In this document: positions 1 to 64,000 of the stretch, in pieces
Layout: each line of letters opens with the position of its first letter
How positions within the stretch are numbered: the first letter of the stretch is position 1
Assembly (NCBI GenBank): GCA_025454525.1
Contig: JALOOG010000002.1
Span: 1-64,000 of the forward strand
DNA length: 64,000 nucleotides
Direction: 5' to 3'
Source: Anaerolineae bacterium
GTDB lineage: Bacteria; Chloroflexota; Anaerolineae; Aggregatilineales; Phototrophicaceae
Position numbers and translations under genes: made by a program
The notes under the pieces: model-generated
Databases searched by the model: none
Told to the model about the DNA's origin: nothing
What the model saw: the letters and a program-made list of their open reading frames with translations, nothing else

Positions 1-82
1 TTGTTGGGTTCTCGCTATCTTGGTGGATATGCTTAAACCTAACTCTGAACCCTTTTTTTTCAAACCGTCTCACCCAAAACTG

Positions 83-127
83 TCCCCCTGTCAGCCATGC
101 ATGGGGAAGGGCTAGGGATGGGGTTTC
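83..127 (+). repeat. Dispersed G-rich repeat, copy A
   Basis: The right half reads ATGGGGAAGGGCTAGGG, then ATGGGGTTT. It resembles copies at 13439-13474 and 55711-55749, which share the pattern ATGGG-GAGGG-TTAGGGTGGGG-TT. Copy A lies between genes. I infer a dispersed intergenic repeat family; no encoded mobility gene is seen. Confidence 0.5.
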
Positions 128-266
128 AAACAGCTCACACCAGATCTTAAAAGCCCACAACAGCCCCTTCTCTCCACCCTTCCTCTGTGTTCTCTGTGTC
201 AAAGCTTTTCTACATCCTCTAGATCAAGCCTTTTACGAGAAAGATGCCCCTTCCTTTCGCGTGTGT

Positions 267-272
267 TATAAT
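267..272 (+). promoter_or_regulatory. Candidate -10 box for mutase subunit operon
   Basis: A perfect TATAAT lies 38 bases before the ATG at 310. No good -35 is seen 16-18 bases upstream. It would drive the mutase subunit-meaB-mraY run. Confidence 0.45.
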
Positions 273-309
273 ACGGGCAAACGAGGTGCGATTTTTAAAA
301 GGACTTTTT

Positions 310-726
310 ATGAGTGACTCGATTCGGGTGTTAATTGCGAAACCGGGCTTAGATGGACATGATCGCGGGGCAAAGGTGATCGCCCGCGCCTTACGCGACT
401 CCGGCATGGAAGTGATCTACACCGGACTTCGCCAAACCCCAGAGATGATCGCGGAAGCCGCCTTACAAGAAGACGTAGACGTGGTTGGCCTTAGCATCTT
501 AAGCGGCGCGCACATGACCCTTGTCCCCCGCATCCGCGAGGTGATGAACGCCCATGAATTAGCCGATGTCCCTCTGATTATCGGCGGGATCATCCCCGAT
601 GATGACAAGCCAAAATTAGCGGAATTAGGCGTGCAGGGCATTTTTGGCCCCGGCTCTAGCACCGAGGAGATCGCTGCCCATATCCGTAAAATCGTCAGTG
701 ATAAGCGGGGTCAAGCGATCGGATGA
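310..726 (+). CDS. Methylmalonyl-CoA mutase, B12-binding subunit (stand-alone C-terminal domain)
   Basis: This 138-residue protein is the cobalamin-binding half of a split acyl-CoA mutase, which interconverts succinyl-CoA and methylmalonyl-CoA with a separate catalytic subunit. The B12 signature DGHDRG sits near residues 16-21 (the His is the lower cobalt ligand in the family), followed by SILSGAH and GGIIPDDD, typical of the Rossmann-like B12 fold. The ATG at 310 is chosen because AAAAGGAC precedes it by about 6 bases; reading further upstream adds a non-homologous leader. The stop overlaps the meaB start in ATGA. No large catalytic subunit is in the window, so it must be upstream or elsewhere. 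Related mutases (isobutyryl- or ethylmalonyl-CoA) cannot be excluded. Confidence 0.88.
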
Positions 727-1760
727 TCGAGCTAGTACAGGCAGTTTTACAAGGTAGTCGGCGCGCCTTAGCACGCTTACTGACCGCAGTCGAAAATGGA
801 CAGGCCGATCCGGCACTCGCGGCCTTATTCCCCCACACGGGACGCGCTCAAGTGATCGGGATCACGGGCGCACCAGGGACGGGGAAAAGCTCACTGGTCA
901 ACGCGATCACCAAGGCCTACCGCGCCCAAGGCCTCCAAGTCGCGATCATCGCCGTTGATCCCACCAGCCCGTTTACCGGCGGTGCGATCCTTGGCGATCG
1001 CATTCGGATGCGCGATCATGCGGGGGATTCGGGCGTGTTTATCCGTAGCATGGCCACCCGTGGCAGCTTAGGCGGACTCGCCCGCGCTACCCGTGATGTG
1101 ATCCGCGTCATGGATGCCGCCGGATTCGAGGTGATCCTCGTCGAAACGGTCGGGGCCGGTCAAAGTGAAGTAGACATCGCCCGCGCCGCACAAACGACTT
1201 TGGTGATCGAAGCACCGGGCTTAGGCGATGATGTGCAGGCGATCAAAGCGGGTATTTTAGAGATCGCCGATGTGTTAGTGGTCAATAAAGCGGATCGCCC
1301 CGGCGCAACCAACACCGTCCGCGCCCTGAAAGCGATGTTAGATTTGGGGCATCCCGCCTCACGCTCAGCGACCACACGTCATCACGGCCGCGTCATGACG
1401 GTAGAGCGCCACACGTTGGATCATGGAGATGAATCCGTCTGGATTCCGCCTGTGATCGAGACGATCGCGACCTCCGACTCGCCGGAGGGTAGCAAGGGGA
1501 TCACCGAGTTATTAGAGACGATCCAAGCGCATCAAGCCTTTTTGGCCACAGGGGACACCCGCCGTAAACAAGAGCGTCAACGCTTAGAGATCGAATTATA
1601 CGATCGCTTGCAACATGAATTTATGGAACGACTACGCCGGACGATCCCGCGGACAATGTTTGAGGATCTGCTTCAACGTATTCAAGCCCGGGAGATCGAT
1701 CCCCAAGCGGCCGTCACTTTGTTATTAGACGCGCAATTGAGCGCAAGCGAGGGTTTATGA
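723..1760 (+). CDS. meaB: MeaB/ArgK-type GTPase, mutase chaperone
   Basis: A 345-residue G3E-family GTPase that protects and reloads B12-dependent mutases. The P-loop GAPGTGKSS lies near residue 50; the [15 protein letters not shown] switch region, the [12 protein letters not shown] stretch and the NKAD base-recognition motif (near residue 190) follow in the expected order. Length matches the family (about 320-350). It overlaps the B12 subunit by four bases upstream and mraY by four bases downstream, so the three are probably translationally coupled. The mutase link is conserved in many bacteria; the join to a cell wall gene is odd. Confidence 0.92.
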
Positions 1761-2773
1761 TCGGCGCACCGTTACCGTTTGCCTTGACTATCGGCGGATT
1801 GACCTTCTTGTTAGGGGTGATCTGGGGCGGCCCCTTCATTGAGACTTTGCGCCGTCTGCGGATCGGCAAAAATATTCTCGTGGAATTGAGCGAAAGTCAT
1901 CAGAAAAAACGCGGGACTCCCACTATGGGCGGCATCATGATTGTGATCCCCGCCTTAACGATTTGCGTGGCGGTCAACATTGTCAGCGTGATTCAACGCG
2001 GACAAGGGGCAAGTATTTTTTTGCCGTTGATCGTGATGTTCGGTTTCGCCATTTTAGGCATGATCGATGATTGGGCCGGCATTCAAAAATCGCGTGGGAT
2101 CGAAGGGCAAGGCATCTCTGCCCGCGCCAAGTTGTTAGGACAATTGGTGCTATCGTTTGTGGCGGCGGGTGCGATCTCGCTTTACGGAGGGGGTTTTTCC
2201 TTCGCCAACCAAGTCACCTTACCGTTGATCGGCATTTCGATCCCGATCAGCCCGATCCTGTTTATCCCATTAACCGTGTTTATCATTGTGGCGACCTCCA
2301 ACGCGATCAACTTCACCGACGGTTTAGACGGTTTAGCGGGCATCATCAGCGCCAGTGCCTTCGCGGCCTATGGAGTCATCGCCTTCATTCAAGAGCAGTA
2401 TTTCATCACACAATTATGCTTTGTATTGGTGGGCGCATGTTTTGCGTTTTTATGGTTCAACGCGCATCCGGCACAATTATTCATGGGAGATACGGGGTCA
2501 ATGGCCTTAGGGGCGACATTGGGCATTGTCTCGGTGATGACCGGACAATGGTTGCTTCTTCCGATTATTGCGATCGTCCCAGTATCGGAGACGTTGAGCG
2601 TGATTTTGCAGGTGAGCTACTTTAAATGGACGAAGGGGCAACGTCTGTTCTTGATGGCCCCCTTGCATCATCACTTTGAGAAAAGCGGGTGGAGCGAAAC
2701 GCAAATCGTACAACGTTTTTGGCTAGTAGGCTTATTGAGTGCGATGATTGGAGTCGCCTTAGTGTTATTGTAA
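1757..2773 (+). CDS. mraY: Phospho-N-acetylmuramoyl-pentapeptide-transferase
   Basis: MraY moves phospho-MurNAc-pentapeptide onto undecaprenyl phosphate to make lipid I at the inner face of the membrane. The 338-residue polytopic protein carries family motifs GTPTMGGI, a DDWAG Asp pair, NAINFTDGLDGLA, FMGDTGSMALGA and the HHH-containing PLHHHFEKSGW loop. The ATG overlaps the meaB stop. It opens the cell wall run that continues with murD, ftsW and murG. murE, murF, ftsI and mraZ, usual neighbours, are absent from the window. Confidence 0.95.
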   Translation: MIGAPLPFALTIGGLTFLLGVIWGGPFIETLRRLRIGKNILVELSESHQKKRGTPTMGGIMIVIPALTICVAVNIVSVIQRGQGASIFLPLIVMFGFAILGMIDDWAGIQKSRGIEGQGISARAKLLGQLVLSFVAAGAISLYGGGFSFANQVTLPLIGISIPISPILFIPLTVFIIVATSNAINFTDGLDGLAGIISASAFAAYGVIAFIQEQYFITQLCFVLVGACFAFLWFNAHPAQLFMGDTGSMALGATLGIVSVMTGQWLLLPIIAIVPVSETLSVILQVSYFKWTKGQRLFLMAPLHHHFEKSGWSETQIVQRFWLVGLLSAMIGVALVLL

Positions 2774-2813
2774 ATCAACACTACAATCAACATTACTGTG
2801 CTACGATCCTCAT

Positions 2814-2819
2814 TATAAT
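2814..2819 (+). promoter_or_regulatory. Candidate -10 box before STAS-like gene
   Basis: TATAAT lies 25 bases before the ATG at 2844, in the 70-base gap after mraY. No clear -35 is seen. It may be an internal promoter for murD and the downstream cluster. Confidence 0.4.
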
Positions 2820-2843
2820 AACCATGGAAGCGCGAGGGATCTG

Positions 2844-3281
2844 ATGTTAAACCGAGTGTATTGGCATATTTCGGGGCGAGTGCAAGTCTGGCAGATGAGC
2901 GGTTTTATCTCATTAGAAGATGTAAGGGACGCTTATCAAATGGGTAAAAGCTTGATTTCTGACGAAGTTTCGCCTCTCAACAAACACATTATTGTTGATG
3001 CCTCTCACCGCGATTCGATCGATCTGCGCTTGTTTAACGCACGCACCCTCCAAGAGATTTTAGAGATCAACGATCGCTTTAGTCAACCCGGATGGATCAT
3101 CGTGGTCGATCCGCACCCGAATAAGGTGATGCACTTTCTCTTGTTGACCATTTTGAAGATCGCCAAGGCACGTTTTCGGGTGTTCTCCACCTTTGACGAA
3201 GCCCTAGCATTTTTAACCAGTGTCGATTATACCTTAGTACAATTGCGTAAAGCAGCGCAAAAGGCAGATTATGTTTCTTGA
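2844..3281 (+). CDS. STAS-like (SpoIIAA-like) small protein of unknown role
   Basis: A 145-residue soluble protein with the pattern of a single STAS-like alpha/beta domain: an N-terminal strand (YWHISGRVQVWQMSG), a helix, a strand ending in IIVDAS near residues 48-53, then a WIIVVDP strand and a final FDEALAFL helix. I do not recognise a specific family. It has a paralog-like partner at 29189-29611 with the same layout. Its 3' end overlaps murD by 11 bases, so it may be co-translated with murD. A regulatory role in the cluster is only inference. Confidence 0.6.
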   Translation: MLNRVYWHISGRVQVWQMSGFISLEDVRDAYQMGKSLISDEVSPLNKHIIVDASHRDSIDLRLFNARTLQEILEINDRFSQPGWIIVVDPHPNKVMHFLLLTILKIAKARFRVFSTFDEALAFLTSVDYTLVQLRKAAQKADYVS

Positions 3282-4647
3282 AGGCGACCTTTTGAAGGGA
3301 AAACGAGTCTTGATCGTCGGATTTCAACGGCAAGGACAAGCGCTTGCCCGTTGGCTGCCTACGATCGGCGCACGTCCCCTTGTCACTGACCAAAAGACCG
3401 CAGAACAGCTTCAGGTCAATTTACAAGACTACCCGCAAACCCGCTTTTACCTTGGCGAAAATCCCGAAACCCTGTTAGATCAAACCGATCTGCTGTGTAT
3501 TTCCGGTGGAGTCCCTTTAGATGCGCCGATTGTTGAAGCGGCCCTTGCGCGTCAGATCCCGATCACCAATGATGCACAATTGTTTGTCGATCGCTGCCCT
3601 GCTCCGATCATCGGTATCACCGGAAGCGCAGGCAAAACCACCACCACTACATTAGTTGGTGAGATGCTCAAACACAGTGGTTTTACCACATGGGTCGGAG
3701 GCAATATCGGCAATGTGCTGTTAGATGTGATGATCGGCATTCGTCCCGATCATCGTGTGGTGATGGAACTGTCTAGCTTTCAACTTGAATTGATGTTCTC
3801 TAGTCCCCAGATCGCGGCTGTGTTAAATATCACCCCGAATCACCTTGATCGCCATAAGACGATGCAAAATTATATCCGGGCCAAGGCGCGGATCGTCGCT
3901 TATCAACCCAAAGATGGAATCGCGATCTTAGGCCGCGATGATTGGGGATCACGCTTAGTCGAGACCGCCTGCGGGGGTCAGATCGCGTGGTTTAGCCGAA
4001 ATGAGCTGGTCACCGACGGCGCATTTTTAGCGGGTTCGCGTCTCTTTGTGACCGGATTATGCAGTCCGACCGGAGATCCTGAATTTGTGTGTGAAGTCCA
4101 CGAGATCCCGTTACGTGGTGAGCATAACATCTCCAATGTGTTAGCGGCGTGCGCGTTGGCCGGTGCGGCGGGGATCGAAGCGCCGACCATGGGAGAGGCG
4201 ATCCGCGCTTTTAAGGCCGTGCCACACCGTTTAGAGACCGTGCGCCAACTAGACGGGATCACCTTTGTCAACGATAGCATCGCAACCGCGCCGGAACGGG
4301 TGGTCGCCGCCCTCAACAGTTACACGGAACCGATCGTGTTATTGGCCGGCGGGGTCGATAAAAAGCTTCCGTGGGATGAGATGATCGCGTTAGCGCTCAC
4401 CAAAACTCGCCACATCATCGCTTTTGGCAAAGATGGTGATATTGTGGTAAACACCGTCCGCAAGTTAGGCGGTGGAGAAGGGCGCGTTACCCGTGTACAA
4501 ACCCTTGATGAAGCGGTTCAACGGGCCGTGGAGGTCGCACAAACAGGCGATGTGGTCTTACTTTCGCCGGGGGGGACAAGTTTCGACGCATATCAAGACT
4601 TTGCTGCGCGTGGAGAACACTTTCGCCAATTGGTCAACGCGCTATAA
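3271..4647 (+). CDS. murD: UDP-N-acetylmuramoylalanine--D-glutamate ligase
   Basis: MurD adds D-Glu to UDP-MurNAc-L-Ala in the cytoplasm using ATP. The 458-residue protein begins with a Rossmann-like domain (KRVLIVGFQRQGQALA), then has the Mur-ligase P-loop GSAGKTTTTTL near residue 117, ELSSFQLE, the NHLDRH motif and the C-terminal NDSIATAP and LLAGGVDK stretches typical of MurD. The start overlaps the STAS-like gene by 11 bases. Length is normal. Confidence 0.95.
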   Translation: MFLEGDLLKGKRVLIVGFQRQGQALARWLPTIGARPLVTDQKTAEQLQVNLQDYPQTRFYLGENPETLLDQTDLLCISGGVPLDAPIVEAALARQIPITNDAQLFVDRCPAPIIGITGSAGKTTTTTLVGEMLKHSGFTTWVGGNIGNVLLDVMIGIRPDHRVVMELSSFQLELMFSSPQIAAVLNITPNHLDRHKTMQNYIRAKARIVAYQPKDGIAILGRDDWGSRLVETACGGQIAWFSRNELVTDGAFLAGSRLFVTGLCSPTGDPEFVCEVHEIPLRGEHNISNVLAACALAGAAGIEAPTMGEAIRAFKAVPHRLETVRQLDGITFVNDSIATAPERVVAALNSYTEPIVLLAGGVDKKLPWDEMIALALTKTRHIIAFGKDGDIVVNTVRKLGGGEGRVTRVQTLDEAVQRAVEVAQTGDVVLLSPGGTSFDAYQDFAARGEHFRQLVNAL

Positions 4648-4688
4648 TTCTCAATATCGATTTATCATCGAAAGAACTGGCTTGACCT

Positions 4689-6005
4689 ATGGCTGATCAA
4701 TCACTTCCTCAATTTAACGATGAACCGCGTGCTGTGCTACCGATCCGGCGCTCACCTTCCGAGACGATCGCCCGCTCCGCAGAACAAACGCTGACTTTTT
4801 GGTCAACACTGGATAAACCCTTGTTGATCGTGGTCGGGATTCTGTTGGGTATCGGGATCATGATGGTCTACAGTACCACCTATGATTGGAGTTTCGCGGA
4901 ATTTAACGACACAACCGTTAAGGTGATGGAACACATTCGCAACGTCTTGATCGGTCTATTTGCCGCTACTTCTATCGTGTTATTCAGCTATCGGCGTTTA
5001 CGACGCTTTGCCGTGCTGATCTTATTGGTCGCGGTAAGCTTTTTGCTGGCCGTGTGGTTATTCGGGGATAACGTGTTAGGCGCACGCCGGGCCTTGATCG
5101 GCGGGCGGTTTCAACCAGGTGAATTTGCCGAATTAGCCATGATCATCTATATGTCCGCTTGGCTTGGCTCTAAAAACGCACGCATCCGCAGCATCACCTA
5201 TGGGTTATTGCCGTTTTCGGTGTTGGTCGGTTTTATGGGTGGCTTGATGATGTTGCAACCCGACCTTAGCACCGCGATCACGATCGTGATCGTGTGTGGT
5301 GCGATGTTCTTCTTGGCCGGGGCGGATCTGCTGCAATTAGCCACGGTGAGCGCGGTCGCTTTCGGCGCGGGTGTGTTGATCCTCTCTAGCGGTGTGTTCA
5401 GTTATACCGAAGGCCGCGTGAGTTCGTTTCTAGCCGGCCTCACCGACATTAGTCAAGCCCATTCGCACACCTTTCAAGCTTATATCGCCTTCAGTAATGG
5501 CGGTTGGACAGGCCTCGGACTCGGCCAAAGCTTACAAAAGTTCACCGGATTGCCCGCCCCACACACCGATAGCATCTTCGCGGTGATCGGTGAAGAATTG
5601 GGGATCATCGGTGCATCCGTGGTGGTATTGCTCTATGTCCTATTTGTCGCACGCGGTTTTCAGATCGCCCAACGGGCGACCGATCCGTTCGGTGCATTGA
5701 TGGCCGTCGGTGTGACACTTTGGGTCGTCACCAAGGCCATGTTAAACATCGCGGTGATGCTTGCACTTGTCCCGCCGACGGGTATCACCCTTCCCTTTAT
5801 CAGTTTTGGCGGATCATCCTTAGTGACGATGCTGGTCGGAGTCGGATTGCTCTTAAGTGTCCAACGAGTCACCTTGATCAAAGAACACACACCCGAACGG
5901 AGAAACGATGTTGCCACGAATGTTGATCGCGGCCGGGGGGACAGGCGGTCACGTCTACCCCGCGCTGTCAGTAGCGGAAGCGATGCGGGATCGCTACGGA
6001 GCTAA
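4689..6005 (+). CDS. ftsW: Lipid II polymerase / division SEDS protein FtsW
   Basis: A 438-residue polytopic SEDS protein that polymerises lipid II with a partner transpeptidase at the septum. It shows about ten membrane segments, the GARRALIGG-RFQPGEFAELA motif near residues 137-155, and the late PPTGITLPFISFGGSS signature. An N-terminal cytosolic tail of about 40 residues precedes the first membrane segment. The last 32 or so residues are Arg/Asp-rich and come entirely from sequence that also encodes the start of murG (98-nt overlap). That tail is probably not conserved. Confidence 0.92.
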   Translation: MADQSLPQFNDEPRAVLPIRRSPSETIARSAEQTLTFWSTLDKPLLIVVGILLGIGIMMVYSTTYDWSFAEFNDTTVKVMEHIRNVLIGLFAATSIVLFSYRRLRRFAVLILLVAVSFLLAVWLFGDNVLGARRALIGGRFQPGEFAELAMIIYMSAWLGSKNARIRSITYGLLPFSVLVGFMGGLMMLQPDLSTAITIVIVCGAMFFLAGADLLQLATVSAVAFGAGVLILSSGVFSYTEGRVSSFLAGLTDISQAHSHTFQAYIAFSNGGWTGLGLGQSLQKFTGLPAPHTDSIFAVIGEELGIIGASVVVLLYVLFVARGFQIAQRATDPFGALMAVGVTLWVVTKAMLNIAVMLALVPPTGITLPFISFGGSSLVTMLVGVGLLLSVQRVTLIKEHTPERRNDVATNVDRGRGDRRSRLPRAVSSGSDAGSLRS

Positions 6006-6999
6006 TGAAATCTACTTTGTGGGAACGGTGAACGGGTTTGAGCGGCCATTGGTCGAAAAATCTGGCTTTCCCGTGACGGGTTATGATGAAGTCCGTGCCG
6101 GCCCCTTGCATGGCGTTTCACCACTTCAGGCGGTGAAGAGCGTGATCCAACTGACTTTAGGCGTATTTCAAGCTTTTGGGGTGTTGCGTCGTCGTCAACC
6201 CCAAGTGATCCTCTCGACAGGGGGATGGGCGAGTTTTCCGATCGCGGTGGCCGCGTGGGTTTTACGGATTCCCTTGGTGATCTATTTGCCAGATATTGAA
6301 CCGGGCTTAACGATCAAAGCGCTTAGCCCCTTTGCCACTAAAATCTGTGTCACCACGCCCGCCTCGGCACCCTTTTTCCCCGCGAAAAAGATGGTGGTCA
6401 CCGGGTATCCATTGCGAAAAGGCTTGTTGGGGGCCCAACGTACCGATGGAATCGCCCATTTTGGGTTGGATCCAGCGCGTAAAACGATCTTGGTGATGGG
6501 CGGGAGTCGCGGATCACGTAGCATCAACACCGCGATCGTAGAGATCGCCCAAGAGATCATCGCCGCCGGCGCACAGATCATCCACATTACCGGAGAATTG
6601 GATAAAGAACGGGTGATCACGCATCCTCATTATCACCCTTACCCTTATCTACATCAGGAGATGGGACTCGCGTTGGCCGCATCGGATCTGGTGGTGTGTC
6701 GTGCTGGGGCCAGTGTTTTGGGTGAATTGCCCTTGTTCGGACTCGCCTCAATTCTAGTACCTTATCCGTATGTATGGCGCTATCAGAAGGTCAACGCCGA
6801 TTATATGACCGATCACGGGGCCGCAATTTACTTAGATGATGCTAAAATGTCAGAGGGGTTACTGCCCATTTTGCGCGATCTGCTCCATAATCAGCAACAG
6901 TTGGCGCAAATGCAACAAAACGCCCGACGTTTGGCCGTGCCAGAGGCGGCCGATCATATTGTGCAGACCTTGATCGATGCAGGAGTAAACAGACTATGA
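5908..6999 (+). CDS. murG: UDP-GlcNAc--lipid I GlcNAc transferase
   Basis: MurG (GT28) converts lipid I to lipid II at the cytoplasmic membrane face. The N-terminal AAGGTGGHVYPAL glycine loop, the STGGWASFP stretch, the GGSRGSRSIN motif opening the second domain and the CRAGASVLGELP donor-binding motif are present over 363 residues. The ATG at 5908 is used because CGGAG lies 6 bases upstream. The start sits inside ftsW in another frame. The stop overlaps the next start in ATGATG. Confidence 0.95.
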   Translation: MLPRMLIAAGGTGGHVYPALSVAEAMRDRYGANEIYFVGTVNGFERPLVEKSGFPVTGYDEVRAGPLHGVSPLQAVKSVIQLTLGVFQAFGVLRRRQPQVILSTGGWASFPIAVAAWVLRIPLVIYLPDIEPGLTIKALSPFATKICVTTPASAPFFPAKKMVVTGYPLRKGLLGAQRTDGIAHFGLDPARKTILVMGGSRGSRSINTAIVEIAQEIIAAGAQIIHITGELDKERVITHPHYHPYPYLHQEMGLALAASDLVVCRAGASVLGELPLFGLASILVPYPYVWRYQKVNADYMTDHGAAIYLDDAKMSEGLLPILRDLLHNQQQLAQMQQNARRLAVPEAADHIVQTLIDAGVNRL

Positions 7000-7544
7000 T
7001 GCAGCTTTCCGCGCTGTTATGGAGTATGGCGTTGATCTTCGGTTACATCGGCTTTCGCCGGGGTTGGAATAAAGAAGTGATCGCGATGTCGGGCATTATC
7101 CTTGCCCTGTTCGGATTATTTCAATTTGATGAGACTTTACGTCAAGTGATCCTTGCCAATATTCCACCGACACAAGTCTTTATCATCCAATCGCTGATCT
7201 TTGGGGTGATCGTATTTTTTGCCTATCAAACCCGTGCCTTGATCGGTTCAGAGGCGAGTCGCTCTCGTGGGGAAGGCGGACGCGATCAACTGCAAACGAA
7301 CATCCTAGGCGCGATCGTCGGTTTTATCAACGGCTATTTGATCTGGGGTTCTTTGTGGTATTTTATGGAGATCAACGATTATCCACTCGCACCGTATATC
7401 CGCGCACCGCTTCCGAATACCTTTAGCGCGGTGAATGAAACTCAACTCCCGTTGTATCTTTTGGCAGGTGGGCCAGAAGGCAACGGCGATCTGTTAGCGG
7501 GCGCGGTGATTGTCTTGTTTGTGATCGTGTTGATCGTTATTTAA
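6996..7544 (+). CDS. CvpA-like membrane protein, copy 1
   Basis: A 182-residue membrane protein with an N-terminal helix followed by GFRRGWNKEVIAMSG, which resembles the start of CvpA-family proteins, and about four to five hydrophobic segments in all. A polar stretch (SEASRSRGEGGRDQ) sits mid-protein. The next gene is a clear paralog with the same order: RGWN-EV, a charged loop, an NILG-GFINGYLI segment, and a final segment after GGPEGNGDLL. Tight coupling to murG suggests an envelope or division role, but function is not known. Confidence 0.65.
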   Translation: MMQLSALLWSMALIFGYIGFRRGWNKEVIAMSGIILALFGLFQFDETLRQVILANIPPTQVFIIQSLIFGVIVFFAYQTRALIGSEASRSRGEGGRDQLQTNILGAIVGFINGYLIWGSLWYFMEINDYPLAPYIRAPLPNTFSAVNETQLPLYLLAGGPEGNGDLLAGAVIVLFVIVLIVI

Positions 7545-7568
7545 TCCCACCGAAACCAGAGGTTTTTC

Positions 7569-8105
7569 ATGATCGAACTCTACTCGTTAATGTGGGTGAT
7601 CGCCGCCTTTACCGCGATTCTCGGTTTTCAACGGGGGTGGAATCGCGAAGTGATCGTGACGACCGGCTGCGTTTTGGGGATGTTCCTGCTGTTTCAATTA
7701 GATGCGCTTTTACGTGGCACGCTCTTAGCCAGTACCTCACGCGAACAGACCTTTTTTATCCAAGCCGGGATCTTTCTGCTGATTGTTTACGCCGCTTATC
7801 AGAACCCCTTAGGCGAAAGTGGCAATAGTGAGCGCGGCGGTGCGAATACCTCGAACATCCTCGGCGGGATCATGGGATTCGTCAATGGCTATTTGATCGG
7901 CGGGACATTGTGGTATTTCTTAGACATCAACGAATATCCGTTAGACCCGTTGATCATCGCGCCTAGCCTCAATTCCCCTAGCGCCATTTCTTTACAAACG
8001 ATGCCGATGGTGGTCTTAAGCGGCGGGGTCGGTGGCAACGGCGATTTTTTGATCATCGCGGTGATCGGCCTGCTCTTATTGGTCATTCTCTCGATCGGGA
8101 GTTAG
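7569..8105 (+). CDS. CvpA-like membrane protein, copy 2
   Basis: A 178-residue paralog of the preceding gene. Shared landmarks are GFQRGWNREVIVTTG, the Gly/Ser-rich polar loop (near residues 80-95), SNILGGIMGFVNGYLIGGTLWYF, and the GGVGGNGDFL turn before the last membrane helix. The pair is a tandem duplication lying between murG and murC. No catalytic motif is seen. Function is unknown; a partnership between the two copies is conceivable. Confidence 0.65.
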   Translation: MIELYSLMWVIAAFTAILGFQRGWNREVIVTTGCVLGMFLLFQLDALLRGTLLASTSREQTFFIQAGIFLLIVYAAYQNPLGESGNSERGGANTSNILGGIMGFVNGYLIGGTLWYFLDINEYPLDPLIIAPSLNSPSAISLQTMPMVVLSGGVGGNGDFLIIAVIGLLLLVILSIGS

Positions 8106-8119
8106 CTTAGGATCTTAGG

Positions 8120-9535
8120 ATGGAATTTAAATCCGGTCAACATATTCATATCGTGGGCATTGGGGGATCTGGAATGTCCTCCATTGCGCGGATTCTCTTA
8201 GAGCGTGGTTTTACCGTATCGGGTTCGGATCGCACGCTCAACAGTTTAACCGATGCCCTAGCCCGTGACGGTGCGATCATCTATCAAGGTCACGCCGCCG
8301 AACAGATCAAAAACGCCGATCTTTTGTTGATCTCATCGGCGATCTACCACAATCCGGAAGTGATCGCCGCGGAAGAATTGGATCTTCCGGTTTATAAGCG
8401 TAAAGACATCCTCGCCTCCCTGATGCGTCAGCAACAAGTGATCGCCGTGGCCGGAACACATGGCAAAACCACCACCACCGCGTTGATCACCCACCTGTTA
8501 CAAACTTGTGGACTCGATCCGAGTTATATCGTCGGTGGGATCATGGGCAACACCGGGACAAATGCCGGAGTCGGTCATGGCCGTGCCTTTGTGATCGAGG
8601 CCGATGAATACGACAATATGTATCATGGCTTGTGGCCCAATATCGCTTTGATCACCAGCATTGAATATGATCATCCGGATTTTTTCGCGTCTAAATTGGA
8701 ATTGATGCAATCGTTCAACGATTTTGCGGCTCGCTTGCGCCATAGCGAGGATGTGCTGTTGGTGTGTGCCGATCACGATCAACCGATGCGCCTCTATCAT
8801 GATCGCCAAGCGGCCGGCGGAGGCAGTCATACCTACGGATTGTCCTCAAACGCCCATTATCGCGGCGAAAATATCCGCATCGAAGCGGGTTACACCGTCT
8901 TTGATGTCTCTTGGGCGGTCTGGACGGATCGCGATGGTGAGCCGACCAAGTATATGTCACTGGGGACAGTGCGATCGCCGCTGTTAGGTCAACATAATGT
9001 GCAGAATGCCTTGGGCGCGTTGTGTGTGGCGAATCGCTTTTGTAATTTACCATTTGATCAAGTGGCCGCGGCCTTAACAGAATTTAAAGGCACAGAGCGG
9101 CGCTTTGAGTTGCGCGGTGAGATCGACGGCCTCACGGTGATCGATGATTATGCACATCATCCCACTGCGATCCGAGCGACCTTACAAGGGGCGCGCAGTC
9201 GCTATCCGAATCACCAATTATGCGCGGTCTGGCAACCTCATACTTATAGCCGCACCGAACAACTCTTAGATGATTACGCCACGGCCTTTAACGACGCGGA
9301 TCAGGTGATCGTCACCGAGATCTACGCGGCGCGGGAAGTGTCACCGGCCAATGGCTTTAATGGATCGCAAGTCGCCCAACGCCTCCAACACCCCCGGACG
9401 TATTTCGCCGCCTCATTCGATCAAGCGGTGGATCAGCTTGTCCGGTCATTAGCGCGGCCGGCGGTGATCGTGATCATGAGCGCGGGGGATGCTCCCCAAA
9501 TCGGCGAATTGTTATTCAATCAGTTGCAAACTTGA
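8120..9535 (+). CDS. murC: UDP-N-acetylmuramate--L-alanine ligase
   Basis: MurC attaches L-Ala to UDP-MurNAc, the first step of stem peptide synthesis. The 471-residue protein has the MurC-type start HIHIVGIGGSGMSSIA, the P-loop GTHGKTTTTAL near residue 113, EADEYDNMY near residue 161, the FKGTERRFELRG stretch, and the C-terminal DDYAHHPTAIRATL and WQPHTYSRTEQL motifs. Length and domain order are normal. The stop lies 10 bases before the murB start. Confidence 0.96.
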   Translation: MEFKSGQHIHIVGIGGSGMSSIARILLERGFTVSGSDRTLNSLTDALARDGAIIYQGHAAEQIKNADLLLISSAIYHNPEVIAAEELDLPVYKRKDILASLMRQQQVIAVAGTHGKTTTTALITHLLQTCGLDPSYIVGGIMGNTGTNAGVGHGRAFVIEADEYDNMYHGLWPNIALITSIEYDHPDFFASKLELMQSFNDFAARLRHSEDVLLVCADHDQPMRLYHDRQAAGGGSHTYGLSSNAHYRGENIRIEAGYTVFDVSWAVWTDRDGEPTKYMSLGTVRSPLLGQHNVQNALGALCVANRFCNLPFDQVAAALTEFKGTERRFELRGEIDGLTVIDDYAHHPTAIRATLQGARSRYPNHQLCAVWQPHTYSRTEQLLDDYATAFNDADQVIVTEIYAAREVSPANGFNGSQVAQRLQHPRTYFAASFDQAVDQLVRSLARPAVIVIMSAGDAPQIGELLFNQLQT

Positions 9536-9545
9536 GGGGATCATC

Positions 9546-10451
9546 TTGGACAAGCTAAGCACCCGTACACCGCTCTTACAACACGTCCCTTTAGCCCGTT
9601 ACACCGCGGCCCGCTTAGGGGGTAAGGCTGATTGGTTGTATCATGCCCGCGAGTCGATCGATGAACTGGTTGAAGTCGTGATGGCCGCGTGGAAAGCCGA
9701 TCTTCCGGTGCGGGTGATCGGAGGGGGTGCGAATGTGTTGGTTTCGGATCACGGGGTGCGCGGGTTGGTGGTGATCAACGACATCAGTGAGATCAAGACG
9801 GGTGATTGGCACGATGGGCGCAACCTTTCGGCCACGGCCGGAGTCGGCTTGATCGCATTAGCGCGCAAATGTGCGACCTTAGGTTTATCCGGCCTTGAAT
9901 GGGCGATCGGCGTGCCGGGGACGGTGGGCGGCGCGATTGTCAACAATGCAGGCGCTTATGGCAGTGATATGAGCCATAACGTCGCGGATGTGGTGGTTTT
10001 AGAAGCGGATCATGGCGTGCAATTGTATACCCGTGAGGATTTACAATTTAGCTACCGTCATTCGCTGTTAAAAGCGCGTCCGGATCGGCGTTTTATGGTG
10101 TTATTAGCCACATTTCAGATGACTCCCGATGATAGCGAAGCGATCCAAGCGCGGATGAATGCGTTCAACGCCTCGCGTAAACAGAGTCAACCGGCCGGTG
10201 CCAGTTTAGGCAGTATTTTTAAAAATCCGCCGGGCGATTACGCGGGCCGCCTGATCGAAGCGGCGGGACTCAAAGGGTATCAGATCGGCACGGCCCAAGT
10301 GTCCCCGATTCATGCCAATTTTTTTATCAATGGATCGGACGGTTGCGCGCAAGATTACTATCGCTTGATCCGCCATGTGCAAGCGGTGGTTTTGGATCAA
10401 TTTGGTGTGGCTTTAGAGACTGAAATTGAGTTCATCGGGGTGTTTGAATAA
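9546..10451 (+). CDS. murB: UDP-N-acetylenolpyruvoylglucosamine reductase
   Basis: MurB is the FAD- and NADPH-dependent enzyme that makes UDP-MurNAc. It shows the N-terminal T-L-A-YTAARLGG segment, the FAD-binding VIGGGANVLVSD, the LEWAIGVPGTVGGA motif, the YR-S stretch (near residue 160) and QPAGASLGSIFKNP carrying the proton-donor Ser. I choose the TTG at 9546 because GAGGGG, shared with the murC stop, precedes it by about 7 bases. It is a type I-like MurB of about 301 residues. Confidence 0.92.
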   Translation: MDKLSTRTPLLQHVPLARYTAARLGGKADWLYHARESIDELVEVVMAAWKADLPVRVIGGGANVLVSDHGVRGLVVINDISEIKTGDWHDGRNLSATAGVGLIALARKCATLGLSGLEWAIGVPGTVGGAIVNNAGAYGSDMSHNVADVVVLEADHGVQLYTREDLQFSYRHSLLKARPDRRFMVLLATFQMTPDDSEAIQARMNAFNASRKQSQPAGASLGSIFKNPPGDYAGRLIEAAGLKGYQIGTAQVSPIHANFFINGSDGCAQDYYRLIRHVQAVVLDQFGVALETEIEFIGVFE

Positions 10452-10525
10452 AGTTTTAACGAGTCTGCCTTTGCGTCTCACCCCTTCACATTGTAAGATG
10501 ATGGTATGGGTAAAGACAGGGCAGC

Positions 10526-11329
10526 ATGACAATACGAGATCGTAGACGGGGAAAGGGTGAACGTGCGCCCGCGATATGGCGCGGTCAACATGCCCCACCA
10601 CCAGACGAATTACAACACGGTGAACGTGAGACCGCGATCAATTGGCGCATTTTTAGCGCGTTGATCGTCGTCAGTCTCTCGTTGGTGTTGCTGTTATTTT
10701 TTATCAGCGATGCGTTTTATGTCCGGAGTATCTCGGTAGCGGGCTTAAATTATCTGCAACCGGATGAGATCTACCGTTGGGCCGATATTGCCGACGCGCA
10801 TATCTTCCAACTGAATGAAGAAAGCGTGCGTCAATCGATTTTACGTTCCCCCGCGATCGCCGATGCTCAAGTGATGATCGCGTGGCCACCGGATAGCGTG
10901 CGAATCGCGATCACTGAACGCGAACCCGCGTTGCTTTGGGAACAAGACAATCAAGAATATTGGATCGATCTCCGGGGGCGGATTTTGATGACTCCCCCAA
11001 TCGAACGCACCGATCTGTTACGGGTGCGCGTGATCGGTGATGCACCCGCGATCACTCCCGAAACGTTGATCGATGCCGATGTGATTAACGGTGCGTTGCA
11101 ATTACGTGAACTGATTCCCAATACCAACCTTCTACGTTATGATCCCTATAATGGACTCGGTTTCGAGGATGCGCGGGGGTGGGATGCTTGGTTCGGTTCA
11201 GGGTTAGATATGCCAGTCAAGATTCTTGTGTATAAGTCGCTCACAGAAGACCTACAAGCAAAAGGCATCACCATGCAAGTGGTGAATGTGGTCGATCCTG
11301 ATGCGCCTTATTATTGTTGTGTTGAGTAA
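10526..11329 (+). CDS. ftsQ: Division protein FtsQ/DivIB
   Basis: A 267-residue bitopic protein. A basic cytosolic tail of about 40 residues is followed by one membrane helix (near residues 47-66, LIVVSLSLVLLLFFI) and an extracytoplasmic POTRA domain starting at FYVRSISVAGLNYLQPDEI. The FtsQ-type stretch ITEREPALLWEQDNQEYWIDLRGRIL follows. It bridges early and late divisome proteins. Position between murB and ftsA is classic for dcw clusters and supports the call. Confidence 0.85.
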   Translation: MTIRDRRRGKGERAPAIWRGQHAPPPDELQHGERETAINWRIFSALIVVSLSLVLLLFFISDAFYVRSISVAGLNYLQPDEIYRWADIADAHIFQLNEESVRQSILRSPAIADAQVMIAWPPDSVRIAITEREPALLWEQDNQEYWIDLRGRILMTPPIERTDLLRVRVIGDAPAITPETLIDADVINGALQLRELIPNTNLLRYDPYNGLGFEDARGWDAWFGSGLDMPVKILVYKSLTEDLQAKGITMQVVNVVDPDAPYYCCVE

Positions 11330-11337
11330 GCGATCCT

Positions 11338-12582
11338 ATGGAAAACGTGGTGATTGGTCTCGATGTTGGGACTCATAAAATCTGCACTATCGTCGGCCAA
11401 GTGCGCCGCGATGATATTTTTGTAATCGGCGTGGGCATTGAACCGAGTCGCGGCATGAGTCGCGGCATTGTGACCGATATGGCCGCGCTAAGCAAAGCGA
11501 TTGCTGCTTCGGTGCATAAGGCCGAAAAAAGCAGCGGGTATCAGATCAAACGCGCTTTTGTCAGTGTGGCCGGTAGCCATATCGCCTCCGTCAACAGTCG
11601 GGGCGCGGTGGGAATCACGGGTCAACGGGGTGTAAACCTTGATGATCTGGAAAAAGCGATGGAGGCAGCGCGGGCGATCGCGATCCCCCATAATCGGGAG
11701 GTATTGCATGTCGTCCCTCGTAGCTATTCCTTAGACGGACAAAACCGCGTGCGTAGCCCGTTGGGGATGCACGGCTTTCGCTTAGAGGTAGAAGCGCACA
11801 TCATCACCGCGTCATCTACCAGTGTCGCCAACCTTGAACAGTCCGTTGAGGCGGCAAATGTCTTGGTGGATCGTTTTATCCTCAACCCGTTAGCGGCGGG
11901 GGATGCGGTTCTCACCGAACAGGAACGCGAAGCCGGAGTCGTGGTGATCGACATCGGGGGCGGCACAACCGACCTTGCGATCTTCATTGAAGGCACGGTT
12001 TGGCACACCGCCGTCCTCGCGATCGGTGGCGATCTGGTGACCAGTGACATCACCTACTGGATGAATGTGCCATTTGACCTTGCCGAAGCGGTCAAGATCC
12101 AACGGGGCCACGCGCTGAAACGCGCCATTGACCCGTTAGAAACCTTTTTGGTTGAGCCGTTCGGAGATGGAATGCCGATTGAGGTCAAACGTGAAGAATT
12201 GGCTGATGTGATCGAAGCGCGAATCGAAGAGATCTTTGAAAAAGTCCAACAAGAGATCAAACGTTCCGGTTATGATGGGTTGTTACGGGCCGGCGCGGTG
12301 ATCACGGGCGGTTGTTCCCAATTGCCCGGTGTGCGTGAAGTGGCCCAACGGGTTTTCGGGTTTCCGGTGCGCTTGGCAAAACCAGAGCGCCTTACCGGAA
12401 TGGCGGATGTGCTACGCAACCCGTCGTATAGCACCAGTGTCGGTTTGTTGCGCTTGGGCCTTCAGATGGACACGCCTGCTCCCACAGAAGCGACTCCGAT
12501 CACCACACCGCCCACCGCCAAGATCGGGCAGTTTTTAGGTAGCCTGTTTAAGCGTCTGCTCCCAGACGAGGATGAGAAGTAG
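11338..12582 (+). CDS. ftsA: Actin-like division protein FtsA
   Basis: FtsA is the actin-fold ATPase that tethers FtsZ to the membrane. The 414-residue protein begins IGLDVGTHKICTIVG (phosphate 1 loop), has the SHVS/1C domain with SVAGSHIASVNSRG, the phosphate 2 motif VVIDIGGGTTDLAIF near residue 200, and GAVITGGCSQLPG. The C-terminus IGQFLGSLFKRLLPDEDEK looks like the usual amphipathic membrane-targeting helix after a Pro/Thr linker. It starts 8 bases after ftsQ. Confidence 0.95.
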   Translation: MENVVIGLDVGTHKICTIVGQVRRDDIFVIGVGIEPSRGMSRGIVTDMAALSKAIAASVHKAEKSSGYQIKRAFVSVAGSHIASVNSRGAVGITGQRGVNLDDLEKAMEAARAIAIPHNREVLHVVPRSYSLDGQNRVRSPLGMHGFRLEVEAHIITASSTSVANLEQSVEAANVLVDRFILNPLAAGDAVLTEQEREAGVVVIDIGGGTTDLAIFIEGTVWHTAVLAIGGDLVTSDITYWMNVPFDLAEAVKIQRGHALKRAIDPLETFLVEPFGDGMPIEVKREELADVIEARIEEIFEKVQQEIKRSGYDGLLRAGAVITGGCSQLPGVREVAQRVFGFPVRLAKPERLTGMADVLRNPSYSTSVGLLRLGLQMDTPAPTEATPITTPPTAKIGQFLGSLFKRLLPDEDEK

Positions 12583-12592
12583 AGAGCCGATT

Positions 12593-12997
12593 ATGAATCG
12601 AACCAACGCGGATCAACTGTCAGGTGGTGTATTTTTTATCGGGTTAGCCCTAGTATTTCTAACAGGGTGGTGGTGGCCGGGGATCATGTTTGTGATCGGG
12701 GCGACGGCCCTCGCGCAAGCACTCGCTGAGGGACGGCGGTGGTATGCCGCGCAAGGCGCATTATGGTCCTTTGGGATCGGGGTTGTTTTTCTATTTGGAT
12801 TTAGCCTCCCATTGTTGTTTCTATTGATCGGCGCGGGCATGATCTTCGGGTGGTGGTCACGCGATTCTTGGGATGATGAGGATGAAGAATATGATGACGA
12901 AAAACCGAAAAACATCAGCACCGAACAGCAATATCGGGTAGGGGATGACGGCGAACTGATCCCGTATGATGAAGATCCGAAACAACAACGCCGTTAA
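12593..12997 (+). CDS. Small membrane protein with acidic tail, copy 1
   Basis: A 134-residue protein with about three hydrophobic segments holding the motif TGWWWPGIMFVIGA, an E-RRWYAAQGAL turn, then a strongly acidic cytosolic tail (DDEDEEYDDE). The arrangement is reminiscent of LiaI/LiaF-type membrane regions, but I cannot assign a family. The ATG at 12593 is preferred over one 21 bases upstream that lies inside ftsA. The next gene is a paralog. Confidence 0.6.
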   Translation: MNRTNADQLSGGVFFIGLALVFLTGWWWPGIMFVIGATALAQALAEGRRWYAAQGALWSFGIGVVFLFGFSLPLLFLLIGAGMIFGWWSRDSWDDEDEEYDDEKPKNISTEQQYRVGDDGELIPYDEDPKQQRR

Positions 12998-13000
12998 CCC

Positions 13001-13381
13001 ATGCGCTGCTTAATGCGCCCGTTCTTGTCAAAATACCTCCTGTCAGCGGGCGTGTTTGTGATCGGGTTAGCGCTATTGTCTTTAACAGGTTGGTGGTGGC
13101 CGGGCATTCTGTTTCTGTTCGGTGCAACCGCTTTCACCTATACCCTAGCTGAAAGGCGGCGTTGGTATGAGGCGCAATGGGCTTTATGTTTCATCGGGAT
13201 CGGGATCATCTTCTGGTCTGGGCCGAGTCTCCCGTTGATCTTGATCATCTTAATCGGCGGGATCATCTTCTGGATATGGGCATCATGGCATTTGTTTGAT
13301 GATGAAGAGGATTATGAATACCAACAACCGGACATTCGCATCAAACGCGAAGATCGCGTTGATGACGATGCGAAACAGTAG
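13001..13381 (+). CDS. Small membrane protein with acidic tail, copy 2
   Basis: A 126-residue paralog of the preceding gene: same GVFVIGLALLSLTGWWWPGI segment, ERRRWYEAQWAL turn, two further hydrophobic stretches and an acidic tail (FDDEEDYEY). Alignment to the first copy suggests the true start may be the ATG at 13013. Neither start has a clear ribosome site, so it may depend on translation of the upstream copy. Function unknown. Confidence 0.58.
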   Translation: MRCLMRPFLSKYLLSAGVFVIGLALLSLTGWWWPGILFLFGATAFTYTLAERRRWYEAQWALCFIGIGIIFWSGPSLPLILIILIGGIIFWIWASWHLFDDEEDYEYQQPDIRIKREDRVDDDAKQ

Positions 13382-13438
13382 CGCCGTTATTCAGTCATCG
13401 CAAAAAAGTGTCCCACCCATGCTACGCACGCCAGTTCG

Positions 13439-13474
13439 CTCCCGATACATGGGTGAGGGTTAGGGTGGGGTTGG
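13439..13474 (+). repeat. Dispersed G-rich repeat, copy B
   Basis: Reads CTCCCGATACATGGGTGAGG followed by GTTAGGGTGGGGTTGG. It shares the ATGGG-GAGGG-TTAGGGTGGGG-TT core with copies at 83-127 and 55711-55749. It lies 20-55 bases before the chosen start of the next gene, in its untranslated leader or in an N-terminal extension of that gene. Confidence 0.5.
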
Positions 13475-13494
13475 ATGCAAGAAACTTTCCTGAG

Positions 13495-14403
13495 ATGACT
13501 TCTATGCGCTTTTTAACGCAACCCAGCACCGTTCAATGGCGCGATCATCAGTGGCAATGGTCGCCTCACCTCAAACAGGGCCTCGTTTTTGCGGTCTTGA
13601 TCGCGATCATCTGGTGGGGATTCGCGCTCTTGTTACGCAGCGCCAACCTACCGATCTTGATCTGGGATGATCAATTGGCCACATTCACCGTAGGCAACTT
13701 GGCTCGCCCTTATGATCAAGCGGGTTTTGTCAATCCGCCATGGACGATGTTTTTTCTGTGGCCGTTTAGCTTACCGCCGTTTGAGATCGCGGTGCTGCTG
13801 CAATTGATCGTCTTGTTTGTTGGGATTATCGGTGTGATCTTCAAGTTTGGTTCACCGCGTTCGGCACGCCTCGCCAGTTTGATCGTGTTAACCTCTCCGT
13901 TTGCCTTGGATAACGCGCTACAACTCAACATCGATTGGATTGTGGTCGTGAGCCTATTGTTGCCACCCGCCTATTGTGCGCCGCTCTTATTGACCAAGCC
14001 GCAAAACGCGATCGGCTATCTGTTAAGTTTTAAGTGGTCAGAGTGGGTGCGTTGGACATGGATCACGTTGGGGTTGATCCTCCTGTCGTTTGTCTTATGG
14101 GGCAATTGGCCGCTAGAGTGGTTAGAAAACTCTAACCAGAAATTGGTCGTTTGGCAGATCAATATCGCGCCGAATGCGTTTTTAGGGTATCCTCTGGCCG
14201 TAATCTTAGGGGTGATCGTCTTATTCTTTGCCTTGCGACGGCGCGATCCGGTGTTGAGTATCTTAGCGGGTATCTGTTTTGTGCCATATCTTGCCTCTTA
14301 TAGCGCGATTTTGCCGTTTGCGCTGATCACGGTACGCCTACCCGCATTAGCTGCCGTGATCAGCGTCACAATCTGGTTTGTCGTGTTGGGACTTGTGTTA
14401 TAA
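13495..14403 (+). CDS. Polytopic membrane protein, possibly glycosyltransferase-like
   Basis: About 302 residues with roughly eight hydrophobic segments. An early loop holds WDDQLATFTVGNLARPYDQ and NPPWTMFFLWPF, which resembles the first extracytoplasmic loop of lipid-linked-sugar glycosyltransferases (GT87-like), but the protein is short for that group and I cannot prove it. The frame is open further upstream to 13408, through repeat copy B; the ATGs at 13495 or 13504 are preferred because the upstream part is repeat sequence. It lies between ftsA and ftsZ. Confidence 0.55.
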   Translation: MTSMRFLTQPSTVQWRDHQWQWSPHLKQGLVFAVLIAIIWWGFALLLRSANLPILIWDDQLATFTVGNLARPYDQAGFVNPPWTMFFLWPFSLPPFEIAVLLQLIVLFVGIIGVIFKFGSPRSARLASLIVLTSPFALDNALQLNIDWIVVVSLLLPPAYCAPLLLTKPQNAIGYLLSFKWSEWVRWTWITLGLILLSFVLWGNWPLEWLENSNQKLVVWQINIAPNAFLGYPLAVILGVIVLFFALRRRDPVLSILAGICFVPYLASYSAILPFALITVRLPALAAVISVTIWFVVLGLVL

Positions 14404-14424
14404 GATAGAGAAAGGGCAGCAAAT

Positions 14425-14925
14425 ATGGATGTTCAATACTTTCAGCAGTGGTTTCAGTATAATTTTTGGGCGAATCGGCAATTGTGGAAATGCGCCATGC
14501 AGCTTAGCGCCGAACAATTCGATCAACCCTTAGATTATTCGGTCGGGTCGATTCACAATCAACTCGCGCACATGATGGGAGTCGAAAGCTGGTGGATGCA
14601 CTTTTTGGCCACAGATGAATTACGCTTTGTTGAAGATCACGATTATGATCAAGCGAGTCGACTCCGTGCCAAGTGGGATGAGGTGGAACACGAGATCCAA
14701 ACCTACTTAACCCGCCTAACACCAATGGAATTAGAGCGTGAGGTACAACCAGCGTTTTTTGTGGAGTATGGAAATCCACCGGTGAAAGTGTGGCAAGCGA
14801 TGATGCAGGTGTTGTATCACAGCATGGATCATCGCGCTCAAACTTTAGCCGGAATTGCCAAGTTAGGCGGCCCGACGTTTGAACAGGATTATCTCTATTA
14901 TCTACAAGATCACCCACAAGCGTAG
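14425..14925 (+). CDS. DinB-family protein
   Basis: A 166-residue four-helix-bundle protein of the DinB/YfiT type. The usual metal-ligand histidines are visible: His in SIHNQLAHMMGVESWW near residue 50 and the late pair in LYHSMDHRAQTLA near residues 132-137. An N-terminal YNFWANRQLW is characteristic. Members bind a divalent metal and include thiol-transfer enzymes; the substrate here is unknown. It lies 21 bases after the membrane protein and just before the ftsZ promoter. Confidence 0.82.
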   Translation: MDVQYFQQWFQYNFWANRQLWKCAMQLSAEQFDQPLDYSVGSIHNQLAHMMGVESWWMHFLATDELRFVEDHDYDQASRLRAKWDEVEHEIQTYLTRLTPMELEREVQPAFFVEYGNPPVKVWQAMMQVLYHSMDHRAQTLAGIAKLGGPTFEQDYLYYLQDHPQA

Positions 14926-14988
14926 TACCAAAACGCTACGGTTCATCCAGTTGCGAATCTAGCGGATGTGCTTAGAATAAGGTGAAAG

Positions 14989-15005
14989 ACGTGATATATT
15001 CACGT
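14989..15005 (+). promoter_or_regulatory. ftsZ promoter with overlapping inverted repeat
   Basis: ACGTGATATATTCACGT is a 6-bp inverted repeat with a 5-base spacer. The same bases form an extended -10 element (TGATATATT, 14992-15000). Transcription would start near 15007, giving a leader of only about 15 bases before ftsZ. The repeat could be an operator that blocks RNA polymerase. Both points are inference from sequence. Confidence 0.45.
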
Positions 15006-15021
15006 TTTAGGAAAGGATTTA

Positions 15022-16245
15022 TTGAGTAACATGGATATGGATGGATTCAACCCGGTAGAAGGATTTGCACAAATTAAAGTCGTCGGAGTAGGCGGCGGCG
15101 GGGGCAACGCAGTAAACCGCATGATTAATGAGGGGTTGGGCGGTGTTGAATTCATCACCATCAATACCGATAATCAGGCGCTGATGTTGTCTAAGGCCAA
15201 GATGCGCGTTCGCATCGGTGAAAAACTCACGCGCGGATTAGGCGCGGGCGGCAACCCCGAAATCGGCCGTAAGGCCGCGGAGGAAAGTGCCGATGAATTG
15301 TATGATGTGTTACGCGGCGCAGACATGGTGTTCATTGCGAGTGGTATGGGCGGCGGCACCGGGACGGGTGCGGCCCCTGTCGTGGCTCAAATCGCTAAGG
15401 AATTAGGCGCACTCACGATCGGGGTTGTGACCAAACCCTTTACCTTTGAGGGGAGTCGTCGTCTCCAATATGCCGAACAGGGGATCGAAAACCTGAAAAG
15501 CCAAGTCGATACCTTGATCGTTATCCCTAACGATCGTTTGTTGCAAATTGCCGATAAACGTGCCAGTTTACAACAGGCCTTCTCATTAGCGGATGATGTC
15601 TTGCGTCAAGGTATTCAGGGCATTTCGGAATTGATCACCGTTCCCGCGCTGATCAATCTTGATTTTGCGGATGTTCGCACGATTATGTCGGAAGGCGGCG
15701 CGGCCTTAATGGCTGTCGGACGCGCTTCAGGGGATGATCGGGCGCGGCGGGCCGCTGAAATGGCGATCAGCAGTGGTTTATTGGATGTCACGATTGACGG
15801 CGCACGCGGTATCTTGTTTAACATCACCGGAGGCAGTGACCTTAGCTTGTTTGAGGTGAATGAAGCGGCCGCGATCATCAAAGAGAGCGCACATCCGGAT
15901 GTGAACATGATCTTCGGCGCGCAAATTGACGACGGTATGGGCGACGAGGTGCGGATTACCGTGATTGCGACGGGTTTTGAGCAAAGCCGCGTTGCTTCGG
16001 CGCGCAAATTAGATCCACAACCCGCCCCCCGTCAACAACCGATAAATCATCAACGCCCGCTAACACATCAACAAGCGGTGCCACAACGTCCGGTGCCACA
16101 ACAACCGGTGCAACCGCCACAACCTGCGACTCCGCCCCCCGCGCAATCGCAACCCCAACAACCCCCTCAACAAGCGGATTTTCCGCCCCGGGTTTATGAA
16201 GAAGACGACATCAACATGCCGGCCTTCTTACGCAAACGCCGTTAA
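15022..16245 (+). CDS. ftsZ: Cell division tubulin FtsZ
   Basis: FtsZ is the GTPase that forms the Z-ring. The 407-residue protein has [17 protein letters not shown] at the N-terminus, the tubulin signature [11 protein letters not shown] near residue 115, NDRLL and the T7-loop region [12 protein letters not shown] Pro/Gln-rich linker (about residues 335-395) precedes the C-terminal peptide [13 protein letters not shown] that binds FtsA. The TTG at 15022 sits 4 bases after GGAAAGGA; an ATG at 15031 is the alternative. Four genes separate it from ftsA, unlike most dcw clusters. Confidence 0.96.
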
Positions 16246-16257
16246 CGAGGATCAGAT

Positions 16258-16290
16258 CAAGGGGTATCTAGCAAGACCAGATACCCCTTG
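16258..16290. terminator. Bidirectional terminator after ftsZ
   Basis: CAAGGGGTATCT pairs perfectly with AGATACCCCTTG (12-bp stem, 9-base loop). It lies between the convergent ends of ftsZ and the dienelactone-hydrolase-like gene. Only a weak T tract follows. Confidence 0.7.
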
Positions 16291-16299
16291 TGTTTACGC

Positions 16300-17055
16300 T
16301 CACATTCGTTGAATGGCCCGCCGTGGTAAGGGGCGATGCAAGTGTTGATCTAAAAAGTCTGTGGCCATTTTGAGCGCTTGACGACTCAAATCGCGTTGCG
16401 CTTCAGTCAATTGATCCGAAAAAAACTCATGAGCTAAACCGTTGACCATTTCCACCCGATGTTTCACTGCGTCGGGAGATTGTGCTAATTCATCGCGCAA
16501 GCGGTGGATGATCGGCGGCGCGATATGCGGTTCAAGGCTGCCATAACAGGCGAAGATCGGGATCTTGCACTCGTTAAATTTGCCAAGGTTACGGTGTGGA
16601 AAGCCACTAAAAGCGACCACCGCCTCTAAATGTGGATGATGCAATGCGGCATCTAACGCCAGACTCCCGCCCATGCCTAATCCCACCACCCCGGTTTGTC
16701 GATTGGTCTGATGATGCCGTTCTACCACATCGATCGCGGTGTAGACCCGCATTCGCCCTTCGGTTTCATCTAATTTTTCGACCAAGGCCATCGCCTCTTT
16801 TGGCGTGTTAGCGGTCTGCTTGTCGAATAGATCCGGCACGATCACATAATATCCGGTTTGTGCGAAGTAATTCGCCAACCGCCGAATGATCCCCACCACA
16901 CCCCACCAATCATGTAATAACACCAAGGCCGGGAACTTACCGCCCATTTGAGGATGCGCCCAATAAGCTGGAACTTTTTTGCCGTTTTCTAGAACAATCT
17001 CGATATAACCACTGTTGATCGAATACTCAACGTGTTTCGGATCGTAGATCGGCAT
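16300..17055 (-). CDS. Dienelactone hydrolase-like protein lacking the nucleophile
   Basis: A 251-residue alpha/beta-hydrolase of the dienelactone hydrolase family (LLHDWWGVVGIIRRLANYFAQ, VPDLF, late GLAHEFF His). The nucleophile elbow, normally G-x-C-x-G-G, reads GLGMGG here, so the Cys is replaced by Gly. The catalytic Asp position reads SLEP (Glu), and the family's early Glu is Asp in HDWWG. The His is kept. It is therefore likely inactive as a classical hydrolase, or uses another mechanism. It has its own spacing from the GNAT gene upstream on the same strand. Confidence 0.78.
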   Translation of the reverse strand: MPIYDPKHVEYSINSGYIEIVLENGKKVPAYWAHPQMGGKFPALVLLHDWWGVVGIIRRLANYFAQTGYYVIVPDLFDKQTANTPKEAMALVEKLDETEGRMRVYTAIDVVERHHQTNRQTGVVGLGMGGSLALDAALHHPHLEAVVAFSGFPHRNLGKFNECKIPIFACYGSLEPHIAPPIIHRLRDELAQSPDAVKHRVEMVNGLAHEFFSDQLTEAQRDLSRQALKMATDFLDQHLHRPLPRRAIQRM

Positions 17056-17093
17056 GAGACTGTCCTTTCGCGTTGTGAAATGACCTCATTATA

Positions 17094-17993
17094 TCAGATC
17101 ACGGGATGAAGCATGTAACTTTGACAGATATACGGATCAAGTTCCGCTTCTGTTCCAAGCACTTTGGCCACCTCTGCATTCACGGTCAATAACAATGTGC
17201 GATACCCTTCCCGATGCGCCCAATCGCGGATCGCGGTCAACAATTGCCCGGTGAGCGGCTTGGGCGACCACAGATAAATATCGGCATTGCGTGGCGTATA
17301 CGCTTGTTGTTGACAGCACAAAAAAGCCTCTTGTCCCGACGCGCTGATCTGAAGGCGATGTGTGCGTTGTTGGTGGATCTCCGGCAAGATCTCCCAAACC
17401 CGATTCCACAACATCTCCCAGTGATAGGTCGCATTTTCGCTCCGTCCGACCGTCATCATCCAACCATCGATCTGAGCCGCGTTGCTATTGCCGTGTTCGT
17501 TGACTTTATAAAAGCCTTGTCCGGTTTTGGCCGCTAAGCTATAACGTTGCACTTGCGCGATCGGTTTTGTTGAGGGGGGGAGCGCCCCGATCGCGCTGGC
17601 GGTGATCAAACATTGTGTTTGACGATAAATCTCACGGATCAAGTCCGCGGTGATCTCGCTTTCGCCTAAGCGATGGACGACATGCACATGATCGCCAAAA
17701 GGCGCGGGTTCACTGCCCGGATACGCTTCCACATAACCGACGATCGCGCCGTCTTGTTCGGCGACCCATGCCAAACCCGTCCCCCGTAACAAGCGGCTCA
17801 GATGAATAGCAGCGGTTTCGATGCTCATCCACGCACCACCATGCGTCCACCGTTGATACAGCGTCAATTGGGCATAGGGCAAACTTTCGACTTGACCTTG
17901 TGGAGTCAAACGTTGCCATACCGGAATCCGCGCTTGAAACAAGCGTGCGATCGGATCAGTGTCATCTAAACGGGCGGGACGAAAGTGCATCAA
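17094..17993 (-). CDS. GNAT-like acetyltransferase protein
   Basis: A 299-residue protein starting with the GNAT-type FRPARLDDTDPIARLF strand-helix, followed by GLAWVAEQDGAIVGYVEAYPG (strands 3-4) and a HVVHRLGESEITADLI segment. The classic Q/RxxGxG/A acetyl-CoA loop is not obvious. The C-terminal half looks like a second, degenerate GNAT fold (REGYRTLLLTVNAEVAKVLG). The substrate is unknown. It lies between rsgA and the hydrolase-like gene. Confidence 0.6.
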   Translation of the reverse strand: MMHFRPARLDDTDPIARLFQARIPVWQRLTPQGQVESLPYAQLTLYQRWTHGGAWMSIETAAIHLSRLLRGTGLAWVAEQDGAIVGYVEAYPGSEPAPFGDHVHVVHRLGESEITADLIREIYRQTQCLITASAIGALPPSTKPIAQVQRYSLAAKTGQGFYKVNEHGNSNAAQIDGWMMTVGRSENATYHWEMLWNRVWEILPEIHQQRTHRLQISASGQEAFLCCQQQAYTPRNADIYLWSPKPLTGQLLTAIRDWAHREGYRTLLLTVNAEVAKVLGTEAELDPYICQSYMLHPVI

Positions 17994-18048
17994 GTTTTAT
18001 CCTTAGTCGAGTCGAGTCGATCGCGCAAATTTCAGCATGATGTGATGA

Positions 18049-19002
18049 TCAATAGATCGCGTAAATTTCGTCAAGTTCGGCCCGCAAATTCAAATAATGT
18101 TTGTAGCGTTTGACGCTGATCGCGCCTTCTTTGACCGCTTTTCGCACCGCACAGCCCGGTTCATCCCGATGCGCGCAATCCCCAAAGCGACACTTGACGA
18201 TATACGGCCCAAAGTCCACAAAGTAAGCATCTAATTCTTCTGGTTCAACATCCCATAGGGTCAAATAACGCATCCCCGGCGTATCTGCTAAATACCCGCC
18301 GACATCCAACTTGACTAACAGACTATCGCGGGTGGTATGCACGCCTTCTTGAGCATAACCGCTCACCTGTTTGACCGACCGCGCTAAATTCGGTTGAATC
18401 CGGTTGAGTAAGCTGCTTTTACCCACCCCAGACGGGCCGGTACATGTGGAGATCTTGTCTTTGAGGATGTTTTGGAGTTCTTGGATGCCCGTGTTTAAAA
18501 ACGCACTGGTATATAACACGGTGTAATTCATCCGCTCATACGGCGCAAATTTGGTGGCAATCTCACGAGGATCTTCTAAATCGACCTTGTTCACCACGAT
18601 CACGCTGTCTAATTCAGCTTTCTCCGCCGCAGCCAATAAACGATCCAACATCATCAGATCGGGGCTAGGTTGCGCGGCCGCGAGGACAAAAATCGCTTGA
18701 TCGGCATTCGCAATGATCACCTGTTCGCGTAAGGGTTCACCCCCGCCGCGATTGCCTTCAGTTCGCACCGCCCGCGAAAGCACCGTATGACGGTCTTCGA
18801 CCGATTCGATCACGCCTTTGTCGCCGTCTTCGTCGTCATGCAGAATGGTGATGGTAACCCGGTCGCCGATCGCCGCCACATCGGACGATTGCGCCTCTTC
18901 TAATAACCGCCCGCGCAAACGACACATATAGATCGTGCCGTCTGCCACTTCTACCCAAAAAAAACCACTCTGCTCTTTGACCACTAATCCAGCTTCTGGC
19001 AA
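18049..19002 (-). CDS. rsgA: Small ribosomal subunit biogenesis GTPase RsgA
   Basis: RsgA is a circularly permuted GTPase that helps mature the 30S subunit. It has an N-terminal OB domain (GDRVTITILHDDED), then the permuted order NKVD (G4), GPSGVGKSSLLN (G1), a T-T-R switch, DTPGMRYL (G3), and the C-terminal zinc knuckle C-x-x-x-x-C-x-H-x5-C within CRFGDCAHRDEPGC. The start is TTG, 8 bases after AAGGAG. Length 317 is typical. Confidence 0.94.
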   Translation of the reverse strand: MPEAGLVVKEQSGFFWVEVADGTIYMCRLRGRLLEEAQSSDVAAIGDRVTITILHDDEDGDKGVIESVEDRHTVLSRAVRTEGNRGGGEPLREQVIIANADQAIFVLAAAQPSPDLMMLDRLLAAAEKAELDSVIVVNKVDLEDPREIATKFAPYERMNYTVLYTSAFLNTGIQELQNILKDKISTCTGPSGVGKSSLLNRIQPNLARSVKQVSGYAQEGVHTTRDSLLVKLDVGGYLADTPGMRYLTLWDVEPEELDAYFVDFGPYIVKCRFGDCAHRDEPGCAVRKAVKEGAISVKRYKHYLNLRAELDEIYAIY

Positions 19003-19099
19003 AGGCGATACTCCTTGATTGGCTATTGCGTAAATAAAATTGGCGTGCTATGTCTAAGCCGCTACCTCTATTATAGCCAAAAATCAAGGCCGGTGAGCA

Positions 19100-19891
19100 T
19101 TAGAAGATATGACCAATCGCGATTAGGATCACAAACATCAACCCATAACCCACTTCTTGTACCCCGATCACCTTGGCCGGGCGCGCTTTACGCCATGCCG
19201 ATAAGCCTACCACGCATCGCACGGTCAAGACGGCCATCGCGATCAACACCGTCCAGATCAAGATCCCCGTCCCAACCGCGATCGCAAACAACCCGAAACC
19301 GATCCCGTGCGCGATGATCGGCAGATCGCGTCGGATCGTCTCACCGCGTTCTAAGCGCAATCGGGCGCGCACATAAAACACCGCGCCAATCCCCTTCACC
19401 GCTAAGGCAAACCAGAGCGCTAAAGCGATGATCCCTGGCCATCCCTGAATCAAGGTGAAAATGGTGACGATCACACCGGGGACACTGGCACCGATCACCT
19501 CGGCCCGGAGATCGCGGCCCTGATAGCGTAGATCATCGTACAATTGCCAAGCGATCAACGGGAGCGCGATCAACAAGGGCCATAACACCGTCCAGGCGAC
19601 TCCGGTCAAGAGAAAACCGAGTCCGGCGATCAACGCGATCCCGCCATAGATCAGGATAAACCGACGGGCGATCCACGTTCGGGGGACATGACGATGCGCG
19701 ATGCGGTCTTTGAGCCACACTTTGAGCGGTTGACGCAATAAAAACAGCGCTAAGGCGGTGATGCTCAACATGACACCGGCCGCACTAGGCGCGATCATCA
19801 ACCCCAACACGATCGGCTCACCGATAAATCCCCAACCCCCATGTTCGGTAGGAAGTGCGATCGTGCGCCAGCGTATCAACTTGGTTTTCAT
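19100..19891 (-). CDS. YwiC-like membrane protein
   Basis: A polytopic protein of 263 residues with about eight membrane helices. The start ALPTEHGGWGF-GEP is the hallmark of YwiC-like proteins, and the RQPLK-W motif follows near residue 64. The ATG at 19891 has AAAGGATG 7 bases upstream. In Bacillus subtilis, ywiC lies beside the narK-fnr nitrate respiration genes; here it lies 90 bases downstream of nirK on the same strand. The function of the family is not known. Confidence 0.8.
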   Translation of the reverse strand: MKTKLIRWRTIALPTEHGGWGFIGEPIVLGLMIAPSAAGVMLSITALALFLLRQPLKVWLKDRIAHRHVPRTWIARRFILIYGGIALIAGLGFLLTGVAWTVLWPLLIALPLIAWQLYDDLRYQGRDLRAEVIGASVPGVIVTIFTLIQGWPGIIALALWFALAVKGIGAVFYVRARLRLERGETIRRDLPIIAHGIGFGLFAIAVGTGILIWTVLIAMAVLTVRCVVGLSAWRKARPAKVIGVQEVGYGLMFVILIAIGHIF

Positions 19892-19981
19892 CTGTACATC
19901 CTTTAAACGCAACAGCGACCCCCACATTTGGATCGCTGTTGCCTACCACTACCATCACATTCGTTTTGTTCGCAACGCGGA

Positions 19982-21520
19982 TCAATGTCCTGCGTCGTTC
20001 ACCATCTCATCACTATGGAACACCGCGGGGTTATCAGCGCCGTCCACATACAAGAACCCAACTAACCCACGCTCTAAGCGGCTTAACGCATGATCCACGA
20101 GGATATAACGCCCCGGCACTTCTAGCGCAAATTCCACCATGGTTGCGCCCCCCGGTGCGACTGTCGTCGTCTGCACATCGGTGAGCGGCGGCGCGGTAAT
20201 CGACGCTTGATCATACACGCGGTCAAAAATTTCGCCGATCACATGGAAAGAAGAGGTCGCATTCGGCCCACCGACCCCAAAGTAAATCCGTACCGTTTCG
20301 CCGACTTCGGCGCGCAGGGCAAATTCATCTTGAGCCAAACCACCGGCCGCGCCATTGAATACGTAAAATTCGGGGTCTTCATCCAACATTTTCTCATGGC
20401 TAAAGTCTAAGTGTCCAGTCGTGCCGAAAGGTTGTTCGGTGTAGATCTCGCCTTGCATCACGTAAAATTCACGATCCACCGTGGGTAAACCGCCGGCCGG
20501 TTCAACCAAGATCAAGCCATACATGCCAGAGGTGATGTGATGCGCTACGCTAGGAGTCGCGCAATGATACACATACAAGCCCGGTTGCAACGCTTGGAAC
20601 GTGAATGATGTTTCACCGCCCGGCATCGTTTGTGTATAAACCGCGCCACCGCCCGGCCCCGTCACCGAATGCAGATCGATCGAGTGTGGCAGTTGACTAT
20701 CGCTTTGATTGGCAAGGTAAATTTCGACGGTATCCCCTTCACGAACGCGAAGCATCGGCCCCGGTACTTGTCCGTCAAACGTCATATACCGATAAGTGCT
20801 ACCATCTGCCAAGATCCCATTGACTTCTACCGCGTTGAGGTCAAAGCGCACGGTTTGCGGCCCGCGATCCCCTACAGAGGGCGGCACATCGGCCGGATTT
20901 CGCACGATCGACACCGCATCAGCAATCGCCGGGGCTGCTGTAGTTTCCGCAGCTGGTACAGCGGCGGTGTAATCGCCCGCAGGTTGCGATTCTTCGGTTC
21001 CAACGGTGGTCGTTTCACTGGCGATCACCCGAAACACGCCTTTCATGCCGATGTCACGATGCCCAGGGATCGAACAATAATACTCAAAGTCCCCTGCTTG
21101 TGAGGCCACAAATTCTAACACGACCGTTTGTTCATCGGCGTTCATTTCGCCTGTATACGCACCAAATTCATCGATCTTGAGGTCATGTAAAACCGGATCG
21201 CCGTTGATCACGGTAAGACGCACCGTATCCCCTTGATTCACCACCAATTCCGGATTGACCACCCCATCGATCGCACCACCGACCCCCACAAATGCCATTG
21301 CCGGAGTCCCGCCGATTACCATGCGTAGGGTAAATTCAACGGTTTGGGCTTGCGCGCTCACGGTCTCGTTATGAGGATGCGCTTGGGCGCGGGCAACCGC
21401 AGTTTGCTCTTGCGCGTCTACGGTGATCAATTCGATCCGAATTGGCAGTAACGCTAATACCAAGAATGTGATAGCGCCCACCACAACCGCCACAAAATTA
21501 GAACTAAGCTGCTTACTCAT
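19982..21520 (-). CDS. nirK: Copper nitrite reductase with N-terminal cupredoxin domain
   Basis: NirK reduces nitrite to nitric oxide outside the membrane. The 512-residue protein has an N-terminal membrane anchor or signal (about residues 9-31), then an extra cupredoxin domain (about 60-170) with type 1 copper ligands in VLHDLKI and YYCSIPGHRDIGMKG. After an Ala/Thr-rich linker come the two NirK cupredoxin domains: PHSIDLH (type 2 His), VYHCATPSVAHHITSGMYG (type 1 Cys, His, Met plus type 2 His) and SSFHVIGEIFD (third type 2 His). The extra domain could pass electrons to the core. It overlaps the ferredoxin gene by four bases. Confidence 0.92.
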   Translation of the reverse strand: MSKQLSSNFVAVVVGAITFLVLALLPIRIELITVDAQEQTAVARAQAHPHNETVSAQAQTVEFTLRMVIGGTPAMAFVGVGGAIDGVVNPELVVNQGDTVRLTVINGDPVLHDLKIDEFGAYTGEMNADEQTVVLEFVASQAGDFEYYCSIPGHRDIGMKGVFRVIASETTTVGTEESQPAGDYTAAVPAAETTAAPAIADAVSIVRNPADVPPSVGDRGPQTVRFDLNAVEVNGILADGSTYRYMTFDGQVPGPMLRVREGDTVEIYLANQSDSQLPHSIDLHSVTGPGGGAVYTQTMPGGETSFTFQALQPGLYVYHCATPSVAHHITSGMYGLILVEPAGGLPTVDREFYVMQGEIYTEQPFGTTGHLDFSHEKMLDEDPEFYVFNGAAGGLAQDEFALRAEVGETVRIYFGVGGPNATSSFHVIGEIFDRVYDQASITAPPLTDVQTTTVAPGGATMVEFALEVPGRYILVDHALSRLERGLVGFLYVDGADNPAVFHSDEMVNDAGH

Positions 21521-21747
21521 GATTTTCCCTCTTTCAATGGATCAATATTAATAACTAGGTAGGGCAATTCGATCGACTCGGTGGGACAGAGTTCCTCACA
21601 GCACGCACAATAGATACATTGAGCAGGAGACAATAAAGCGACCTTATCATCGCGCCATCCCAGCGCCCCAGTCGGGCAACTGAGGATACACGCGCCGCAC
21701 CCAATGCAACGCTCCCCCGTAATCAATGGAAACCATTCCCCGTCCAT
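21517..21747 (-). CDS. 2[4Fe-4S] ferredoxin
   Basis: A 76-residue bacterial-type ferredoxin. Two cluster-binding motifs are complete: CIGCGACILSCPTG (near residue 14) and CIYCACCEELCPTE (near residue 44). No signal peptide, so it is cytosolic. Its stop overlaps the nirK start (ATGA), so the two are coupled. Because NirK acts outside the membrane, direct electron transfer is doubtful; a regulatory or maturation link is possible. Confidence 0.9.
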   Translation of the reverse strand: MDGEWFPLITGERCIGCGACILSCPTGALGWRDDKVALLSPAQCIYCACCEELCPTESIELPYLVINIDPLKEGKS

Positions 21748-21805
21748 CTCATCGCCTCTTTCCTATGACTTACTTTGATGGTAGTGGCAAAGGGAAGCAG
21801 TGTAT

Positions 21806-21819
21806 TTAAGCTGGCTTAA
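21806..21819. promoter_or_regulatory. 14-bp palindrome upstream of ferredoxin-nirK
   Basis: TTAAGC-TG-GCTTAA is perfectly symmetric and lies 59-72 bases before the ferredoxin start on the - strand. Its layout (two short half-sites in 14 bases) resembles Fnr/Dnr-type boxes, though the half-site differs from TTGAT. Confidence 0.5.
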
Positions 21820-21832
21820 GTTGACCCAGTGT

Positions 21833-21848
21833 TGTGAAATTTGTCACA
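21833..21848. promoter_or_regulatory. Perfect Crp-type operator upstream of ferredoxin-nirK
   Basis: TGTGAAATTTGTCACA matches TGTGA-N6-TCACA exactly, the known consensus for Crp. It lies 86-101 bases before the ferredoxin start and 20 bases after the end of the Crp/Fnr-family gene. It is the natural candidate operator for that regulator or for another cAMP receptor. Confidence 0.65.
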
Positions 21849-21867
21849 GTGAAGGAATGACATTCGT

Positions 21868-22530
21868 CTATAGCAAAGCAATGGAGCGGAGTTGTGCCTC
21901 GTTGATGATCTCAATGCGATGACGATTAAAGCGGATCGCACCTAGGGTTTCTAATTCCTTCAACACCACACTGATTGTTTGAGGGGTGGTATTCAGATAG
22001 GCGGCGATACTGGTTCGTGTCACTCCCGGCCCACTCAATTGAGGATCATTCGATTGTTTAAGGAGAAAACGCGCTAATCGCACCGTCACCGAATACAGCG
22101 CGAGGTCTTCGATCTGCCCGACTAAGGTGCGTACTCGCTTGGCTAACATCTGGATCACGCGCAAGGCAACCGACGGATTCCGTAGCAAGACCTGATGAAT
22201 CGCATCCGACGGCACTAACCACACCTCCACGCTTTCGCTGAGTGCGCCTGCGTTGGCGGGATTATCGCCGCGATCTAACGCGCCGATGTCGTTAAAGGTA
22301 TTACCCGGGCCGCAAAAGCGTAAAATGTGTTCGTTTCCGGCGGCACTCAACTTAAAGATTTTGACTCGCCCTGTTTCGACGATCCATAACCCTTGCGCGG
22401 GTTCACCTTCTAAAAACAGCACCTCACCCGCCTGAAAACGTTGTAAGGTCATCTGTTCACTCATATACTGAAAATCATCGGTGCTGATCCCTTCAAAATA
22501 GGGAATCATCCGCAAGTAATCCGTATTCAT
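21868..22530 (-). CDS. Crp/Fnr-family regulator, probable control of nirK
   Basis: A 220-residue regulator: N-terminal cyclic-nucleotide-like beta roll (about 1-115), dimer helix (SVALRVIQMLAKRVRTLVGQIE) and C-terminal winged helix (TRTSIAAYLNTTPQTISVVLKELE). Only one Cys (in RFCGPG) is present, so it cannot bind an Fnr-type Fe-S cluster; it is closer to the Dnr/NnrR style that senses NO. The recognition helix TTPQTISVV lacks the Crp R-E-x-x-x-R pattern, so its target is uncertain. The ATG at 22530 follows TAGGAG by about 5 bases. It lies immediately upstream of ferredoxin-nirK on the same strand. Confidence 0.85.
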   Translation of the reverse strand: MNTDYLRMIPYFEGISTDDFQYMSEQMTLQRFQAGEVLFLEGEPAQGLWIVETGRVKIFKLSAAGNEHILRFCGPGNTFNDIGALDRGDNPANAGALSESVEVWLVPSDAIHQVLLRNPSVALRVIQMLAKRVRTLVGQIEDLALYSVTVRLARFLLKQSNDPQLSGPGVTRTSIAAYLNTTPQTISVVLKELETLGAIRFNRHRIEIINEAQLRSIALL

Positions 22531-22620
22531 CCGACTCCTAACGCTAAAGCAAACCCAAACACCCATCATCCGACAGGTGTTTTACAGGCTATTTTAGCGT
22601 TAAATTTAGCGCGATTACAC

Positions 22621-23772
22621 CTATTGTTCTGGAACTTCGATCCCATAAACACTGACTGAATCACTCGGAGCAAAGTAATAACTGTTGAAACCAATGCCTG
22701 CTTTTAAGAGGCAAACGGGAACGTTAGGATAATTGATGCGGATCAAAGTCAGGCGGTGTTGACCAGGTTCTAAGTTGCTTAGATCAACCGTTACCGGAAG
22801 ATCGGTGTTGATCGTCCCCGGATTCACCGCGCCATAAAACGTCATTTGATCCGGTTGCACGGGAACTTGTTGATCGTTCAAGAGCATCATCAACGCCACA
22901 GTTTGATGATCGTGATTGGTAGAATTACTTGTCCCGCCGTAACCAAAGTGGATCTCAAATGATAGTTCATCGTGCGCTTGAAGATAAACATCAAAACCGG
23001 CCCATGTCTCGAGCGCATCGTTCAAAGTTACATTCAAGGTAATCCCGTTTTGGCTTCCCCTAAGATGTTCTAAGTCCACCTGTGGCATCACACGATATTC
23101 GCGTTCCATCGGTGGATGATAGCCTGCAAGCAATGTGACTCGTTGGACATAATTAGAATTTATACCATAACGCTGTAGAGGTGCATCTTCAACCCCGATC
23201 ACCAATAACTCATGCGTGCCAGAAGGTAAAGGCGGAAGTTGCATGGTAAAACGACCTTGCTCTTTTGGCCCCAAGGTGATCGCTTTGAACGCGGTATCTT
23301 CCGGTACATCGACAAACACATCGGTTAGCTGAATTTGATTTAGGAAAACGTAGTATCGGATCGTGATCGGAGTCACGTCCTCTGGTGCATGGTGATACAC
23401 ACGATATTCCCCTTGGAAGGGGACATCGGCTTCGACACGCGCTGTCCGATCCCCAACTAATTCGATAAAATTTGAGAAACTATCCACCTCAATGTTGTAT
23501 GCGACCCCTTGATCAAATGGGGGATCGGCAATCGACTCATCAAATGTCGCAGGTTGAAACATCCCCGGTGGGGGTTCATAAAAATCACAGAATCCGGTGT
23601 TCGGACTAGGGGTGATCTCAAGTTGTGAAAACGGGTCACTAATCGTGACCCATTCAGAAGTAGGTGTGGGTTCTTGTGAAATCGTTGGATGTTCACGAAA
23701 TAACATCCACCCTAATCCTATAAAACTGATCAAAAGCAACAAGCTCGCAAAGCTACGGGTTATAAACTTCAT
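22621..23772 (-). CDS. Secreted or membrane-anchored protein of unknown function
   Basis: A 383-residue protein with an N-terminal membrane segment (MKFITRSFASLLLLISFIGLG) and the rest outside. The mature part looks all-beta, with repeated strands and turns (for example FTMQLPPLPSGTHELLVIGVED and LSNLEPGQHRLTLIRI). Two Cys (in FCDFYE and VCLLKAG) could form a disulphide. I see no enzyme motif. AGAGGGG precedes the ATG by about 10 bases. It shares strand with the nirK block but is upstream of the regulator. Confidence 0.6.
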   Translation of the reverse strand: MKFITRSFASLLLLISFIGLGWMLFREHPTISQEPTPTSEWVTISDPFSQLEITPSPNTGFCDFYEPPPGMFQPATFDESIADPPFDQGVAYNIEVDSFSNFIELVGDRTARVEADVPFQGEYRVYHHAPEDVTPITIRYYVFLNQIQLTDVFVDVPEDTAFKAITLGPKEQGRFTMQLPPLPSGTHELLVIGVEDAPLQRYGINSNYVQRVTLLAGYHPPMEREYRVMPQVDLEHLRGSQNGITLNVTLNDALETWAGFDVYLQAHDELSFEIHFGYGGTSNSTNHDHQTVALMMLLNDQQVPVQPDQMTFYGAVNPGTINTDLPVTVDLSNLEPGQHRLTLIRINYPNVPVCLLKAGIGFNSYYFAPSDSVSVYGIEVPEQ

Positions 23773-23998
23773 CTAACAAAACCCCTCTGACGTAAAGCGT
23801 AGGTCGTCAATGACTTATTCCATTTCGGTTAAAATTATACATTGAATTTTAGTCTTTTATTCTGAAATTAAAAGAAATATTTCAATGAATTAAGATAAAA
23901 ACTCAAAGAATGAGAAAAAAGCACCATTTGTAAATTAATTAAATAGTATACAGGCTGTAAATAGATGAATGTTGTACCCCACCGATCCACATACCCGC

Positions 23999-24026
23999 TT
24001 GACACCCTTGTATGAACCTTTATAAT
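23999..24026 (+). promoter_or_regulatory. Near-consensus promoter for TetR-SDR operon
   Basis: TTGACA (23999-24004), a 16-base spacer and TATAAT (24021-24026) form the best sigma-70-like promoter in the window. Transcription would begin near 24033, about 40 bases before the GTG start. Confidence 0.8.
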
Positions 24027-24031
24027 CTAAT

Positions 24032-24062
24032 CTTGATTCGATTAAATTTAACCCTAATCAAG
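24032..24062. promoter_or_regulatory. Candidate TetR autoregulatory operator
   Basis: CTTGATT (24032-24038) and AATCAAG (24056-24062) are exact inverted repeats 17 bases apart, placed over the expected transcription start of the TetR gene. That is where a repressor of its own operon would bind. The second arm overlaps the AAGGA ribosome site. Confidence 0.5.
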
Positions 24063-24073
24063 GATGATGCTCA

Positions 24074-24727
24074 GTGGCGCGTAAACCTGCTGACCAATCC
24101 GTTAACCGAGAAGACATCTTACTGGCCGCCGCAGAGGTATTACGGCGCAATGGCTATGAGGCGACCACCATGAAAGACATCGCCGCCCAAGTTAACCTCA
24201 CCGCCGCCAGTTTATATCATCATTTCACCAACAAAGACTCGTTGCTCTTGGCTGTCTTAGAAGGCGGTTTAGAGCAGGTGATCGAACAAATGGAGCCGAT
24301 CCTCGCCTCTGAACAAAGTTGCGCGTTCAAACTCCGTCAAATGATCCGCGTGCATATCACCTCACTGACTGAAAATACGGCGGTGGGTGCGGCCATGGTG
24401 TTTGAAGTGCGCCCGTTAATGGCGTTTCGCCCCCCACCCCGCAATGGCAATCAATTTGATGCCGAAGCAGCCGAAGATTTTATCCGTCGACGTGATACCT
24501 TTTTCGCCCGCCGTGACTATTTTGAAAACTTGTTTCGGCGCGTCGTGCGTGAGGGAGTCGATCGTGGCGAATTTCAAACCGAAAACGCGACGATCTTGGT
24601 AAAAACGATGCTTGGGGCGCATAATTGGGTCGCGATCTGGTATCGCGAGACCGGCCCGCTCACAGGTGAACAGATCGCCACCTTGATCGCCGATACTTTT
24701 TTACGTTCATTGCAACCTAAAGGATAA
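24074..24727 (+). CDS. TetR-family transcriptional regulator
   Basis: A 217-residue regulator. The DNA-binding helices are NREDILLAAAEVLRRNGYEATTMKDIAAQVNLTAASLYHHFTNKDSLLLAVLEGGL (about 10-63), the standard TetR signature. The C-terminal ligand domain is alpha-helical with no recognisable ligand. GTG start with AAGGA nine bases upstream. It sits 3 bases before an SDR gene, so it likely controls that gene and itself. Confidence 0.9.
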   Translation: MARKPADQSVNREDILLAAAEVLRRNGYEATTMKDIAAQVNLTAASLYHHFTNKDSLLLAVLEGGLEQVIEQMEPILASEQSCAFKLRQMIRVHITSLTENTAVGAAMVFEVRPLMAFRPPPRNGNQFDAEAAEDFIRRRDTFFARRDYFENLFRRVVREGVDRGEFQTENATILVKTMLGAHNWVAIWYRETGPLTGEQIATLIADTFLRSLQPKG

Positions 24728-24730
24728 AAA

Positions 24731-25552
24731 ATGCACTTATTACAAGATAAAGTCGCCTTGATCACCGGAAGCGGACGCGGGATCGGTGCAGCAACCGCCA
24801 AGTTATTCGCGCAACATGGCGCAAAAGTGATCGTGAACGATCTTGATCCCGCCCCTGCGGAAGAAACCGCGCATCAGATTATTCAAGCAGGCGGACAAGC
24901 GATCGCCGTGGCCGCCGATGTCACCGACGCGGGTGGGATCGAGGAATTGGTCGGTCAAACCGTGCAGGCCTATCAAGGGATCGATATTCTGGTCAATAAT
25001 GCGGGTTATACTTGGGACGGCATGGCGCACAAGATGAGTGAGGATCAATGGAACGCGATGTTAGCGATCCACCTTACCGCGCCGTTTAAGCTGATCCAAG
25101 CGACCATGCCCTACATGCGCGAGGCGGCCAAGCGCGAAAAAGAGACCCTTGGCGCACCCAAAGCGCGTAAGATCATCAATGTCAGTAGCACCAGTGGCAC
25201 TCGTGGCAATGTGGGACAACTCAATTATGCGGCCGGCAAAGCGGGCATTATCGGCCTGACTAAAACACTCTCCAAAGAATGGGGCCTGTTTAATATTCAG
25301 GTGAACGCGGTCGCTTTTGGGTTTATCGAAACGCGCCTCACCCAAGCGGATGAACAAGGGGACTTCACCGAACGCCAAGGCCGTCAGATCAAGTTAGGAA
25401 TCCCGGATCAAATGCGACAAATGGCGTTTATGATGATCCCGATGGGCCGGGCAGGCACTCCCGAAGAAGCGGCCGGCGCATTGCTCTTTTTCGCCAGCCC
25501 GCTCTCGGATTATGTATCGGGCCAAGTGTTAGAGGTGACGGGCGGACTCTAA
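24731..25552 (+). CDS. Short-chain dehydrogenase/reductase (FabG-like)
   Basis: A 273-residue classical SDR. The NAD(P) loop TGSGRGIG lies near residue 13, NNAG near 89, the catalytic Ser in NVSSTSGTRGN, and the Y-x-x-x-K pair in NYAAGKAG near residue 175. An unusual charged insert (REAAKREKETLGAPKARK, about 131-148) precedes the Ser strand. FabG-like reduction of 3-oxoacyl thioesters is possible, and the TetR partner fits fatty-acid control. Its stop overlaps the stop of the convergent lipoprotein gene. Confidence 0.85.
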   Translation: MHLLQDKVALITGSGRGIGAATAKLFAQHGAKVIVNDLDPAPAEETAHQIIQAGGQAIAVAADVTDAGGIEELVGQTVQAYQGIDILVNNAGYTWDGMAHKMSEDQWNAMLAIHLTAPFKLIQATMPYMREAAKREKETLGAPKARKIINVSSTSGTRGNVGQLNYAAGKAGIIGLTKTLSKEWGLFNIQVNAVAFGFIETRLTQADEQGDFTERQGRQIKLGIPDQMRQMAFMMIPMGRAGTPEEAAGALLFFASPLSDYVSGQVLEVTGGL

Positions 25553-26268
25553 GGTGTTCCCGTTAATACGGGGGTGATCGTGGCGCGTGGAAACACCGGA
25601 ATCGGCTCACGCAATAAACGATTCGGAGTCGGTGTGGCCGTCAAAGAGCGACGTAAGATCACCCCCCACAATTCTTCTAACAGCGACGCGGTGGCTTGTG
25701 GTGTCAGAAATTGATAGGCTTGTTCTTCATTTTCCGCTACGATAAACGTGCCGCTTTCCTTACAAATTTCCAGATAAGCACCGACCGTCATCGCGGTTTC
25801 CCATTTGTAGACCCCCGGCGCAGCATCAATCCCAAACAAGATCTCATTCGGAGTCCCCCCCGCCATGTTGAGTAACGCCCGTTGTCCTTGCGGCGGCGTG
25901 ATCCAAAGTTGGATCGTGGCTTCTGGCAGCGTCGTTTCCAAGATCAGAAAAATCCCATATCGACTTAGGATCGCTCGGCCATCCAACTGTAACAGGTTGT
26001 TGGTGAGCGTCTCACACACCTGACTCTCGGTTAATGTGGCGGTGGCCGTCGGTGTAAATGACGGCAACGGGGTTAACGTGATCGTCGGAGTCAGCGTTGG
26101 TGTAAACAGTGGCGGCAGCGTCGGCGCTAAACGGGTGAGCGGAGGTGGACGCGGGGTGACAGGTGTGCGTGTAGCGGTAAACATGGGGGTGGGATCAGGC
26201 GCACACGCCGTGAGCAGGATCACCCCCATCCAAAACGCAAAGATCCGTTTTAACCAGCGTAAATACAA
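25549..26268 (-). CDS. Lipoprotein with Pro/Thr-rich linker
   Basis: About 239 residues. The start is TTG at 26268, seven bases after AGGGGGAG; longer versions of the frame run antisense-free through plsY and are not credible. The signal LRWLKRIFAFWMGVILLTAC has a lipobox ending at Cys. A TPT/PPP-rich linker follows, then a beta-rich domain (ILETTLPEATIQLWITPPQGQRALL, GVYKWETAM). The function is unknown. It lies 17 bases downstream of plsY on the same strand. Confidence 0.7.
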   Translation of the reverse strand: MYLRWLKRIFAFWMGVILLTACAPDPTPMFTATRTPVTPRPPPLTRLAPTLPPLFTPTLTPTITLTPLPSFTPTATATLTESQVCETLTNNLLQLDGRAILSRYGIFLILETTLPEATIQLWITPPQGQRALLNMAGGTPNEILFGIDAAPGVYKWETAMTVGAYLEICKESGTFIVAENEEQAYQFLTPQATASLLEELWGVILRRSLTATPTPNRLLREPIPVFPRATITPVLTGTP

Positions 26269-26285
26269 AAGAACAGCTCCCCCTT

Positions 26286-26924
26286 TTAGGCCGGATCTCC
26301 GAGTCGGCGTTCCGTGCCGGTCAATAAACGTTGGATGTTTTCGCGAAACCGCAACACGATCAACGCCCCAGAAAATACCGAGTAATATACAAATTCCGAC
26401 GGCATTTGTCGCTGTAAAGTCAGCACCATCACCGAGGATAACGAAAGTGAGAACATCACCAACACCCCCAACGACATATAGCGCGTCACCGCCACGATCG
26501 CGGTAGAGATCGCGAACACGATCACAATCGTCTGAAACGGCGCAACAAATAATAGCGTGCCAAAGGCTGTAGCGGCCCCTTTGCCCCCGCGAATTTGTCC
26601 CGTAAGCAGTGTAGCAAACAATGACCAATTATGCCCGATGATCGCCACCAATGCCGAGATCGTGGTCGCCGCCGGGATATTATGCTCCATGATCCGTTGC
26701 GAGATCAAAACGGCCGCAATGCCTTTAATGCTATCAAAAAACCAGACGATCGCCCCCCAACGCCATCCCAGAGAGCGTGCAACATTGGTCGCTCCCATGT
26801 TGCCACTTCCAATCGCAAAAATATCGATCTCTTGCGTTTTGGCGATCAAGTAAGCCGTCGGAATCGATCCTAATAAGTAACTGATCACCACCACCAATAA
26901 AACATTCACCGTATATTGATCCAT
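26286..26924 (-). CDS. plsY: Acyl-phosphate:glycerol-3-phosphate acyltransferase
   Basis: PlsY makes lysophosphatidic acid from acyl-phosphate and glycerol-3-phosphate. The 212-residue membrane protein has the family's three conserved stretches: YLLGSIPTAYLIAK, the first Gly-rich GSGNMGATNVARSLGW with the following D-K-G-A segment (FFDSIKGIAAVLI), and GHNWSLF leading to GGKGAATAFG. Length is typical. Confidence 0.93.
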   Translation of the reverse strand: MDQYTVNVLLVVVISYLLGSIPTAYLIAKTQEIDIFAIGSGNMGATNVARSLGWRWGAIVWFFDSIKGIAAVLISQRIMEHNIPAATTISALVAIIGHNWSLFATLLTGQIRGGKGAATAFGTLLFVAPFQTIVIVFAISTAIVAVTRYMSLGVLVMFSLSLSSVMVLTLQRQMPSEFVYYSVFSGALIVLRFRENIQRLLTGTERRLGDPA

Positions 26925-27150
26925 GTCCCCTTACCCACTTCCTCCCCAACACCCGCCTTGTAAAATCACTGTTAAATGAAGATAACACACTTTAAACTTA
27001 AAAAGGTACGGTGACATGAGAAGGATGCGCTTGATCCACCCGATTCACCCCTATATCCGATTAGACCTGACCATTTCCTGAATTTAATGGTACGGTTAAA
27101 ATCATGAAAACGGCATACCAATTTTTTAATGAGCGAGTGATCCTTTCAAG

Positions 27151-28293
27151 ATGAAACTCTTAAAGCGCTTCTTGTGGTTCTGCCTCTTAAGTTATGGGAT
27201 CGCGATCGCCACACCGATCACCCACAGCCAAGAGGTGGTCAGCGATCTCTTAGGGCGGATCAACACCCTACGCAGTTCACTTGGCCTAAATCCGTATACC
27301 CTCAACGGCTCACTCACCTCCGCCGCGCAAAGTCACGCGCAATGGATGGCCAACACCGGATCAGTTAGCCACACCCAACCCGACGGATCAACCCCGACCA
27401 CACGAGCCGCGGCCGCAGGGTATGTCTCTAGTTTTGTCAGTGAAAATATCTACGCCGGAACCAATGCCACGGCTAACGATGCGTGGAACTTTTGGATCAA
27501 TTCGCCGATCCATTATCGTGGCCTCACCAACGCCGGTTACACCGAGATCGGCATCGGTTATGCGACGACCAGCTGGGGGCGTGCCTTTGTCTTGGTCTTC
27601 GGTAGCCCCGGTAATCCGTATGTCGCACCCCGTAATTCATCCAGCGGGGGATCAAGCGGTAACACGGGCCGGGCAGCCCCGCCCCCCTCATTTGTGGTTG
27701 GCCGCGATAACTACGGTAACATCATGCACGAAGTCCAACCCGGCCATGATCTCGGCACGATCGCTTTATTGTATGGCTACACTTGGGACGATCTGCCTTA
27801 TATCCGTGAGATCAATGGCCTCACAGAAGAAGAAGGGCGTTTACTTGCGATCGGCGGGATCATCTTGATCCCACCCTTTGACGGCACCTATACCCCAACC
27901 GCGCTGCCGGAAGGCTATCCCACCCTGACTCCAACGCTTGATCCCAACTTTCAGCCAAGCCCTACGCCGACATTTGATCTGATGTCACAATTGTTCGTGG
28001 CCAGTGCCACGATCGCCGCCCCACCTCCTACCATGACATCGACCCTACCGACGGCACGCATCAGAACAGCGGTGCAAGTTCCCACCTTAGACAGCAGCCC
28101 AACGCTTACGCCAGCAACAGCCCTCATCACAGACTCCACCGCGATCGCCGCTTTACCAACCGTGAGTGAACCGATCACCGTGTCTGTACCACGCACAACG
28201 GGTTTATCGCCTTGGTTGATTGTGGCGATTCTCGCACAAGTGACTTTAGTCACCGTGGCCAGTATCGAATTTTACCGTCGCAATCGTCGTTAG
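27151..28293 (+). CDS. Secreted CAP-domain protein with LysM-like domain
   Basis: A 380-residue cell-surface protein. A signal peptide (1-26) leads into a CAP/SCP domain (about 30-150) with LNGSLTSAAQSHAQWMANTGSVSHTQPDG, SENIYAG and a late GIGYATTSWGRAFVLVFG. A Ser/Gly linker is followed by a LysM-like segment (about 200-245, HEVQPGHDLGTIALLYGYTWDDL, IGGIILIPP), a long TPT-rich stretch and a C-terminal membrane helix ending YRRNRR. The domain order suggests wall binding with a membrane anchor. The CAP role is unknown. Confidence 0.82.
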   Translation: MKLLKRFLWFCLLSYGIAIATPITHSQEVVSDLLGRINTLRSSLGLNPYTLNGSLTSAAQSHAQWMANTGSVSHTQPDGSTPTTRAAAAGYVSSFVSENIYAGTNATANDAWNFWINSPIHYRGLTNAGYTEIGIGYATTSWGRAFVLVFGSPGNPYVAPRNSSSGGSSGNTGRAAPPPSFVVGRDNYGNIMHEVQPGHDLGTIALLYGYTWDDLPYIREINGLTEEEGRLLAIGGIILIPPFDGTYTPTALPEGYPTLTPTLDPNFQPSPTPTFDLMSQLFVASATIAAPPPTMTSTLPTARIRTAVQVPTLDSSPTLTPATALITDSTAIAALPTVSEPITVSVPRTTGLSPWLIVAILAQVTLVTVASIEFYRRNRR

Positions 28294-29036
28294 ATCGCCG
28301 TCACCAAGATCGGCCGATCTTTGGTGATGACGATTGTATGTTCATATTGGGCCGCAAACGTGCCATCGATCGTCTTGAGTGTCCATCCATCGCGATCGGT
28401 GTAGATCTTGCCTTTACCCATACACAAAAACGGCTCAATCGTCATTACCAAGCCTTCATGCAACGGAAAGCGCGCTTTCGGGTGATAAAAATTCGGGATG
28501 TTGCGCGGTTCTTCATGCAACCCGCGTCCGATTCCATGCCCGCCCAATTCCCGGATCAAGCTATAACCGCCGCGTTTAGCTTCCGATTCGATCGCTTTAC
28601 CGATCACATTGATCGGACTTCCACTCCGTGCCACATCGATCGCCTTATCAAGTGCGACACGGGTAAAATCACACAAACGCTGTTTCACCGGATCGATCGG
28701 CGGCACAATGAATGATGCGCCCGTATCCGCAAAATAACCCTCAAGTTCAGCCGACACATCAATGTTCACCATATCCCCCGCTTGTACCACCCGATCGCCG
28801 GGGATGCCATGTGCCACTTCATCATTGATGCTGATGCACGTTGCGCCGGGGAATTTATACGTCACAATCGGCGCAGAACGCGCTCCGTGTTTTTCCAAAA
28901 AGTCCGCCCCAAGCCGATCTAATTCGCGGGTGGTGATCCCAGGTTCAAGATGTCGGGCGATATACTGCACAGTTAAGCCGCAGATCCGCCCAATTTTCAT
29001 AAGTTTAACTAAATCATGCTCTGATTCGATCGTCAT
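28290..29036 (-). CDS. map: Methionine aminopeptidase, type I
   Basis: Map removes the starter Met from new proteins. The 248-residue protein has the metal ligands in order: Asp in NIDVSAEL, Asp in YFADTGASF, His in ELGGHGIGRGLHEEP, Glu in VMTIEPFL and the final Glu in AAQYEHTIVIT. Length and motifs fit a type I enzyme without the N-terminal zinc extension. The stop overlaps that of the CAP gene by four bases. Confidence 0.94.
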   Translation of the reverse strand: MTIESEHDLVKLMKIGRICGLTVQYIARHLEPGITTRELDRLGADFLEKHGARSAPIVTYKFPGATCISINDEVAHGIPGDRVVQAGDMVNIDVSAELEGYFADTGASFIVPPIDPVKQRLCDFTRVALDKAIDVARSGSPINVIGKAIESEAKRGGYSLIRELGGHGIGRGLHEEPRNIPNFYHPKARFPLHEGLVMTIEPFLCMGKGKIYTDRDGWTLKTIDGTFAAQYEHTIVITKDRPILVTAI

Positions 29037-29118
29037 ACAACGCTCCTAGTGAATGAATGTGAAAAACGTCTTTAAACAAATTCTCAATACAAATAGATGA
29101 GATTCTCAACAAAACCAG

Positions 29119-29148
29119 TTGACGCGCACTTGGGATCGCGATTATAGT
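29119..29148 (+). promoter_or_regulatory. Candidate promoter of second STAS-like gene
   Basis: TTGACG (29119-29124), an 18-base spacer and TATAGT (29143-29148) lie about 40 bases before the ATG at 29189. Confidence 0.5.
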
Positions 29149-29188
29149 AGATATATAGATAGTTTACATGGAACGATAGTGAAATTGT

Positions 29189-29611
29189 ATGCCATTACAC
29201 AAGATGTCCCTAGAAGGCGATGTGTTTTTCGCGAAAGCCGTTGGCTACCTTGATAACATGGATGGACGTATGTGGGCCAATGCGCTCCAAAACCATGTCG
29301 GCGGCCATTTGCTTCCGATGGCGGCGATTGTCGATATGACCGAAGTCGATCGCATTTGCCCCACTGTTACCAAGATTATCTCGGAATCGATCAAGCTTAG
29401 CAATTTACGTGGGATCGCGATCGTGATTAACCCGACGATGGCCTCACAAAACGCCCGCGTGATCGATAAACTCAGCGAAATGTCTGGCGTGAGCATGTTC
29501 TCATCCATGGACGATGCCCGCCGTTATGCCAATAACCGCCTAACCCTGTTGGTCGGATCAAGTCTACAAGGTGCTGCCTCTTTTACCGCGTTTGCGATGG
29601 CCGGTTTTTAA
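29189..29611 (+). CDS. STAS-like small protein, second copy
   Basis: A 140-residue soluble protein with the same strand-helix order as the protein at 2844-3281: an N-terminal FFAKAVGYLDNMDGRMWANAL segment, AAIVDMTEV near residue 48, IAIVINPT, and a DDARRYAN helix. This fits a SpoIIAA-like STAS fold, but identity between the two is low. It is a single-gene transcript with its own promoter. The last four bases overlap the convergent DUF952-like gene. Confidence 0.55.
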   Translation: MPLHKMSLEGDVFFAKAVGYLDNMDGRMWANALQNHVGGHLLPMAAIVDMTEVDRICPTVTKIISESIKLSNLRGIAIVINPTMASQNARVIDKLSEMSGVSMFSSMDDARRYANNRLTLLVGSSLQGAASFTAFAMAGF

Positions 29612-29967
29612 GCGTCCCGTTGCGGGAGCTGAAATTGGCCGATCGTATTTGCTGTCAATGGATAGACGTTGATCACCGCGTTTAGGTTTAATCTCCCGTA
29701 AAGATGCGGAAACAGCTCATTTTTCGGCGCGTCTGTTTCGCCCTGCATATTCGGTGATTCGTATTTTAAAGGTTGCGTAAGTTGTTCTTCAATTACCTCT
29801 AATAACACCAAATCGGTTTGCCCAACATAAAATTGGTTAGCCACGCGCAATACCTGTTCCCATGTCGAAAAATGGATAAAACCTTCGCTCTCCAAAGAAG
29901 CACTCTGGTAAAAGCCCTCTGTTTGTGCCGCATCCCACCTTGAACGCGACGTAATGTGATAGATCAT
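29608..29967 (-). CDS. DUF952-family protein
   Basis: A 119-residue protein that fits the DUF952 family: MIYHITSRSRWDAAQ, the GFIHFSTWEQV core with its His, DLVLLEV, and FPHLYGRLNLNAVINVYPL near the end. Family members show an ADP-ribosyltransferase-like fold of unknown function. The ATG at 29967 is preferred; longer reading upstream would run through the osmC terminator. Confidence 0.82.
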   Translation of the reverse strand: MIYHITSRSRWDAAQTEGFYQSASLESEGFIHFSTWEQVLRVANQFYVGQTDLVLLEVIEEQLTQPLKYESPNMQGETDAPKNELFPHLYGRLNLNAVINVYPLTANTIGQFQLPQRDA

Positions 29968-30001
29968 AGCGCTGACTTCTCTAACCCGAATCATCCAAAA
30001 C

Positions 30002-30026
30002 AAAAGGCAGGGATCCCCTGCCTTTT
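30002..30026 (-). terminator. Terminator of osmC-like gene
   Basis: AAAAGGCAGGG and CCCTGCCTTTT form a perfect 11-bp stem with a 3-base loop, immediately downstream of the OsmC gene. On the - strand the hairpin ends in TTTTGTTTT. Confidence 0.75.
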
Positions 30027-30060
30027 TGATCTTAGAGCATGACATTTTAACCGTCAACGG

Positions 30061-30507
30061 TTAATCAAGCAGCGTTTCGGGTTCTAACGCCAACAATTCT
30101 TCTTCAAAAAAGACCGGAGAGGTCACAATCCGGCGGACGGGACATTTCCGCATGATCTCCATGATCCGTGTGCGTTGCTCATCGTCCAATTGACCCTTCA
30201 GGCTGACCTGTTCAATAATCCGATGGACAAACCGCGCATCCCCTTGATACCCCGGATAATCTTCAGCCGCCACCCGCTCAATATCTAATTCGACCGCGAT
30301 CTCATCTAAGGGCCATCCCTTGCGCGTGGCGTACATTTTGCCAGTCATGGCCATACATGCCCCCAACGCGCCTAAGAACAGTTCTTCAGGGGTCATGGAG
30401 CGATCCGTACCACCATCTGCAATCGGCGCATCTGCCAGCACCACATGCGAACGGGCTTGAATCACCGCTTGGTATCCGTTGTCAATGCGAACGCTGGTCT
30501 TATCCAT
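30061..30507 (-). CDS. OsmC/Ohr-family protein
   Basis: A 148-residue OsmC-like protein. The two family cysteines are present: one in LGALGACMAMTGKMYA (near residue 51) and one in MRKCPVRRIV (near residue 122). Members reduce organic peroxides with thiols, or are YhfA/YlmA-like proteins of unknown substrate. MTPEELFLGAL is the typical helix start. AAAGGATAT precedes the ATG. Confidence 0.85.
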   Translation of the reverse strand: MDKTSVRIDNGYQAVIQARSHVVLADAPIADGGTDRSMTPEELFLGALGACMAMTGKMYATRKGWPLDEIAVELDIERVAAEDYPGYQGDARFVHRIIEQVSLKGQLDDEQRTRIMEIMRKCPVRRIVTSPVFFEEELLALEPETLLD

Positions 30508-30592
30508 GGAATATCCTTTATTTCAGCTAAAAAAATGCCCTAAACGTTATCTTTTTTTGACGCACCCACCCAACCTAAACTTACGTCTATTA

Positions 30593-30640
30593 AAATGGAC
30601 CTATTGAAATTGAAATGGATCTATTGAAATGGATCTATTC
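30593..30640 (+). repeat. Short 14-bp repeats before GT2 gene
   Basis: AAATGGACCTATTG (30593-30606), AAATGGATCTATTG (30613-30626) and AAATGGATCTATTC (30627-30640) are near-identical. Six bases (AAATTG) separate the first from the second. They lie 90-130 bases before the start of the glycosyltransferase gene and could be slippage products or regulator sites. Confidence 0.7.
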
Positions 30641-30726
30641 AACTGGAATCTTCAAGCCTATAATCGCGCCTTTGTGCGTTTAGGTACAATCTTCCTGATC
30701 TTCCTGATCGGTTCAAGGAGCATCCT

Positions 30727-32286
30727 TTGTCCACCCTACTGTCTGCTGTTTATATGTTTTGTGCCTTATGCTTGGCGCTTTACACCGGATCGCAATTGTT
30801 GTTGATCGTGTTATATCTGCGTCACCGTCACGAACATCCACAACTGCCACAGATGACAGCTTACCCGAAAGTCGCGATACAACTCCCGCTCTATAACGAG
30901 AAATTTGTGGTTGAACCGCTATTAGACGCGATCGCTCAATTGGATTACCCGCGTGATCGCTTGATCGTGCAGGTCTTAGACGACTCGACCGATGAAACGA
31001 TCGCGATCGTGGCGCATAAAGTGGCGCAATTACAAGCCTTTGGACTCAATATTGAACACATTCAACGGGAACATCGTGTCGGTTATAAGGCGGGGGCGAT
31101 GGCCTATGGCCTCACCCTATTAGACGATGTGGAATTTATCGCGATCTTTGACGCGGACTTTTTACCCCCAAGCAACTTTCTTAAACAGACGATCCCACAT
31201 TTTTCCACCAATCCCAAGTTAGCGATCGTACAAACCCGTTGGGGACACACCAACGTCAACGCCAATTGGCTGACTTCAGCCCAATCCTTAGCGATCGATG
31301 CTCATTTTGTGGTTGAACAAAAAGCGCGCAACGGGGGCGGCCTGCTGTTAACATTTAATGGCACGGGCGGCGTATGGCGTAAACAAGCGATCATCGACTC
31401 CGGCGGATGGTCAGCGTCTACACTCACCGAAGACCTTGACCTCAGCTATCGCGCTCAAATTCGGGGTTGGCAATACCTCTATTTACCGGAGATCGTCGTC
31501 CCCGGTGAGATCCCTCCGGTGATGATGGCCTATAAACGTCAACAGGCCCGTTGGGCGCAAGGCACGAATCAATGTTTGATCAAGTTATTCGGCCCCGTAT
31601 GGCGGAGTTCACTCACCTTAGGACAAAAGTTGATGGCCACCCAACACCTTGTCCAATATCTTCCCCATTCTTTTATGCTCTTGCTGCTCCTGCTCACCCC
31701 GATCATGATCTTGATGGGCGCGTTCCAAAACTTGCCGTTAGCTTGGATGGGTTTACTCGGTGTCGTGCCACCGATCATGCACCTGTTCGCACAAACCAAG
31801 TTACATCAAGACCACTGGGTCAAACGCATCCTTTATTTTCCGGTGCTGATGATCATCGGCACGGGGATCATGTGGAATAATGTGCGGGCCGCCTTTAATG
31901 CCTTCAAGACCGCCTTTACCCATGCTGAAAGCGAATTTAAACGCACCCCCAAATTCGGCAAAGGCCATCAGACCCATAGCTACAAACTCCGTGCCGATTG
32001 GTCACGTTATGTCGAATTAGCACTCGCGATCTACGCGATCTGGGGTTTAGTCGTCGCGTTACAACTTCATCCGACCGTTGCGCCCTATATGGCCTTATAC
32101 GCGATCTCATTTACCATTGTCTTTGGTTGGGATTTTTACGATCGTTGGCAATTGCAACGCCAAGCGGACGCTGAAACCCCCGCCAGTGAGATCACTACCG
32201 TGTCAATGCCGATCGTCGAAGCCTTTCCCACGTTGGATGAGGCATTAGAACTAGAGCCGATCGCCGAAGAAAAGGTGTTTAGCTAG
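30727..32286 (+). CDS. Processive GT2 glycosyltransferase (cellulose synthase-like)
   Basis: A 519-residue membrane glycosyltransferase. One N-terminal helix is followed by the cytosolic GT2 domain with the motifs DDSTD (UDP binding), FDADF (D-x-D), TEDLD (catalytic Asp) and QQARW (Q-x-x-R-W), the set seen in processive beta-glycan synthases. Four or so C-terminal membrane helices and an acidic tail follow. The nearest characterised style is CslA/mannan or glucan synthase. TTG start with AAGGAG about 7 bases before. No PilZ domain is seen. The product, an exopolysaccharide or a glycolipid, is unknown. Confidence 0.85.
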   Translation: MSTLLSAVYMFCALCLALYTGSQLLLIVLYLRHRHEHPQLPQMTAYPKVAIQLPLYNEKFVVEPLLDAIAQLDYPRDRLIVQVLDDSTDETIAIVAHKVAQLQAFGLNIEHIQREHRVGYKAGAMAYGLTLLDDVEFIAIFDADFLPPSNFLKQTIPHFSTNPKLAIVQTRWGHTNVNANWLTSAQSLAIDAHFVVEQKARNGGGLLLTFNGTGGVWRKQAIIDSGGWSASTLTEDLDLSYRAQIRGWQYLYLPEIVVPGEIPPVMMAYKRQQARWAQGTNQCLIKLFGPVWRSSLTLGQKLMATQHLVQYLPHSFMLLLLLLTPIMILMGAFQNLPLAWMGLLGVVPPIMHLFAQTKLHQDHWVKRILYFPVLMIIGTGIMWNNVRAAFNAFKTAFTHAESEFKRTPKFGKGHQTHSYKLRADWSRYVELALAIYAIWGLVVALQLHPTVAPYMALYAISFTIVFGWDFYDRWQLQRQADAETPASEITTVSMPIVEAFPTLDEALELEPIAEEKVFS

Positions 32287-32362
32287 ACGGTTTTCAGCGC
32301 TTTCAGCGTTATACTAGATCAAGATCAAGGTAACGTTGATAACGTTGATAAGGAAATGTGAG

Positions 32363-33682
32363 ATGAAAACCGTCCTATTCCTTGCAGTGGTAGTAGGGGT
32401 GTTGTTATGGTGGGTGTCTAGCACCCTGATCCAACAACCCCCGATCACCCCAGATCCCCTAGCACGCCCCTATGTGGGCATTTTTTACCGCGAAACCGAC
32501 GCGGGCCTTGAAATCACCCAAGTAATGCCCTTAAGCCCCGCCGCCGAGGCCGATCTACGGGTAGGAGATGTGATCCTCACCGCAGATGGCCAACCCGTTA
32601 GCGCCGAAAGCCTTGCCCAACAGATTCAATCAAAAGCGATCGGTGAGACCCTGCTTTTTGGCATCCTGCGTGAAGGTCAACCCCTACAAATTCCGGTGAT
32701 CGTAGCGGCTGCGCCGAATCCGATGCGACCACAGCCACAAGTCCCCTTGATGCCCACCTTCGATCCCACGACTCCGCCTAGTTTAGGGGTATTTCTCCGG
32801 ACTAGCCCAGACGGTCAAGGTGTGATCATCCTTGAAGTTGAACCCGATTCGATCGCGTCCGAGGCCGGACTCCAAGTTGGCGATGTGATCCGTGAAGTTA
32901 ACGGTATGCCGATCACCCATGCGACCGAAGCGAGAGACTTGATCCGCGATGCAACCGGCGTGATCCTCTTGAAAATCCAACGTGGGGAGCAGATTTTTAA
33001 CATCGGTGTCACCCTGATACCTTCCGATCAAGGCCGTCAGATCCGTATCCCTCCACCCATCCGCACCCCCATTCCCACCACGATCGAATTTGATACGTTA
33101 GGGATCACCGTTGCGCCTGTGCCACAAGGTCTCCAGATCAACAGTTTGATGAGCGATTCGCCCGCCGAACGCGCCGGATTGAACATGCGTGACATCATCA
33201 TCGCGATCGACGGGGTGACGACCCTCACCAATTCAACACTTCGGGCCGAATTATTGGACAAACTAGGCACAGGGACTTTCACGATCACCGTGATCCGCAA
33301 TGGCGAAACCTTAGATCTAACGGTTGAGGCCTTAGAATTTCCCCTACCCCGATTCGTTGAGCCGCCCGTGATTACAGGCGCGGTGATCTATCTAGAGGAG
33401 GTGGGGATCTGGGAAGTGCAGCCCATCAACCAAACCAATCCGTTTTATCAGGCCGGTTTACGACAAGGCGATCGCATCACCCTGATCAATGGCGAAAGCT
33501 TCGAGCGCGCTCAATTCGGCGCATTCATGCGGCGAGTCTTGGCTGGTGAGACCTTTACCTTGACCGCTGAACGTGGCGATCGAACCTTAGAATTTTCAGC
33601 GATCGGACACGAAGTGATGTTGGAATTATTGACCATCGCCCGACCGACACGCCTGATCATTCCACGGACTCCACGACCCTAA
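32363..33682 (+). CDS. Membrane-anchored protein with four PDZ domains
   Basis: About 439 residues: one N-terminal membrane helix (MKTVLFLAVVVGVLLWWVSS), then four PDZ-like repeats. Their core turns are A-DLRVGDVILTADGQPV, A-GLQVGDVIREVNGMPI, RAGLNMRDIIIAIDGVTT and QAGLRQGDRITLINGESF. Pro-rich linkers separate them. No protease catalytic domain is attached, unlike HtrA or RseP proteins, so it may be a scaffold or an adaptor for peptides outside the membrane. The ATG at 32363 follows AAGGAAATGTGAG. Confidence 0.82.
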   Translation: MKTVLFLAVVVGVLLWWVSSTLIQQPPITPDPLARPYVGIFYRETDAGLEITQVMPLSPAAEADLRVGDVILTADGQPVSAESLAQQIQSKAIGETLLFGILREGQPLQIPVIVAAAPNPMRPQPQVPLMPTFDPTTPPSLGVFLRTSPDGQGVIILEVEPDSIASEAGLQVGDVIREVNGMPITHATEARDLIRDATGVILLKIQRGEQIFNIGVTLIPSDQGRQIRIPPPIRTPIPTTIEFDTLGITVAPVPQGLQINSLMSDSPAERAGLNMRDIIIAIDGVTTLTNSTLRAELLDKLGTGTFTITVIRNGETLDLTVEALEFPLPRFVEPPVITGAVIYLEEVGIWEVQPINQTNPFYQAGLRQGDRITLINGESFERAQFGAFMRRVLAGETFTLTAERGDRTLEFSAIGHEVMLELLTIARPTRLIIPRTPRP

Positions 33683-33687
33683 AAGCG

Positions 33688-33722
33688 ATCGGGGCGCGCT
33701 TGATCGTCCGCGCCCCGATTTT
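33688..33722 (+). terminator. Terminator between convergent PDZ and SH3b genes
   Basis: ATCGGGGCGCG pairs with CGCGCCCCGAT (11 bp, 10-base loop) and is followed by TTTT. It serves the PDZ gene and perhaps the opposing gene. Confidence 0.75.
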
Positions 33723-33726
33723 ACCT

Positions 33727-34944
33727 CTAGCGTACCGTAAACGTACACGTCCCGGTCTCACTTGTGCGATCGGTTCCGGGGCCAAAGTCGTTATACCCGT
33801 CGGTGATGCGATTCTGCCAAGTCACATTGTAGGTGATCACATTTTGACCCGCAGGCAGCGGATCGCTACGGATAAACCAATAGACATGATAATTCCCATC
33901 ACCTTCTAAGCGGATTGAACTGGTGTATTGTTGCCAATTTTCGATTAAATCACCGTTGACTCGCACCTCATAGACCGCGTTATCGAGGTGAGTTTGGGCT
34001 TGTTCACGGGTGCGGGCATACCATGTCCAAAATACATCGATCGTCGATCCGGCCGCTAAATTGCGCGGGGCCGGCGATCCGAACACCGGATTGTCACAAT
34101 ACGCCAACACATCCACCCCTTGCTGTAGGCTACCTCCGCCACTTGATGTCCCGGCCGGCGTGGGTACCGGACTTCCCGGCGCGGGTGTGACTTGCAACGT
34201 CGGATTGATGTTGGTCGGAACTTGAATACCCCCGGCTAAGGCCGTCGCCGTCAAGAACGCATTTTGAAACATACTGGTGGTATCGATCGTTGGCACTCCC
34301 AAAGTTTGAGTCGGCCCACCGGTCGGGGTGATCGTTGGGATCGCGGTCGGGGGAGTCGCCGTAACCGCGATACTCGGGGGAGTCGCGGTGATCGTGCCAC
34401 CCCCTAAGATCGCAGTGGGAAACGGTGTCCCCAGTGCCAACGCGGTGAAGTCCGGTGAGAGCGTCAACGTCGGAAAACCCGTTGGAGTCGGGTCAACGCG
34501 CACCAATCGCGCCGATACCCACCCTTCCCGCCCATCATCCAAGCGGATATTAAACCAATTGGTATCGGGACTCGTGCCAAGGATCAACACCCCCGTCCCA
34601 GGATCCAACGCGATGATCCCCCGAAAATCAACCCCCGGCCCTTCCCGCACATTTACCGTTTGCAACGATGCAATGATTCCGGTGATCGGTGGAGTCGCGG
34701 TCAAGGTTGGGGTGTTGGAAGGAGTCGGCGGGATCGGAGTCAAAGACGGCGTATAGGTAAAGGTGGGCAATGGAGTCAGCGTTAAGAAGCGGGTGGCCGT
34801 TTGACGGGGGGTGATGCTAATCAGCGACACCAATTCTAAGGTTGGCGGCGCGGTGGGCGTTTGACCTTGAGGAGTACACGCACTCAAAGCCAATAGCCCC
34901 GCAAGTCCCACCAATAGGATCTTTTGCAATTTTTGTATGATCAT
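33727..34944 (-). CDS. SH3b-domain lipoprotein
   Basis: About 405 residues. The signal LLVGLAGLLALSAC has a lipobox; it is followed by a TPT-rich linker, a bacterial SH3 domain (about 88-155: LQTVNVREGPGVDFRGIIALDPGTGV to NWFNIRLDDGREGWVSARLV), another TPT-rich region and a C-terminal beta-sandwich (PAPRNLAAGSTIDVFWTWY...NVTWQNRITDG) ending in TCTFTVR. SH3b domains commonly bind peptidoglycan or peptides. The ATG at 34944 is used; it is divergent from, and very close to, the next gene. Confidence 0.8.
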   Translation of the reverse strand: MIIQKLQKILLVGLAGLLALSACTPQGQTPTAPPTLELVSLISITPRQTATRFLTLTPLPTFTYTPSLTPIPPTPSNTPTLTATPPITGIIASLQTVNVREGPGVDFRGIIALDPGTGVLILGTSPDTNWFNIRLDDGREGWVSARLVRVDPTPTGFPTLTLSPDFTALALGTPFPTAILGGGTITATPPSIAVTATPPTAIPTITPTGGPTQTLGVPTIDTTSMFQNAFLTATALAGGIQVPTNINPTLQVTPAPGSPVPTPAGTSSGGGSLQQGVDVLAYCDNPVFGSPAPRNLAAGSTIDVFWTWYARTREQAQTHLDNAVYEVRVNGDLIENWQQYTSSIRLEGDGNYHVYWFIRSDPLPAGQNVITYNVTWQNRITDGYNDFGPGTDRTSETGTCTFTVR

Positions 34945-35008
34945 TGACAGCACACTCAACCTCACAGAAAATAAGCCTTTAGCGACAGCACAAGCAAAGG
35001 AGCGCGCA

Positions 35009-35713
35009 ATTAAACTCCTCGTCTTTTTAACGATCCTCGTACTGGCATTTGGACGCGAGTCCCCTATTGTGATCACGCCCAACGTGCCGCTTACCCTACG
35101 CTTGGACGGCGTTGCGCCTTCCATCTTATCATACGATGCGCCGAATGCCGAAACGATCAGCATCACCGTCCGCGCCCTTGACCCGATCGATCCCGTCTTA
35201 GAGATCCTCACCCCCAACGATCACCGACTCGCCTATAACGACGATTCCTTGGGACAAGTGGACGGGTTAAGCTTTTCCGATGCAGCTGTGACCCGTTTAG
35301 CGTTACCGGCCGCCGGCCGTTATCAGATCCGCGTCAACAGCTTCAACGGGGTTTCGGTGGGACAAGTAGAGGTGATCTTGACCACCCCCTCCGCCTTTGA
35401 TGTCACCGAAAGCGACGACGCACGCTTGATCCAATTACCACCTGATCACCCCGTCCGTTATCTGGTGGATGCACAATCCGGCGATCAAATCACCTTCACG
35501 GCCTATGCCCCCGGACTCGATCCGATCGTGCGCTTGTATGATCTCAACGGCACGATGATCGCCGTCAATGATGATCACGGGTCAACTGATACCACTCTGA
35601 ACACCCTTGACGCACGTTTAACCGTCACCATCCCCGCGAGTGGTCAATATACGTTAGAAGTGGCGGATTTTTTAGGCCGCGCTGGCCCAATCCGACTCAC
35701 AGAAAGCCGTTAA
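35009..35713 (+). CDS. Secreted PPC-like domain protein with a likely ATT start
   Basis: Two tandem beta-sandwich domains resembling pre-peptidase C-terminal (PPC) domains (about 25-125 and 135-230), each with DP-L-I/L strands, an acidic turn such as YNDDSLG or VNDDHGS, and A-GRYQIRV or SGQYTLEV at the end. The frame is open from ATG 34937, but that codon overlaps the start of the divergent gene and has no ribosome site. AAAGGAG (34996-35002) lies 6 bases before ATT at 35009, giving a perfect signal peptide, KLLVFLTILVLAFG. ATT is therefore the best start, which is rare. Function unknown. Confidence 0.65.
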   Translation: MKLLVFLTILVLAFGRESPIVITPNVPLTLRLDGVAPSILSYDAPNAETISITVRALDPIDPVLEILTPNDHRLAYNDDSLGQVDGLSFSDAAVTRLALPAAGRYQIRVNSFNGVSVGQVEVILTTPSAFDVTESDDARLIQLPPDHPVRYLVDAQSGDQITFTAYAPGLDPIVRLYDLNGTMIAVNDDHGSTDTTLNTLDARLTVTIPASGQYTLEVADFLGRAGPIRLTESR

Positions 35714-36677
35714 CCCGATACCACTGATAGGTTTCACGTAAGCTATCACCCATGTCCACTTGGGGCGGCCCAAATGCCGCCCATGTTTTGGCCGGATTAA
35801 AGTAGACTTTGCGCCCACCCAACCGAATTTGATCCGCGTCTACCGGGGTGGTGATCCCAACGCGCCGTAACAGCGTGGCCACTTGTGCCATCGGCTCTAA
35901 CAACACATCGGGTACAGTCAACATCGGCCGCCCTACACCCACCGTATCGGCGATCATCGTAAACCAGTCATGATAGGAATAATTGGCCGCACTCAAGATG
36001 TAACGCTCTCCACAGCGCCCAGACTCTGCGGCCGCGATCTGCCAACGCGCCACATCACGCACATCAACCACCGCGATCCCACCAGAGGTCAACGGGGTGA
36101 GTCGCCCATATGCCTTGATCTGGGTGATAAAGCTACCAGAGATCATGTTGAGATCCCCCGCGCCCATCACCACCACCGGATTCACAGTCACCACGTCTTG
36201 ACCCATGCCGATCGCATCCGTCACCACGCGCTCCGCTAACACCTTGCTATAACCATACGGAAAATGAGCCGGCCGCAAGTTGAACGCATCACTTTCATCG
36301 GATGGTTCACCGTTGGGACGTAATCCGATCGCGGCCGCGCTACTGGTGAAGATCACCCGTTGTACACCTGCCTCCCGCGCCGCGCTCAAAACCCGTCGTG
36401 TCCCTTCCACATTGGCTTCAAACATGCGCGTTTGCTCAGAACGCCAATAATCGGCGATCGCCGCGATATGAAACACCCAATCGCATCCAGCACAGGCCGC
36501 CCGGAGCGCCTCCTCATCCAAAATATCCCCTAAAGCCGATTCGTAAGCGAGTCCGGTCAACGCCGATAATTTGGAGGACGGGCGATGCAATACCCGCACC
36601 GAATGTCCCGCCGCCACCAAGGCCCGCGCCACTTGTGATCCAATAAACCCCGTTCCACCCGTTACCAACGCCTTCAC
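35697..36677 (-). CDS. NAD-dependent epimerase/dehydratase (HpnA-like)
   Basis: A 326-residue extended SDR: TGGTGFIGSQVARAL at the N-terminus, HIAAIADYW near residue 70, TSSAAAIG with the catalytic Ser (near 118), and YGYSK with the Tyr-Lys pair (near 143). The motif set resembles hopanoid-associated sugar epimerase HpnA and dihydroflavonol reductase-like proteins. The sugar or alcohol substrate cannot be read from the sequence. Its 3' end overlaps the convergent PPC-like gene by 17 bases. It is 16 bases after the YdcF gene. Confidence 0.83.
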   Translation of the reverse strand: MKALVTGGTGFIGSQVARALVAAGHSVRVLHRPSSKLSALTGLAYESALGDILDEEALRAACAGCDWVFHIAAIADYWRSEQTRMFEANVEGTRRVLSAAREAGVQRVIFTSSAAAIGLRPNGEPSDESDAFNLRPAHFPYGYSKVLAERVVTDAIGMGQDVVTVNPVVVMGAGDLNMISGSFITQIKAYGRLTPLTSGGIAVVDVRDVARWQIAAAESGRCGERYILSAANYSYHDWFTMIADTVGVGRPMLTVPDVLLEPMAQVATLLRRVGITTPVDADQIRLGGRKVYFNPAKTWAAFGPPQVDMGDSLRETYQWYRVNGFL

Positions 36678-36693
36678 ATCACTTGCTCCTGTG

Positions 36694-37329
36694 TTAACCG
36701 ATGCTCACATGCGTCACCGGCAAATTGAAGATCTCCTTAAACGCTTGCCATTGTAACGCGATCACCTCACGCCCTAACAAATAACTGTACCAATGCCAAC
36801 GGACGCGCTGTGACGGCACTGGATACGAATAATGCGCGATCGCTTGATCCTCAAAGATCCAACTTGCGCGGAGCATGTGAAACGCATCGGTGATCAATAA
36901 CGCTTGTTGCCAACCGTTGGCTTGTAAGATCGCTTTGCTGTTGATCGCGTTTTCTTCGGTGCTACGGCTTTGATCTTCTAGGTAGATCGCGGTCTCCGGC
37001 ACACCGTTTTCGATCAAGATCTCACGGCACACACTGGCCTCGCTGTGACGTTGCTGTTCGGATCGTCCCCCCGTACATAAGATCGCGGGCGCTCGATCTG
37101 CTTGCCAGGCTTCGGCCGCCCATAACGTGCGCCGATACAACGCATCCCCCGCCGATCCATCGCGCCGTAAACCCGATCCCAAGACGATGATCACATCCGC
37201 AGTTTGATCTTCCCGTTGTTGGCCAAAATGATGCGCCCGAAGCGCCAATCCCACCGAGATCAACATCCACACCCCGATCATGATCAGAAACAAGCGAGTG
37301 ATCGGTTTGAGTCGTTTCCACATGAGCAT
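36694..37329 (-). CDS. YdcF/SanA-family membrane protein (DUF218)
   Basis: A 211-residue protein with one N-terminal membrane helix (LFLIMIGVWMLISVGLAL) and a DUF218 domain outside. Family motifs are VIIVLGSGLRRDG, ILCTGGRSEQ, YLEDQSRSTEENA and LITDAFHMLRA. SanA and ElyC members act in envelope integrity; the activity is not defined. AAGGGT precedes the ATG. It starts the two-gene run with the HpnA-like gene. Confidence 0.83.
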   Translation of the reverse strand: MLMWKRLKPITRLFLIMIGVWMLISVGLALRAHHFGQQREDQTADVIIVLGSGLRRDGSAGDALYRRTLWAAEAWQADRAPAILCTGGRSEQQRHSEASVCREILIENGVPETAIYLEDQSRSTEENAINSKAILQANGWQQALLITDAFHMLRASWIFEDQAIAHYSYPVPSQRVRWHWYSYLLGREVIALQWQAFKEIFNLPVTHVSIG

Positions 37330-37719
37330 TTACCCTTATTCATCCACACTATGGCGATTATAAAAGCCTTTCAGTTGCCTTGTGGAGTGCCGATCTCCGC
37401 GATTTCGTATAAAATTTCGCGTTACGTCTACTTGATTCTTTGGGCATTTTTGTTTAGAGTTTACAGTAGCGATTGATGTAATTGTTTCCTAACGGTTGAT
37501 CAACAATAATCCGCAGTTATCAGCGGTGGGACGACGTGCCGTCGTTTTTTAAAGATACCTTTGTATTTGATCCGGTCTTATCCCGGACATTGATCGATTA
37601 CCAGTGTATTCAAGGCGAGTGTCAGGGTAAGGCACCACCTCACATCGTATCAACTGCGGACGATCCGCCGTAGGTCATTTTGCGTTTTATTCTTAGGACT
37701 GCGGCTTTCAGGATACTAC
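37330..37719. other. 390-base region before recX with orphan terminator
   Basis: No protein gene is credible here. It holds a perfect palindrome GTTGATCAAC (37495-37504), a terminator hairpin at 37531-37550 with no gene ahead of it on the + strand, and then about 170 bases leading to recX with short stems (TCCGG/CCGGA near 37570-37587; GCGGA-CGA-TCCGC at 37656-37668). A small RNA ending at the terminator, and a structured recX leader, are possible. I recognise no known RNA family. Confidence 0.45.
37531..37550 (+). terminator. Orphan intrinsic terminator
   Basis: ACGACG-TGC-CGTCGT is followed at once by TTTTT. The stem is short but perfect and GC-rich. The nearest + strand gene upstream ends nearly 2 kb away, so it either ends a small RNA or attenuates recX. 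Confidence 0.6.
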
Positions 37720-38346
37720 ATGGGCGTGATTACCGCGCTAGAGATCCAAAAACGGAACCAAGAGCGCGTCAATGTGTTTATTGATCAAGAGTTTGCCTTT
37801 AGCCTTAATCTGCTAGAGGCGGCCCGCCTCCGAAAGGGGCAAACCCTTTCCGAACCAGAGATCGCCTCCTTACGCGCTGATGATGCCGTCGTCAAAGCGT
37901 ATGAAAGCGCGATCCGTTTTTTAGCGCACCGCCCCCGAAGTACCGCCGAAGTCCGTCGCAATCTAGAGTCAAAATCAATCGACGACCCGGAGATTGAGCA
38001 GGTGATCGCTCGTTTGACGGCCAACCGTTATTTAGATGATGAGGCCTTCGCCCGCTTTTGGGTGGAAAACCGCCTCAACTTTAAACCGCTTGGCCACACC
38101 GCTTTACGCTATGAACTCCGGCAAAAAGGGATCGCGGATACCCTAATCGACACTATCTTAAGCGAGTTGGATTTGACCGAAAGCGCCTATCGCGCCGCTA
38201 AATCCCAGATCCGTCGCTTAAAGGGCTTAGATGCGCGCACCCTTAGAAACAAACTTGGCAACTTTCTAAAACGGCGCGGCTTTAGTTATGCCGTGATCGA
38301 AGACGTAATTCTGCGTCTCCAAGATGAAGATGACGTAGATCGTTAG
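37720..38346 (+). CDS. recX: Regulatory protein RecX
   Basis: RecX binds RecA filaments and modulates recombination. The 208-residue alpha-helical protein has the three-helix repeats of the family: the N-terminal beta segment (ITALEIQKRNQERVNVFIDQEFAFSLN), AIRFLAHRPRSTAEVRRNLESK, IARLTANRYLDDEAFARFWVENR and a third repeat ending in FLKRRGFSYAVIEDVI. recA is not in the window. It is followed by rny 88 bases later. Confidence 0.88.
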   Translation: MGVITALEIQKRNQERVNVFIDQEFAFSLNLLEAARLRKGQTLSEPEIASLRADDAVVKAYESAIRFLAHRPRSTAEVRRNLESKSIDDPEIEQVIARLTANRYLDDEAFARFWVENRLNFKPLGHTALRYELRQKGIADTLIDTILSELDLTESAYRAAKSQIRRLKGLDARTLRNKLGNFLKRRGFSYAVIEDVILRLQDEDDVDR

Positions 38347-38390
38347 GTTGCCAATTCCTTAACCGACACAGAGCTACACCTAACGCAGAA

Positions 38391-38437
38391 AGGAGGTGAG
38401 CGGCGCTAAAGGTCTTTTTGCGCCGCTGCCCACAATG
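38391..38437 (+). promoter_or_regulatory. rny ribosome site separated from ATG by a hairpin
   Basis: AGGAGGTG (38391-38398) is a full-strength ribosome site, but no start codon follows at normal distance. Instead AGCGGCGC (38399-38406) pairs perfectly with GCGCCGCT (38420-38427), and the ATG is at 38435. Folding of the hairpin leaves GCCCACA (7 bases) between ribosome site and ATG. A GTG at 38396 lies inside the ribosome site and cannot use it. Confidence 0.65.
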
Positions 38438-39982
38438 TTTGACAATCCGATTGTTTTTTTGCTCTTTGAGATCGTGCTGATCCTAGTGGCCGGCAGCGTC
38501 GGGGCTTGGGTCTTTAAATCGATCCAAGATAACCGTGCGAAAAATCGTTTGACCTTGGCTGAAGCCGAAGCCCAAACGATCATTGCCAACGCCACCGAAA
38601 AATCCGCTGAATTGCTTCGGAGCGGCGAGGAAAAGCTCAAACTCGCCCGCGATGAGATCGACGATACCTTGAACCGTCGTCGCCGTGAATTAGACAAAGA
38701 AGAAGAACGCTTACAGGCCCGCCGTGAAGACCTCGATAAACGCCTTGATCGTCTGGAAAAGCGGGAACAGAACCTCAATAAACGCCAAAGCAACCTTGAT
38801 AAGCGCGAAAATGAGCTAAAACGCGCCGAAACCGAACGCCTAGAAGAACTGCAAAAGATCGCACAATTGACGATCGATGAGGCCCGCGTACAAGTCTTGG
38901 CTGCTGCCGAACAAGACTCCCGTAATGACATGGCCCGGATCATCCGTCAAGTGGAGGCCGAAGCCCGTGAAGAAGCCGACTCCCGCGCCCGTGATGTGAT
39001 CGCCTTGGCCGTACAACGACTCGCTTCAGAGCATGTGAGCGAGATCGCGGTCAGCGTCGTCCCCTTGCCTAGTGATGAAATGAAGGGACGGATCATCGGG
39101 CGGAGCGGGCGCAACATCCGCGCCTTTGAGATCGCTACCGGAGTCGATGTCGTGGTAGATGATACCCCTGAAGCCGTCACGATCAGCAGTTTCGATCCCG
39201 TCCGACGGGAAGTAGCCCGCCGTGCGATGGAAAAACTGGTGATGGATGGGCGTATCCACCCCGCCCGCATCGAAAAATTGGTAGAAGATGCCCGCGCCGA
39301 AGTCGAAAGCATTATTCGGGAAGAGGGCGAACGCGCCGCTTATGAAACCGGTGTCCACGCCTTGCACCCAGAGATCATCAAACTCTTAGGCCGCCTCAAA
39401 TTCCGCACCAGCTACGGGCAGAATCAGCACTCGCACGCCATCGAAACCGCGCACATCGCGGGCATGATCGCCGCTGAATTAGGCGCAAATGTCGATATTG
39501 CCAAGGCCGGCGGCCTGCTCCATGACATCGGCAAAGCGATCGATCATGAAGTGGAAGGCACTCACGCACTGATCGGCGCAGATTTTGCCAAGCGCTACGG
39601 CATCAACACCAAAGTGATCAACTGCATCGCCAGTCATCATCATGAAGTCGAACAAGAATGCGTGGAGGCCTATATCGTCGAGGCCGCCGATGCGATCTCT
39701 GGAGCGCGTCCGGGAGCGCGCCGCGAAAGCCTCGAAACCTACATCAAGCGCGTCAAAACGCTAGAAGAGATCGCGACTGGCTTCGAGGGCGTAGAACAGA
39801 GCTACGCGCTGCAAGCTGGCCGTGAAGTACGGATTATTGTGCGTCCCGAAACAATTGATGACCTCGCCGCATTACGTTTGGCCCGCGATATCGCCCGTCA
39901 AATTGAAGAAACGATGCAATACCCCGGCCAGATCAAAGTGCATGTGATCCGCGAAACCCGTGCCGTAGATTACGCTAAATAA
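38435..39982 (+). CDS. rny: Ribonuclease Y
   Basis: RNase Y is a membrane-bound endoribonuclease that starts mRNA decay. The 515-residue protein has one N-terminal helix (FLLFEIVLILVAGSVGAWVF), a long charged coiled coil (about 35-200, rich in R, E, K), a KH domain (VPLPSDEMKGRIIGRSGRNIRAFE near 210) and an HD domain with GLLHDIGKAIDHE and ASHHHEVE. The order is exactly that of the family. The ATG is preceded by an unusual ribosome-site hairpin. A terminator follows. Confidence 0.95.
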   Translation: MFDNPIVFLLFEIVLILVAGSVGAWVFKSIQDNRAKNRLTLAEAEAQTIIANATEKSAELLRSGEEKLKLARDEIDDTLNRRRRELDKEEERLQARREDLDKRLDRLEKREQNLNKRQSNLDKRENELKRAETERLEELQKIAQLTIDEARVQVLAAAEQDSRNDMARIIRQVEAEAREEADSRARDVIALAVQRLASEHVSEIAVSVVPLPSDEMKGRIIGRSGRNIRAFEIATGVDVVVDDTPEAVTISSFDPVRREVARRAMEKLVMDGRIHPARIEKLVEDARAEVESIIREEGERAAYETGVHALHPEIIKLLGRLKFRTSYGQNQHSHAIETAHIAGMIAAELGANVDIAKAGGLLHDIGKAIDHEVEGTHALIGADFAKRYGINTKVINCIASHHHEVEQECVEAYIVEAADAISGARPGARRESLETYIKRVKTLEEIATGFEGVEQSYALQAGREVRIIVRPETIDDLAALRLARDIARQIEETMQYPGQIKVHVIRETRAVDYAK

Positions 39983-40008
39983 CCCATTTTTTTCGCCATG
40001 ATTTCATC

Positions 40009-40041
40009 AACAGGAAGCCGATCATATCGCTCCCTGTTTTT
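40009..40041 (+). terminator. rny terminator
   Basis: AACAGG (40009-40014) and AGC pair with GCT and CCTGTT (40033-40038), with one-base bulges, ahead of a T-run (40037-40041). Moderate strength. Confidence 0.55.
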
Positions 40042-40305
40042 GATTCCCTCCTAAACGGCGGACGTGGCAGCGGCAGAAGGAAACAAATTTTTTTTCGGCG
40101 ACAGCGGCAACGTGGTTAGAGAGATCGTAAGATTCAATGGGTGGCGCTCAAAAAGCAACGCCTCAAAATCAGCAACCACAGATTGAACCGGCTTTTCATT
40201 AGATACGCCTTTCGCGTGAGATCGGTCGTGTGAGATAGAGAATAGCACAAGTGATCGAAAAAATCGTAACATTTGTCCACTTTTTAGCCTTGTCAACCGC
40301 TTACC

Positions 40306-40320
40306 CCCCAATAATTGGGG
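40306..40320. promoter_or_regulatory. 15-bp palindrome, candidate TetR operator
   Basis: CCCCAATAATTGGGG is perfectly symmetric around a central A. It lies 79-93 bases before the TetR gene that heads an ABC exporter operon. Such length and symmetry fit a TetR-family operator. Confidence 0.55.
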
Positions 40321-40398
40321 ATCTCAAACCTCTGCCGATGTTGTACTCTATGACCAGATGTGTATTTTGGGTCAAACAGTCAAAGGAGTCGATCATGT

Positions 40399-41097
40399 AT
40401 GAGCGACAGCGAACCCAAGCGTAACGAAGACCGACAGCGTAAGATCCTACAAGCTGCGGATGAATTGATCTCCTACTACGGTTATGACAAGACCACCATG
40501 AGCGACATCGCGCAAAAAGCGGGGATCTCTAAAGGCGCGCTGTATCTGCACTTTGATAGCAAAGAAGCCTTGTTTGAGGCGTTGTTGTTAGATCAATCGG
40601 AGCGCGTGTTAGATGACACGATCGCACGCATTGAAGCCGATCCCAATGGCGGATCATTTTTCGCGCTGTATTCGCACATGCTCACGGCGGCCGCACATAA
40701 CCCATTCGTGCGGGCGCTGATGTCCCAAAATCGCCGCATTTTAGGCGATTACGTGCAACAGTTGGTCAATTCACCTCTGTATGAGCAGACTCGCGGCACG
40801 CGGATCGAAATGATCCAACAATTGCAGGCCAAAGGCATGATCCGTAACGATGTGCCGCCGCAAATGGTGATGTACTTTTTAAACTTGATTCGGCAAGGAC
40901 TCGCGCAAGGCGATGCGCTTCTTTCAAAAGAGGACATCCCGCCCTTAGAGACCTTCGCACCGATTTTAGCGGAATTTTTAACCCGGGCCTTGGCACCGCC
41001 CGACTCGAATGGCGGTGAAATGGGCAAACAAACGATCCGTCATTTCTTAGAAATGTCACGGACGCAACTCAAGACGTTTCAACAACACAAAAAATAG
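40399..41097 (+). CDS. TetR-family regulator of ABC exporter
   Basis: A 232-residue TetR protein with the DNA-binding segment RQRKILQAADELISYYGYDKTTMSDIAQKAGISKGALYLHFDSKEALFEALL (about 12-62). The C-terminal part contains a TetR_C-like helical domain. The ATG at 40399 is 10 bases after AAAGGAG; an ATG at 40395 is out of frame. It lies directly upstream of an ATPase and a permease, a common layout for drug- or lipid-responsive exporters. Confidence 0.9.
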   Translation: MSDSEPKRNEDRQRKILQAADELISYYGYDKTTMSDIAQKAGISKGALYLHFDSKEALFEALLLDQSERVLDDTIARIEADPNGGSFFALYSHMLTAAAHNPFVRALMSQNRRILGDYVQQLVNSPLYEQTRGTRIEMIQQLQAKGMIRNDVPPQMVMYFLNLIRQGLAQGDALLSKEDIPPLETFAPILAEFLTRALAPPDSNGGEMGKQTIRHFLEMSRTQLKTFQQHKK

Positions 41098-41169
41098 GAA
41101 TCCTCAGGGAAACCCTATGCCTAGTGCATCCCGCCATGTTCAGCGGGCATCCTATAAGGAGTAAACATC

Positions 41170-42072
41170 ATGAATGAGGTCATCATTCAAACCGAACAGC
41201 TTAGCAAACGTTATGGCGCACAATTGGCCTTAAATCAACTCAATTTATCGGTGCAACGGGGCGAAATTTTTGGCTATCTCGGCCCCAACGGAGCGGGTAA
41301 AACCACCACGATCCGGATCTTGCTAGATCTGATCCGCCCTTCACAAGGCAAAGCGACGATCTTCGGCCTGAATAGCCAAGCCGATAGTGTGGCCCTTCAT
41401 CACCGAATCGGCTTCATGCCCGGTGAGTTGAACCTGTGGCCGAATCAATTGGGCCGCAACATCGTGCGTTACATGGCTTCTGTGCGTGGCAATGTGGACA
41501 TGCGCTATGTCGGTGAACTCGTCGAACGGCTACAGCTAGACCTCAATAAGCGTATGCGTGATTATTCGACGGGCAATAAACGCAAACTTGGCTTGATCTT
41601 AGCGCTGATGCACAAGCCGGATCTCTTGATTTTAGATGAACCCACTAGCGGGCTTGATCCGTTGATGCAGCAGATCTTTAACGAGTTGATGCGTGAATGT
41701 CGTGAAGCGGGCCGCACCGTGTTTTTGTCCTCACATCTTTTGAGTGAGGTACAAGCGATCTGTGATCGGGTGGGGATCTTACGCGGCGGTGAGTTAAAGG
41801 CCGTCGAAACCGTGTCGAAACTGACTCATGCCGATTTCCGCTGGGTGACGATCGAATTTCGTGATCGTCCGATGCTCTCTAACTTAGGCACGATCGCCGG
41901 TGTACAAGACCTGACCGTGAACGATCATACCGTGAAATTACGCTTATTCGGTGATTTTGATCCGCTCTTACGTGCGGTGAGCGATCAATACGTGGTTAAC
42001 CTTAAAATCAATGAACCGACTCTTGAAGAAATTTTCCTTGCGTTTTATGGCGAACAACGCCAATTAGTCTAA
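41170..42072 (+). CDS. ABC transporter ATP-binding protein
   Basis: A 300-residue ATPase: Walker A GPNGAGKTTT (near residue 36), Q-loop region, a signature reading DYSTGNKRKLGLI (in place of LSGGQ, common in DrrA-like exporters), Walker B LLILDEPTSGLDP, and H-loop SSHLLSEV. A C-terminal extension of about 80 residues is typical of the DrrA/CcmA-type. It pairs with the next gene. Confidence 0.92.
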   Translation: MNEVIIQTEQLSKRYGAQLALNQLNLSVQRGEIFGYLGPNGAGKTTTIRILLDLIRPSQGKATIFGLNSQADSVALHHRIGFMPGELNLWPNQLGRNIVRYMASVRGNVDMRYVGELVERLQLDLNKRMRDYSTGNKRKLGLILALMHKPDLLILDEPTSGLDPLMQQIFNELMRECREAGRTVFLSSHLLSEVQAICDRVGILRGGELKAVETVSKLTHADFRWVTIEFRDRPMLSNLGTIAGVQDLTVNDHTVKLRLFGDFDPLLRAVSDQYVVNLKINEPTLEEIFLAFYGEQRQLV

Positions 42073-42090
42073 CGGTGGAGGGACAACATC

Positions 42091-42891
42091 ATGGCTGTTT
42101 TAATTGAAACCTTACGTCGTCATTGGCGCGGTGCGCTCATGTGGAGCTTGGGCCTCACGTTTTATAGCGTGTATACTGTCATGTTTATTCCGGATCTGGC
42201 CGGCTTACAGGCCTTGTTAGAAGTGTTTGAGAGTTTTCCCACCGGACTGTTACAGGTCTTCGGGTTTACGGACATCAGCACTTTAGCGACCCCTGAAGGC
42301 TTTTTAGGGATCAACATGGTCTATACCCTTGTCTTGTTATCGGTTTACGCGGTTTTTGCGGGCTTATCGTTAACCGCTAATGAAGAAGACAGCGGAGTGA
42401 TGGATATGGTCTTAGCCCTGCCCTTGCATCGTTATCAGGTGATTGTGGAAAAGTTCATCGCCTACACGCTATTACTAGTGGTGATTGGTCTCGCTTGTGG
42501 TATCGGCACAATCATCGGGGATCAATTAAATCCTAACGTCACCTTTGACCCGATCAACCTGTTGATCGGCAACCTCAACGTCATACCAAGTGCCATGCTG
42601 ATCGTAGCATTCACAGGGTTCATCGGTACTTTGGTGCGGCGGCGTAACACGGCGGCGGCGATTGCGGGCTTGTTTATCGCGTTTAGCTTCTTGGCAGATA
42701 ACTTCGCACGCGGGGTCGATCATCCGGTTGCACAAACGGTACGCACCTTCTCGTTTTTCCGATATGCTGATCTGGGCAATGTCTTACTCACCGGGGTGGT
42801 GATCAGCTCCCTATTGGTCTTGTTGATCGCTACTGCGGTCTTGGTTGGTAGCGCGGTGTTCTTGTTCCAACGGCGTGACATCGCGGTATAA
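42091..42891 (+). CDS. ABC transporter permease
   Basis: A 266-residue permease with about six membrane helices and no substrate-binding domain, matching ABC-2 type exporters. A long loop near residues 25-85 follows the first helix. NEEDSGVMDMVLALPLHRYQVIVEKF is the usual cytoplasmic coupling region. It lies 18 bases after the ATPase. Substrate is unknown. Confidence 0.87.
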   Translation: MAVLIETLRRHWRGALMWSLGLTFYSVYTVMFIPDLAGLQALLEVFESFPTGLLQVFGFTDISTLATPEGFLGINMVYTLVLLSVYAVFAGLSLTANEEDSGVMDMVLALPLHRYQVIVEKFIAYTLLLVVIGLACGIGTIIGDQLNPNVTFDPINLLIGNLNVIPSAMLIVAFTGFIGTLVRRRNTAAAIAGLFIAFSFLADNFARGVDHPVAQTVRTFSFFRYADLGNVLLTGVVISSLLVLLIATAVLVGSAVFLFQRRDIAV

Positions 42892-42903
42892 ACAACCTTC
42901 TTA

Positions 42904-42933
42904 ATGGGTTAGTATCATCGGATGCTAACCCAT
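42904..42933 (+). terminator. Hairpin after ABC permease
   Basis: ATGGGTTAG pairs with CTAACCCAT; an inner ATC/GAT and one T-G wobble extend the stem to a 4-base loop. No T-run follows, so termination efficiency is uncertain. Confidence 0.5.
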
Positions 42934-43023
42934 GGATTCTCCTTCTAGACTTTGCAACTTGTATCACAAATGGTAGGATCACCGCGCTTATCATGTTACC
43001 CATTTACCTTTTCAGGAGGATCT

Positions 43024-43782
43024 ATGCTTAAAAAATCCTTCGTGTTCGGACTCCTCTCCGTGATCGGTCTGTTGCTGTTGACCGCTTGCGGCGGCAGTCC
43101 AGCACCGACCGCCACGACTATCCCCGAAGCGGATGAAACCGAATTAGCCGTTGTCCCCACCGTTAACCTCGATGTCACCCGTGAGGCGGGCGCAAATGAA
43201 CCCGATGCGACGGCGGATGCCCTAGCAACGGCCGAAGCGACCGCAGAGGCGACTCCCGAAGTTCCCACCGGCCCCACAATCTTAGACATCTTGGCGACTC
43301 AAGAGGATCTCACGGTGGTGTATGCCGCCATTCAAGCGGCAGGTTTAGCGGCGGTATTAGACGGCCCCGGCACGTTTACCCTGTTCGCACCTAGCAATGA
43401 GGCCTTTAGCGCCGCATTGACCACACTAGAATTAGATGTAGAGACGCTATTCCGCGATACGGATACGCTCACCAATATCCTACTCTACCACGTCACCCCG
43501 TTGACCTATCGTGCGGCCGATTTATCGACCACAGAGATCGCCACTGTACAAGGGGCCTCGATCCGTGTTACCGTGAATACAGACGGCAGCGTACTGTTAA
43601 ATGAAGTCGTCACCGTCTCCACCCTTCGGGACATCGAAGGCAGTAACGGCGTGATCCATGTGATCGAAGGCGTGTTACTCCCACCGGAACCCGAAGCGAC
43701 TCCGGAAGCGACGGCCGAAGCAACATCAGAATCAGCGGCGACTCCTGAACCCACGGCCGAAGCAACCGCGGACGGCGCATAA
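43024..43782 (+). CDS. Fasciclin (FAS1)-domain lipoprotein
   Basis: About 252 residues. AGGAGGATCT precedes the ATG. The signal LLSVIGLLLLTAC ends in a lipobox Cys (about 22). An acidic Ala/Thr linker (AEATAEATPEVPTGP) leads to one FAS1 domain (about 85-220) with GPGTFTLFAPSNEAF near the first conserved box and SNGVIHVIEGVLLP at the second. A second EATPEATAEAT-type tail closes the protein. FAS1 domains mediate adhesion. It has its own unit. Confidence 0.9.
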   Translation: MLKKSFVFGLLSVIGLLLLTACGGSPAPTATTIPEADETELAVVPTVNLDVTREAGANEPDATADALATAEATAEATPEVPTGPTILDILATQEDLTVVYAAIQAAGLAAVLDGPGTFTLFAPSNEAFSAALTTLELDVETLFRDTDTLTNILLYHVTPLTYRAADLSTTEIATVQGASIRVTVNTDGSVLLNEVVTVSTLRDIEGSNGVIHVIEGVLLPPEPEATPEATAEATSESAATPEPTAEATADGA

Positions 43783-43975
43783 CAACTTGGTTAGAAGTTG
43801 ATCGATGTTCCGTTTATTTTAGACAAAATTGTTGAGGATGATTGGGGTAAAACTTACGCATCAGATCACAATTTGAGGGATAATCGGCACTTTTTTAGGG
43901 GATTGTGACCATTTTCAATCTGTCAATTGTTCATTTTTCACAATTGTACACCCTACTTTTCATGATCCTATTGGT

Positions 43976-44003
43976 TTGCAAGTTTGCAGACTAATGGTAC
44001 TAT
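43976..44003 (+). promoter_or_regulatory. Candidate promoter of BMP lipoprotein gene
   Basis: TTGCAA (43976-43981), a 16-base spacer and TACTAT (43998-44003) lie about 50 bases before the ATG at 44057. An ACAATTGT palindrome lies at 43940-43947, upstream of it. Confidence 0.4.
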
Positions 44004-44056
44004 TTTACCGGATTCACTCCAAGTGATTACAACCTTTCCACTCTAGAGGAGGAAAT

Positions 44057-45724
44057 ATGCAAAGAAAATTTTTGGTATTTGTCTTATTGACGCTGATCGG
44101 CTCTGTGTTTCTAGCCGCTTGTGCGACCGGAGAAGAACCGACAGCTACGCCACGTCCCACCAACACCGCGACCACCGTTCCTACAGAAGAAGCCACGGCT
44201 GAAGCTTCTGTGGCAACGGAAGAAGCGACGATGGAAATGACCGTGGAAGCGGAAATGACCATGGAAGCGACGATGGAAGCCACCATGGAAATGACCGAAG
44301 AAGCCGCTGCCCGCACTGCTGAACCGGCCGTTGCTGCCACCGAAGAAGCCACCATGGAAATGACCGAAGAAGCCACTATGGAAGCGGTCATGACTGAAGA
44401 AGCCACCATGGAAGCGACGATGGAAGCCACTATGGAAATGACTATGGAAGCGACGATGGAAGCCACCATGGAAATGACCATGGAAGCGACGATGGAAGCC
44501 ACCATGGAAATGACCGAAGAAGCCACTATGGAAGCGGTCATGACTGAAGAAGCGACCATGGAAGCCACCCCTGATATGGCGATGACTCCAGAAGCCGCTA
44601 CGACCGAAGAAGCCACACCTGACATGGTGATGACTCCAGAGGCTGCTGCGACGGAAGAAACCGTCAACTTGGCCGGCACGATCGAATCGGTCTGCTTGAT
44701 CACCGACGTTGGTAGCATTGACGACGGCACCTTCAACCAACTCGCTTATAACGGGATGGTGCGTGCCGCGGAAGACTTCAACCTCGAAGACAAATACATC
44801 GAAACCCAAAACCAAGCGGATTACACCAACAACATCCAAACCTGCATCGATGAAGGCTACGACGCGATCATCACCGTCGGCTTCTTGATCACCGATGCGA
44901 CCTTAGAAGCCGCCCAAAATAACCCCAGCGTCTACTTCATCGGCGTGGATCAAGGGTATGCGGATGCACCGGACAACCTCGTCGGTATCCAATTCCGTGA
45001 AGATCAAGCGGGCTTCCTCGCCGGCGTGATGGCCGGGTTGCTCACCGAAAGCAATGTGGTCGGTGGTGTGTACGGGGTCGATATTCCCGCCGTGATCAAG
45101 TTCCGTAACGGCTTTGAACAAGGCGTGCGTTTCGTGAATCCCGAAGCGCGGATCTTGGGTGTGTACATCGGTAGCTTTGTCGCTTCAGCAGAAGGCGCGG
45201 ACGCAGCCGATAACTTCATCGGCGAAGGCGCGGACGTGATCTTCGGCGCGGGCGGTCAAACCGGATCCGGCGCGATCTTACGTGCGGCCGAACGCGGTGT
45301 GAAAGTGATCGGCGTGGATCAAGACGAATTTTTCACCACCTTCGGGCGTGGTGCGACCCCCGGCGCGGAAAACTTAGTGACCAGCGCGATCAAACGGGTG
45401 GACGAAGGTATCTATCAAATGTTGAACGCGCTAAGCGTGGGTGAATACGGTTGGCCGGTAGACGGCGACTACATCATGGACGCGGTGGTGGATGGTGTCG
45501 GGTTCGCTCCGGCCAATGCCGCCACGGTGCCGGAAGATGTCACCGCCCGCGTGCAAGAAGTGTTTGAAGCGCTCAAGACCGGTGAACTCACCACGGGTGT
45601 AGACCCGATCAGCGGTGAACTGCTTGAACCGATGGAAGCTCCAGAAGAAGCGGCTACGGAAGAAATGGAAATGACTCCAGAAGCCACCATGGAAGCAACC
45701 CCAGAAGCCACTGCACGTCCCTAA
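44057..45724 (+). CDS. BMP-family substrate-binding lipoprotein with Met/Glu repeat linker
   Basis: A 555-residue lipoprotein. The signal VFVLLTLIGSVFLAAC ends at lipobox Cys22. Residues about 24-205 are a low-complexity linker of EATMEATMEMT-type repeats. The folded domain starts near residue 208 (ESVCLITDVGSIDDGTFNQLAYNGM) and matches the BMP/Med family of ABC transporter binding proteins, which often bind nucleosides: VGFLITDATLEAAQNNP, FREDQAGFLAGVMAGL, GADVIFGAGGQTGSGAI. A short acidic tail with the same repeat style ends it. GAGGAGGAAAT precedes the ATG. No transporter genes adjoin it. Confidence 0.9.
   Translation: MQRKFLVFVLLTLIGSVFLAACATGEEPTATPRPTNTATTVPTEEATAEASVATEEATMEMTVEAEMTMEATMEATMEMTEEAAARTAEPAVAATEEATMEMTEEATMEAVMTEEATMEATMEATMEMTMEATMEATMEMTMEATMEATMEMTEEATMEAVMTEEATMEATPDMAMTPEAATTEEATPDMVMTPEAAATEETVNLAGTIESVCLITDVGSIDDGTFNQLAYNGMVRAAEDFNLEDKYIETQNQADYTNNIQTCIDEGYDAIITVGFLITDATLEAAQNNPSVYFIGVDQGYADAPDNLVGIQFREDQAGFLAGVMAGLLTESNVVGGVYGVDIPAVIKFRNGFEQGVRFVNPEARILGVYIGSFVASAEGADAADNFIGEGADVIFGAGGQTGSGAILRAAERGVKVIGVDQDEFFTTFGRGATPGAENLVTSAIKRVDEGIYQMLNALSVGEYGWPVDGDYIMDAVVDGVGFAPANAATVPEDVTARVQEVFEALKTGELTTGVDPISGELLEPMEAPEEAATEEMEMTPEATMEATPEATARP
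44216..44656 (+). repeat. In-frame tandem repeats in BMP linker
   Basis: The 12-residue unit MEATMEATMEMT occurs four times (residues 69-80, 118-129, 130-141, 142-153); the last three are contiguous 36-bp units at 44408-44515. An 18-residue block, TEEATMEAVMTEEATMEA, occurs twice (103-120 and 153-170). The bases are nearly identical between units, which indicates recent duplication or slippage. Confidence 0.9.
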
Positions 45725-45732
45725 GCTTTAAC

Positions 45733-45766
45733 AAAAACGGGTTCTCGCTTTGAGAACCCGTTTTTT
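45733..45766. terminator. Bidirectional terminator, BMP and DsbA-like genes
   Basis: AAAAACGGGTTCTC pairs with GAGAACCCGTTTTT (14-bp stem, 5-base loop). T-runs exist on both strands, fitting the convergent genes on either side. Confidence 0.88.
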
Positions 45767-45775
45767 AACCTTGAT

Positions 45776-46606
45776 TTAGCTAGGACGTGGCGGCGGTGTC
45801 ACCCCCGCTTTGGTCAATTCAGCATCGATCAACAGGATAAACACGTTGATCGGTTGCGCCCCACTGATAAACCGTCCGTTGATGAAAAACGCCGGAGTCG
45901 CCGAAACCCCTAACGAGTCCCCGTCTAATAGATCCAATTGAATTTCTTCAATTTTAGCCGGATCGCCCATGCAACTGGTAAACGTAGTCACATCCATGCC
46001 TAATTCATCCGCAAAGCCGTTATACGCCTCTTGTGAGCGGGCGCGGGGGTTGGCAAAGATCAAGTTATGAAATTCCCAAAACTTGCCTTGATCATCGGCG
46101 CATTCCGCGGCGATCGCCGTTTGCACCGATAACTCACGCCCGATGATCGGCATATCCCGATACACAATTCGCACACTATCTCCATACCGATCGATGATCT
46201 GTTTGAGGGTGTTATTGGCATAACTCGCACAAAAACTACAGTTAAAATCGCTAAATTCGACGATCGTCACAGGCGCATCCACCGGCCCCAACGCGGGATC
46301 ATCATCCACCAGATCTTGTAAACTTAAGCGGGCGGTGGCCCCCTCTGATCCGCTTAGATCCGCGCTTTGTAACGCTTGCGCGACGGCCAATTGAATCTGA
46401 CTGATACTGACCGCGCTGCCCCGCCCGATCAAATTGCCCAACAACACCCCAATCGCTAGAAACACGATCGCGACCGCGGTATAATTGATCGTGAGTTGTG
46501 TCGAGCTAATCACCGTCGTTTGTGGGGCTACGGGGGCAGCGTCCTTAGGCGCTTCGGGTTGACCGATCGCCTCGGTGTCCGCTACCACTTCATTTTGTTC
46601 AGTCAC
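45776..46606 (-). CDS. DsbA-family thioredoxin-fold oxidoreductase, membrane-anchored
   Basis: A 276-residue protein with an acidic cytosolic tail, one membrane helix (about 43-63, AVAIVFLAIGVLLGNLIG) and an external DsbA-like domain. The active site is DFNCSFCASY (C-x-x-C, near residue 124), and the cis-proline loop is VSATPAFFINGR. An extra Cys pair (AECADD, TSCMGD) may form a second disulphide. It likely makes or isomerises disulphides in exported proteins. Confidence 0.88.
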   Translation of the reverse strand: MTEQNEVVADTEAIGQPEAPKDAAPVAPQTTVISSTQLTINYTAVAIVFLAIGVLLGNLIGRGSAVSISQIQLAVAQALQSADLSGSEGATARLSLQDLVDDDPALGPVDAPVTIVEFSDFNCSFCASYANNTLKQIIDRYGDSVRIVYRDMPIIGRELSVQTAIAAECADDQGKFWEFHNLIFANPRARSQEAYNGFADELGMDVTTFTSCMGDPAKIEEIQLDLLDGDSLGVSATPAFFINGRFISGAQPINVFILLIDAELTKAGVTPPPRPS

Positions 46607-46744
46607 ACCCCTCTCCTTTCAGTTCATTTTACGAGAAGATTTATCCTGTAGTTATTTCAGACTCACCATCAACTTATGCTAGTCCGTAGAATACCCGAAG
46701 CTGAGATCTGTATCAATCTTACGTTTGTCCAGAGTTGTTGACGA

Positions 46745-47983
46745 ATGCGAAACACCATGATTCAAAATGTCGATCCGATGCTCTCTGTGTGGCGACTCGT
46801 AGAGCGCGTCGAAAAACGCAGCACTATCCTTAATCATCGCCGTACCATGAACCTGATCAGTTACGAGATCGAAGATGTCACCTTGATCGATCACACCCCT
46901 ACGCGCATCTTTTCCGGTTTCCAAGTTTTAAGCAAGTTTTTACCCCAACAAAAACGCTATCGCGAAATGGCCAAACACGCCGAGTCGATCTATGTGTTTG
47001 GCGTGCCAGACATCGACCCGCCCCCGATCCCGAATATCACCTATGTCGCATTGGATCGTCACGATAAACTCGCCAAAGAGTGGTTTTTAGTGTCGTATGG
47101 CCCCGGTTATGCCAGTGCCTTGGCCACTGAAGAATTAACCGATCTTTCCACTCCTGATGATCAACGCATCTTTAAAGGGTTATGGACGTTTGACCTCTCA
47201 TTAGTGGCGATCCTAGACGAATGGTTAGCCAATACCGTCAATGCCCAGATCATGAACCCGTTAGACGAAAACACCCACAATAATCCCTTACAAGTCCGCA
47301 CCCTAAATAACACGATCAACCGGATGTTAGGGCGCATTCATCGCGAACAATCCCCACTGATCCGCGATGAACTCAAAACGTTGATCAAGACCGGCCTCTA
47401 TCCATCGATCTTAAATTACACCGGTCAACCGCAACCGCCCCAAGATAGCCGTGAGCAGGAAGTTGTGATCCTCTTTACCGATCTTCGCAACTTCACCCAA
47501 ATTTCCGAAACGATGGACTCGCGTCAATTGGTGGAACGGATCATCAACCCCTATTTGAGCATCGTCTCCCAGACGATCTATCAATATGGCGGCATGGTCG
47601 ATAAATTTTTAGGCGATGGCGTGTTAGCCGTATTCGGGTTAGAGGGATCGCCGTCGGATGCAGTCAGGCAAGCGTTGGCCGCTTCACATGAGATCTTAAA
47701 ACAATGCCTAGCGCGAGATATGCCGCCGATCGGGATCGGGATCGCGTCGGGCGTGGTCAGCATCGGGCGGATCGGATCGGAGGTGCGTCATGAGCAGACG
47801 GTGATCGGTGATGCGGTCAACACCGCGCAACGCCTGAGCCAATTGGGGCATAATGACGCATGGCTATCCCACACGATCTATCGTTATGTACCCCATGATA
47901 AGCAACATCTGGTCGAATCACGCGGCAAAATTGAGCTAAAAGGCAAGTCTGAACCGCATCATGTCTATCGTTTAAGAGGATAG
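46745..47983 (+). CDS. DICT-domain class III adenylate/guanylate cyclase
   Basis: A 412-residue cytosolic protein. The N-terminal part (about 33-165) fits a DICT sensory domain (RRTMNLISYEIED, FSGFQVLSKFLPQQKRYREMAKHAESIYVFG). The C-terminal cyclase domain (about 235-405) has both metal Asp residues (FTDLRNFT and FLGDGVLAVFG), the Lys before the second (GGMVDKFLGDG) and the N-x-x-x-R transition-state pair in GDAVNTAQRL. The residues suggest adenylate rather than guanylate cyclase, but the assignment needs an assay. No strong ribosome site is visible; M5 at 46757 is an alternative start. Confidence 0.86.
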   Translation: MRNTMIQNVDPMLSVWRLVERVEKRSTILNHRRTMNLISYEIEDVTLIDHTPTRIFSGFQVLSKFLPQQKRYREMAKHAESIYVFGVPDIDPPPIPNITYVALDRHDKLAKEWFLVSYGPGYASALATEELTDLSTPDDQRIFKGLWTFDLSLVAILDEWLANTVNAQIMNPLDENTHNNPLQVRTLNNTINRMLGRIHREQSPLIRDELKTLIKTGLYPSILNYTGQPQPPQDSREQEVVILFTDLRNFTQISETMDSRQLVERIINPYLSIVSQTIYQYGGMVDKFLGDGVLAVFGLEGSPSDAVRQALAASHEILKQCLARDMPPIGIGIASGVVSIGRIGSEVRHEQTVIGDAVNTAQRLSQLGHNDAWLSHTIYRYVPHDKQHLVESRGKIELKGKSEPHHVYRLRG

Positions 47984-47984
47984 T

Positions 47985-48006
47985 CCCTTGCCCTAGTTGG
48001 CAAGGG
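47985..48006. terminator. Hairpin after cyclase gene
   Basis: CCCTTGCC pairs with GGCAAGGG (8 bp, 6-base loop), just after the cyclase stop codon and before the convergent small gene. There is no T-run; an AGGGG/CCCCT arm pair follows. Confidence 0.5.
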
Positions 48007-48034
48007 GCTTGATCCCCTCCCTAACGCTTGATCG

Positions 48035-48271
48035 TTAAGTGACTTTTTGGCTTTTCTTTTTGCTCTTTCGATCATCTTCGGTGACCGGTTTCACGGTTGC
48101 ATGTAAAAATTGAAAATCATCACGCGGCGGGATGATCTCATGCACTTCAACAATTTCAAAGGTCATCGGCCCAATCTTGACGTGTGCGCCCGGTTGCGGA
48201 TAAACCTCCTCATTTTTGATCCCGCCCGGATATTCACCACCCTGCACCACATAACTCACTTTGTAGATCAT
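48035..48271 (-). CDS. Small basic-tailed protein of unknown function
   Basis: A 78-residue protein with a beta-rich pattern (IYKVSYVVQGGEYPGGIKNEE, HVKIGPMTFEIVEVHEII) and a Lys-rich C-terminus (DRKSKKKSQK). No family is recognised. It is 12 bases after the cyclic nucleotide-binding gene on the same strand and probably shares its transcript. Confidence 0.6.
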   Translation of the reverse strand: MIYKVSYVVQGGEYPGGIKNEEVYPQPGAHVKIGPMTFEIVEVHEIIPPRDDFQFLHATVKPVTEDDRKSKKKSQKVT

Positions 48272-48283
48272 CGCTCACCACCT

Positions 48284-48739
48284 TTAGCTCTCAGACGGAT
48301 CAAAATCACGATGACGGAGCTTAAACGAGAGATCTTGCGCTAAATTCCGCATCATCACATAGCCGATCGCGTTATCGCTCTGGCACAGTTGGGTAAAATC
48401 GTGGTGTGGGATGCTATAAACCACCGTGTCATCATCCACCGCTACCACCGTAGCAGAACGCCTTCCGGCATCCACCAACGCCATCTCCCCCACCACTTGC
48501 CCCGCGCCTAAATAGACCGCCGCGTAACTTGTCCCGTCTTGATCACGCACGCGCACTTCCACTTGGCCATCGCGCACGATGTACATCTTATCGCCGACCT
48601 CATTCTGTTCAAATAACGCCGCGCCCGTGTGAAAGTGTTCTTCATAACAGATCTCAGCTAGGCTGTGTAATTGCTGTTCGGTTAATCCACGAAACAGCTC
48701 TACCCGTCTCATTACTTTGACCTTGATTGCGTCCATCAC
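48284..48739 (-). CDS. Cyclic nucleotide-binding domain protein
   Basis: A 151-residue stand-alone CNB domain, with no DNA-binding or channel part. The phosphate-binding cassette VVGEMALVDAGRRSATV carries the Glu and Arg that bind cyclic nucleotide in this family (GE-x-AL ... R-[SA]-A-[TV]). FEQNEVGDKMYIVRDGQVEV is the usual first half. It lies 300 bases from the convergent cyclase gene, so cAMP is the plausible ligand. The partner for output is not visible. Confidence 0.85.
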   Translation of the reverse strand: MMDAIKVKVMRRVELFRGLTEQQLHSLAEICYEEHFHTGAALFEQNEVGDKMYIVRDGQVEVRVRDQDGTSYAAVYLGAGQVVGEMALVDAGRRSATVVAVDDDTVVYSIPHHDFTQLCQSDNAIGYVMMRNLAQDLSFKLRHRDFDPSES

Positions 48740-48936
48740 GTTTTCCTTAGTCCATATCGATTTAAGCTAGATCGACTTCGTTGGGCCAGCTTTTAAATCT
48801 ATTATAATCTTTTTGCCAATTCTCATGACATCTTCACGCATTCAAGGGAGATCTAACACAGTTTTTACCCGATGCTGTTATTATGCTCTCTAAGAAGCAT
48901 CTGGCATCATTCCTAAGCCGAAGGTAGGTCTGTGTT

Positions 48937-49323
48937 ATGACATGGCGCATGAATCGCAGTTTTACCCCGCCCACCGACATTATTGAACTTCCGGATCGAC
49001 TCCGGGTGATGGTGGAAATTGCCGGGGTGCAACCCGATGATCTCAACTTGACCTTGTTAAATCGTGTATTGGTGATCAGTGGGACTCGTCGTCGTCCGCC
49101 GATCGAAGGACACAAGGCTTATCATCAATTGGAGATCGGATTCGGTGAATTTCGGATCGAGATCCCCTTGCCGTGGTCAATTGAGCAGGAAGAAGTATTC
49201 GCTACCTATCATGATGGTTTTCTTCAAGTCGATTTACCTCGACGCGCTGAAACCCATATTTATCTTATTGAAACCGTGACAAACGCCGATTCTACAGAAG
49301 GACAATCTGATGGTCACCAGTGA
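48937..49323 (+). CDS. Hsp20/alpha-crystallin small heat shock protein
   Basis: A 128-residue small heat-shock chaperone. The alpha-crystallin domain (about 12-110) shows [41 protein letters not shown] and ends in [14 protein letters not shown] (the GxLxxxxP strand). It binds unfolding proteins in oligomers. GAAGGTAGG precedes the ATG. The last 14 bases overlap lon, so translation of the two is coupled. Confidence 0.92.
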
Positions 49324-51826
49324 TAACAAACTTGAACTAACCGAAGCGCAGCGCGTGGATGTCACGATCAAAGATGATGAAGAACTTGAAAGCCCATCAG
49401 AGGAAACCGAGTATATCCCTGATGAGTTGCCGATCTTGCCCTTGCGCGGGATCGTGGTGTTCCCCGGCATGACCATTCCGCTCACGGTGGCGCAACCCCG
49501 TAGCGTGAAATTGGTGGATGATGTGGTCGCGGGCAATCGTTACGTAGGCTTATTTGCCTCCCGCGATGAGGAGATCGAAACGCCGCTCCCCAATGAAGTC
49601 CATACGATCGGCACATTAGCGACGATTCATCGTTTATTCCGCGCACCAGATGGCACGATCCGCCTATTGGTGCAAGGGTTAACGCGGATCGAGATCGATC
49701 AATATCTCGCCACTGAACCCTATCTTAAGGCGCGGGCGCGGCAATCCCCAGAACAGCTTGAAGAGTCGTTAGAGATCGAAGCGTTGGTGCGTAATATCAT
49801 CGATCAATTCACGCGCTTGGCGGAACTTGTCCCGAACATCCCTAGCGAGTTGATCTCTGCCACGCTCAACCTTGAAGACCCGTTGAATCTGGTATACGCG
49901 ATCGCCACTTACATGCGGATCGATCAACAACAGGCCCAACACATCCTTCAGATCGACTCGTTGAGCGAAAAATTGCATACCCTGATGGGACTGCTCTCTA
50001 AAGAGTTAGAAGTGTTGGAATTGGGTCGGAAGATCCAACAAGACGCGCAAACCGAGATGGAAAAGACTCAGCGTGAGTATTTCTTGCGCGAACAGCTCAA
50101 AGCGATCCAACGTGAATTAGGCGAACTTGACGAACAGGCCGCCGAAGTGGAAGAATTTCGCCGTAAGATCGATCAATCCGGCCTCAGTCCAGAAGCGGAA
50201 AAAGAGGCCCGCCGTGAACTCGATCGCCTCTCCAAGTTGCCCACGGCCGCGGCGGAATACGGGGTGATCCGTACTTATCTGGATTGGTTGACCGCGATCC
50301 CATGGGCGAATCGTACCCATGACAACCTTGATATTTCCCGCGCCCGTCAAGTGTTAGATGAAGATCACTATGGGCTAGAAGATGTCAAAGAACGCATCTT
50401 AGAGTATTTGGCCGTTCGCAAATTGCGCTTAGAACGCGCCGAACAACTCAACGCGCAAGTATCCACCGATTACGTGCGCCGTGAACGACAAGGCGCGATC
50501 TTGTGTTTTGTCGGGCCACCCGGAGTCGGCAAGACCTCGTTAGGCGCATCGATCGCCCGTGCGATGGAGCGTAAATTCATCCGCATGAGCCTAGGCGGGG
50601 TGCGCGATGAAGCTGAAATTCGCGGTTTCCGCCGCACCTACATCGGCGCGATGCCCGGCCGGATCATCCAGACGATCCGCCGCACCGAGACCCGTAATCC
50701 GGTGATCATGATGGATGAGATCGATAAATTGGGCCGCGATTTTCGCGGTGATCCCGCCGCCGCCCTGTTAGAGGTACTTGATCCCGAACAAAACACCGAA
50801 TTTCGCGATCATTACCTTGATGTGGCCTTTGATCTCAGCGAAGTCCTGTTTATCACCACCGCGAACGAATTAGACACGATCCCCGGCCCGTTGTTGGATC
50901 GCATGGAGATCATCCGGATCAGTGGTTACACCGAACAGGAAAAAGTGGCGATCGCCAAACAGTATCTCGTGCCGCGTCAATTGCGTGAAAACGGCTTGAT
51001 GAGTGATGAGATCGAATTTACCCGTGATGCGCTACAAGAGATCGTGCGTGATTACACCCGTGAGGCCGGAGTCCGTACTTTAGAACGCGAGATCGGCCGC
51101 GCCGCCCGTAAGATCGTCACTCGGATCGCCGAAGGCAAAACTGACAAAGTGACCATTGACGCAAAAACCGCCCGCGAATTGTTGGGCAACCCACGTTACG
51201 GCTATCGTGAGGAGATCGAAGATCGCACCGATCAACCCGGCGTAGCGACCGGACTCGCTTGGACTCCGGTGGGTGGGGATGTGTTGTTTGTAGAAGCGAC
51301 CAAGATGCCGGGTGGCAAAGGCTTTCAATACACCGGCAAATTAGGCGAGGTGATGCAAGAAAGCGCCCGGATCGCCTTGAGTTACATCCGCTCACGTTCC
51401 GAAGCATTGGGAGTCGATCCGGAATTTTACAACAACAGCGATATTCATCTGCATGTGCCGTCCGGGGCAGTGCCGAAAGACGGGCCATCGGCGGGGGTGA
51501 CGATCGCTACGGCGTTAGCATCACTCCTGACCGGCCGAGCGGTGCGAAGCAATATCGCCATGACTGGAGAGATCACCTTACGCGGTCAAGTCTTGCCCGT
51601 CGGTGGGATCAAGGACAAGATCTTAGCAGCCCACCGGATCGGGGTAGACACGGTGATCTTGCCGAAGAAAAATCAGCATGATCTGGACGATGTGCCGGAA
51701 GAAGTCCGTAGCGTGATGAAGTTCATCTTGGTGGATTCGGTCGATCAAGTGTTGGATCACGCTTTAGTCACCCTGAAGAAAAAATCCGGCAAAAAAGGTA
51801 AAGCAGCGGCTAACATCGCACAATAA
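49310..51826 (+). CDS. lon: ATP-dependent protease Lon
   Basis: An 838-residue LonA protease. The N-terminal substrate domain (about 40-240, [15 protein letters not shown]) leads to a coiled coil, the AAA+ module ([11 protein letters not shown] Walker A near 400; MMDEIDKLG Walker B), and a C-terminal protease domain with the Ser in KDGPSAG and the catalytic Lys in GGIKDK. It degrades damaged and short-lived regulatory proteins. AAGGACAATCTG precedes the ATG. Extra charged residues at 1-35 precede the usual start. A terminator follows. Confidence 0.96.
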
Positions 51827-51834
51827 GGCTGTGT

Positions 51835-51866
51835 AAAGAGGCGTAACGGGTTGGTTATGCCTCTTT
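51835..51866. terminator. Terminator between lon and SDR
   Basis: AAAGAGGCGTAAC pairs with GTTATGCCTCTTT with one wobble pair and a 6-base loop. It serves both convergent genes and overlaps the last codons of the SDR gene. Confidence 0.75.
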
Positions 51867-52646
51867 CACTTCACGTTGTGCCTTTAGCCAAGTGTTCAAC
51901 ATAAATCGTGCGCCCAAAAACGCCCCATAACGCGAAAGCCAATAGATCAAACGGGCGCGCCATGTCGGTAACACCAAAAATTCCCGTTTTTCGATCCCGC
52001 GCAAGATCGCTTCGGCCACCACTTCCGGCTTTCCTAACTCATTCAACGGGGAATCGACCCGTGCAAGGCGTGCTTTATTGGCCTCATTGCGATACAACGC
52101 GGTATCGGTGAAATACGGACACACCACCCCCACATAGACTCCGGTATCATGCAATTCGACGCGCAAGCCCTCACCAAAATTGAGGACTCCGGCCTTACTG
52201 GCAGCGTATGAATGAAATTCCGGTGGGCCATAAAACGCTGATACCGATGAGATCAACACCAATGCCCCGCCCGTTGGCCGTAAATGTTTGAGGGTGCTAT
52301 GGGTGATCGTTAATGTCCCGAATAGGTTGACCTCTAACACGCGCCGATGCTGCTCTAACGACATTTCATCAAACACGCCGCCCCGGGCGATGCCCGCGCT
52401 ATGGATCACGCCGTCTAAACGCCCAAATTTAGCGATCAATTGTGTGACTCCACGTTGCACCGATTCAGGATGTGCCACGTCGATAATCTCGGTATAGGCA
52501 CCAAGATCGCGTCCGGCATTTTCCAAGCATGTCGCATCCACATCCCAGATCGCCAATTGCGCGCCGCGTCTCTTGAGCGCTTGCGCGGTCGCTAAGCCGA
52601 TCCCATTTGCCCCACCGGTGATCAAATACACTTTATCTTGAAACAT
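51855..52646 (-). CDS. Short-chain dehydrogenase/reductase
   Basis: A 263-residue classical SDR with the NAD(P) loop TGGANGIGLATA, an Asp after the second strand (IWDVD, suggesting NAD preference), HSAGIARGG in place of NNAG, Ser in ISSVSAFYG and YAASK (Tyr-Lys) near residue 148. The C-terminal half contains a hydrophobic stretch near residue 230-250. It fits acyl or 3-oxo substrates of membrane lipids, but specificity is unclear. It is transcribed in the direction of glnA. Confidence 0.83.
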   Translation of the reverse strand: MFQDKVYLITGGANGIGLATAQALKRRGAQLAIWDVDATCLENAGRDLGAYTEIIDVAHPESVQRGVTQLIAKFGRLDGVIHSAGIARGGVFDEMSLEQHRRVLEVNLFGTLTITHSTLKHLRPTGGALVLISSVSAFYGPPEFHSYAASKAGVLNFGEGLRVELHDTGVYVGVVCPYFTDTALYRNEANKARLARVDSPLNELGKPEVVAEAILRGIEKREFLVLPTWRARLIYWLSRYGAFLGARFMLNTWLKAQREVKEA

Positions 52647-52648
52647 GG

Positions 52649-52800
52649 CTACTGCGCCTCGGTTAAATCAATCGGTTGATCGAACATGATTAAATACCCT
52701 TGCTCATCATGCGGCACTAAGCTTGACGCACCTTCAGCATCATCCAAGGATTGCAATTTTTCACCGGATCCCACAAGGTCTCAAATCCGCATTCACACAA
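52649..52800 (-). pseudogene. Possible broken small zinc-binding protein gene
   Basis: Two short overlapping frames on the - strand look like halves of one protein. Frame 1 (52800 to 52717) reads CECGFETLWDPVKNCNPWMM and has three Cys in a compact arrangement. Frame 2 (52774 to 52649) continues past it as LVPHDEQGYLIMFDQPIDL and ends just before the SDR ATG. Joining them needs one frameshift near 52720. It lies between glnA and the SDR gene. Two real tiny genes, or chance, are alternatives. Confidence 0.3.
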
Positions 52801-52873
52801 TCCACTTGATGAATATAACGCAAAGAGGCGCATAATGCGCCCCTTTAACCTCATCATTTTAATGGTTTCGTGC

Positions 52874-54307
52874 TTATGCGTCGAAGTACAGATTCATCTC
52901 ATACGGGTGCGGCCGCATCGACACCACATCCGCCTCATTCACGCGCTTATAGGCAATATAGCCTTCAATATATTCCTTGGTGAACACGTCGCCTTTTAAC
53001 AAGAAGTCGTGATCGGCTTCTAACGCCGCTAACGCTTCATGCAGGCTACCGGGGACGGTCGCAGTCTTAACGTGACCTTCATACAGATCCACATCCACCG
53101 GATCGGGCGGGGTGATCTTATTCAACACGCCATCTAAGCCGGCCATCAACATCGCCGCGAACGCGAGGTACGGGTTGGCTGTGGGATCGGGCGCACGGAA
53201 CTCAATGCGTTTCGCTTTCGGGTTATTGCTATACATCGGGATACGCACGGCCGCAGAGCGGTTACGTTTTGAGTAAACGAGGTTCACGGGTGCTTCATAC
53301 CCCGGCACCAAACGGCGATAGCTATTGGTGGTCGGCGCACCGAACGCGAGGATCGCGGACGCATGTTTTAAGATCCCGCCGATGTAATAGATCGCCATGT
53401 CGCTTAATCCGGCGTAGCCATTGGCATCGAAAAACAGCGGTTTGCCGTCTTTCCATAAGCTTTGATGACAGTGCATCCCCGACCCGTTATCTCCAAACAA
53501 CGGTTTTGGCATAAAGGTCGCGATCAAGCCATTGGCCGCGGCCACATTCTTCACGATGTACTTGTACATCAACAGCTTATCGGCCATGGTCAACATCGTA
53601 TCGAAGCGCATATCGATCTCCGCTTGCGCCGCGCCGCCCACCTCATGATGATGCACTTCAATGTCGATTCCGGCATTCATCATCGTGGCGACCATTTCCG
53701 AACGCACATCTTGAATCTTATCGTTCGGGGGGAGCGGGAAATAACCTTCTTTGATCCGGTTCAGATACGACATTTTTGGATCGGGCGATCCGGTATTCCA
53801 GAAAGCTTCATGCGAGTCGAGTTCATAGTAGCTGATATTCGGACCGTTGGTATAACGCACATTGGTGAATAAGAAAAATTCCGCTTCGGGCCCAAAATAG
53901 ATCGTATCAGCCAATCCGGTCGATTTTAAATACGCATCAGCGCGTTTCGTCACCCCACGCGGGTCATTGCTATAGGGTTCGCGGGTGATCGGGTCATACA
54001 CATCACAGAGGAAGGTTAAGGTTTTGGCTTTGAAGAACGGATCGATCACCGCGGTGCTAAGATCCGCCATCAAGATCAAATCGGATTCGTTGATCGCTTG
54101 GAAACCGCGAATGCTTGATCCATCAAACCCGAATCCATCTTCAAACGTACCTTCATTGACGGCCGCCAGCGGCATACTAAAGTGCTGCACGATGCCGCGG
54201 ACATCCACGAAGCGCACATCAATTTCTTGTACGCCGTTGGCTTTGGCCCAACTTAACAAGGCGGCGGGTGATTGTTTTGCACTATCCGGTAGGACAAATG
54301 ACATCAT
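52874..54307 (-). CDS. glnA: Glutamine synthetase, type I
   Basis: GlnA makes glutamine from glutamate and ammonia with ATP. The 477-residue protein has FGFDGSSIRGFQ (latch and substrate entry), FGPEAEFFLF, AQAEIDMRFDTML, NGSGMHCHQSLW and SKRNRSAAVRIP. At the usual adenylylation site (NLYDLP in type I-beta enzymes) this protein has DLYEGH: the Tyr is kept but the context differs, so adenylylation is uncertain. GGAGAGAG precedes the double Met. Confidence 0.95.
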   Translation of the reverse strand: MMSFVLPDSAKQSPAALLSWAKANGVQEIDVRFVDVRGIVQHFSMPLAAVNEGTFEDGFGFDGSSIRGFQAINESDLILMADLSTAVIDPFFKAKTLTFLCDVYDPITREPYSNDPRGVTKRADAYLKSTGLADTIYFGPEAEFFLFTNVRYTNGPNISYYELDSHEAFWNTGSPDPKMSYLNRIKEGYFPLPPNDKIQDVRSEMVATMMNAGIDIEVHHHEVGGAAQAEIDMRFDTMLTMADKLLMYKYIVKNVAAANGLIATFMPKPLFGDNGSGMHCHQSLWKDGKPLFFDANGYAGLSDMAIYYIGGILKHASAILAFGAPTTNSYRRLVPGYEAPVNLVYSKRNRSAAVRIPMYSNNPKAKRIEFRAPDPTANPYLAFAAMLMAGLDGVLNKITPPDPVDVDLYEGHVKTATVPGSLHEALAALEADHDFLLKGDVFTKEYIEGYIAYKRVNEADVVSMRPHPYEMNLYFDA

Positions 54308-54509
54308 GACTCTCTCCGTGAGTATGCTGGCTTACTTGGTTAATCTGACTAAAATCAGTGTTAGAAACGATTATAGGGGATTCACTACAGGGGTGTCGTG
54401 GTTTAAATTTCGCTAAATTATCCCTTACTTTACTGGTCAAAATCACCAAAGCCCCGTTTTTATTTGTTAAAAATGACCATAAACCCTCGTGATTTGTGGA
54501 CAATGGCCC

Positions 54510-54515
54510 TATAAT
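54510..54515 (+). promoter_or_regulatory. -10 box placed for leaderless transcription
   Basis: TATAAT ends 7 bases before the ATG at 54523. Transcription starting at usual distance would begin at or next to the ATG. No ribosome site is seen before that ATG, and no good -35 is present. Confidence 0.35.
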
Positions 54516-54522
54516 CCGCCCC

Positions 54523-57015
54523 ATGAACACATCACCCTACCCCATCCGTTTGATCTTGGGATCACTTTTGTTGATCGCGCTCCTACTGCTGTTGGGCTTA
54601 TTCAGCGCCCCACATGGACTCGATCGCACCCTCTTAAGCGGTGATCGCCCGATCCGTGCTGATCAATGGGCGTGGTTCAGGGTGGATGGGGCCGATTTTC
54701 GCGATAGCGATGTTCACGATCAAATCGATCGGGTGATGTTTCGCGGTTATATCCGCGTCGAGTCCGATCAATGGCGCGTAAGTCATACCGGCCGCGTCCA
54801 ACTCGCAATTGATGATCAGATCGTCTTACAGATCACCGAAACGCGCCCGATCACCGAAACCGTGTTGACTATTCCCAGCAATCGCCCATTTGTCCAAGTG
54901 CAACTCACCTATTTCCATCGTCCGATCACCTATGCGGCCGGTGATCCGATCCTGTTACAGGTTGAAGAACTCACCCCGATCGGGATCTGGCAACCGATCC
55001 CCACCCATCGTCTATCTAACACGCCGCCGACCGATCCGCCGCGTGAAGCGCTGATCTATTGGCTAACCCGCGTGATCTTGTTGAGTTTAGCGATCGGGAT
55101 CGGGGTGCAAATTGTACGCTATTTACGCCGTGAACCCGTTTTGATCGCGGTGATCGTGTTGGCATTGATCTTACGGTTGATCGTCTTGTCCGATCGCGCC
55201 GCGAATGATCCCTTTTTCGCCTATCTGCAACCCGGATCAGACAATTACGTCCTCATGGCCCGTGAGACCTTGATCGGGGACTCGCACTTGGCCGGTGCGT
55301 TTTATTCCCCCGGTAACACGCTCTGGTTAGTCGTGTTGACGACGATCGTCGGCGCGCCGTTGATGCAGCTTTATCTGGTGAACGCGATTTTAGGCGCATT
55401 CAGCATCAGCGCGATCGTCATGGCCACACGGAGTATCGCGGGCCATCGTGCCGGAATAGGGGCGGGTGTGATCGCGGCGATCTTCCCACCGTTGATCTTT
55501 TATCACACCACCCTACAACTTGAGGCTGTGCTATCGATCCTATTGCCCTTTGCGCTCTGGTTTGGCATCAAATCTCTCTCGCATCTTGGAGATCGCGACT
55601 CCGCAATCGCAAGAAACTCCCTCCCCGATGTTGGAGATCGGGACTCCGCAATCGCAAGAAAGCCCCTCCCCCATGTTGGAGATCAGAACTTCGCAATCGC
55701 AAGAAAGTCCCTCCCCCATGTATGGGGGAGGGATTTAGGGTGGGGGTTTGGACTCCTCATCGGACTCCTCACCCTTACCCGCCTCACCCACGCCTTGATC
55801 GGACTCGCCTTCACCCTCGCACTGTTAGCGATCCCACTCACCCCCCGTCAACGTCTCACCGTCACCTTGATCGCCGCCTTGAGCGCGTTGATCGTGATAT
55901 TCCCACAAACCCTCGCTAATCTTTCGGTTGGACAACGCGATCTGGTGAATGCCAATGGCCCCGATACGCTCTATTGGGCCTTGAATCGGGACGGAAATGG
56001 ATCGGATGTGCGCGGGGAGGCTTGGTATATCGCGCCAATCCGCGGCCAAACTTATAGCCAAGCGTTGATCGCCGATCTCCAGGCCGATCCACTCCGCATG
56101 ATCCAATTGACCTTGCACAAATGGGGCCTCCTCTGGAGCAATACCGATATCGCCAACAATGTCGATTATCATCAACAGGGACTCGCTGCCTCACCGCTGT
56201 TAAATCTCTTGGCCTTACGCGGGTTATGGGGGCCGCAAATGTTGATCTTATTCGGGCTTACCGGACTAGCCTTAATTCGCGATCGCCCTTCACGACATTT
56301 TTTGCTGTGGGTGTGTCTGTTATTGACCCTAAGCACGGTGATCTTTACGGTGTTCGGACGGATGCGGGTGCCGTTTTGGATCCTGTTTGCGATCGGCGCG
56401 GGGATCACCCTAGATCGGATGATCGCACGTCAAACCTTACGCCGCGTGATCCTATTCGGGTTGATCAGCCTCACCTTGATCGGGATCTCACGGTTTGCCA
56501 AAGATCACTTCCCACAAAAAGCCTTTTTCACCGGCCCCACGCCGATCGATCTGCCCTTAGACCAACACTTACGGATCGCCGATCTTGCGCCGTTAGAATC
56601 GCGGTGTGTTCCCGGGGGCTATCTGTTTATCACCGTGACTTGGCAACTCACCGCCCCACCCCCTAACGATCATCGGATTCGCTGGGAACTGCATGATCTG
56701 AATACCACCGTGATCGCACAACGGGAAGTCACCCTCGGCACGATCAGCTATCCGCCGATCGGCACCACCGCTTGGCCGATCCACAGGCACTTACGCGAAT
56801 CGTATTTGATCTTGATTCCGCCCGATGCGCCTCACGATCTCACCTTGATGCTCACCCTAAACGATCGCATCTATCCGATCGCCGATTTAGCGCTCCACCG
56901 TCTTTGTGAGATCCGTCGGTTGGACTTGGCCAGTCGCTTCCGCTTCCATCTGCATGATCGCATCAGCCACCGCTTCGATCGCTTGCGCTTGTTTGCGGAA
57001 AAACGTCGCTTCTGA
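54523..57015 (+). CDS. Large membrane glycosyltransferase-like protein with repeat insertion
   Basis: About 830 residues. An N-terminal membrane helix (near residue 10-30) is followed by an external region (about 40-175), then about ten membrane helices (roughly 180-620) and a C-terminal external beta domain (about 655-800). DRAANDPFFAYLQPGSDNYVLMAR after the second helix fits the first external loop of GT-C (PMT/ArnT-like) glycosyltransferases, with the Asp typical there. Residues near 356-408 are encoded by an inserted repeat. The last 43 residues are read from sequence antisense to the next gene and are basic and unlike the rest. The ATG at 54496 is an alternative. Confidence 0.68.
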   Translation: MNTSPYPIRLILGSLLLIALLLLLGLFSAPHGLDRTLLSGDRPIRADQWAWFRVDGADFRDSDVHDQIDRVMFRGYIRVESDQWRVSHTGRVQLAIDDQIVLQITETRPITETVLTIPSNRPFVQVQLTYFHRPITYAAGDPILLQVEELTPIGIWQPIPTHRLSNTPPTDPPREALIYWLTRVILLSLAIGIGVQIVRYLRREPVLIAVIVLALILRLIVLSDRAANDPFFAYLQPGSDNYVLMARETLIGDSHLAGAFYSPGNTLWLVVLTTIVGAPLMQLYLVNAILGAFSISAIVMATRSIAGHRAGIGAGVIAAIFPPLIFYHTTLQLEAVLSILLPFALWFGIKSLSHLGDRDSAIARNSLPDVGDRDSAIARKPLPHVGDQNFAIARKSLPHVWGRDLGWGFGLLIGLLTLTRLTHALIGLAFTLALLAIPLTPRQRLTVTLIAALSALIVIFPQTLANLSVGQRDLVNANGPDTLYWALNRDGNGSDVRGEAWYIAPIRGQTYSQALIADLQADPLRMIQLTLHKWGLLWSNTDIANNVDYHQQGLAASPLLNLLALRGLWGPQMLILFGLTGLALIRDRPSRHFLLWVCLLLTLSTVIFTVFGRMRVPFWILFAIGAGITLDRMIARQTLRRVILFGLISLTLIGISRFAKDHFPQKAFFTGPTPIDLPLDQHLRIADLAPLESRCVPGGYLFITVTWQLTAPPPNDHRIRWELHDLNTTVIAQREVTLGTISYPPIGTTAWPIHRHLRESYLILIPPDAPHDLTLMLTLNDRIYPIADLALHRLCEIRRLDLASRFRFHLHDRISHRFDRLRLFAEKRRF
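55586..55720 (+). repeat. Three tandem 45-bp units inside a coding region
   Basis: Units at 55586-55630, 55631-55675 and 55676-55720 share TTGGAGATCG-ACTCCGCAATCGCAAGAA and end in CTCCC-C-ATG. Each encodes 15 residues, with the best unit reading GDRDSAIARKPLPHV. Because 45 is divisible by 3, the frame is kept. They fall in a polar loop between membrane helices, where added length does the least harm. Confidence 0.9.
55709..55749 (+). repeat. Dispersed G-rich repeat, copy C, with palindrome
   Basis: CCCTCCCCCAT (55709-55719) and ATGGGGGAGGG (55722-55732) form a perfect 11-bp palindrome around GT. GATTTAGGGTGGGGGTTTGG follows. The core matches copies at 83-127 and 13439-13474. Here it is translated in frame (LPHVWGRDLGWGFG). 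Confidence 0.8.
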
Positions 57016-58839
57016 CATATACAAGCGTGAGGTGAGATCGCGCACCTTTTTGTTTTTCAAAAACCGCATCTCAAGGATGTTATACAACAGCCATTCCGGA
57101 CTACGAAAGTCTTGATCGCCTTCCGGACGCTGATTCCCGATCGCCCGATCCAACACCGATCGTAACGCTCTCACCGGGTTATTTTCATTCTCTGGGAGCG
57201 CATTCTGTACGATATTCAGTTCCAACAAACGGCTTTGGGCCATGCCCGGCCCGCCGTAATAATGGCGGAGCGCCGCTTGTACCTGTTCGATCACCTGATC
57301 CCGTTCCAGTGTCGGTTCAGTGTCGGGGATCGGATCGCGGCCCGGTTTAAATTCAATATCCGCGGCCCGGCTTCGGGTGGTAGCCATTTGCGGCAATAAG
57401 CCTTCTAACGCCGCGTAGATCTCGGTCTGTAGCAGCAAGTCGTCTAGGGTAATCGCGGCCCGCCGGATCAATTGCCCTAACCACCGTTCTTCATCATCAT
57501 TCGGATCAAAATGGTCGGATTGTGCTTCAATCCCCAAGATCCCGATCAATGAAGGGGATCCATTTTGATCGCGCTTGCGACGGCTATACAACCCTAACAC
57601 CCAATAGCCATCCCATTTTTTAGGCAATTTGCTGTTATCCTCAAATAACGTGGTGAACAGCGTATACGATTGCCGGATCTGTTCGGTGGTCAACGGCACA
57701 TTGCCCGTTTTTCGCAAGACTTCTTTCTGTTCATCGTAATCAGACGCATATAACGTGGCGACAAACGTATTCCGGATCACCAGATAATCGCTTAATGCCT
57801 CTAAGATCCCCTCGACCAACTGGAGCAGATCCGCCCGCGTCAACAAATAGCGGTTTAACTCTTGGATCTTATTCACCTGATCTTGATCCGCGTCCGCATA
57901 GATCAGACGTTTTTCCAAAGTGGGCATCCCCAGATCGATCATCCATTGCCAAAACAAGACCACCGACACCACGGCAAACGGCAAAAAACTATCTCCCGTG
58001 ATCCCGAACACCGTCCCCAACGGTCGCAAGAAGATGATCACCGCTAAGATCAGCATCCCGGTCACCGGCCCGCGCAACATAAAGCGCAGCAATTCCGCTT
58101 TCACCACCCGATCCGGCACGCTAGAACCAAAAAATGAGAGCGGATACGCCAAAAACATCAACATCAACACCACCACGATATTCGTAATGTTGACTAAGGT
58201 CAGCGTGATCACCGAAGACCCATTTCCCAACGGCAAGATCAACGAATACGGGAAGATCCCGATCACGGGGGTAAGCAGCGTGATCAACAGATAGGCCATG
58301 CGGGTTTTAGTGCTACGGGTTTGTCCACGTTGACGCGCCCGATACACGTTAAAAAACGCGAACAGCGTGGCACTCGCAAAAAAGAACACATACACCGGAA
58401 AGATCGGCCCCGCGTTCAAAGTGGCGGTGCTATCAGTGACTCGCACTTCAATCACGGTTTGAGTAAAGGTCGCCAACAACAAGAAAATTGACCCAACGCT
58501 GTATAAAAAGATCGCCCCGTTGCGCCGCCGTCCACGCGACGGGAGTCCGGTGGTCGCTAACAATGCGTCGGCAAGGTGAAAGATCGTCGCAGGAAACAGC
58601 GCGATCCCAATCCATTGCAGACGAAACAAGATCGCCATGGTCGCAGGATTCGGGGATAACGATAGCAACACATCCGCTAAGTAAGATCCCGCCACACAGG
58701 CCAACACCGCCCCCGATGTGCGCGCCACCCGATTATGAAAGTTCCGGGTGATGTTATATAACAGCATCGAAAATGCCACGACCACGATCGCCGCGGACAA
58801 AGCCTCATTTATTGTCTGTAAGATTACGACCGCATCCAA
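56887..58839 (-). CDS. Membrane sensor-like protein with GAF-like and helical output domain
   Basis: A 650-residue protein. Eight or so N-terminal membrane helices resemble the seven-helix histidine-kinase N-terminal sensor (7TM) layout. The middle (about 330-490) looks like a GAF-type domain (NRYLLTRADLLQLVEGILEALSDYLVIRNTFVATLY). No kinase, cyclase or HD domain follows. The C-terminal part (about 590-635) reads LLYNILEMRFLKNKKVRDLTSRLYMSEATFFRKQAQAIEAVADAI (written here as separate segments of one helical region), which looks like a helix-turn-helix, so a membrane-bound regulator is possible. TTG start; AGAAG lies about 5 bases before it. Confidence 0.65.
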   Translation of the reverse strand: MDAVVILQTINEALSAAIVVVAFSMLLYNITRNFHNRVARTSGAVLACVAGSYLADVLLSLSPNPATMAILFRLQWIGIALFPATIFHLADALLATTGLPSRGRRRNGAIFLYSVGSIFLLLATFTQTVIEVRVTDSTATLNAGPIFPVYVFFFASATLFAFFNVYRARQRGQTRSTKTRMAYLLITLLTPVIGIFPYSLILPLGNGSSVITLTLVNITNIVVVLMLMFLAYPLSFFGSSVPDRVVKAELLRFMLRGPVTGMLILAVIIFLRPLGTVFGITGDSFLPFAVVSVVLFWQWMIDLGMPTLEKRLIYADADQDQVNKIQELNRYLLTRADLLQLVEGILEALSDYLVIRNTFVATLYASDYDEQKEVLRKTGNVPLTTEQIRQSYTLFTTLFEDNSKLPKKWDGYWVLGLYSRRKRDQNGSPSLIGILGIEAQSDHFDPNDDEERWLGQLIRRAAITLDDLLLQTEIYAALEGLLPQMATTRSRAADIEFKPGRDPIPDTEPTLERDQVIEQVQAALRHYYGGPGMAQSRLLELNIVQNALPENENNPVRALRSVLDRAIGNQRPEGDQDFRSPEWLLYNILEMRFLKNKKVRDLTSRLYMSEATFFRKQAQAIEAVADAIMQMEAEATGQVQPTDLTKTVER

Positions 58840-58860
58840 CGGATCTTCTGCTCCTCTAAG

Positions 58861-59415
58861 TTACCGCAAGGCCTGACCTAAAAATACCGCAATATCCCGT
58901 TGATCAAAATATTGATCGTTGTAGCCACAAAATGTAAACCCGCGTGCCGTAAAAAAACTGATCGCCGGATAATTTTGGGTGGTCAATTCCGCCGTGATCC
59001 GACGCACCTCGCGCTCATTCGCCCACCCCCGTGCGATCTTGAGCAAACGCATCCCGATCCCGACCCCACGATACGCCCGATCGACCACCAGATCTTGTAA
59101 CCACGCGATCCGCCGGATCGGATCATGGCGCATGGTCAAATAGCCTAACGTGTCCCCTTGATCACGATGCGAGGCGATCAAAAAGCAATGCTCCGCACTC
59201 AACGACAAGCTTAATCGCCGTTCATCAGACAGATGTTGCCCTTCTAGCCAACGGGGTAAGCGCTCCGTTTTAAAGGTGACTTGGGTCATCCCGCTCCCTT
59301 GCGCGATGCTCATCTGCCAGACGTATTCCGTCTCATAACCATGATCCAAACCCATACACGCCAAGAGATCGGTTTCGACTCCATCGCGGATCACAAAGGG
59401 TAGCCCCCCGGTCAT
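58861..59415 (-). CDS. GNAT-family N-acetyltransferase
   Basis: A 184-residue GNAT protein. The acetyl-CoA motif A is clear: LQDLVVDRAYRGVGIGMRLL (near residues 113-132), followed by a helix with RGWANEREVRRITAELTTQNYPAISFFTARGFTFCGYND, the usual motif B. The substrate is unknown. Its start overlaps the RNase H-like gene by four bases, so the two are co-translated. Confidence 0.88.
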   Translation of the reverse strand: MTGGLPFVIRDGVETDLLACMGLDHGYETEYVWQMSIAQGSGMTQVTFKTERLPRWLEGQHLSDERRLSLSLSAEHCFLIASHRDQGDTLGYLTMRHDPIRRIAWLQDLVVDRAYRGVGIGMRLLKIARGWANEREVRRITAELTTQNYPAISFFTARGFTFCGYNDQYFDQRDIAVFLGQALR

Positions 59416-60359
59416 GTGAACAACCGCCGGAGCGCTTTATTGGCCAACGAATGCGCCGCTTTATTGTCTTCCCGACTGATCCACCGTAACATCACTTGGC
59501 TATGGCGTTCTAAGGCCCGTGCAAACCATTGTTGACCCTCCCCTGTCACCCATGAGCGGACAAAAGTCGAATCGGTGTAGATCAACACATTTTGTACCGT
59601 GGCATCCAGATGCGCTAAGGCCTGTAAAAACGCGATCAACTCCGCGCCATTGCTATCTCGACAATTCACCGCGCCAGAAAGATACGCGGGCGGCTGTCCG
59701 GTCATCAGGTACCGCACGCCATAACACCCGATCCCATCGCGAAACCCACCGTCAATGTTGATCACCACATGCTTAAAGTTATGTGGCACAACCTCATGTT
59801 GAGGCGCGATATACACCGAGGTATTCGGCCGCCGAGTTAGATGATCGGTCGAAATGGCGACGGGGGCTTGCCCCGGCAACAGGCGCGGCAGCAGGGTTAA
59901 CAGCGGATGACGATACGGATAGGTGAGGTTTTCCTCAAATCCTAGGCGTAAGCGCGTCTCATCGATCATCTGGATCTCGCATTCGCGCTCAAAGATCGAC
60001 TCATACACGTCTACCAACCGCGTGATCTGTTGCTCTAATGGCAACGTGCCGGGGATCACCTGCACATGCCCTGCGTTCACCGCCACTTTCATCCGTTGTG
60101 AGATCACCGATGGATGCAACGCCGGGTTATTGTGTTCGATCGGCGCTTGCCGATCCGACGGAATTAAACACAACACTTCATGACCATTACGCCGCTTAAT
60201 GTGCATGTTAGGAAACGCCTTTTGTAGCGTCCCCAACCGTGCATCCACATTTTTCGGGATATGGATCAAACAATGCCACACATGATTGATCAAGTCCGCG
60301 CTTTCTAAGCGTCCTACGCTAGACTTGACCACTTTTTCGATCCGCGATTTATCAATCAT
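59412..60359 (-). CDS. RNase H-like domain protein with unknown N-terminal region
   Basis: A 315-residue protein. The C-terminal 130 residues have an RNase H fold of the RVT_3/plant type: VVINIDGGFRDG (first Asp), DSNGAELIAFLQAL (Glu), VLIYTDSTFVRSW (Asp), and REDNKAAHSLANKAL, where the usual fourth Asp is His. N-terminal residues 1-170 have no family I recognise. It may cleave RNA in hybrids or bind nucleic acid only. It sits 3 bases after the MalY gene stop, upstream of GNAT, all on the - strand. Confidence 0.75.
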   Translation of the reverse strand: MIDKSRIEKVVKSSVGRLESADLINHVWHCLIHIPKNVDARLGTLQKAFPNMHIKRRNGHEVLCLIPSDRQAPIEHNNPALHPSVISQRMKVAVNAGHVQVIPGTLPLEQQITRLVDVYESIFERECEIQMIDETRLRLGFEENLTYPYRHPLLTLLPRLLPGQAPVAISTDHLTRRPNTSVYIAPQHEVVPHNFKHVVINIDGGFRDGIGCYGVRYLMTGQPPAYLSGAVNCRDSNGAELIAFLQALAHLDATVQNVLIYTDSTFVRSWVTGEGQQWFARALERHSQVMLRWISREDNKAAHSLANKALRRLFT

Positions 60360-60362
60360 CGA

Positions 60363-61535
60363 TCATCCAACTTCTGAAGAGCGTTGCTGGATCGCCGTCC
60401 GCATTCGCTCTAAAATCTCCAACAATGTGTCTTGTGGGCAACCAAAATTCAGCCGCACATAACCCGGCGCACCGAAATCTTGGCCATTGCCAAGGCCCAC
60501 CTTCGCCTCATTCAGGAAAAATTGATACGGGTCATCCACCCCTAAGCCACGCGCATCGATCCAAGCCAGATAAGTCGCTTCGGGACGTGTGACGCGCAAC
60601 ATCGGCAAATGCGTTTCGATGTACTCGCACACCAGATCGCGATTCCGTGCTAGGTAAGGCAACAATTCGTCCAGCCACGCTTGCCCATGTTGATAGGCCG
60701 CCGCCGCCGCCGTGAAACCCATCACATTCACCAATGGCAACAATCCGAACGCCGTTTTCATGATCTCCTGATGCAATTGCGGATTTTGGATGATCAAAAA
60801 TGAACAGCCCAACCCGGCAAGGTTAAACGACTTGCTAGGGGCCATCATCGTGATCGTGTGTTCGCGCCATGTCTCGCACACTGCCGCGAACGGCGTGTGT
60901 TGATGCCCATCTAACATCAGATCACAATGGATCTCATCCGACACCATGATCACCCCGTGCCGTTCACAGATCGCACCCAATTTCCGCAATTCCTCTGGCG
61001 TAAACGATCGCCCGATCGGGTTATGCGGATGACTGATCAACATAAACTTGGTTTGAGGGGTGATCGCCGCTTCGGTCTGCTCAAAATCGATCGTATAGCT
61101 TAGCCGTTGACCTTCAACCTGTTCGATCAACGGGATTGCTTTGGCGCTTTGCTCAAATAAATGGGGCGCGTGTAAAAACGGTGGATACACGGGGGTATGG
61201 ATCAACACTTGATCCCCCGCCTTGCCGAACATCATACACATCAGATGAATCGCCGGCACTAACCCCGGCAAAAACAGAATCTCACTCGGTTGGATCGTCC
61301 ATCCATACCATCGCGCCAAGCGTTCAACGATCAGCGCCCGTAAATCCGGTGAATCAAACGCATATCCAAACACGCCATGATCGGCCCGTGTTTTGATCGC
61401 CGCGATCACCTCATTTGCGGCGGGAAAATCCATGTCGGCTACCCATGCGGGTAACACCCCTTCCGGGTAAAACGTCCACTTGATCGAATCTGAATGCCGC
61501 CGATCGATCTGCTGATCAAAATTGTAAACGCCCAT
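60363..61535 (-). CDS. MalY/PatB-type PLP-dependent C-S lyase or aminotransferase
   Basis: A 390-residue fold-type I PLP enzyme. The start YNFDQQIDRRHSDSIKW matches the MalY/PatB group, followed by WVADMDFPAANEVIAAI, LISHPHNPIGRSFT, MVSDEIHCDLML and the PLP lysine in MAPSKSFNLAGL. The PatB role is beta-lysis of cystathionine or cysteine conjugates. The last segment ends with the RLNFGCPQD Arg that binds the substrate carboxylate. It heads the run with the RNase H-like and GNAT genes. Confidence 0.9.
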   Translation of the reverse strand: MGVYNFDQQIDRRHSDSIKWTFYPEGVLPAWVADMDFPAANEVIAAIKTRADHGVFGYAFDSPDLRALIVERLARWYGWTIQPSEILFLPGLVPAIHLMCMMFGKAGDQVLIHTPVYPPFLHAPHLFEQSAKAIPLIEQVEGQRLSYTIDFEQTEAAITPQTKFMLISHPHNPIGRSFTPEELRKLGAICERHGVIMVSDEIHCDLMLDGHQHTPFAAVCETWREHTITMMAPSKSFNLAGLGCSFLIIQNPQLHQEIMKTAFGLLPLVNVMGFTAAAAAYQHGQAWLDELLPYLARNRDLVCEYIETHLPMLRVTRPEATYLAWIDARGLGVDDPYQFFLNEAKVGLGNGQDFGAPGYVRLNFGCPQDTLLEILERMRTAIQQRSSEVG

Positions 61536-61594
61536 CGCGCATCTAACCTAACTCAATTTCAGAGACCGCTTATTTAACCCCAAAGTCGCTCACA

Positions 61595-63373
61595 CTACAA
61601 CAGACTTTTTTGGGTTGGGTTCAAACTAGCGGCGATCTCCCCTTTGCGATTCCGCGCTTCATCCATGATGTCCCGTGCGCTTTGTTTGCCGCTATCACCG
61701 AATGCCCCCAACATCTCCGCCAATTCCGTGATCCGCGCTTCTTCTTCTAACGCCATCACTTGAGTCGAAGTCCGATCGCCTTTGACGACCTTACGGACAT
61801 GATAATGTTTATCGGCAAACCCGGCCAATTGGGGCAAGTGGGTTACGACCAGTACCTGATGCCCTTTGGTGAGTGACCAGAGTTTTTCACCCACCACCCC
61901 ACCCACACGCCCGCCGATCCCTTGATCCACTTCATCAAAGATCAACGTGGGGGTATGATCCGCTTGCGTCAACACCCGTTTGAGCGCCAACATGATCCGA
62001 GCCGCCTCACCGCCGGAAGCTACTTTAGACAACGCACGCATCGGCTCACCCGGATTCGCACTCAACAAAAATTCGACATCATCGACTCCGGTCGCATCAA
62101 ATGCCAAGCGCCGATCGCCCGCGAAACACCCATTGGGATCTTCATGATGCGCGATCCCAACCTGAAATTCGGCCCGCTCCATGCGGAGGTCTTTCAATTC
62201 CGTCACGACCCGCTTACTTAACTGATTGCCGATCCGTTGCCGCACATCGCTGATCTTTAAGGCAAGCTCACCGATATGATGCAACAATTCATCTTCTTTG
62301 ATTCGCAAGCCCTCTAGGTGTTCTTCGCTATTTTCGATCTTGCCGAGTTCTTCTTTGGCTTTATCGGCGTGTTCTAAGATCGCTTGGATCGTGTTTCCAT
62401 AACGCCGCCGTAATTTGTTGATCAATTCGAGGCGTTCCTCAATTTGATCCAACCGTTTCGGGTTAAATTCGATCGTATCGGCATACCGCGCCATTTCGAT
62501 CGCGAGGTCTTGCGCTTGTGCGGCCAGACTATCGGCCAGATCGCGCCATTCATCCAACTCAGGATCGATCGCAGCCAATTTTGCCAAGTGAGTCGCCACT
62601 TGCATCAACCGATCCACCGCAGGCAGATCATCGCTGGCAGTCTCATCTCCATTCAGGAGTTTTAAAACCGCTCCGGTTGAAGTGGCGAGGCTTTCACTAT
62701 TGGCGAGGCGTGTCCGCTCCGCTTTGAGATCCTCATCTTCACCGATTTTTAGCTTAGCGGCCTCAATTTCTTCAACATCCCGTTGCAGCGTTTCGATCCG
62801 CCGTTGGAGCGTGGCTTTATCCGCTTGCAACGTCTGAATTTCGGATCGAACATCCTGTAAATGCCGTACTAAGGTGGCCATCGCATCGCGAATCTCCAAC
62901 AGATCCGCGTAACGATCCAACAGATCGAGATGTTGTTTTTTGTTAAGCAGGGAGAGATGTTCACTCTGCCCATGAATATCGACCAAGGCCGCGCCGATCT
63001 CGCGCATCACTTCCAAGTTGACGCTCACGCCGTTGACTCGCGCTACAGTGCGTCCATTGGTGCGAATCTCACGATACAAGGTGACAAAGTTAGAGTCACC
63101 GTCCTCCTCTAAGAGATCTTCACGCCGTAACAATGGGATCAACAAGGCCCGCGCTTGTCCTTTGAGTGCGAATACCCCTTCTACCACCGCTTTTTCTGCG
63201 CCAGCCCGCACCGATCCGATGTCCCCTTTACCGCCTAACAACAATTCCACCGCATCAATAATGATCGATTTTCCCGCGCCTGTCTCACCCGTGATTACAT
63301 TCAATCCCGACGCAAAATCCAGATCAAGCTTGTCGATAATCGCGAAATTTTGAATCCGCAGTTCTTCCAACAT
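61595..63373 (-). CDS. recN: DNA repair protein RecN
   Basis: RecN is an SMC-like ATPase of double-strand break repair. The 592-residue protein has MLEELRIQNFAIIDKLDLDF, Walker A GETGAGKS (near 35), a long coiled coil (about 150-375), SGGEAARIMLAL-style signature (VASGGEAARIMLAL) and Walker B TLIFDEVDQGIGGRVG. Length matches the family. recA is not in the window. Confidence 0.95.
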   Translation of the reverse strand: MLEELRIQNFAIIDKLDLDFASGLNVITGETGAGKSIIIDAVELLLGGKGDIGSVRAGAEKAVVEGVFALKGQARALLIPLLRREDLLEEDGDSNFVTLYREIRTNGRTVARVNGVSVNLEVMREIGAALVDIHGQSEHLSLLNKKQHLDLLDRYADLLEIRDAMATLVRHLQDVRSEIQTLQADKATLQRRIETLQRDVEEIEAAKLKIGEDEDLKAERTRLANSESLATSTGAVLKLLNGDETASDDLPAVDRLMQVATHLAKLAAIDPELDEWRDLADSLAAQAQDLAIEMARYADTIEFNPKRLDQIEERLELINKLRRRYGNTIQAILEHADKAKEELGKIENSEEHLEGLRIKEDELLHHIGELALKISDVRQRIGNQLSKRVVTELKDLRMERAEFQVGIAHHEDPNGCFAGDRRLAFDATGVDDVEFLLSANPGEPMRALSKVASGGEAARIMLALKRVLTQADHTPTLIFDEVDQGIGGRVGGVVGEKLWSLTKGHQVLVVTHLPQLAGFADKHYHVRKVVKGDRTSTQVMALEEEARITELAEMLGAFGDSGKQSARDIMDEARNRKGEIAASLNPTQKSLL

Positions 63374-63399
63374 AGCGTTTTTTATCCAAAGTCCAAAAC

Positions 63400-63900
63400 T
63401 CAGAGTTTGCCATCAAAACGATTGTACACAATCCCAGCCACAATCCCCGCGTACACCCACAATCCAATATTTATCAGATCTGTCCGGCTGATCAACATCA
63501 CGATCACCGTGGCGATTACCACGGCCGCCGCCCCCACATAGCCGGTATAACGTCCCCGCCGGCCTTGTACCGCCCGTCGGATCAGATAAGCAACCCCACC
63601 ACCGATCGGCAACGCGATAAAGATCACAAATAACCAGATCGGGATAAACAACATCGCCGCCGCCCCAAGGCCGCTGCTGATTGCTGCGACCGCCGCCACG
63701 ATCAAATAATCCTGATTCGTGCCAGTGAAAAATTTATTATCAACGGTTCGCACACATTCACGGCAGCGATACCCCACCGGGGTTAGTACCGCGCATTGGG
63801 CGCACATATAACGTTCGCACTTGTTACAACGTAACCCAGTTTCCCGATCCGGGTGAACCGCGCAATAAGTCAATTGTTCTTGTTCGATATTGGTCTGCAT
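63400..63900 (-). CDS. Membrane protein with N-terminal zinc-binding (B-box-like) motif
   Basis: A 166-residue protein. Residues 12-50 carry Cys and His in a zinc-ribbon or B-box pattern (CAVHPDRETGLRCNKCERYMCAQC, then YRCRECVR). Three to four membrane helices follow (about 66-160). This arrangement resembles the N-terminal zinc part seen ahead of some rhomboid proteases and other membrane domains, but no rhomboid catalytic Ser or His motif is present. Function is unknown. It starts 26 bases after recN in opposite transcription order on the same strand. Confidence 0.7.
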   Translation of the reverse strand: MQTNIEQEQLTYCAVHPDRETGLRCNKCERYMCAQCAVLTPVGYRCRECVRTVDNKFFTGTNQDYLIVAAVAAISSGLGAAAMLFIPIWLFVIFIALPIGGGVAYLIRRAVQGRRGRYTGYVGAAAVVIATVIVMLISRTDLINIGLWVYAGIVAGIVYNRFDGKL

Positions 63901-64000
63901 ACTTGGCTCTCAAATGGTTGTTAAGTGATGACCGTTTGACTTCTATTATAAACCGACTCCATCGGATCTGTGAGTTGCGGCTAACGTGGTTCTTAGATCG

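Follow-up and report, generated by a model that had tools for sequence, protein, structure and literature searches.

The crp, fdx, nirK and ywiC genes of an Anaerolineae bacterium (Chloroflexota; Aggregatilineales; Phototrophicaceae) probably form a locally regulated nitrite-reduction cassette. In the scheme that we favor, the Crp protein, which would behave like regulators of the DNR or HcpR kind, binds a TTAAG-N4-CTTAA palindrome located about 72 bases before fdx, and activates, rather than represses, fdx and nirK, and probably also ywiC, upon a signal that could be nitrite, nitric oxide (NO) or low oxygen. The exported NirK would reduce nitrite to NO outside the membrane, and the ferredoxin would remain in the cytosol as a member of the regulator's unit, acting as a redox or NO relay or as an electron carrier, and not as the donor of NirK. 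YwiC would be a UbiA-fold membrane protein of the nitrite- and NO-handling kit, which in other genomes neighbors RIC, NrfHA and genes for iron uptake.

Organization and conservation of the locus

The window analyzed here is a 64,000-nt stretch (JALOOG010000002.1:1-64,000, forward strand, assembly GCA_025454525.1), in which the locus occupies positions 19100-22530. As proposed in the first-pass annotation, the four genes follow each other in the order crp, fdx, nirK, ywiC, all of them on the minus strand (Table 1). The 4-base overlap of fdx and nirK, which had also been noted there, was confirmed, with the fdx stop and the nirK start sharing the ATGA at 21517-21520. The end originally given for crp, 22530, corresponds to an internal ATG, and the longest frame begins at 22569. 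A scan for promoter- and terminator-like sites gave hits at about the chance level.

Table 1. Features of the crp-fdx-nirK-ywiC locus (window coordinates)
Feature	Position	Strand	Description
crp	21868..22569	-	Crp/Fnr-family regulator; recognition helix TPQTISV; without the FNR cysteine set; alternative start 22530
CRP-type site	21833..21848	-	Perfect TGTGA-N6-TCACA, 5′ of fdx
Palindrome	21806..21819	-	TTAAG-CCAG-CTTAA; predicted operator for the adjacent Crp
fdx	21517..21747	-	76-aa 2[4Fe-4S] ferredoxin without signal peptide; 4-base overlap with nirK
nirK	19982..21520	-	Copper nitrite reductase; extra N-terminal type 1 copper domain; hydrophobic N-terminal segment
ywiC	19100..19927	-	PF14256 membrane protein; predicted UbiA-like fold; starts 54 bases past nirK

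The comparison of 32 nirK loci with upstream sequence from the window's family showed that fdx was located immediately 5′ of nirK in 29 of them and was missing from three, and a crp gene was present upstream in 27. The crp-fdx-nirK block was not seen at any of the 28 nirK loci compared in other Chloroflexota families. The recurrence of the block in relatives, together with the fact that an overlap of 4 or 1 bases was kept in 18 of the 29 fdx-nirK pairs, shows that this arrangement is more than chance.

NirK with an extra cupredoxin domain

Judged by its sequence, NirK is a reductase of the known type that carries an extra N-terminal cupredoxin. It matches the equivalog model TIGR02376 (342.7 bits versus a cut-off of 296.3), its N-terminal part matches PF00127, and its closest solved relatives, 6tfd and 2dv6, align with it through the additional cupredoxin as well as the core. 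All four ligands of the N-terminal type 1 site are in place (H112, C149, H154 and M159), and the motifs HSIDLH, YHCATPSVAHHITSGM, FHV and DHA were found in the core; the assignment of the copper ligands follows what we take to be the NirK numbering. The domain match, the alignments and the complete ligand set thus bear out the extra type 1 copper domain described in the first-pass annotation. The window enzyme shares with the Hyphomicrobium denitrificans-type NirK (PDB 2dv6, 6tfd) the order of its domains, its two type 1 sites and its type 2 site, and it differs in its hydrophobic N-terminal segment, which by eye is an export signal or membrane anchor, in its Chloroflexota host and in the overlapping fdx upstream. 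Cupredoxin-fused NirK proteins have already been described, including in Chloroflexota, according to an excerpt of PMC4770552.

The Crp regulator and its predicted operator

The regulator consists of cNMP_binding and HTH_Crp_2 domains, and contains two cysteines in the longest frame or one when counted from the 22530 start. An FNR-type Fe-S cluster was rejected, because the four cluster cysteines are missing. A palindrome with a score of at least 5 was present at 27 of the 32 family loci, and base 3 of the box agreed with the residue after the helix serine in 24 of the 24 loci having both, although these matches are not independent, because few switches are needed on the Crp tree (four changes of helix class, with two classes each forming a single group). 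The tree was built from 25 of 27 rows, with two partial rows left out and the helix residues masked. Arginine was paired with TTGA, threonine with TTCA, and valine or asparagine with TTAA; the varying helix position is presumably position 185 of CRP, and the TTGAT-N4-ATCAA version of the box is what we take to be the FNR/DNR box. One genome (G430) has two cassettes (L065 and L067), each with a different helix/box pair. The 5.24-Mb assembly contains a single copy of the pattern of the window's own box, TTAAGCNNGCTTAA, and none of the reversed-pattern control. The TTAAG-N4-CTTAA palindrome is the predicted operator of the neighboring Crp. The CRP-type site TGTGA-N6-TCACA was rejected as a general operator, as among the loci listed it was perfect (10/10) only in the window and at one other locus (L082).

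The ferredoxin as a probable partner of the regulator

The ferredoxin, which carries two CxxCxxCxxxCP motifs, was placed in a wider context by surveys of its relatives and of those of Crp, each limited to the best-scoring 30 loci. A crp gene was located 5′ of the ferredoxin gene, on the same strand, in 18 of the 30 best loci and in 15 of the 26 outside the window's family, where the genes further downstream were mostly other than nirK. Seen from the Crp side, a ferredoxin gene lay 15-136 bases downstream in 8 of the 30 best-scoring relatives. The genes that follow the pair vary while Crp is constant (neighbor names were assigned by eye). These data suggest that the ferredoxin accompanies Crp and not NirK. 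Outside the family it often follows Crp and is mostly succeeded by genes other than nirK, so it seems to be a component of the unit formed with the regulator, and the coupling to the extracytoplasmic NirK that had been proposed from the window alone was not supported.

A direct transfer of electrons from the ferredoxin to NirK could be read from the overlap of their genes, which is seen in the window and, as 4 or 1 bases, in 18 of the 29 pairs. This role is highly improbable and was rejected, since the ferredoxin has no export signal and NirK has a hydrophobic N-terminus, which would place them in separate compartments, and since the ferredoxin family elsewhere follows Crp, mostly without nirK; moreover, 3 of the 32 family nirK loci do without fdx.

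It is quite possible, if somewhat less than probable, that the ferredoxin serves a nitrosative-stress enzyme by carrying electrons in the cytosol, as has been proposed for FrdX and Hcp, and that its sharing of an operon with nirK reflects only a common need for the two proteins during NO production. The HcpR regulons, in the part of PMC1274295 available to us, contain the ferredoxin-like frdX, hemerythrins, cytochromes and nrfHA, and hemerythrin or cytochrome-like genes were recognized by eye downstream of the Crp-ferredoxin pair in other families. However, Hcp (Prismane match) was missing from the window's genome and present in just 2 of 98 family genomes, so the partner would be another enzyme, and the downstream genes change while Crp stays. 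The HcpR/Hcp circuit itself was rejected on account of this near absence of Hcp.

Another reading, which we consider rather unlikely, is that of a split FNR: the Crp, devoid of Fe-S cysteines, would respond to the state of a separate O2- or NO-labile 2[4Fe-4S] protein, and the ferredoxin would be this sensor. The adjacency of the two genes in many Chloroflexota families, the presence of at most two cysteines in Crp, and a second cluster motif that is one cysteine short in several ferredoxin relatives outside the family (by eye) are consistent with such a sensor, but 22 of the 30 best-scoring Crp relatives have no adjoining ferredoxin, fdx is placed downstream of the operator, like a target gene, and HcpR1 itself binds heme, as stated in an excerpt of PMC5701242.

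The neighborhoods of YwiC

The survey of YwiC covered 122 loci of near relatives of the window protein, after near-copies had been removed at 95% identity (146 before); 84 counted as Chloroflexota. The neighborhood genes were longest-ORF calls, and the phylum labels were those given in the sequence records. The genes immediately upstream of ywiC included Hemerythrin (18/118), ScdA_N (14/118) and Cupin_2 (8/118), each of which was found at most once among 120 genes in the far-gene control, and 14 of the 18 hemerythrins carry ScdA_N, the mark of the RIC repair protein. The association with RIC comes mostly from one phylum, as 15 of the 16 loci belong to Acidobacteriota. In some Chloroflexota NirK or NrfHA is found 5′ of YwiC; on the same strand within 5 kb upstream, nirK was present at 6 of the 122 loci and NrfHA at 3. 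On a Thermus plasmid YwiC adjoins a nitrite reductase, a heme-copper oxidase-like gene, Rrf2 and DUF542. Overall, the partners were RIC (hemerythrin/ScdA), NrfHA, the Thermus nir-nor genes, Crp regulators, cupins and iron uptake genes.

These data suggest that YwiC belongs with genes handling nitrite, NO and iron. The first-pass annotation had linked YwiC to nitrogen-oxide genes and named random neighbors, along with a lack of co-expression, as the outcome that would speak against it; the neighbors were not random (hemerythrin 18/118 versus at most 1/120 far away), and the supported link is wider than nitrite reduction. The RIC/YtfE/ScdA proteins, whose genes directly precede ywiC in Acidobacteriota, are partners and not relatives, and no ScdA_N protein was found in the window's genome. 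The first-pass annotation had also likened the setting of ywiC to the narK-fnr-ywiC context of B. subtilis; for that species the analysis shows the presence of YwiC alone.

A matching box was not enriched directly upstream of ywiC (2/119 versus 17/2380 control stretches), so the co-regulation of ywiC is suggested by its position only, and in family genomes with both genes ywiC is mostly located away from nirK. The co-presence of YwiC and NirK gave a p value of 6e-5 over 98 family genomes; it was rejected as evidence, because it was not significant (p 0.17) once genus g245 (34 genomes, mostly without both) was set aside. Literature text searches returned nothing for YwiC with nitrite or for YwiC-like, a table entry only for YwiC with subtilis, and, among the papers listed, names and unrelated words for YwiC by itself, unrelated words for YwiC with narK, and what is apparently mostly a surname for DUF542/YwiC/PF14256.

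The predicted fold of YwiC

YwiC matches PF14256 with 78.9 bits (gathering cut-off 25), its sole Pfam match at E ≤ 0.01, and no solved structure related to it by sequence was found. The top seven structural matches of the predicted model were all UbiA enzymes, with Z of 12.2-14.7, near the level that helical bundles can reach by chance, over 233-244 of 275 residues. The Asp-rich motifs of UbiA, which we take to be NDxxDxxxD and DxxxD, are not conserved in YwiC, where only D74 is kept (72/79) and the region of the expected second motif reads YVRxRLR, with arginine in that place. The model predicts a UbiA-like fold without the Asp motifs. A helical membrane fold like that of the UbiA superfamily (UBIAD1 8djk, DGGGP synthase 6m31, AfUbiA 4tq3) is predicted for YwiC over nearly its whole length, while YwiC differs in missing the Mg/diphosphate Asp motifs and any match at the sequence level.

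The structural matches could also mean that YwiC is a working UbiA-type prenyltransferase, active in quinone, heme or lipid modification and only incidentally NO-regulated. This is unlikely, given the unconserved motifs, the absence of a PF01040 match at E 0.01 or better and the weak profile comparison with UbiA (probability 12%).

A broader conjecture, which as a whole we regard as distinctly unlikely, would combine a split Fe-S regulator of Chloroflexota, made of a cysteine-less Crp and an NO/O2-sensing 2[4Fe-4S] ferredoxin, with its capture by nirK in the window's family and a diversification of the DNA code, so far that the two cassettes of a single genome recognize distinct boxes; YwiC would be a UbiA-fold membrane protein that has lost the prenyl-transfer residues and that, together with RIC where it is present, guards cofactors (iron, heme or quinone) from NO or repairs them.

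YwiC proteins are a membrane family of uncharacterized function, whose neighbors point to a part in NO handling; among the upstream partners in this sample, RIC was the most frequent. Together with the predicted fold, the neighbor survey brings this function within reach of tests in tractable hosts, such as B. subtilis or Thermus. The Crp-ferredoxin unit with its three operator versions offers a clean system for the study of DNA-specificity change in the Crp family, and raises the question whether a ferredoxin could work as a sensor that is separable from its regulator.

Comparison with known regulators

The sequences suggest that the Crp-ferredoxin pairing resembles the HcpR-FrdX regulon, in which, according to the excerpts of PMC1274295 and PMC5701242, a CRP/FNR-family regulator adjoins a ferredoxin-like gene and the DNA motif shifts with the recognition helix, as it does in the window's Crp family. 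The hemerythrin, cytochrome and nrfHA genes of these regulons (PMC1274295, in part) are also like the neighbors observed here. In contrast to HcpR-FrdX, the window's genome has no Hcp, and nirK is the predicted target; the helix residue that follows the serine varies (R, T, V or N), in addition to the two positions that the excerpted HcpR work (PMC1274295/PMC5701242) names. The window Crp is also similar to the DNR/NnrR denitrification regulators, which are Crp-family proteins without Fe-S cysteines that adjoin nir genes, while it differs from them in that its predicted box reads TTAAG/CTTAA and in that a ferredoxin is included in its unit.

Organization of the nirK cassette

The four gene products gave clear family profile matches (Crp, ferredoxin, NirK and YwiC), and their genes follow each other on the minus strand in the transcription order crp, fdx, nirK, ywiC, which agrees with the single-strand row described in the first-pass annotation; the four-base overlap of fdx with nirK, also described there, was found as well. 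The ywiC gene starts 54 bases past nirK, and rsgA was identified downstream of it by Pfam profile search.

The claim that NirK carries an extra N-terminal copper domain was borne out, as both parts of the protein align with 6tfd and 2dv6, two enzymes of three domains. Passages of PMC4770552 already report NirK with an N-terminal cupredoxin, with Herpetosiphon among the hosts and the role of the extra domain given as unknown, while a Chloroflexi NirK with a C1 cytochrome and an N-terminal cupredoxin is mentioned in part of PMC8756737. The NirK of the window is of an ordinary, known type. NirK matches with E-values of 1e-59 or better were present in 30 of the 98 family genomes. The NirK frames of two loci, L064 (genome G420) and L089 (G421), have 633 and 573 residues and matched the N-terminal cupredoxin twice, which suggests that two cupredoxin domains may precede their NirK core.

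Coordinates of features in the window and, where a locus is named, in surveyed loci
Feature	Position	Strand	Description
fdx/nirK overlap	21517-21520	minus	ATGA
Predicted operator TTAAGCNNGCTTAA	21806-21819		fdx promoter
Gene upstream of crp	22621-23772	minus	383-residue protein, signal-like N-terminus, without Pfam match
UbiA-like stretch	12965-13315	plus	weak PF01040 match below cut-off, one internal stop codon
Membrane protein, L078	5684-7021		upstream of ywiC with 4-base overlap; same cluster as L163
Membrane protein, L163	1032-2030		upstream of ywiC with 4-base overlap; same cluster as L078

Association of the ferredoxin with nirK and with the regulator

The family nirK set consisted of 35 loci including the window, three of which start inside nirK, leaving 32 with upstream sequence. 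The ferredoxin gene lies directly 5′ of nirK in 29 of these 32 (the exceptions being L077, L082 and L088), whereas it was in place before nirK in none of the 28 nirK loci from other Chloroflexota families. Hence, a ferredoxin preceding nirK is a trait specific to the window's family. Crp is located upstream of nirK in 27/32 family loci. In the other families, one locus (L269) has a weak ferredoxin match on the opposite strand, and several nirK loci have a distant Crp upstream (24-31% identical).

The ferredoxin query found matches in 38 of 150 genomes of the class. Among the best 30 loci, four of which belong to the family (L328-L330 and L351), Crp directly precedes the ferredoxin in the same orientation in 18, including 15 of the 26 outside the family. 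The remaining 12 have no Crp in this arrangement; L351 has it in the other orientation, and L338 and L343, without adjacent Crp, have TTGAT-type boxes ahead of the ferredoxin. The genes 3′ of the Crp-ferredoxin pairs vary among loci. Named by eye, the genes downstream of the ferredoxin include a hemerythrin (L332), a COX1-like protein (L336), protease-like genes (L340, L341, L344) and a methyltransferase (L345), while in L334 the ferredoxin is opposite nrfHA-like genes. When the search was started from Crp, a ferredoxin followed 15-136 bases downstream in 8 of the best 30 matches from 400 genomes and was missing in 22, among which L359 ends at a contig edge. The ferredoxin associates with the regulator.

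Predicted operator and recognition helix

The palindrome TTNAN-N4-NTNAA was sought upstream of fdx, with nirK taking its place in loci that lack the ferredoxin. It was present in 27/32 family loci, starting 63-126 bases before the respective gene, with scores that shuffled sequences reached in at most 2% of trials; L066 and L075 have weaker boxes only, and no palindrome by this rule was found at L071, L077 or L084. Its third base tracks the helix of the adjacent Crp in all 24 loci having both, such that predicted operator TTGA goes with PETISR (also PESVSR, PETVSR), TTCA with TPQTIST, and TTAA with TPQTISV or N (also QTVSV). Genome G430 has two cassettes, L065 and L067, with different helix/box codes. 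The varying helix position, which we take to be that of CRP R185, fits the CRP-DNA contacts. A Crp tree from which the helix residues were omitted needs four changes to account for the four helix classes; the T class falls into a single group with good support, and the R class into a single group, so that the independent helix/box switches are few, two or three. The window's predicted operator form occurs at a single place in the 5.24-Mb assembly, where its control pattern has no occurrence.

Genomic neighbors of YwiC

PF14256 was found in 48/98 family genomes and, above cut-off, in 57/400 genomes of the phylum. A scan of named genomes contributed 80 loci kept out of 275 confirmed ones, and 25 Thermus plasmid records matched, of which two neighborhoods (SG0.5JP17-16 and HB27) were examined. 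After near-copy removal the sample comprised 122 loci, with 748 neighbors at up to 3 kb and 463 more than 5 kb away; from the latter, 120 control genes at ≥5 kb were drawn. The neighbor survey proposed in the first-pass annotation gave a non-random result: the gene immediately upstream (n = 118) was Hemerythrin in 18 cases, against fewer than two of the 120 control genes. The other counts were ScdA_N (14), Cupin_2 (8), ABC permease (8), FeoB (3), cytochrome c552 (2) and multicopper (NirK; 2); among the controls none of ScdA_N, Cupin_2 and FeoB had two members, and ABC permease had two.

The hemerythrin neighbor tested is RIC (TIGR03652, 238 bits versus a cut-off of 204.7). RIC is near ywiC at 16 loci, and the cluster shares its strand in 15/15 near loci. 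NrfA with NrfH is near at three loci, NirK at four within 3 kb and two further within 5 kb, and an iron-type ABC permease at 11, while RIC, NirK or NrfA lay beyond 5 kb at none of the 122. Together, RIC, NrfA, NirK, NirS or NorB is within 5 kb at 26/122 loci, and Crp is within 3 kb at 19 versus four beyond 5 kb. Within the family, ywiC is behind nirK in the window and, nearby, in L065, farther away in L163, L078 and L074, and behind nrfHA in L156, L200 and L204. In Thermus thermophilus SG0.5JP17-16, Rrf2, DUF542 and a cupin-like gene precede YwiC, and its neighborhood also has a nitrite reductase and a gene resembling a heme-copper oxidase; in HB27 it is preceded by cytochrome P460 and MarR.

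YwiC is best seen as recruited behind the nirK cassette as part of NO handling. Against this reading, matching boxes were not enriched in the stretches directly before ywiC itself (2 of 119, versus 17 of 2380 control stretches), ScdA_N was not found in the window's genome, the co-presence of YwiC and NirK in the 98 family genomes was not significant once one genus was removed, and the YwiC-RIC link is strongly clustered taxonomically (15 of the 16 loci in Acidobacteriota, one in Thermus).

Genes for iron uptake form a second context in which YwiC recurs. An ABC importer, read as of the ferric iron type, is beside it in about 11 Chloroflexota loci (including L141, L152, L159, L167, L229 and L246), and FeoB in three.

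Twelve loci of Acidobacteriota (L198, L210, L214, L225, L226, L251 and others) have a PLP-dependent decarboxylase gene after ywiC, in the same orientation, and DUF7009 is close to it in nine loci. The L078/L163 membrane protein appears NnrS-like by eye; that of L078 had no Pfam or NCBIfam match.

Predicted structure of YwiC

The YwiC model, built from 79 sequences, was of high confidence (pLDDT 94.1, pTM 0.88). Foldseek returned UbiA enzymes (TM 0.57-0.58, weak E-values) intermixed with soluble prenyl synthases. VIA-align ranked UBIAD1 (14.7), DGGGP synthase (13.0) and AfUbiA (12.2-12.4) highest, over 233-244 residues, with the soluble synthases below them (11.3 and lower); since helical bundles can score up to about 13 by chance, the UbiA-like fold of the model is a strong hint and not proof. 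The sequence profiles agree only weakly (probability 12%); with the heme O synthase L294 (TIGR01473) as template, D74 and the segment YVRxRLR come to lie close to its two Asp motifs. The UbiA Asp residues are not conserved in the YwiC alignment, where the fully conserved residues are A24, P26, H29, G30, W32, P38, P67, A87 and G255.

Comparison with known systems

The best reading of the cassette is that of a nitrite reductase controlled by its own Crp-type regulator, the regulator's ferredoxin lying within the operon. Specificity positions correlating with DNA motifs are already known in the Crp-type protein family, according to a section of PMC1274295. Although Hcp is absent from the window's genome and present in 2/98 family genomes, the Crp-Fdx unit resembles the regulator and ferredoxin pairing of HcpR-FrdX, as outlined in parts of PMC1274295 and PMC5701242.

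Follow-up and report, generated by a model that had tools for sequence, protein, structure and literature searches.

We found that a membrane glycosyltransferase-like gene in the 64,000-nucleotide stretch of Anaerolineae DNA analysed here (the window) has very probably acquired, by insertion in frame, a short non-coding palindrome of REP-like type, CCCTCCCC-loop-GGGGAGGG with a G-rich tail behind it, whose left arm would then have been duplicated locally. We favour an insertion because homologues of the host gene are without the block and because the palindrome and its tail are dispersed in the genome.

The host open reading frame (ORF) of 839 codons matches the Pfam family PMT_2 with an E value of 8.7e-5, slightly under the curated cut-off, and contains the whole block (55582-55753), through which the reading frame stays open. 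Tandem Repeats Finder reported an array at 55582-55721 with a period of 45, 3.1 copies and 89% matches; compared with the first unit, the later ones show 84-86% identity, and the unit motif was absent from every dinucleotide shuffle of the window. The final copy leads into the palindrome CCCTCCCCCATGTATGGGGGAGGG, whose single-strand fold has an energy of -13.6 kcal/mol (z -4.65 compared to shuffles), and then into the G-rich tail. The description given in the sequence-only reading of this DNA, of three 45-bp tandem units and a 24-bp palindrome forming one block in an open frame, therefore stands. Elsewhere in the window, at 44251-44659, there are coding-looking tandem arrays with periods of 12, 24, 36 and 48 (GAAGCCACCATG-like) that have no relation to the palindromic repeat.

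Table. Positions in the window of the host gene, the parts of the block and the two further members of the dispersed family.
Feature	Position	Strand	Basis
Host ORF, 839 aa, PMT_2-like (GT-C type) membrane protein	54496..57015	+	ORF list, Pfam, homologues in relatives
45-bp unit 1	55582..55626	+	Tandem Repeats Finder and unit comparison
45-bp unit 2	55627..55671	+	Tandem Repeats Finder and unit comparison
45-bp unit 3, its end being the palindrome left arm	55672..55716	+	Tandem Repeats Finder and unit comparison
24-bp palindrome CCCTCCCC-loop-GGGGAGGG, which forms the core of dispersed copies	55709..55732	none	
G-rich tail GAGGGATTTAGGGTGGGGG, common to dispersed copies	55729..55747	+	
Hydrophobic segment preceding the block, residues 340-364	55513..55587	+	Kyte-Doolittle scan
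Hydrophobic segment following the block, residues 420-452	55753..55851	+	Kyte-Doolittle scan
Full-length (shortened) copy of the 127-bp family	13394..13502	+	Profile model 1-127, 85 bits, E 1.2e-24
Core-only copy of the dispersed family	61..132	+	Profile model 38-104, 34.5 bits, E 5.9e-9

The block corresponds to residues 363-420 of the protein and is flanked on both sides by hydrophobic segments, so that the location proposed for it, a loop between membrane helices, agrees with the Kyte-Doolittle scan. The basic residues of the short loops suggest the cytoplasmic side according to the positive-inside rule, and we infer that the inter-helix loop is cytoplasmic and tolerant of insertion.

Next we compared the host protein with its homologues, which were found in 12 of the 41 genomes searched, the window's own genome included; a search of genome contigs with the host protein found no relative. 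The block is missing in all 11 readable homologues (L032-L042), whose loop is about 48 residues shorter in the protein alignment, and the gain of about 55 residues that had been estimated from the window thus comes down to a net 48 or so. The nearest homologue, L032, is 34% identical over 591 columns (E 3e-89) and shows large gaps across the block site. A twelfth homologue, L052, had been read in the wrong frame and was left out as uninformative. The short loop of the homologues, compared at the protein level, argues for a probable in-frame insertion into the host gene.

With the block as query we found about 45 further sites in the genome, nearly all of them through the palindrome and its tail. 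One of these sites, a copy of 130 bases, was used as the seed for three profile rounds in a search of 791 kb, comprising about 0.73 Mb of sampled stretches and the window. The resulting family numbers 43 copies in the 791 kb, and its 127-bp consensus bears terminal inverted repeats. Extrapolated to 5.24 Mb this amounts to some 280 copies, a rough upper guess, as the sampled contigs were picked for holding copies. The exact word CCATGTATGGG occurred 55 times compared to 3 times for the reversed control. The window block is itself a member of the family (48 bits, E 3e-13 with the 127-bp profile), and its palindrome and tail are 95% identical over 39 bases to the copy on contig C44. The G-rich cores noticed at 83-127 and 13439-13474 as relatives of the block do lie inside family members (E 6e-9 and 1e-24, respectively). 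Both were taken to lie between genes, which for the second agrees with our analysis: an ORF is open over 13408-13502 but has a plausible start downstream, and the copy containing this core is probably intergenic, directly upstream of the gene.

The sequence-only reading had furthermore considered the 45-bp unit and the palindrome core as the repeated parts, and the two fared differently, since copies of the palindrome and its G-rich tail are scattered over the genome whereas the 45-bp unit occurs in the host gene and nowhere else in it. For the palindrome, both checks suggested in that reading, the genome-wide search and the alignment with orthologues, gave the expected outcome. This bears on the proposal that the unit itself is a mobile element which inserts as a ready-made, frame-neutral block, its length of 45 making insertion tolerable. 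The three similar units, a length divisible by 3 and the absence of stops in the frame used would fit such an element, but the unit is confined to this gene, and the units of the other in-frame carriers differ in length (42 and 36 bp) and sequence, the palindrome and tail being the common part. We therefore take the palindrome to be the inserting part and consider a mobile 45-bp unit extremely improbable. That the 45-bp unit as a whole derives from the repeat is weakly supported, its link to the left arm of the palindrome being based mainly on the shared CCCTCCCC-ATG and on a profile score modestly above shuffles. When the unit was compared with the 127-bp form at its 5′ end, pairwise shuffling gave no support (57 of 2000 shuffles scored as high), and we keep this derivation only as a possibility.

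We then inspected 99 distinct copies of the family and found almost all of them to be intergenic or in unsupported frames, with three clear exceptions; several ORFs overlapping other copies were discarded as upstream extensions or unsupported frames. The first exception is the window gene with its 45-bp units. The second is a DUF4058 gene (C44:36785 to about 36990) with 42-bp units, in which the element has the opposite orientation and is read as DPHPNPPPYMGEGTGPRG. Here the element stands where DUF4058 homologues have about 45 conserved residues, so that C44, judged from the alignment, is a replacement and no clean insertion, and the loss of these residues may reflect gene decay. The third is a DUF2142/PMT_2 gene (C160:9143 to about 9230) with a single 36-bp repeat; its segment of about 21 residues is missing in most aligned homologues, L298 and L307 being ambiguous at this place. 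All three carriers are core-only copies that lack the terminal inverted repeats seen in the 127-bp form, and these in-frame copies may therefore have originated differently. Their stem is symmetric, without the TGA of the usual GGGTGAGGG. The in-gene periods of 45, 42 and 36 are each divisible by 3 (a chance of 1/27), and an intergenic array on C119 has periods of 26 and 31, both observations being based on small numbers.

These carriers also help to judge whether the block is an ordinary coding minisatellite expanding in a loop, with the likeness to the family due to convergence of G/C-rich sequence. Tandem repeats are indeed common in loops, and the array minus the palindrome gives no significant match to the family in pairwise shuffling tests. 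Convergence does not, however, fit the match of the palindrome and tail to the family (E 3e-13) or to the C44 copy, the same architecture in two unrelated genes, or locus L331, in a bacterium of the same taxonomic family but a different genus, where a nearly identical palindrome and tail are also in frame. Such a minisatellite is accordingly very improbable, and the insertion of the palindrome remains our reading of the block.

Next, we examined which enzyme could mobilise the element. No RAYT (Y1 tyrosine transposase) gene was found in the genome, a fragmented draft that is 97% complete. The draft is probably a MAG of an Anaerolineae-like bacterium; among named glutamine synthetases the nearest to its own, at 72% identity, comes from a Chloroflexi MAG. 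The sole Y1_Tnp match (L136:1489-3129 on C34, minus strand) occupies the C-terminus of a 546-aa protein with a response-regulator-like start, and is apparently a transposase domain reused in signalling. A RAYT-driven REP reading of the dispersed family was rejected, given that the only Y1 domain sits in this fusion. The tetranucleotide tags GTAG and CGTC are missing from the stem base in both the 127-bp consensus and the window block. Inspection by eye of the flanks of 49 full-length copies revealed no constant target-site duplication, and searches for the terminal inverted repeats themselves recovered no transposon. Repeats of a second type, GCTTTGAACCACAGAGAACACAGAAG, have their outer end in common with the 127-bp element (L202:19812-19912, L215:6389 and L236:2385), and from this common end the intergenic repeats look like mosaics.

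We also analysed the palindrome across the class. A search of 60 relatives did not find the full 127-bp form, and relatives of three genera had the core alone, about 36 bp long. Of 298 genomes from the class, 163 contain the pattern CCCTCCCC-N-GGGGAGGG, with a maximum of 89 per genome, the reversed pattern being mostly found 0-3 times. In several draft genomes the palindromes are near contig ends (loci L351-L363 and others), a position that suggests that assemblies probably break at them and that their counts are too low. We examined 62 loci with 68 palindromes, a non-random sample drawn from listed places. Some of these palindromes are in frame in genes that could be verified, among them carA, the gene of a ResIII helicase and those of two Ser/Thr kinases related to each other. 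In CarA (L343), the kinases (L321 and L322) and the helicase (L380) the palindrome is within the Pfam-aligned domain. The carA palindrome (L343:1556-1577, genome G321) encodes SLPLQGEGQGG in the glutamine amidotransferase domain, and the alignment with E. coli CarA has 7 residues cleanly inserted around this peptide. The kinase has about 15 extra residues in the alignment with PknB; L321 and L322, being of the same genus, likely represent a single event. An ORF for an Eco57I-type DNA methylase (L320, genome G313) has three separate in-frame repeat clusters and a DUF559 domain, and L369 and L374 look like linker insertions, with lower certainty than the other in-gene loci. Of 12 in-gene palindromes, 9 use the phase that reads GGG GAG (GEG); counted by independent genes this is 7 of 10 (p 0.02 compared to an expectation of 1/3, in a post hoc test).

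This preferred coding phase, together with the strong hairpin and a G-run tail whose sequence has quadruplex-like spacing, could also point to a function at the level of the nucleic acid, in which a hairpin or G-quadruplex acting in transcription, mRNA stability or replication happens to fall in coding sequence. The in-gene copies are, however, in unrelated host genes, encode differing peptides and occur in both orientations, homologues manage without the element, and Rfam has no matching family. We consider such a function very improbable as an explanation of the block, for which we retain the insertion of a palindrome. Taken together, the in-gene loci raise the tentative idea, at present rather doubtful, that a class-wide Anaerolineae palindrome might repeatedly enter genes, including those of core enzymes such as CarA, might favour one phase (PxxGEG), and might be a recurrent donor of in-frame loops with arms growing in three-base steps.

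Previous studies have described Rickettsia palindromic elements (RPE) that sit inside ORFs and leave the frame intact (PMC3767692, PMC10969869), as well as intragenic GTAG and CGTC REPs that, single or clustered, encode 20 to 80 residues in many genomes (PMC3733652). Similarly to the palindromic elements of Rickettsia and Wolbachia, we see here a dispersed palindrome in frame in unrelated conserved genes, at sites that are dispensable in homologues: the window, DUF4058 and DUF2142/PMT_2 genes in this genome and carA, the kinases and ResIII elsewhere. The resemblance to RPE suggested from the window is thus supported for the behaviour of the repeat, which recurs genome-wide, is in frame in a gene, is missing in homologues and falls in an inter-helix loop. 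The likeness is one of behaviour: the phylum is a different one, which makes sequence homology to RPE unlikely, the relatives are free-living, the core is shorter, most copies here are intergenic, and the in-frame copies show tandem growth of one arm. The short hairpin repeats, many intergenic and some intragenic, likewise recall REPs (PMC3733652), but the consensus is without the GTAG or CGTC tag and the genome without a RAYT. The 127-bp form recalls MITEs in its terminal inverted repeats, its lack of coding capacity and its many intergenic copies, whereas the in-frame copies are without such repeats and neither a parent transposon nor a target-site duplication was identified. Accordingly we assign the element to none of these, although by analogy it would work like RPEs and intragenic REPs.

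We propose that a short palindrome with its G-rich tail was copied into the membrane glycosyltransferase-like gene, and that the left arm and some neighbouring sequence were then tandemly duplicated in 45-bp steps, probably via replication slippage at the hairpin. In genes, only those copies that keep the frame open in tolerant loops would persist, and the frame-preserving lengths would be what selection has left from many insertions and slippages. Under this hypothesis the element would be selfish or neutral and not useful to the protein.

In the papers examined, in-frame palindromic insertions are described mainly in Rickettsia and in a set of REP-rich bacteria, and among those on repeats in Anaerolineae or Chloroflexi we found no description of the present element. 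The present results place a different palindrome across a class of Chloroflexota, carA included, and call for such loops to be annotated as insertions and not as conserved domains. They open the questions of how frequently selfish repeats turn into protein segments, whether the coding phase is biased, and how such an element spreads without a recognised transposase.
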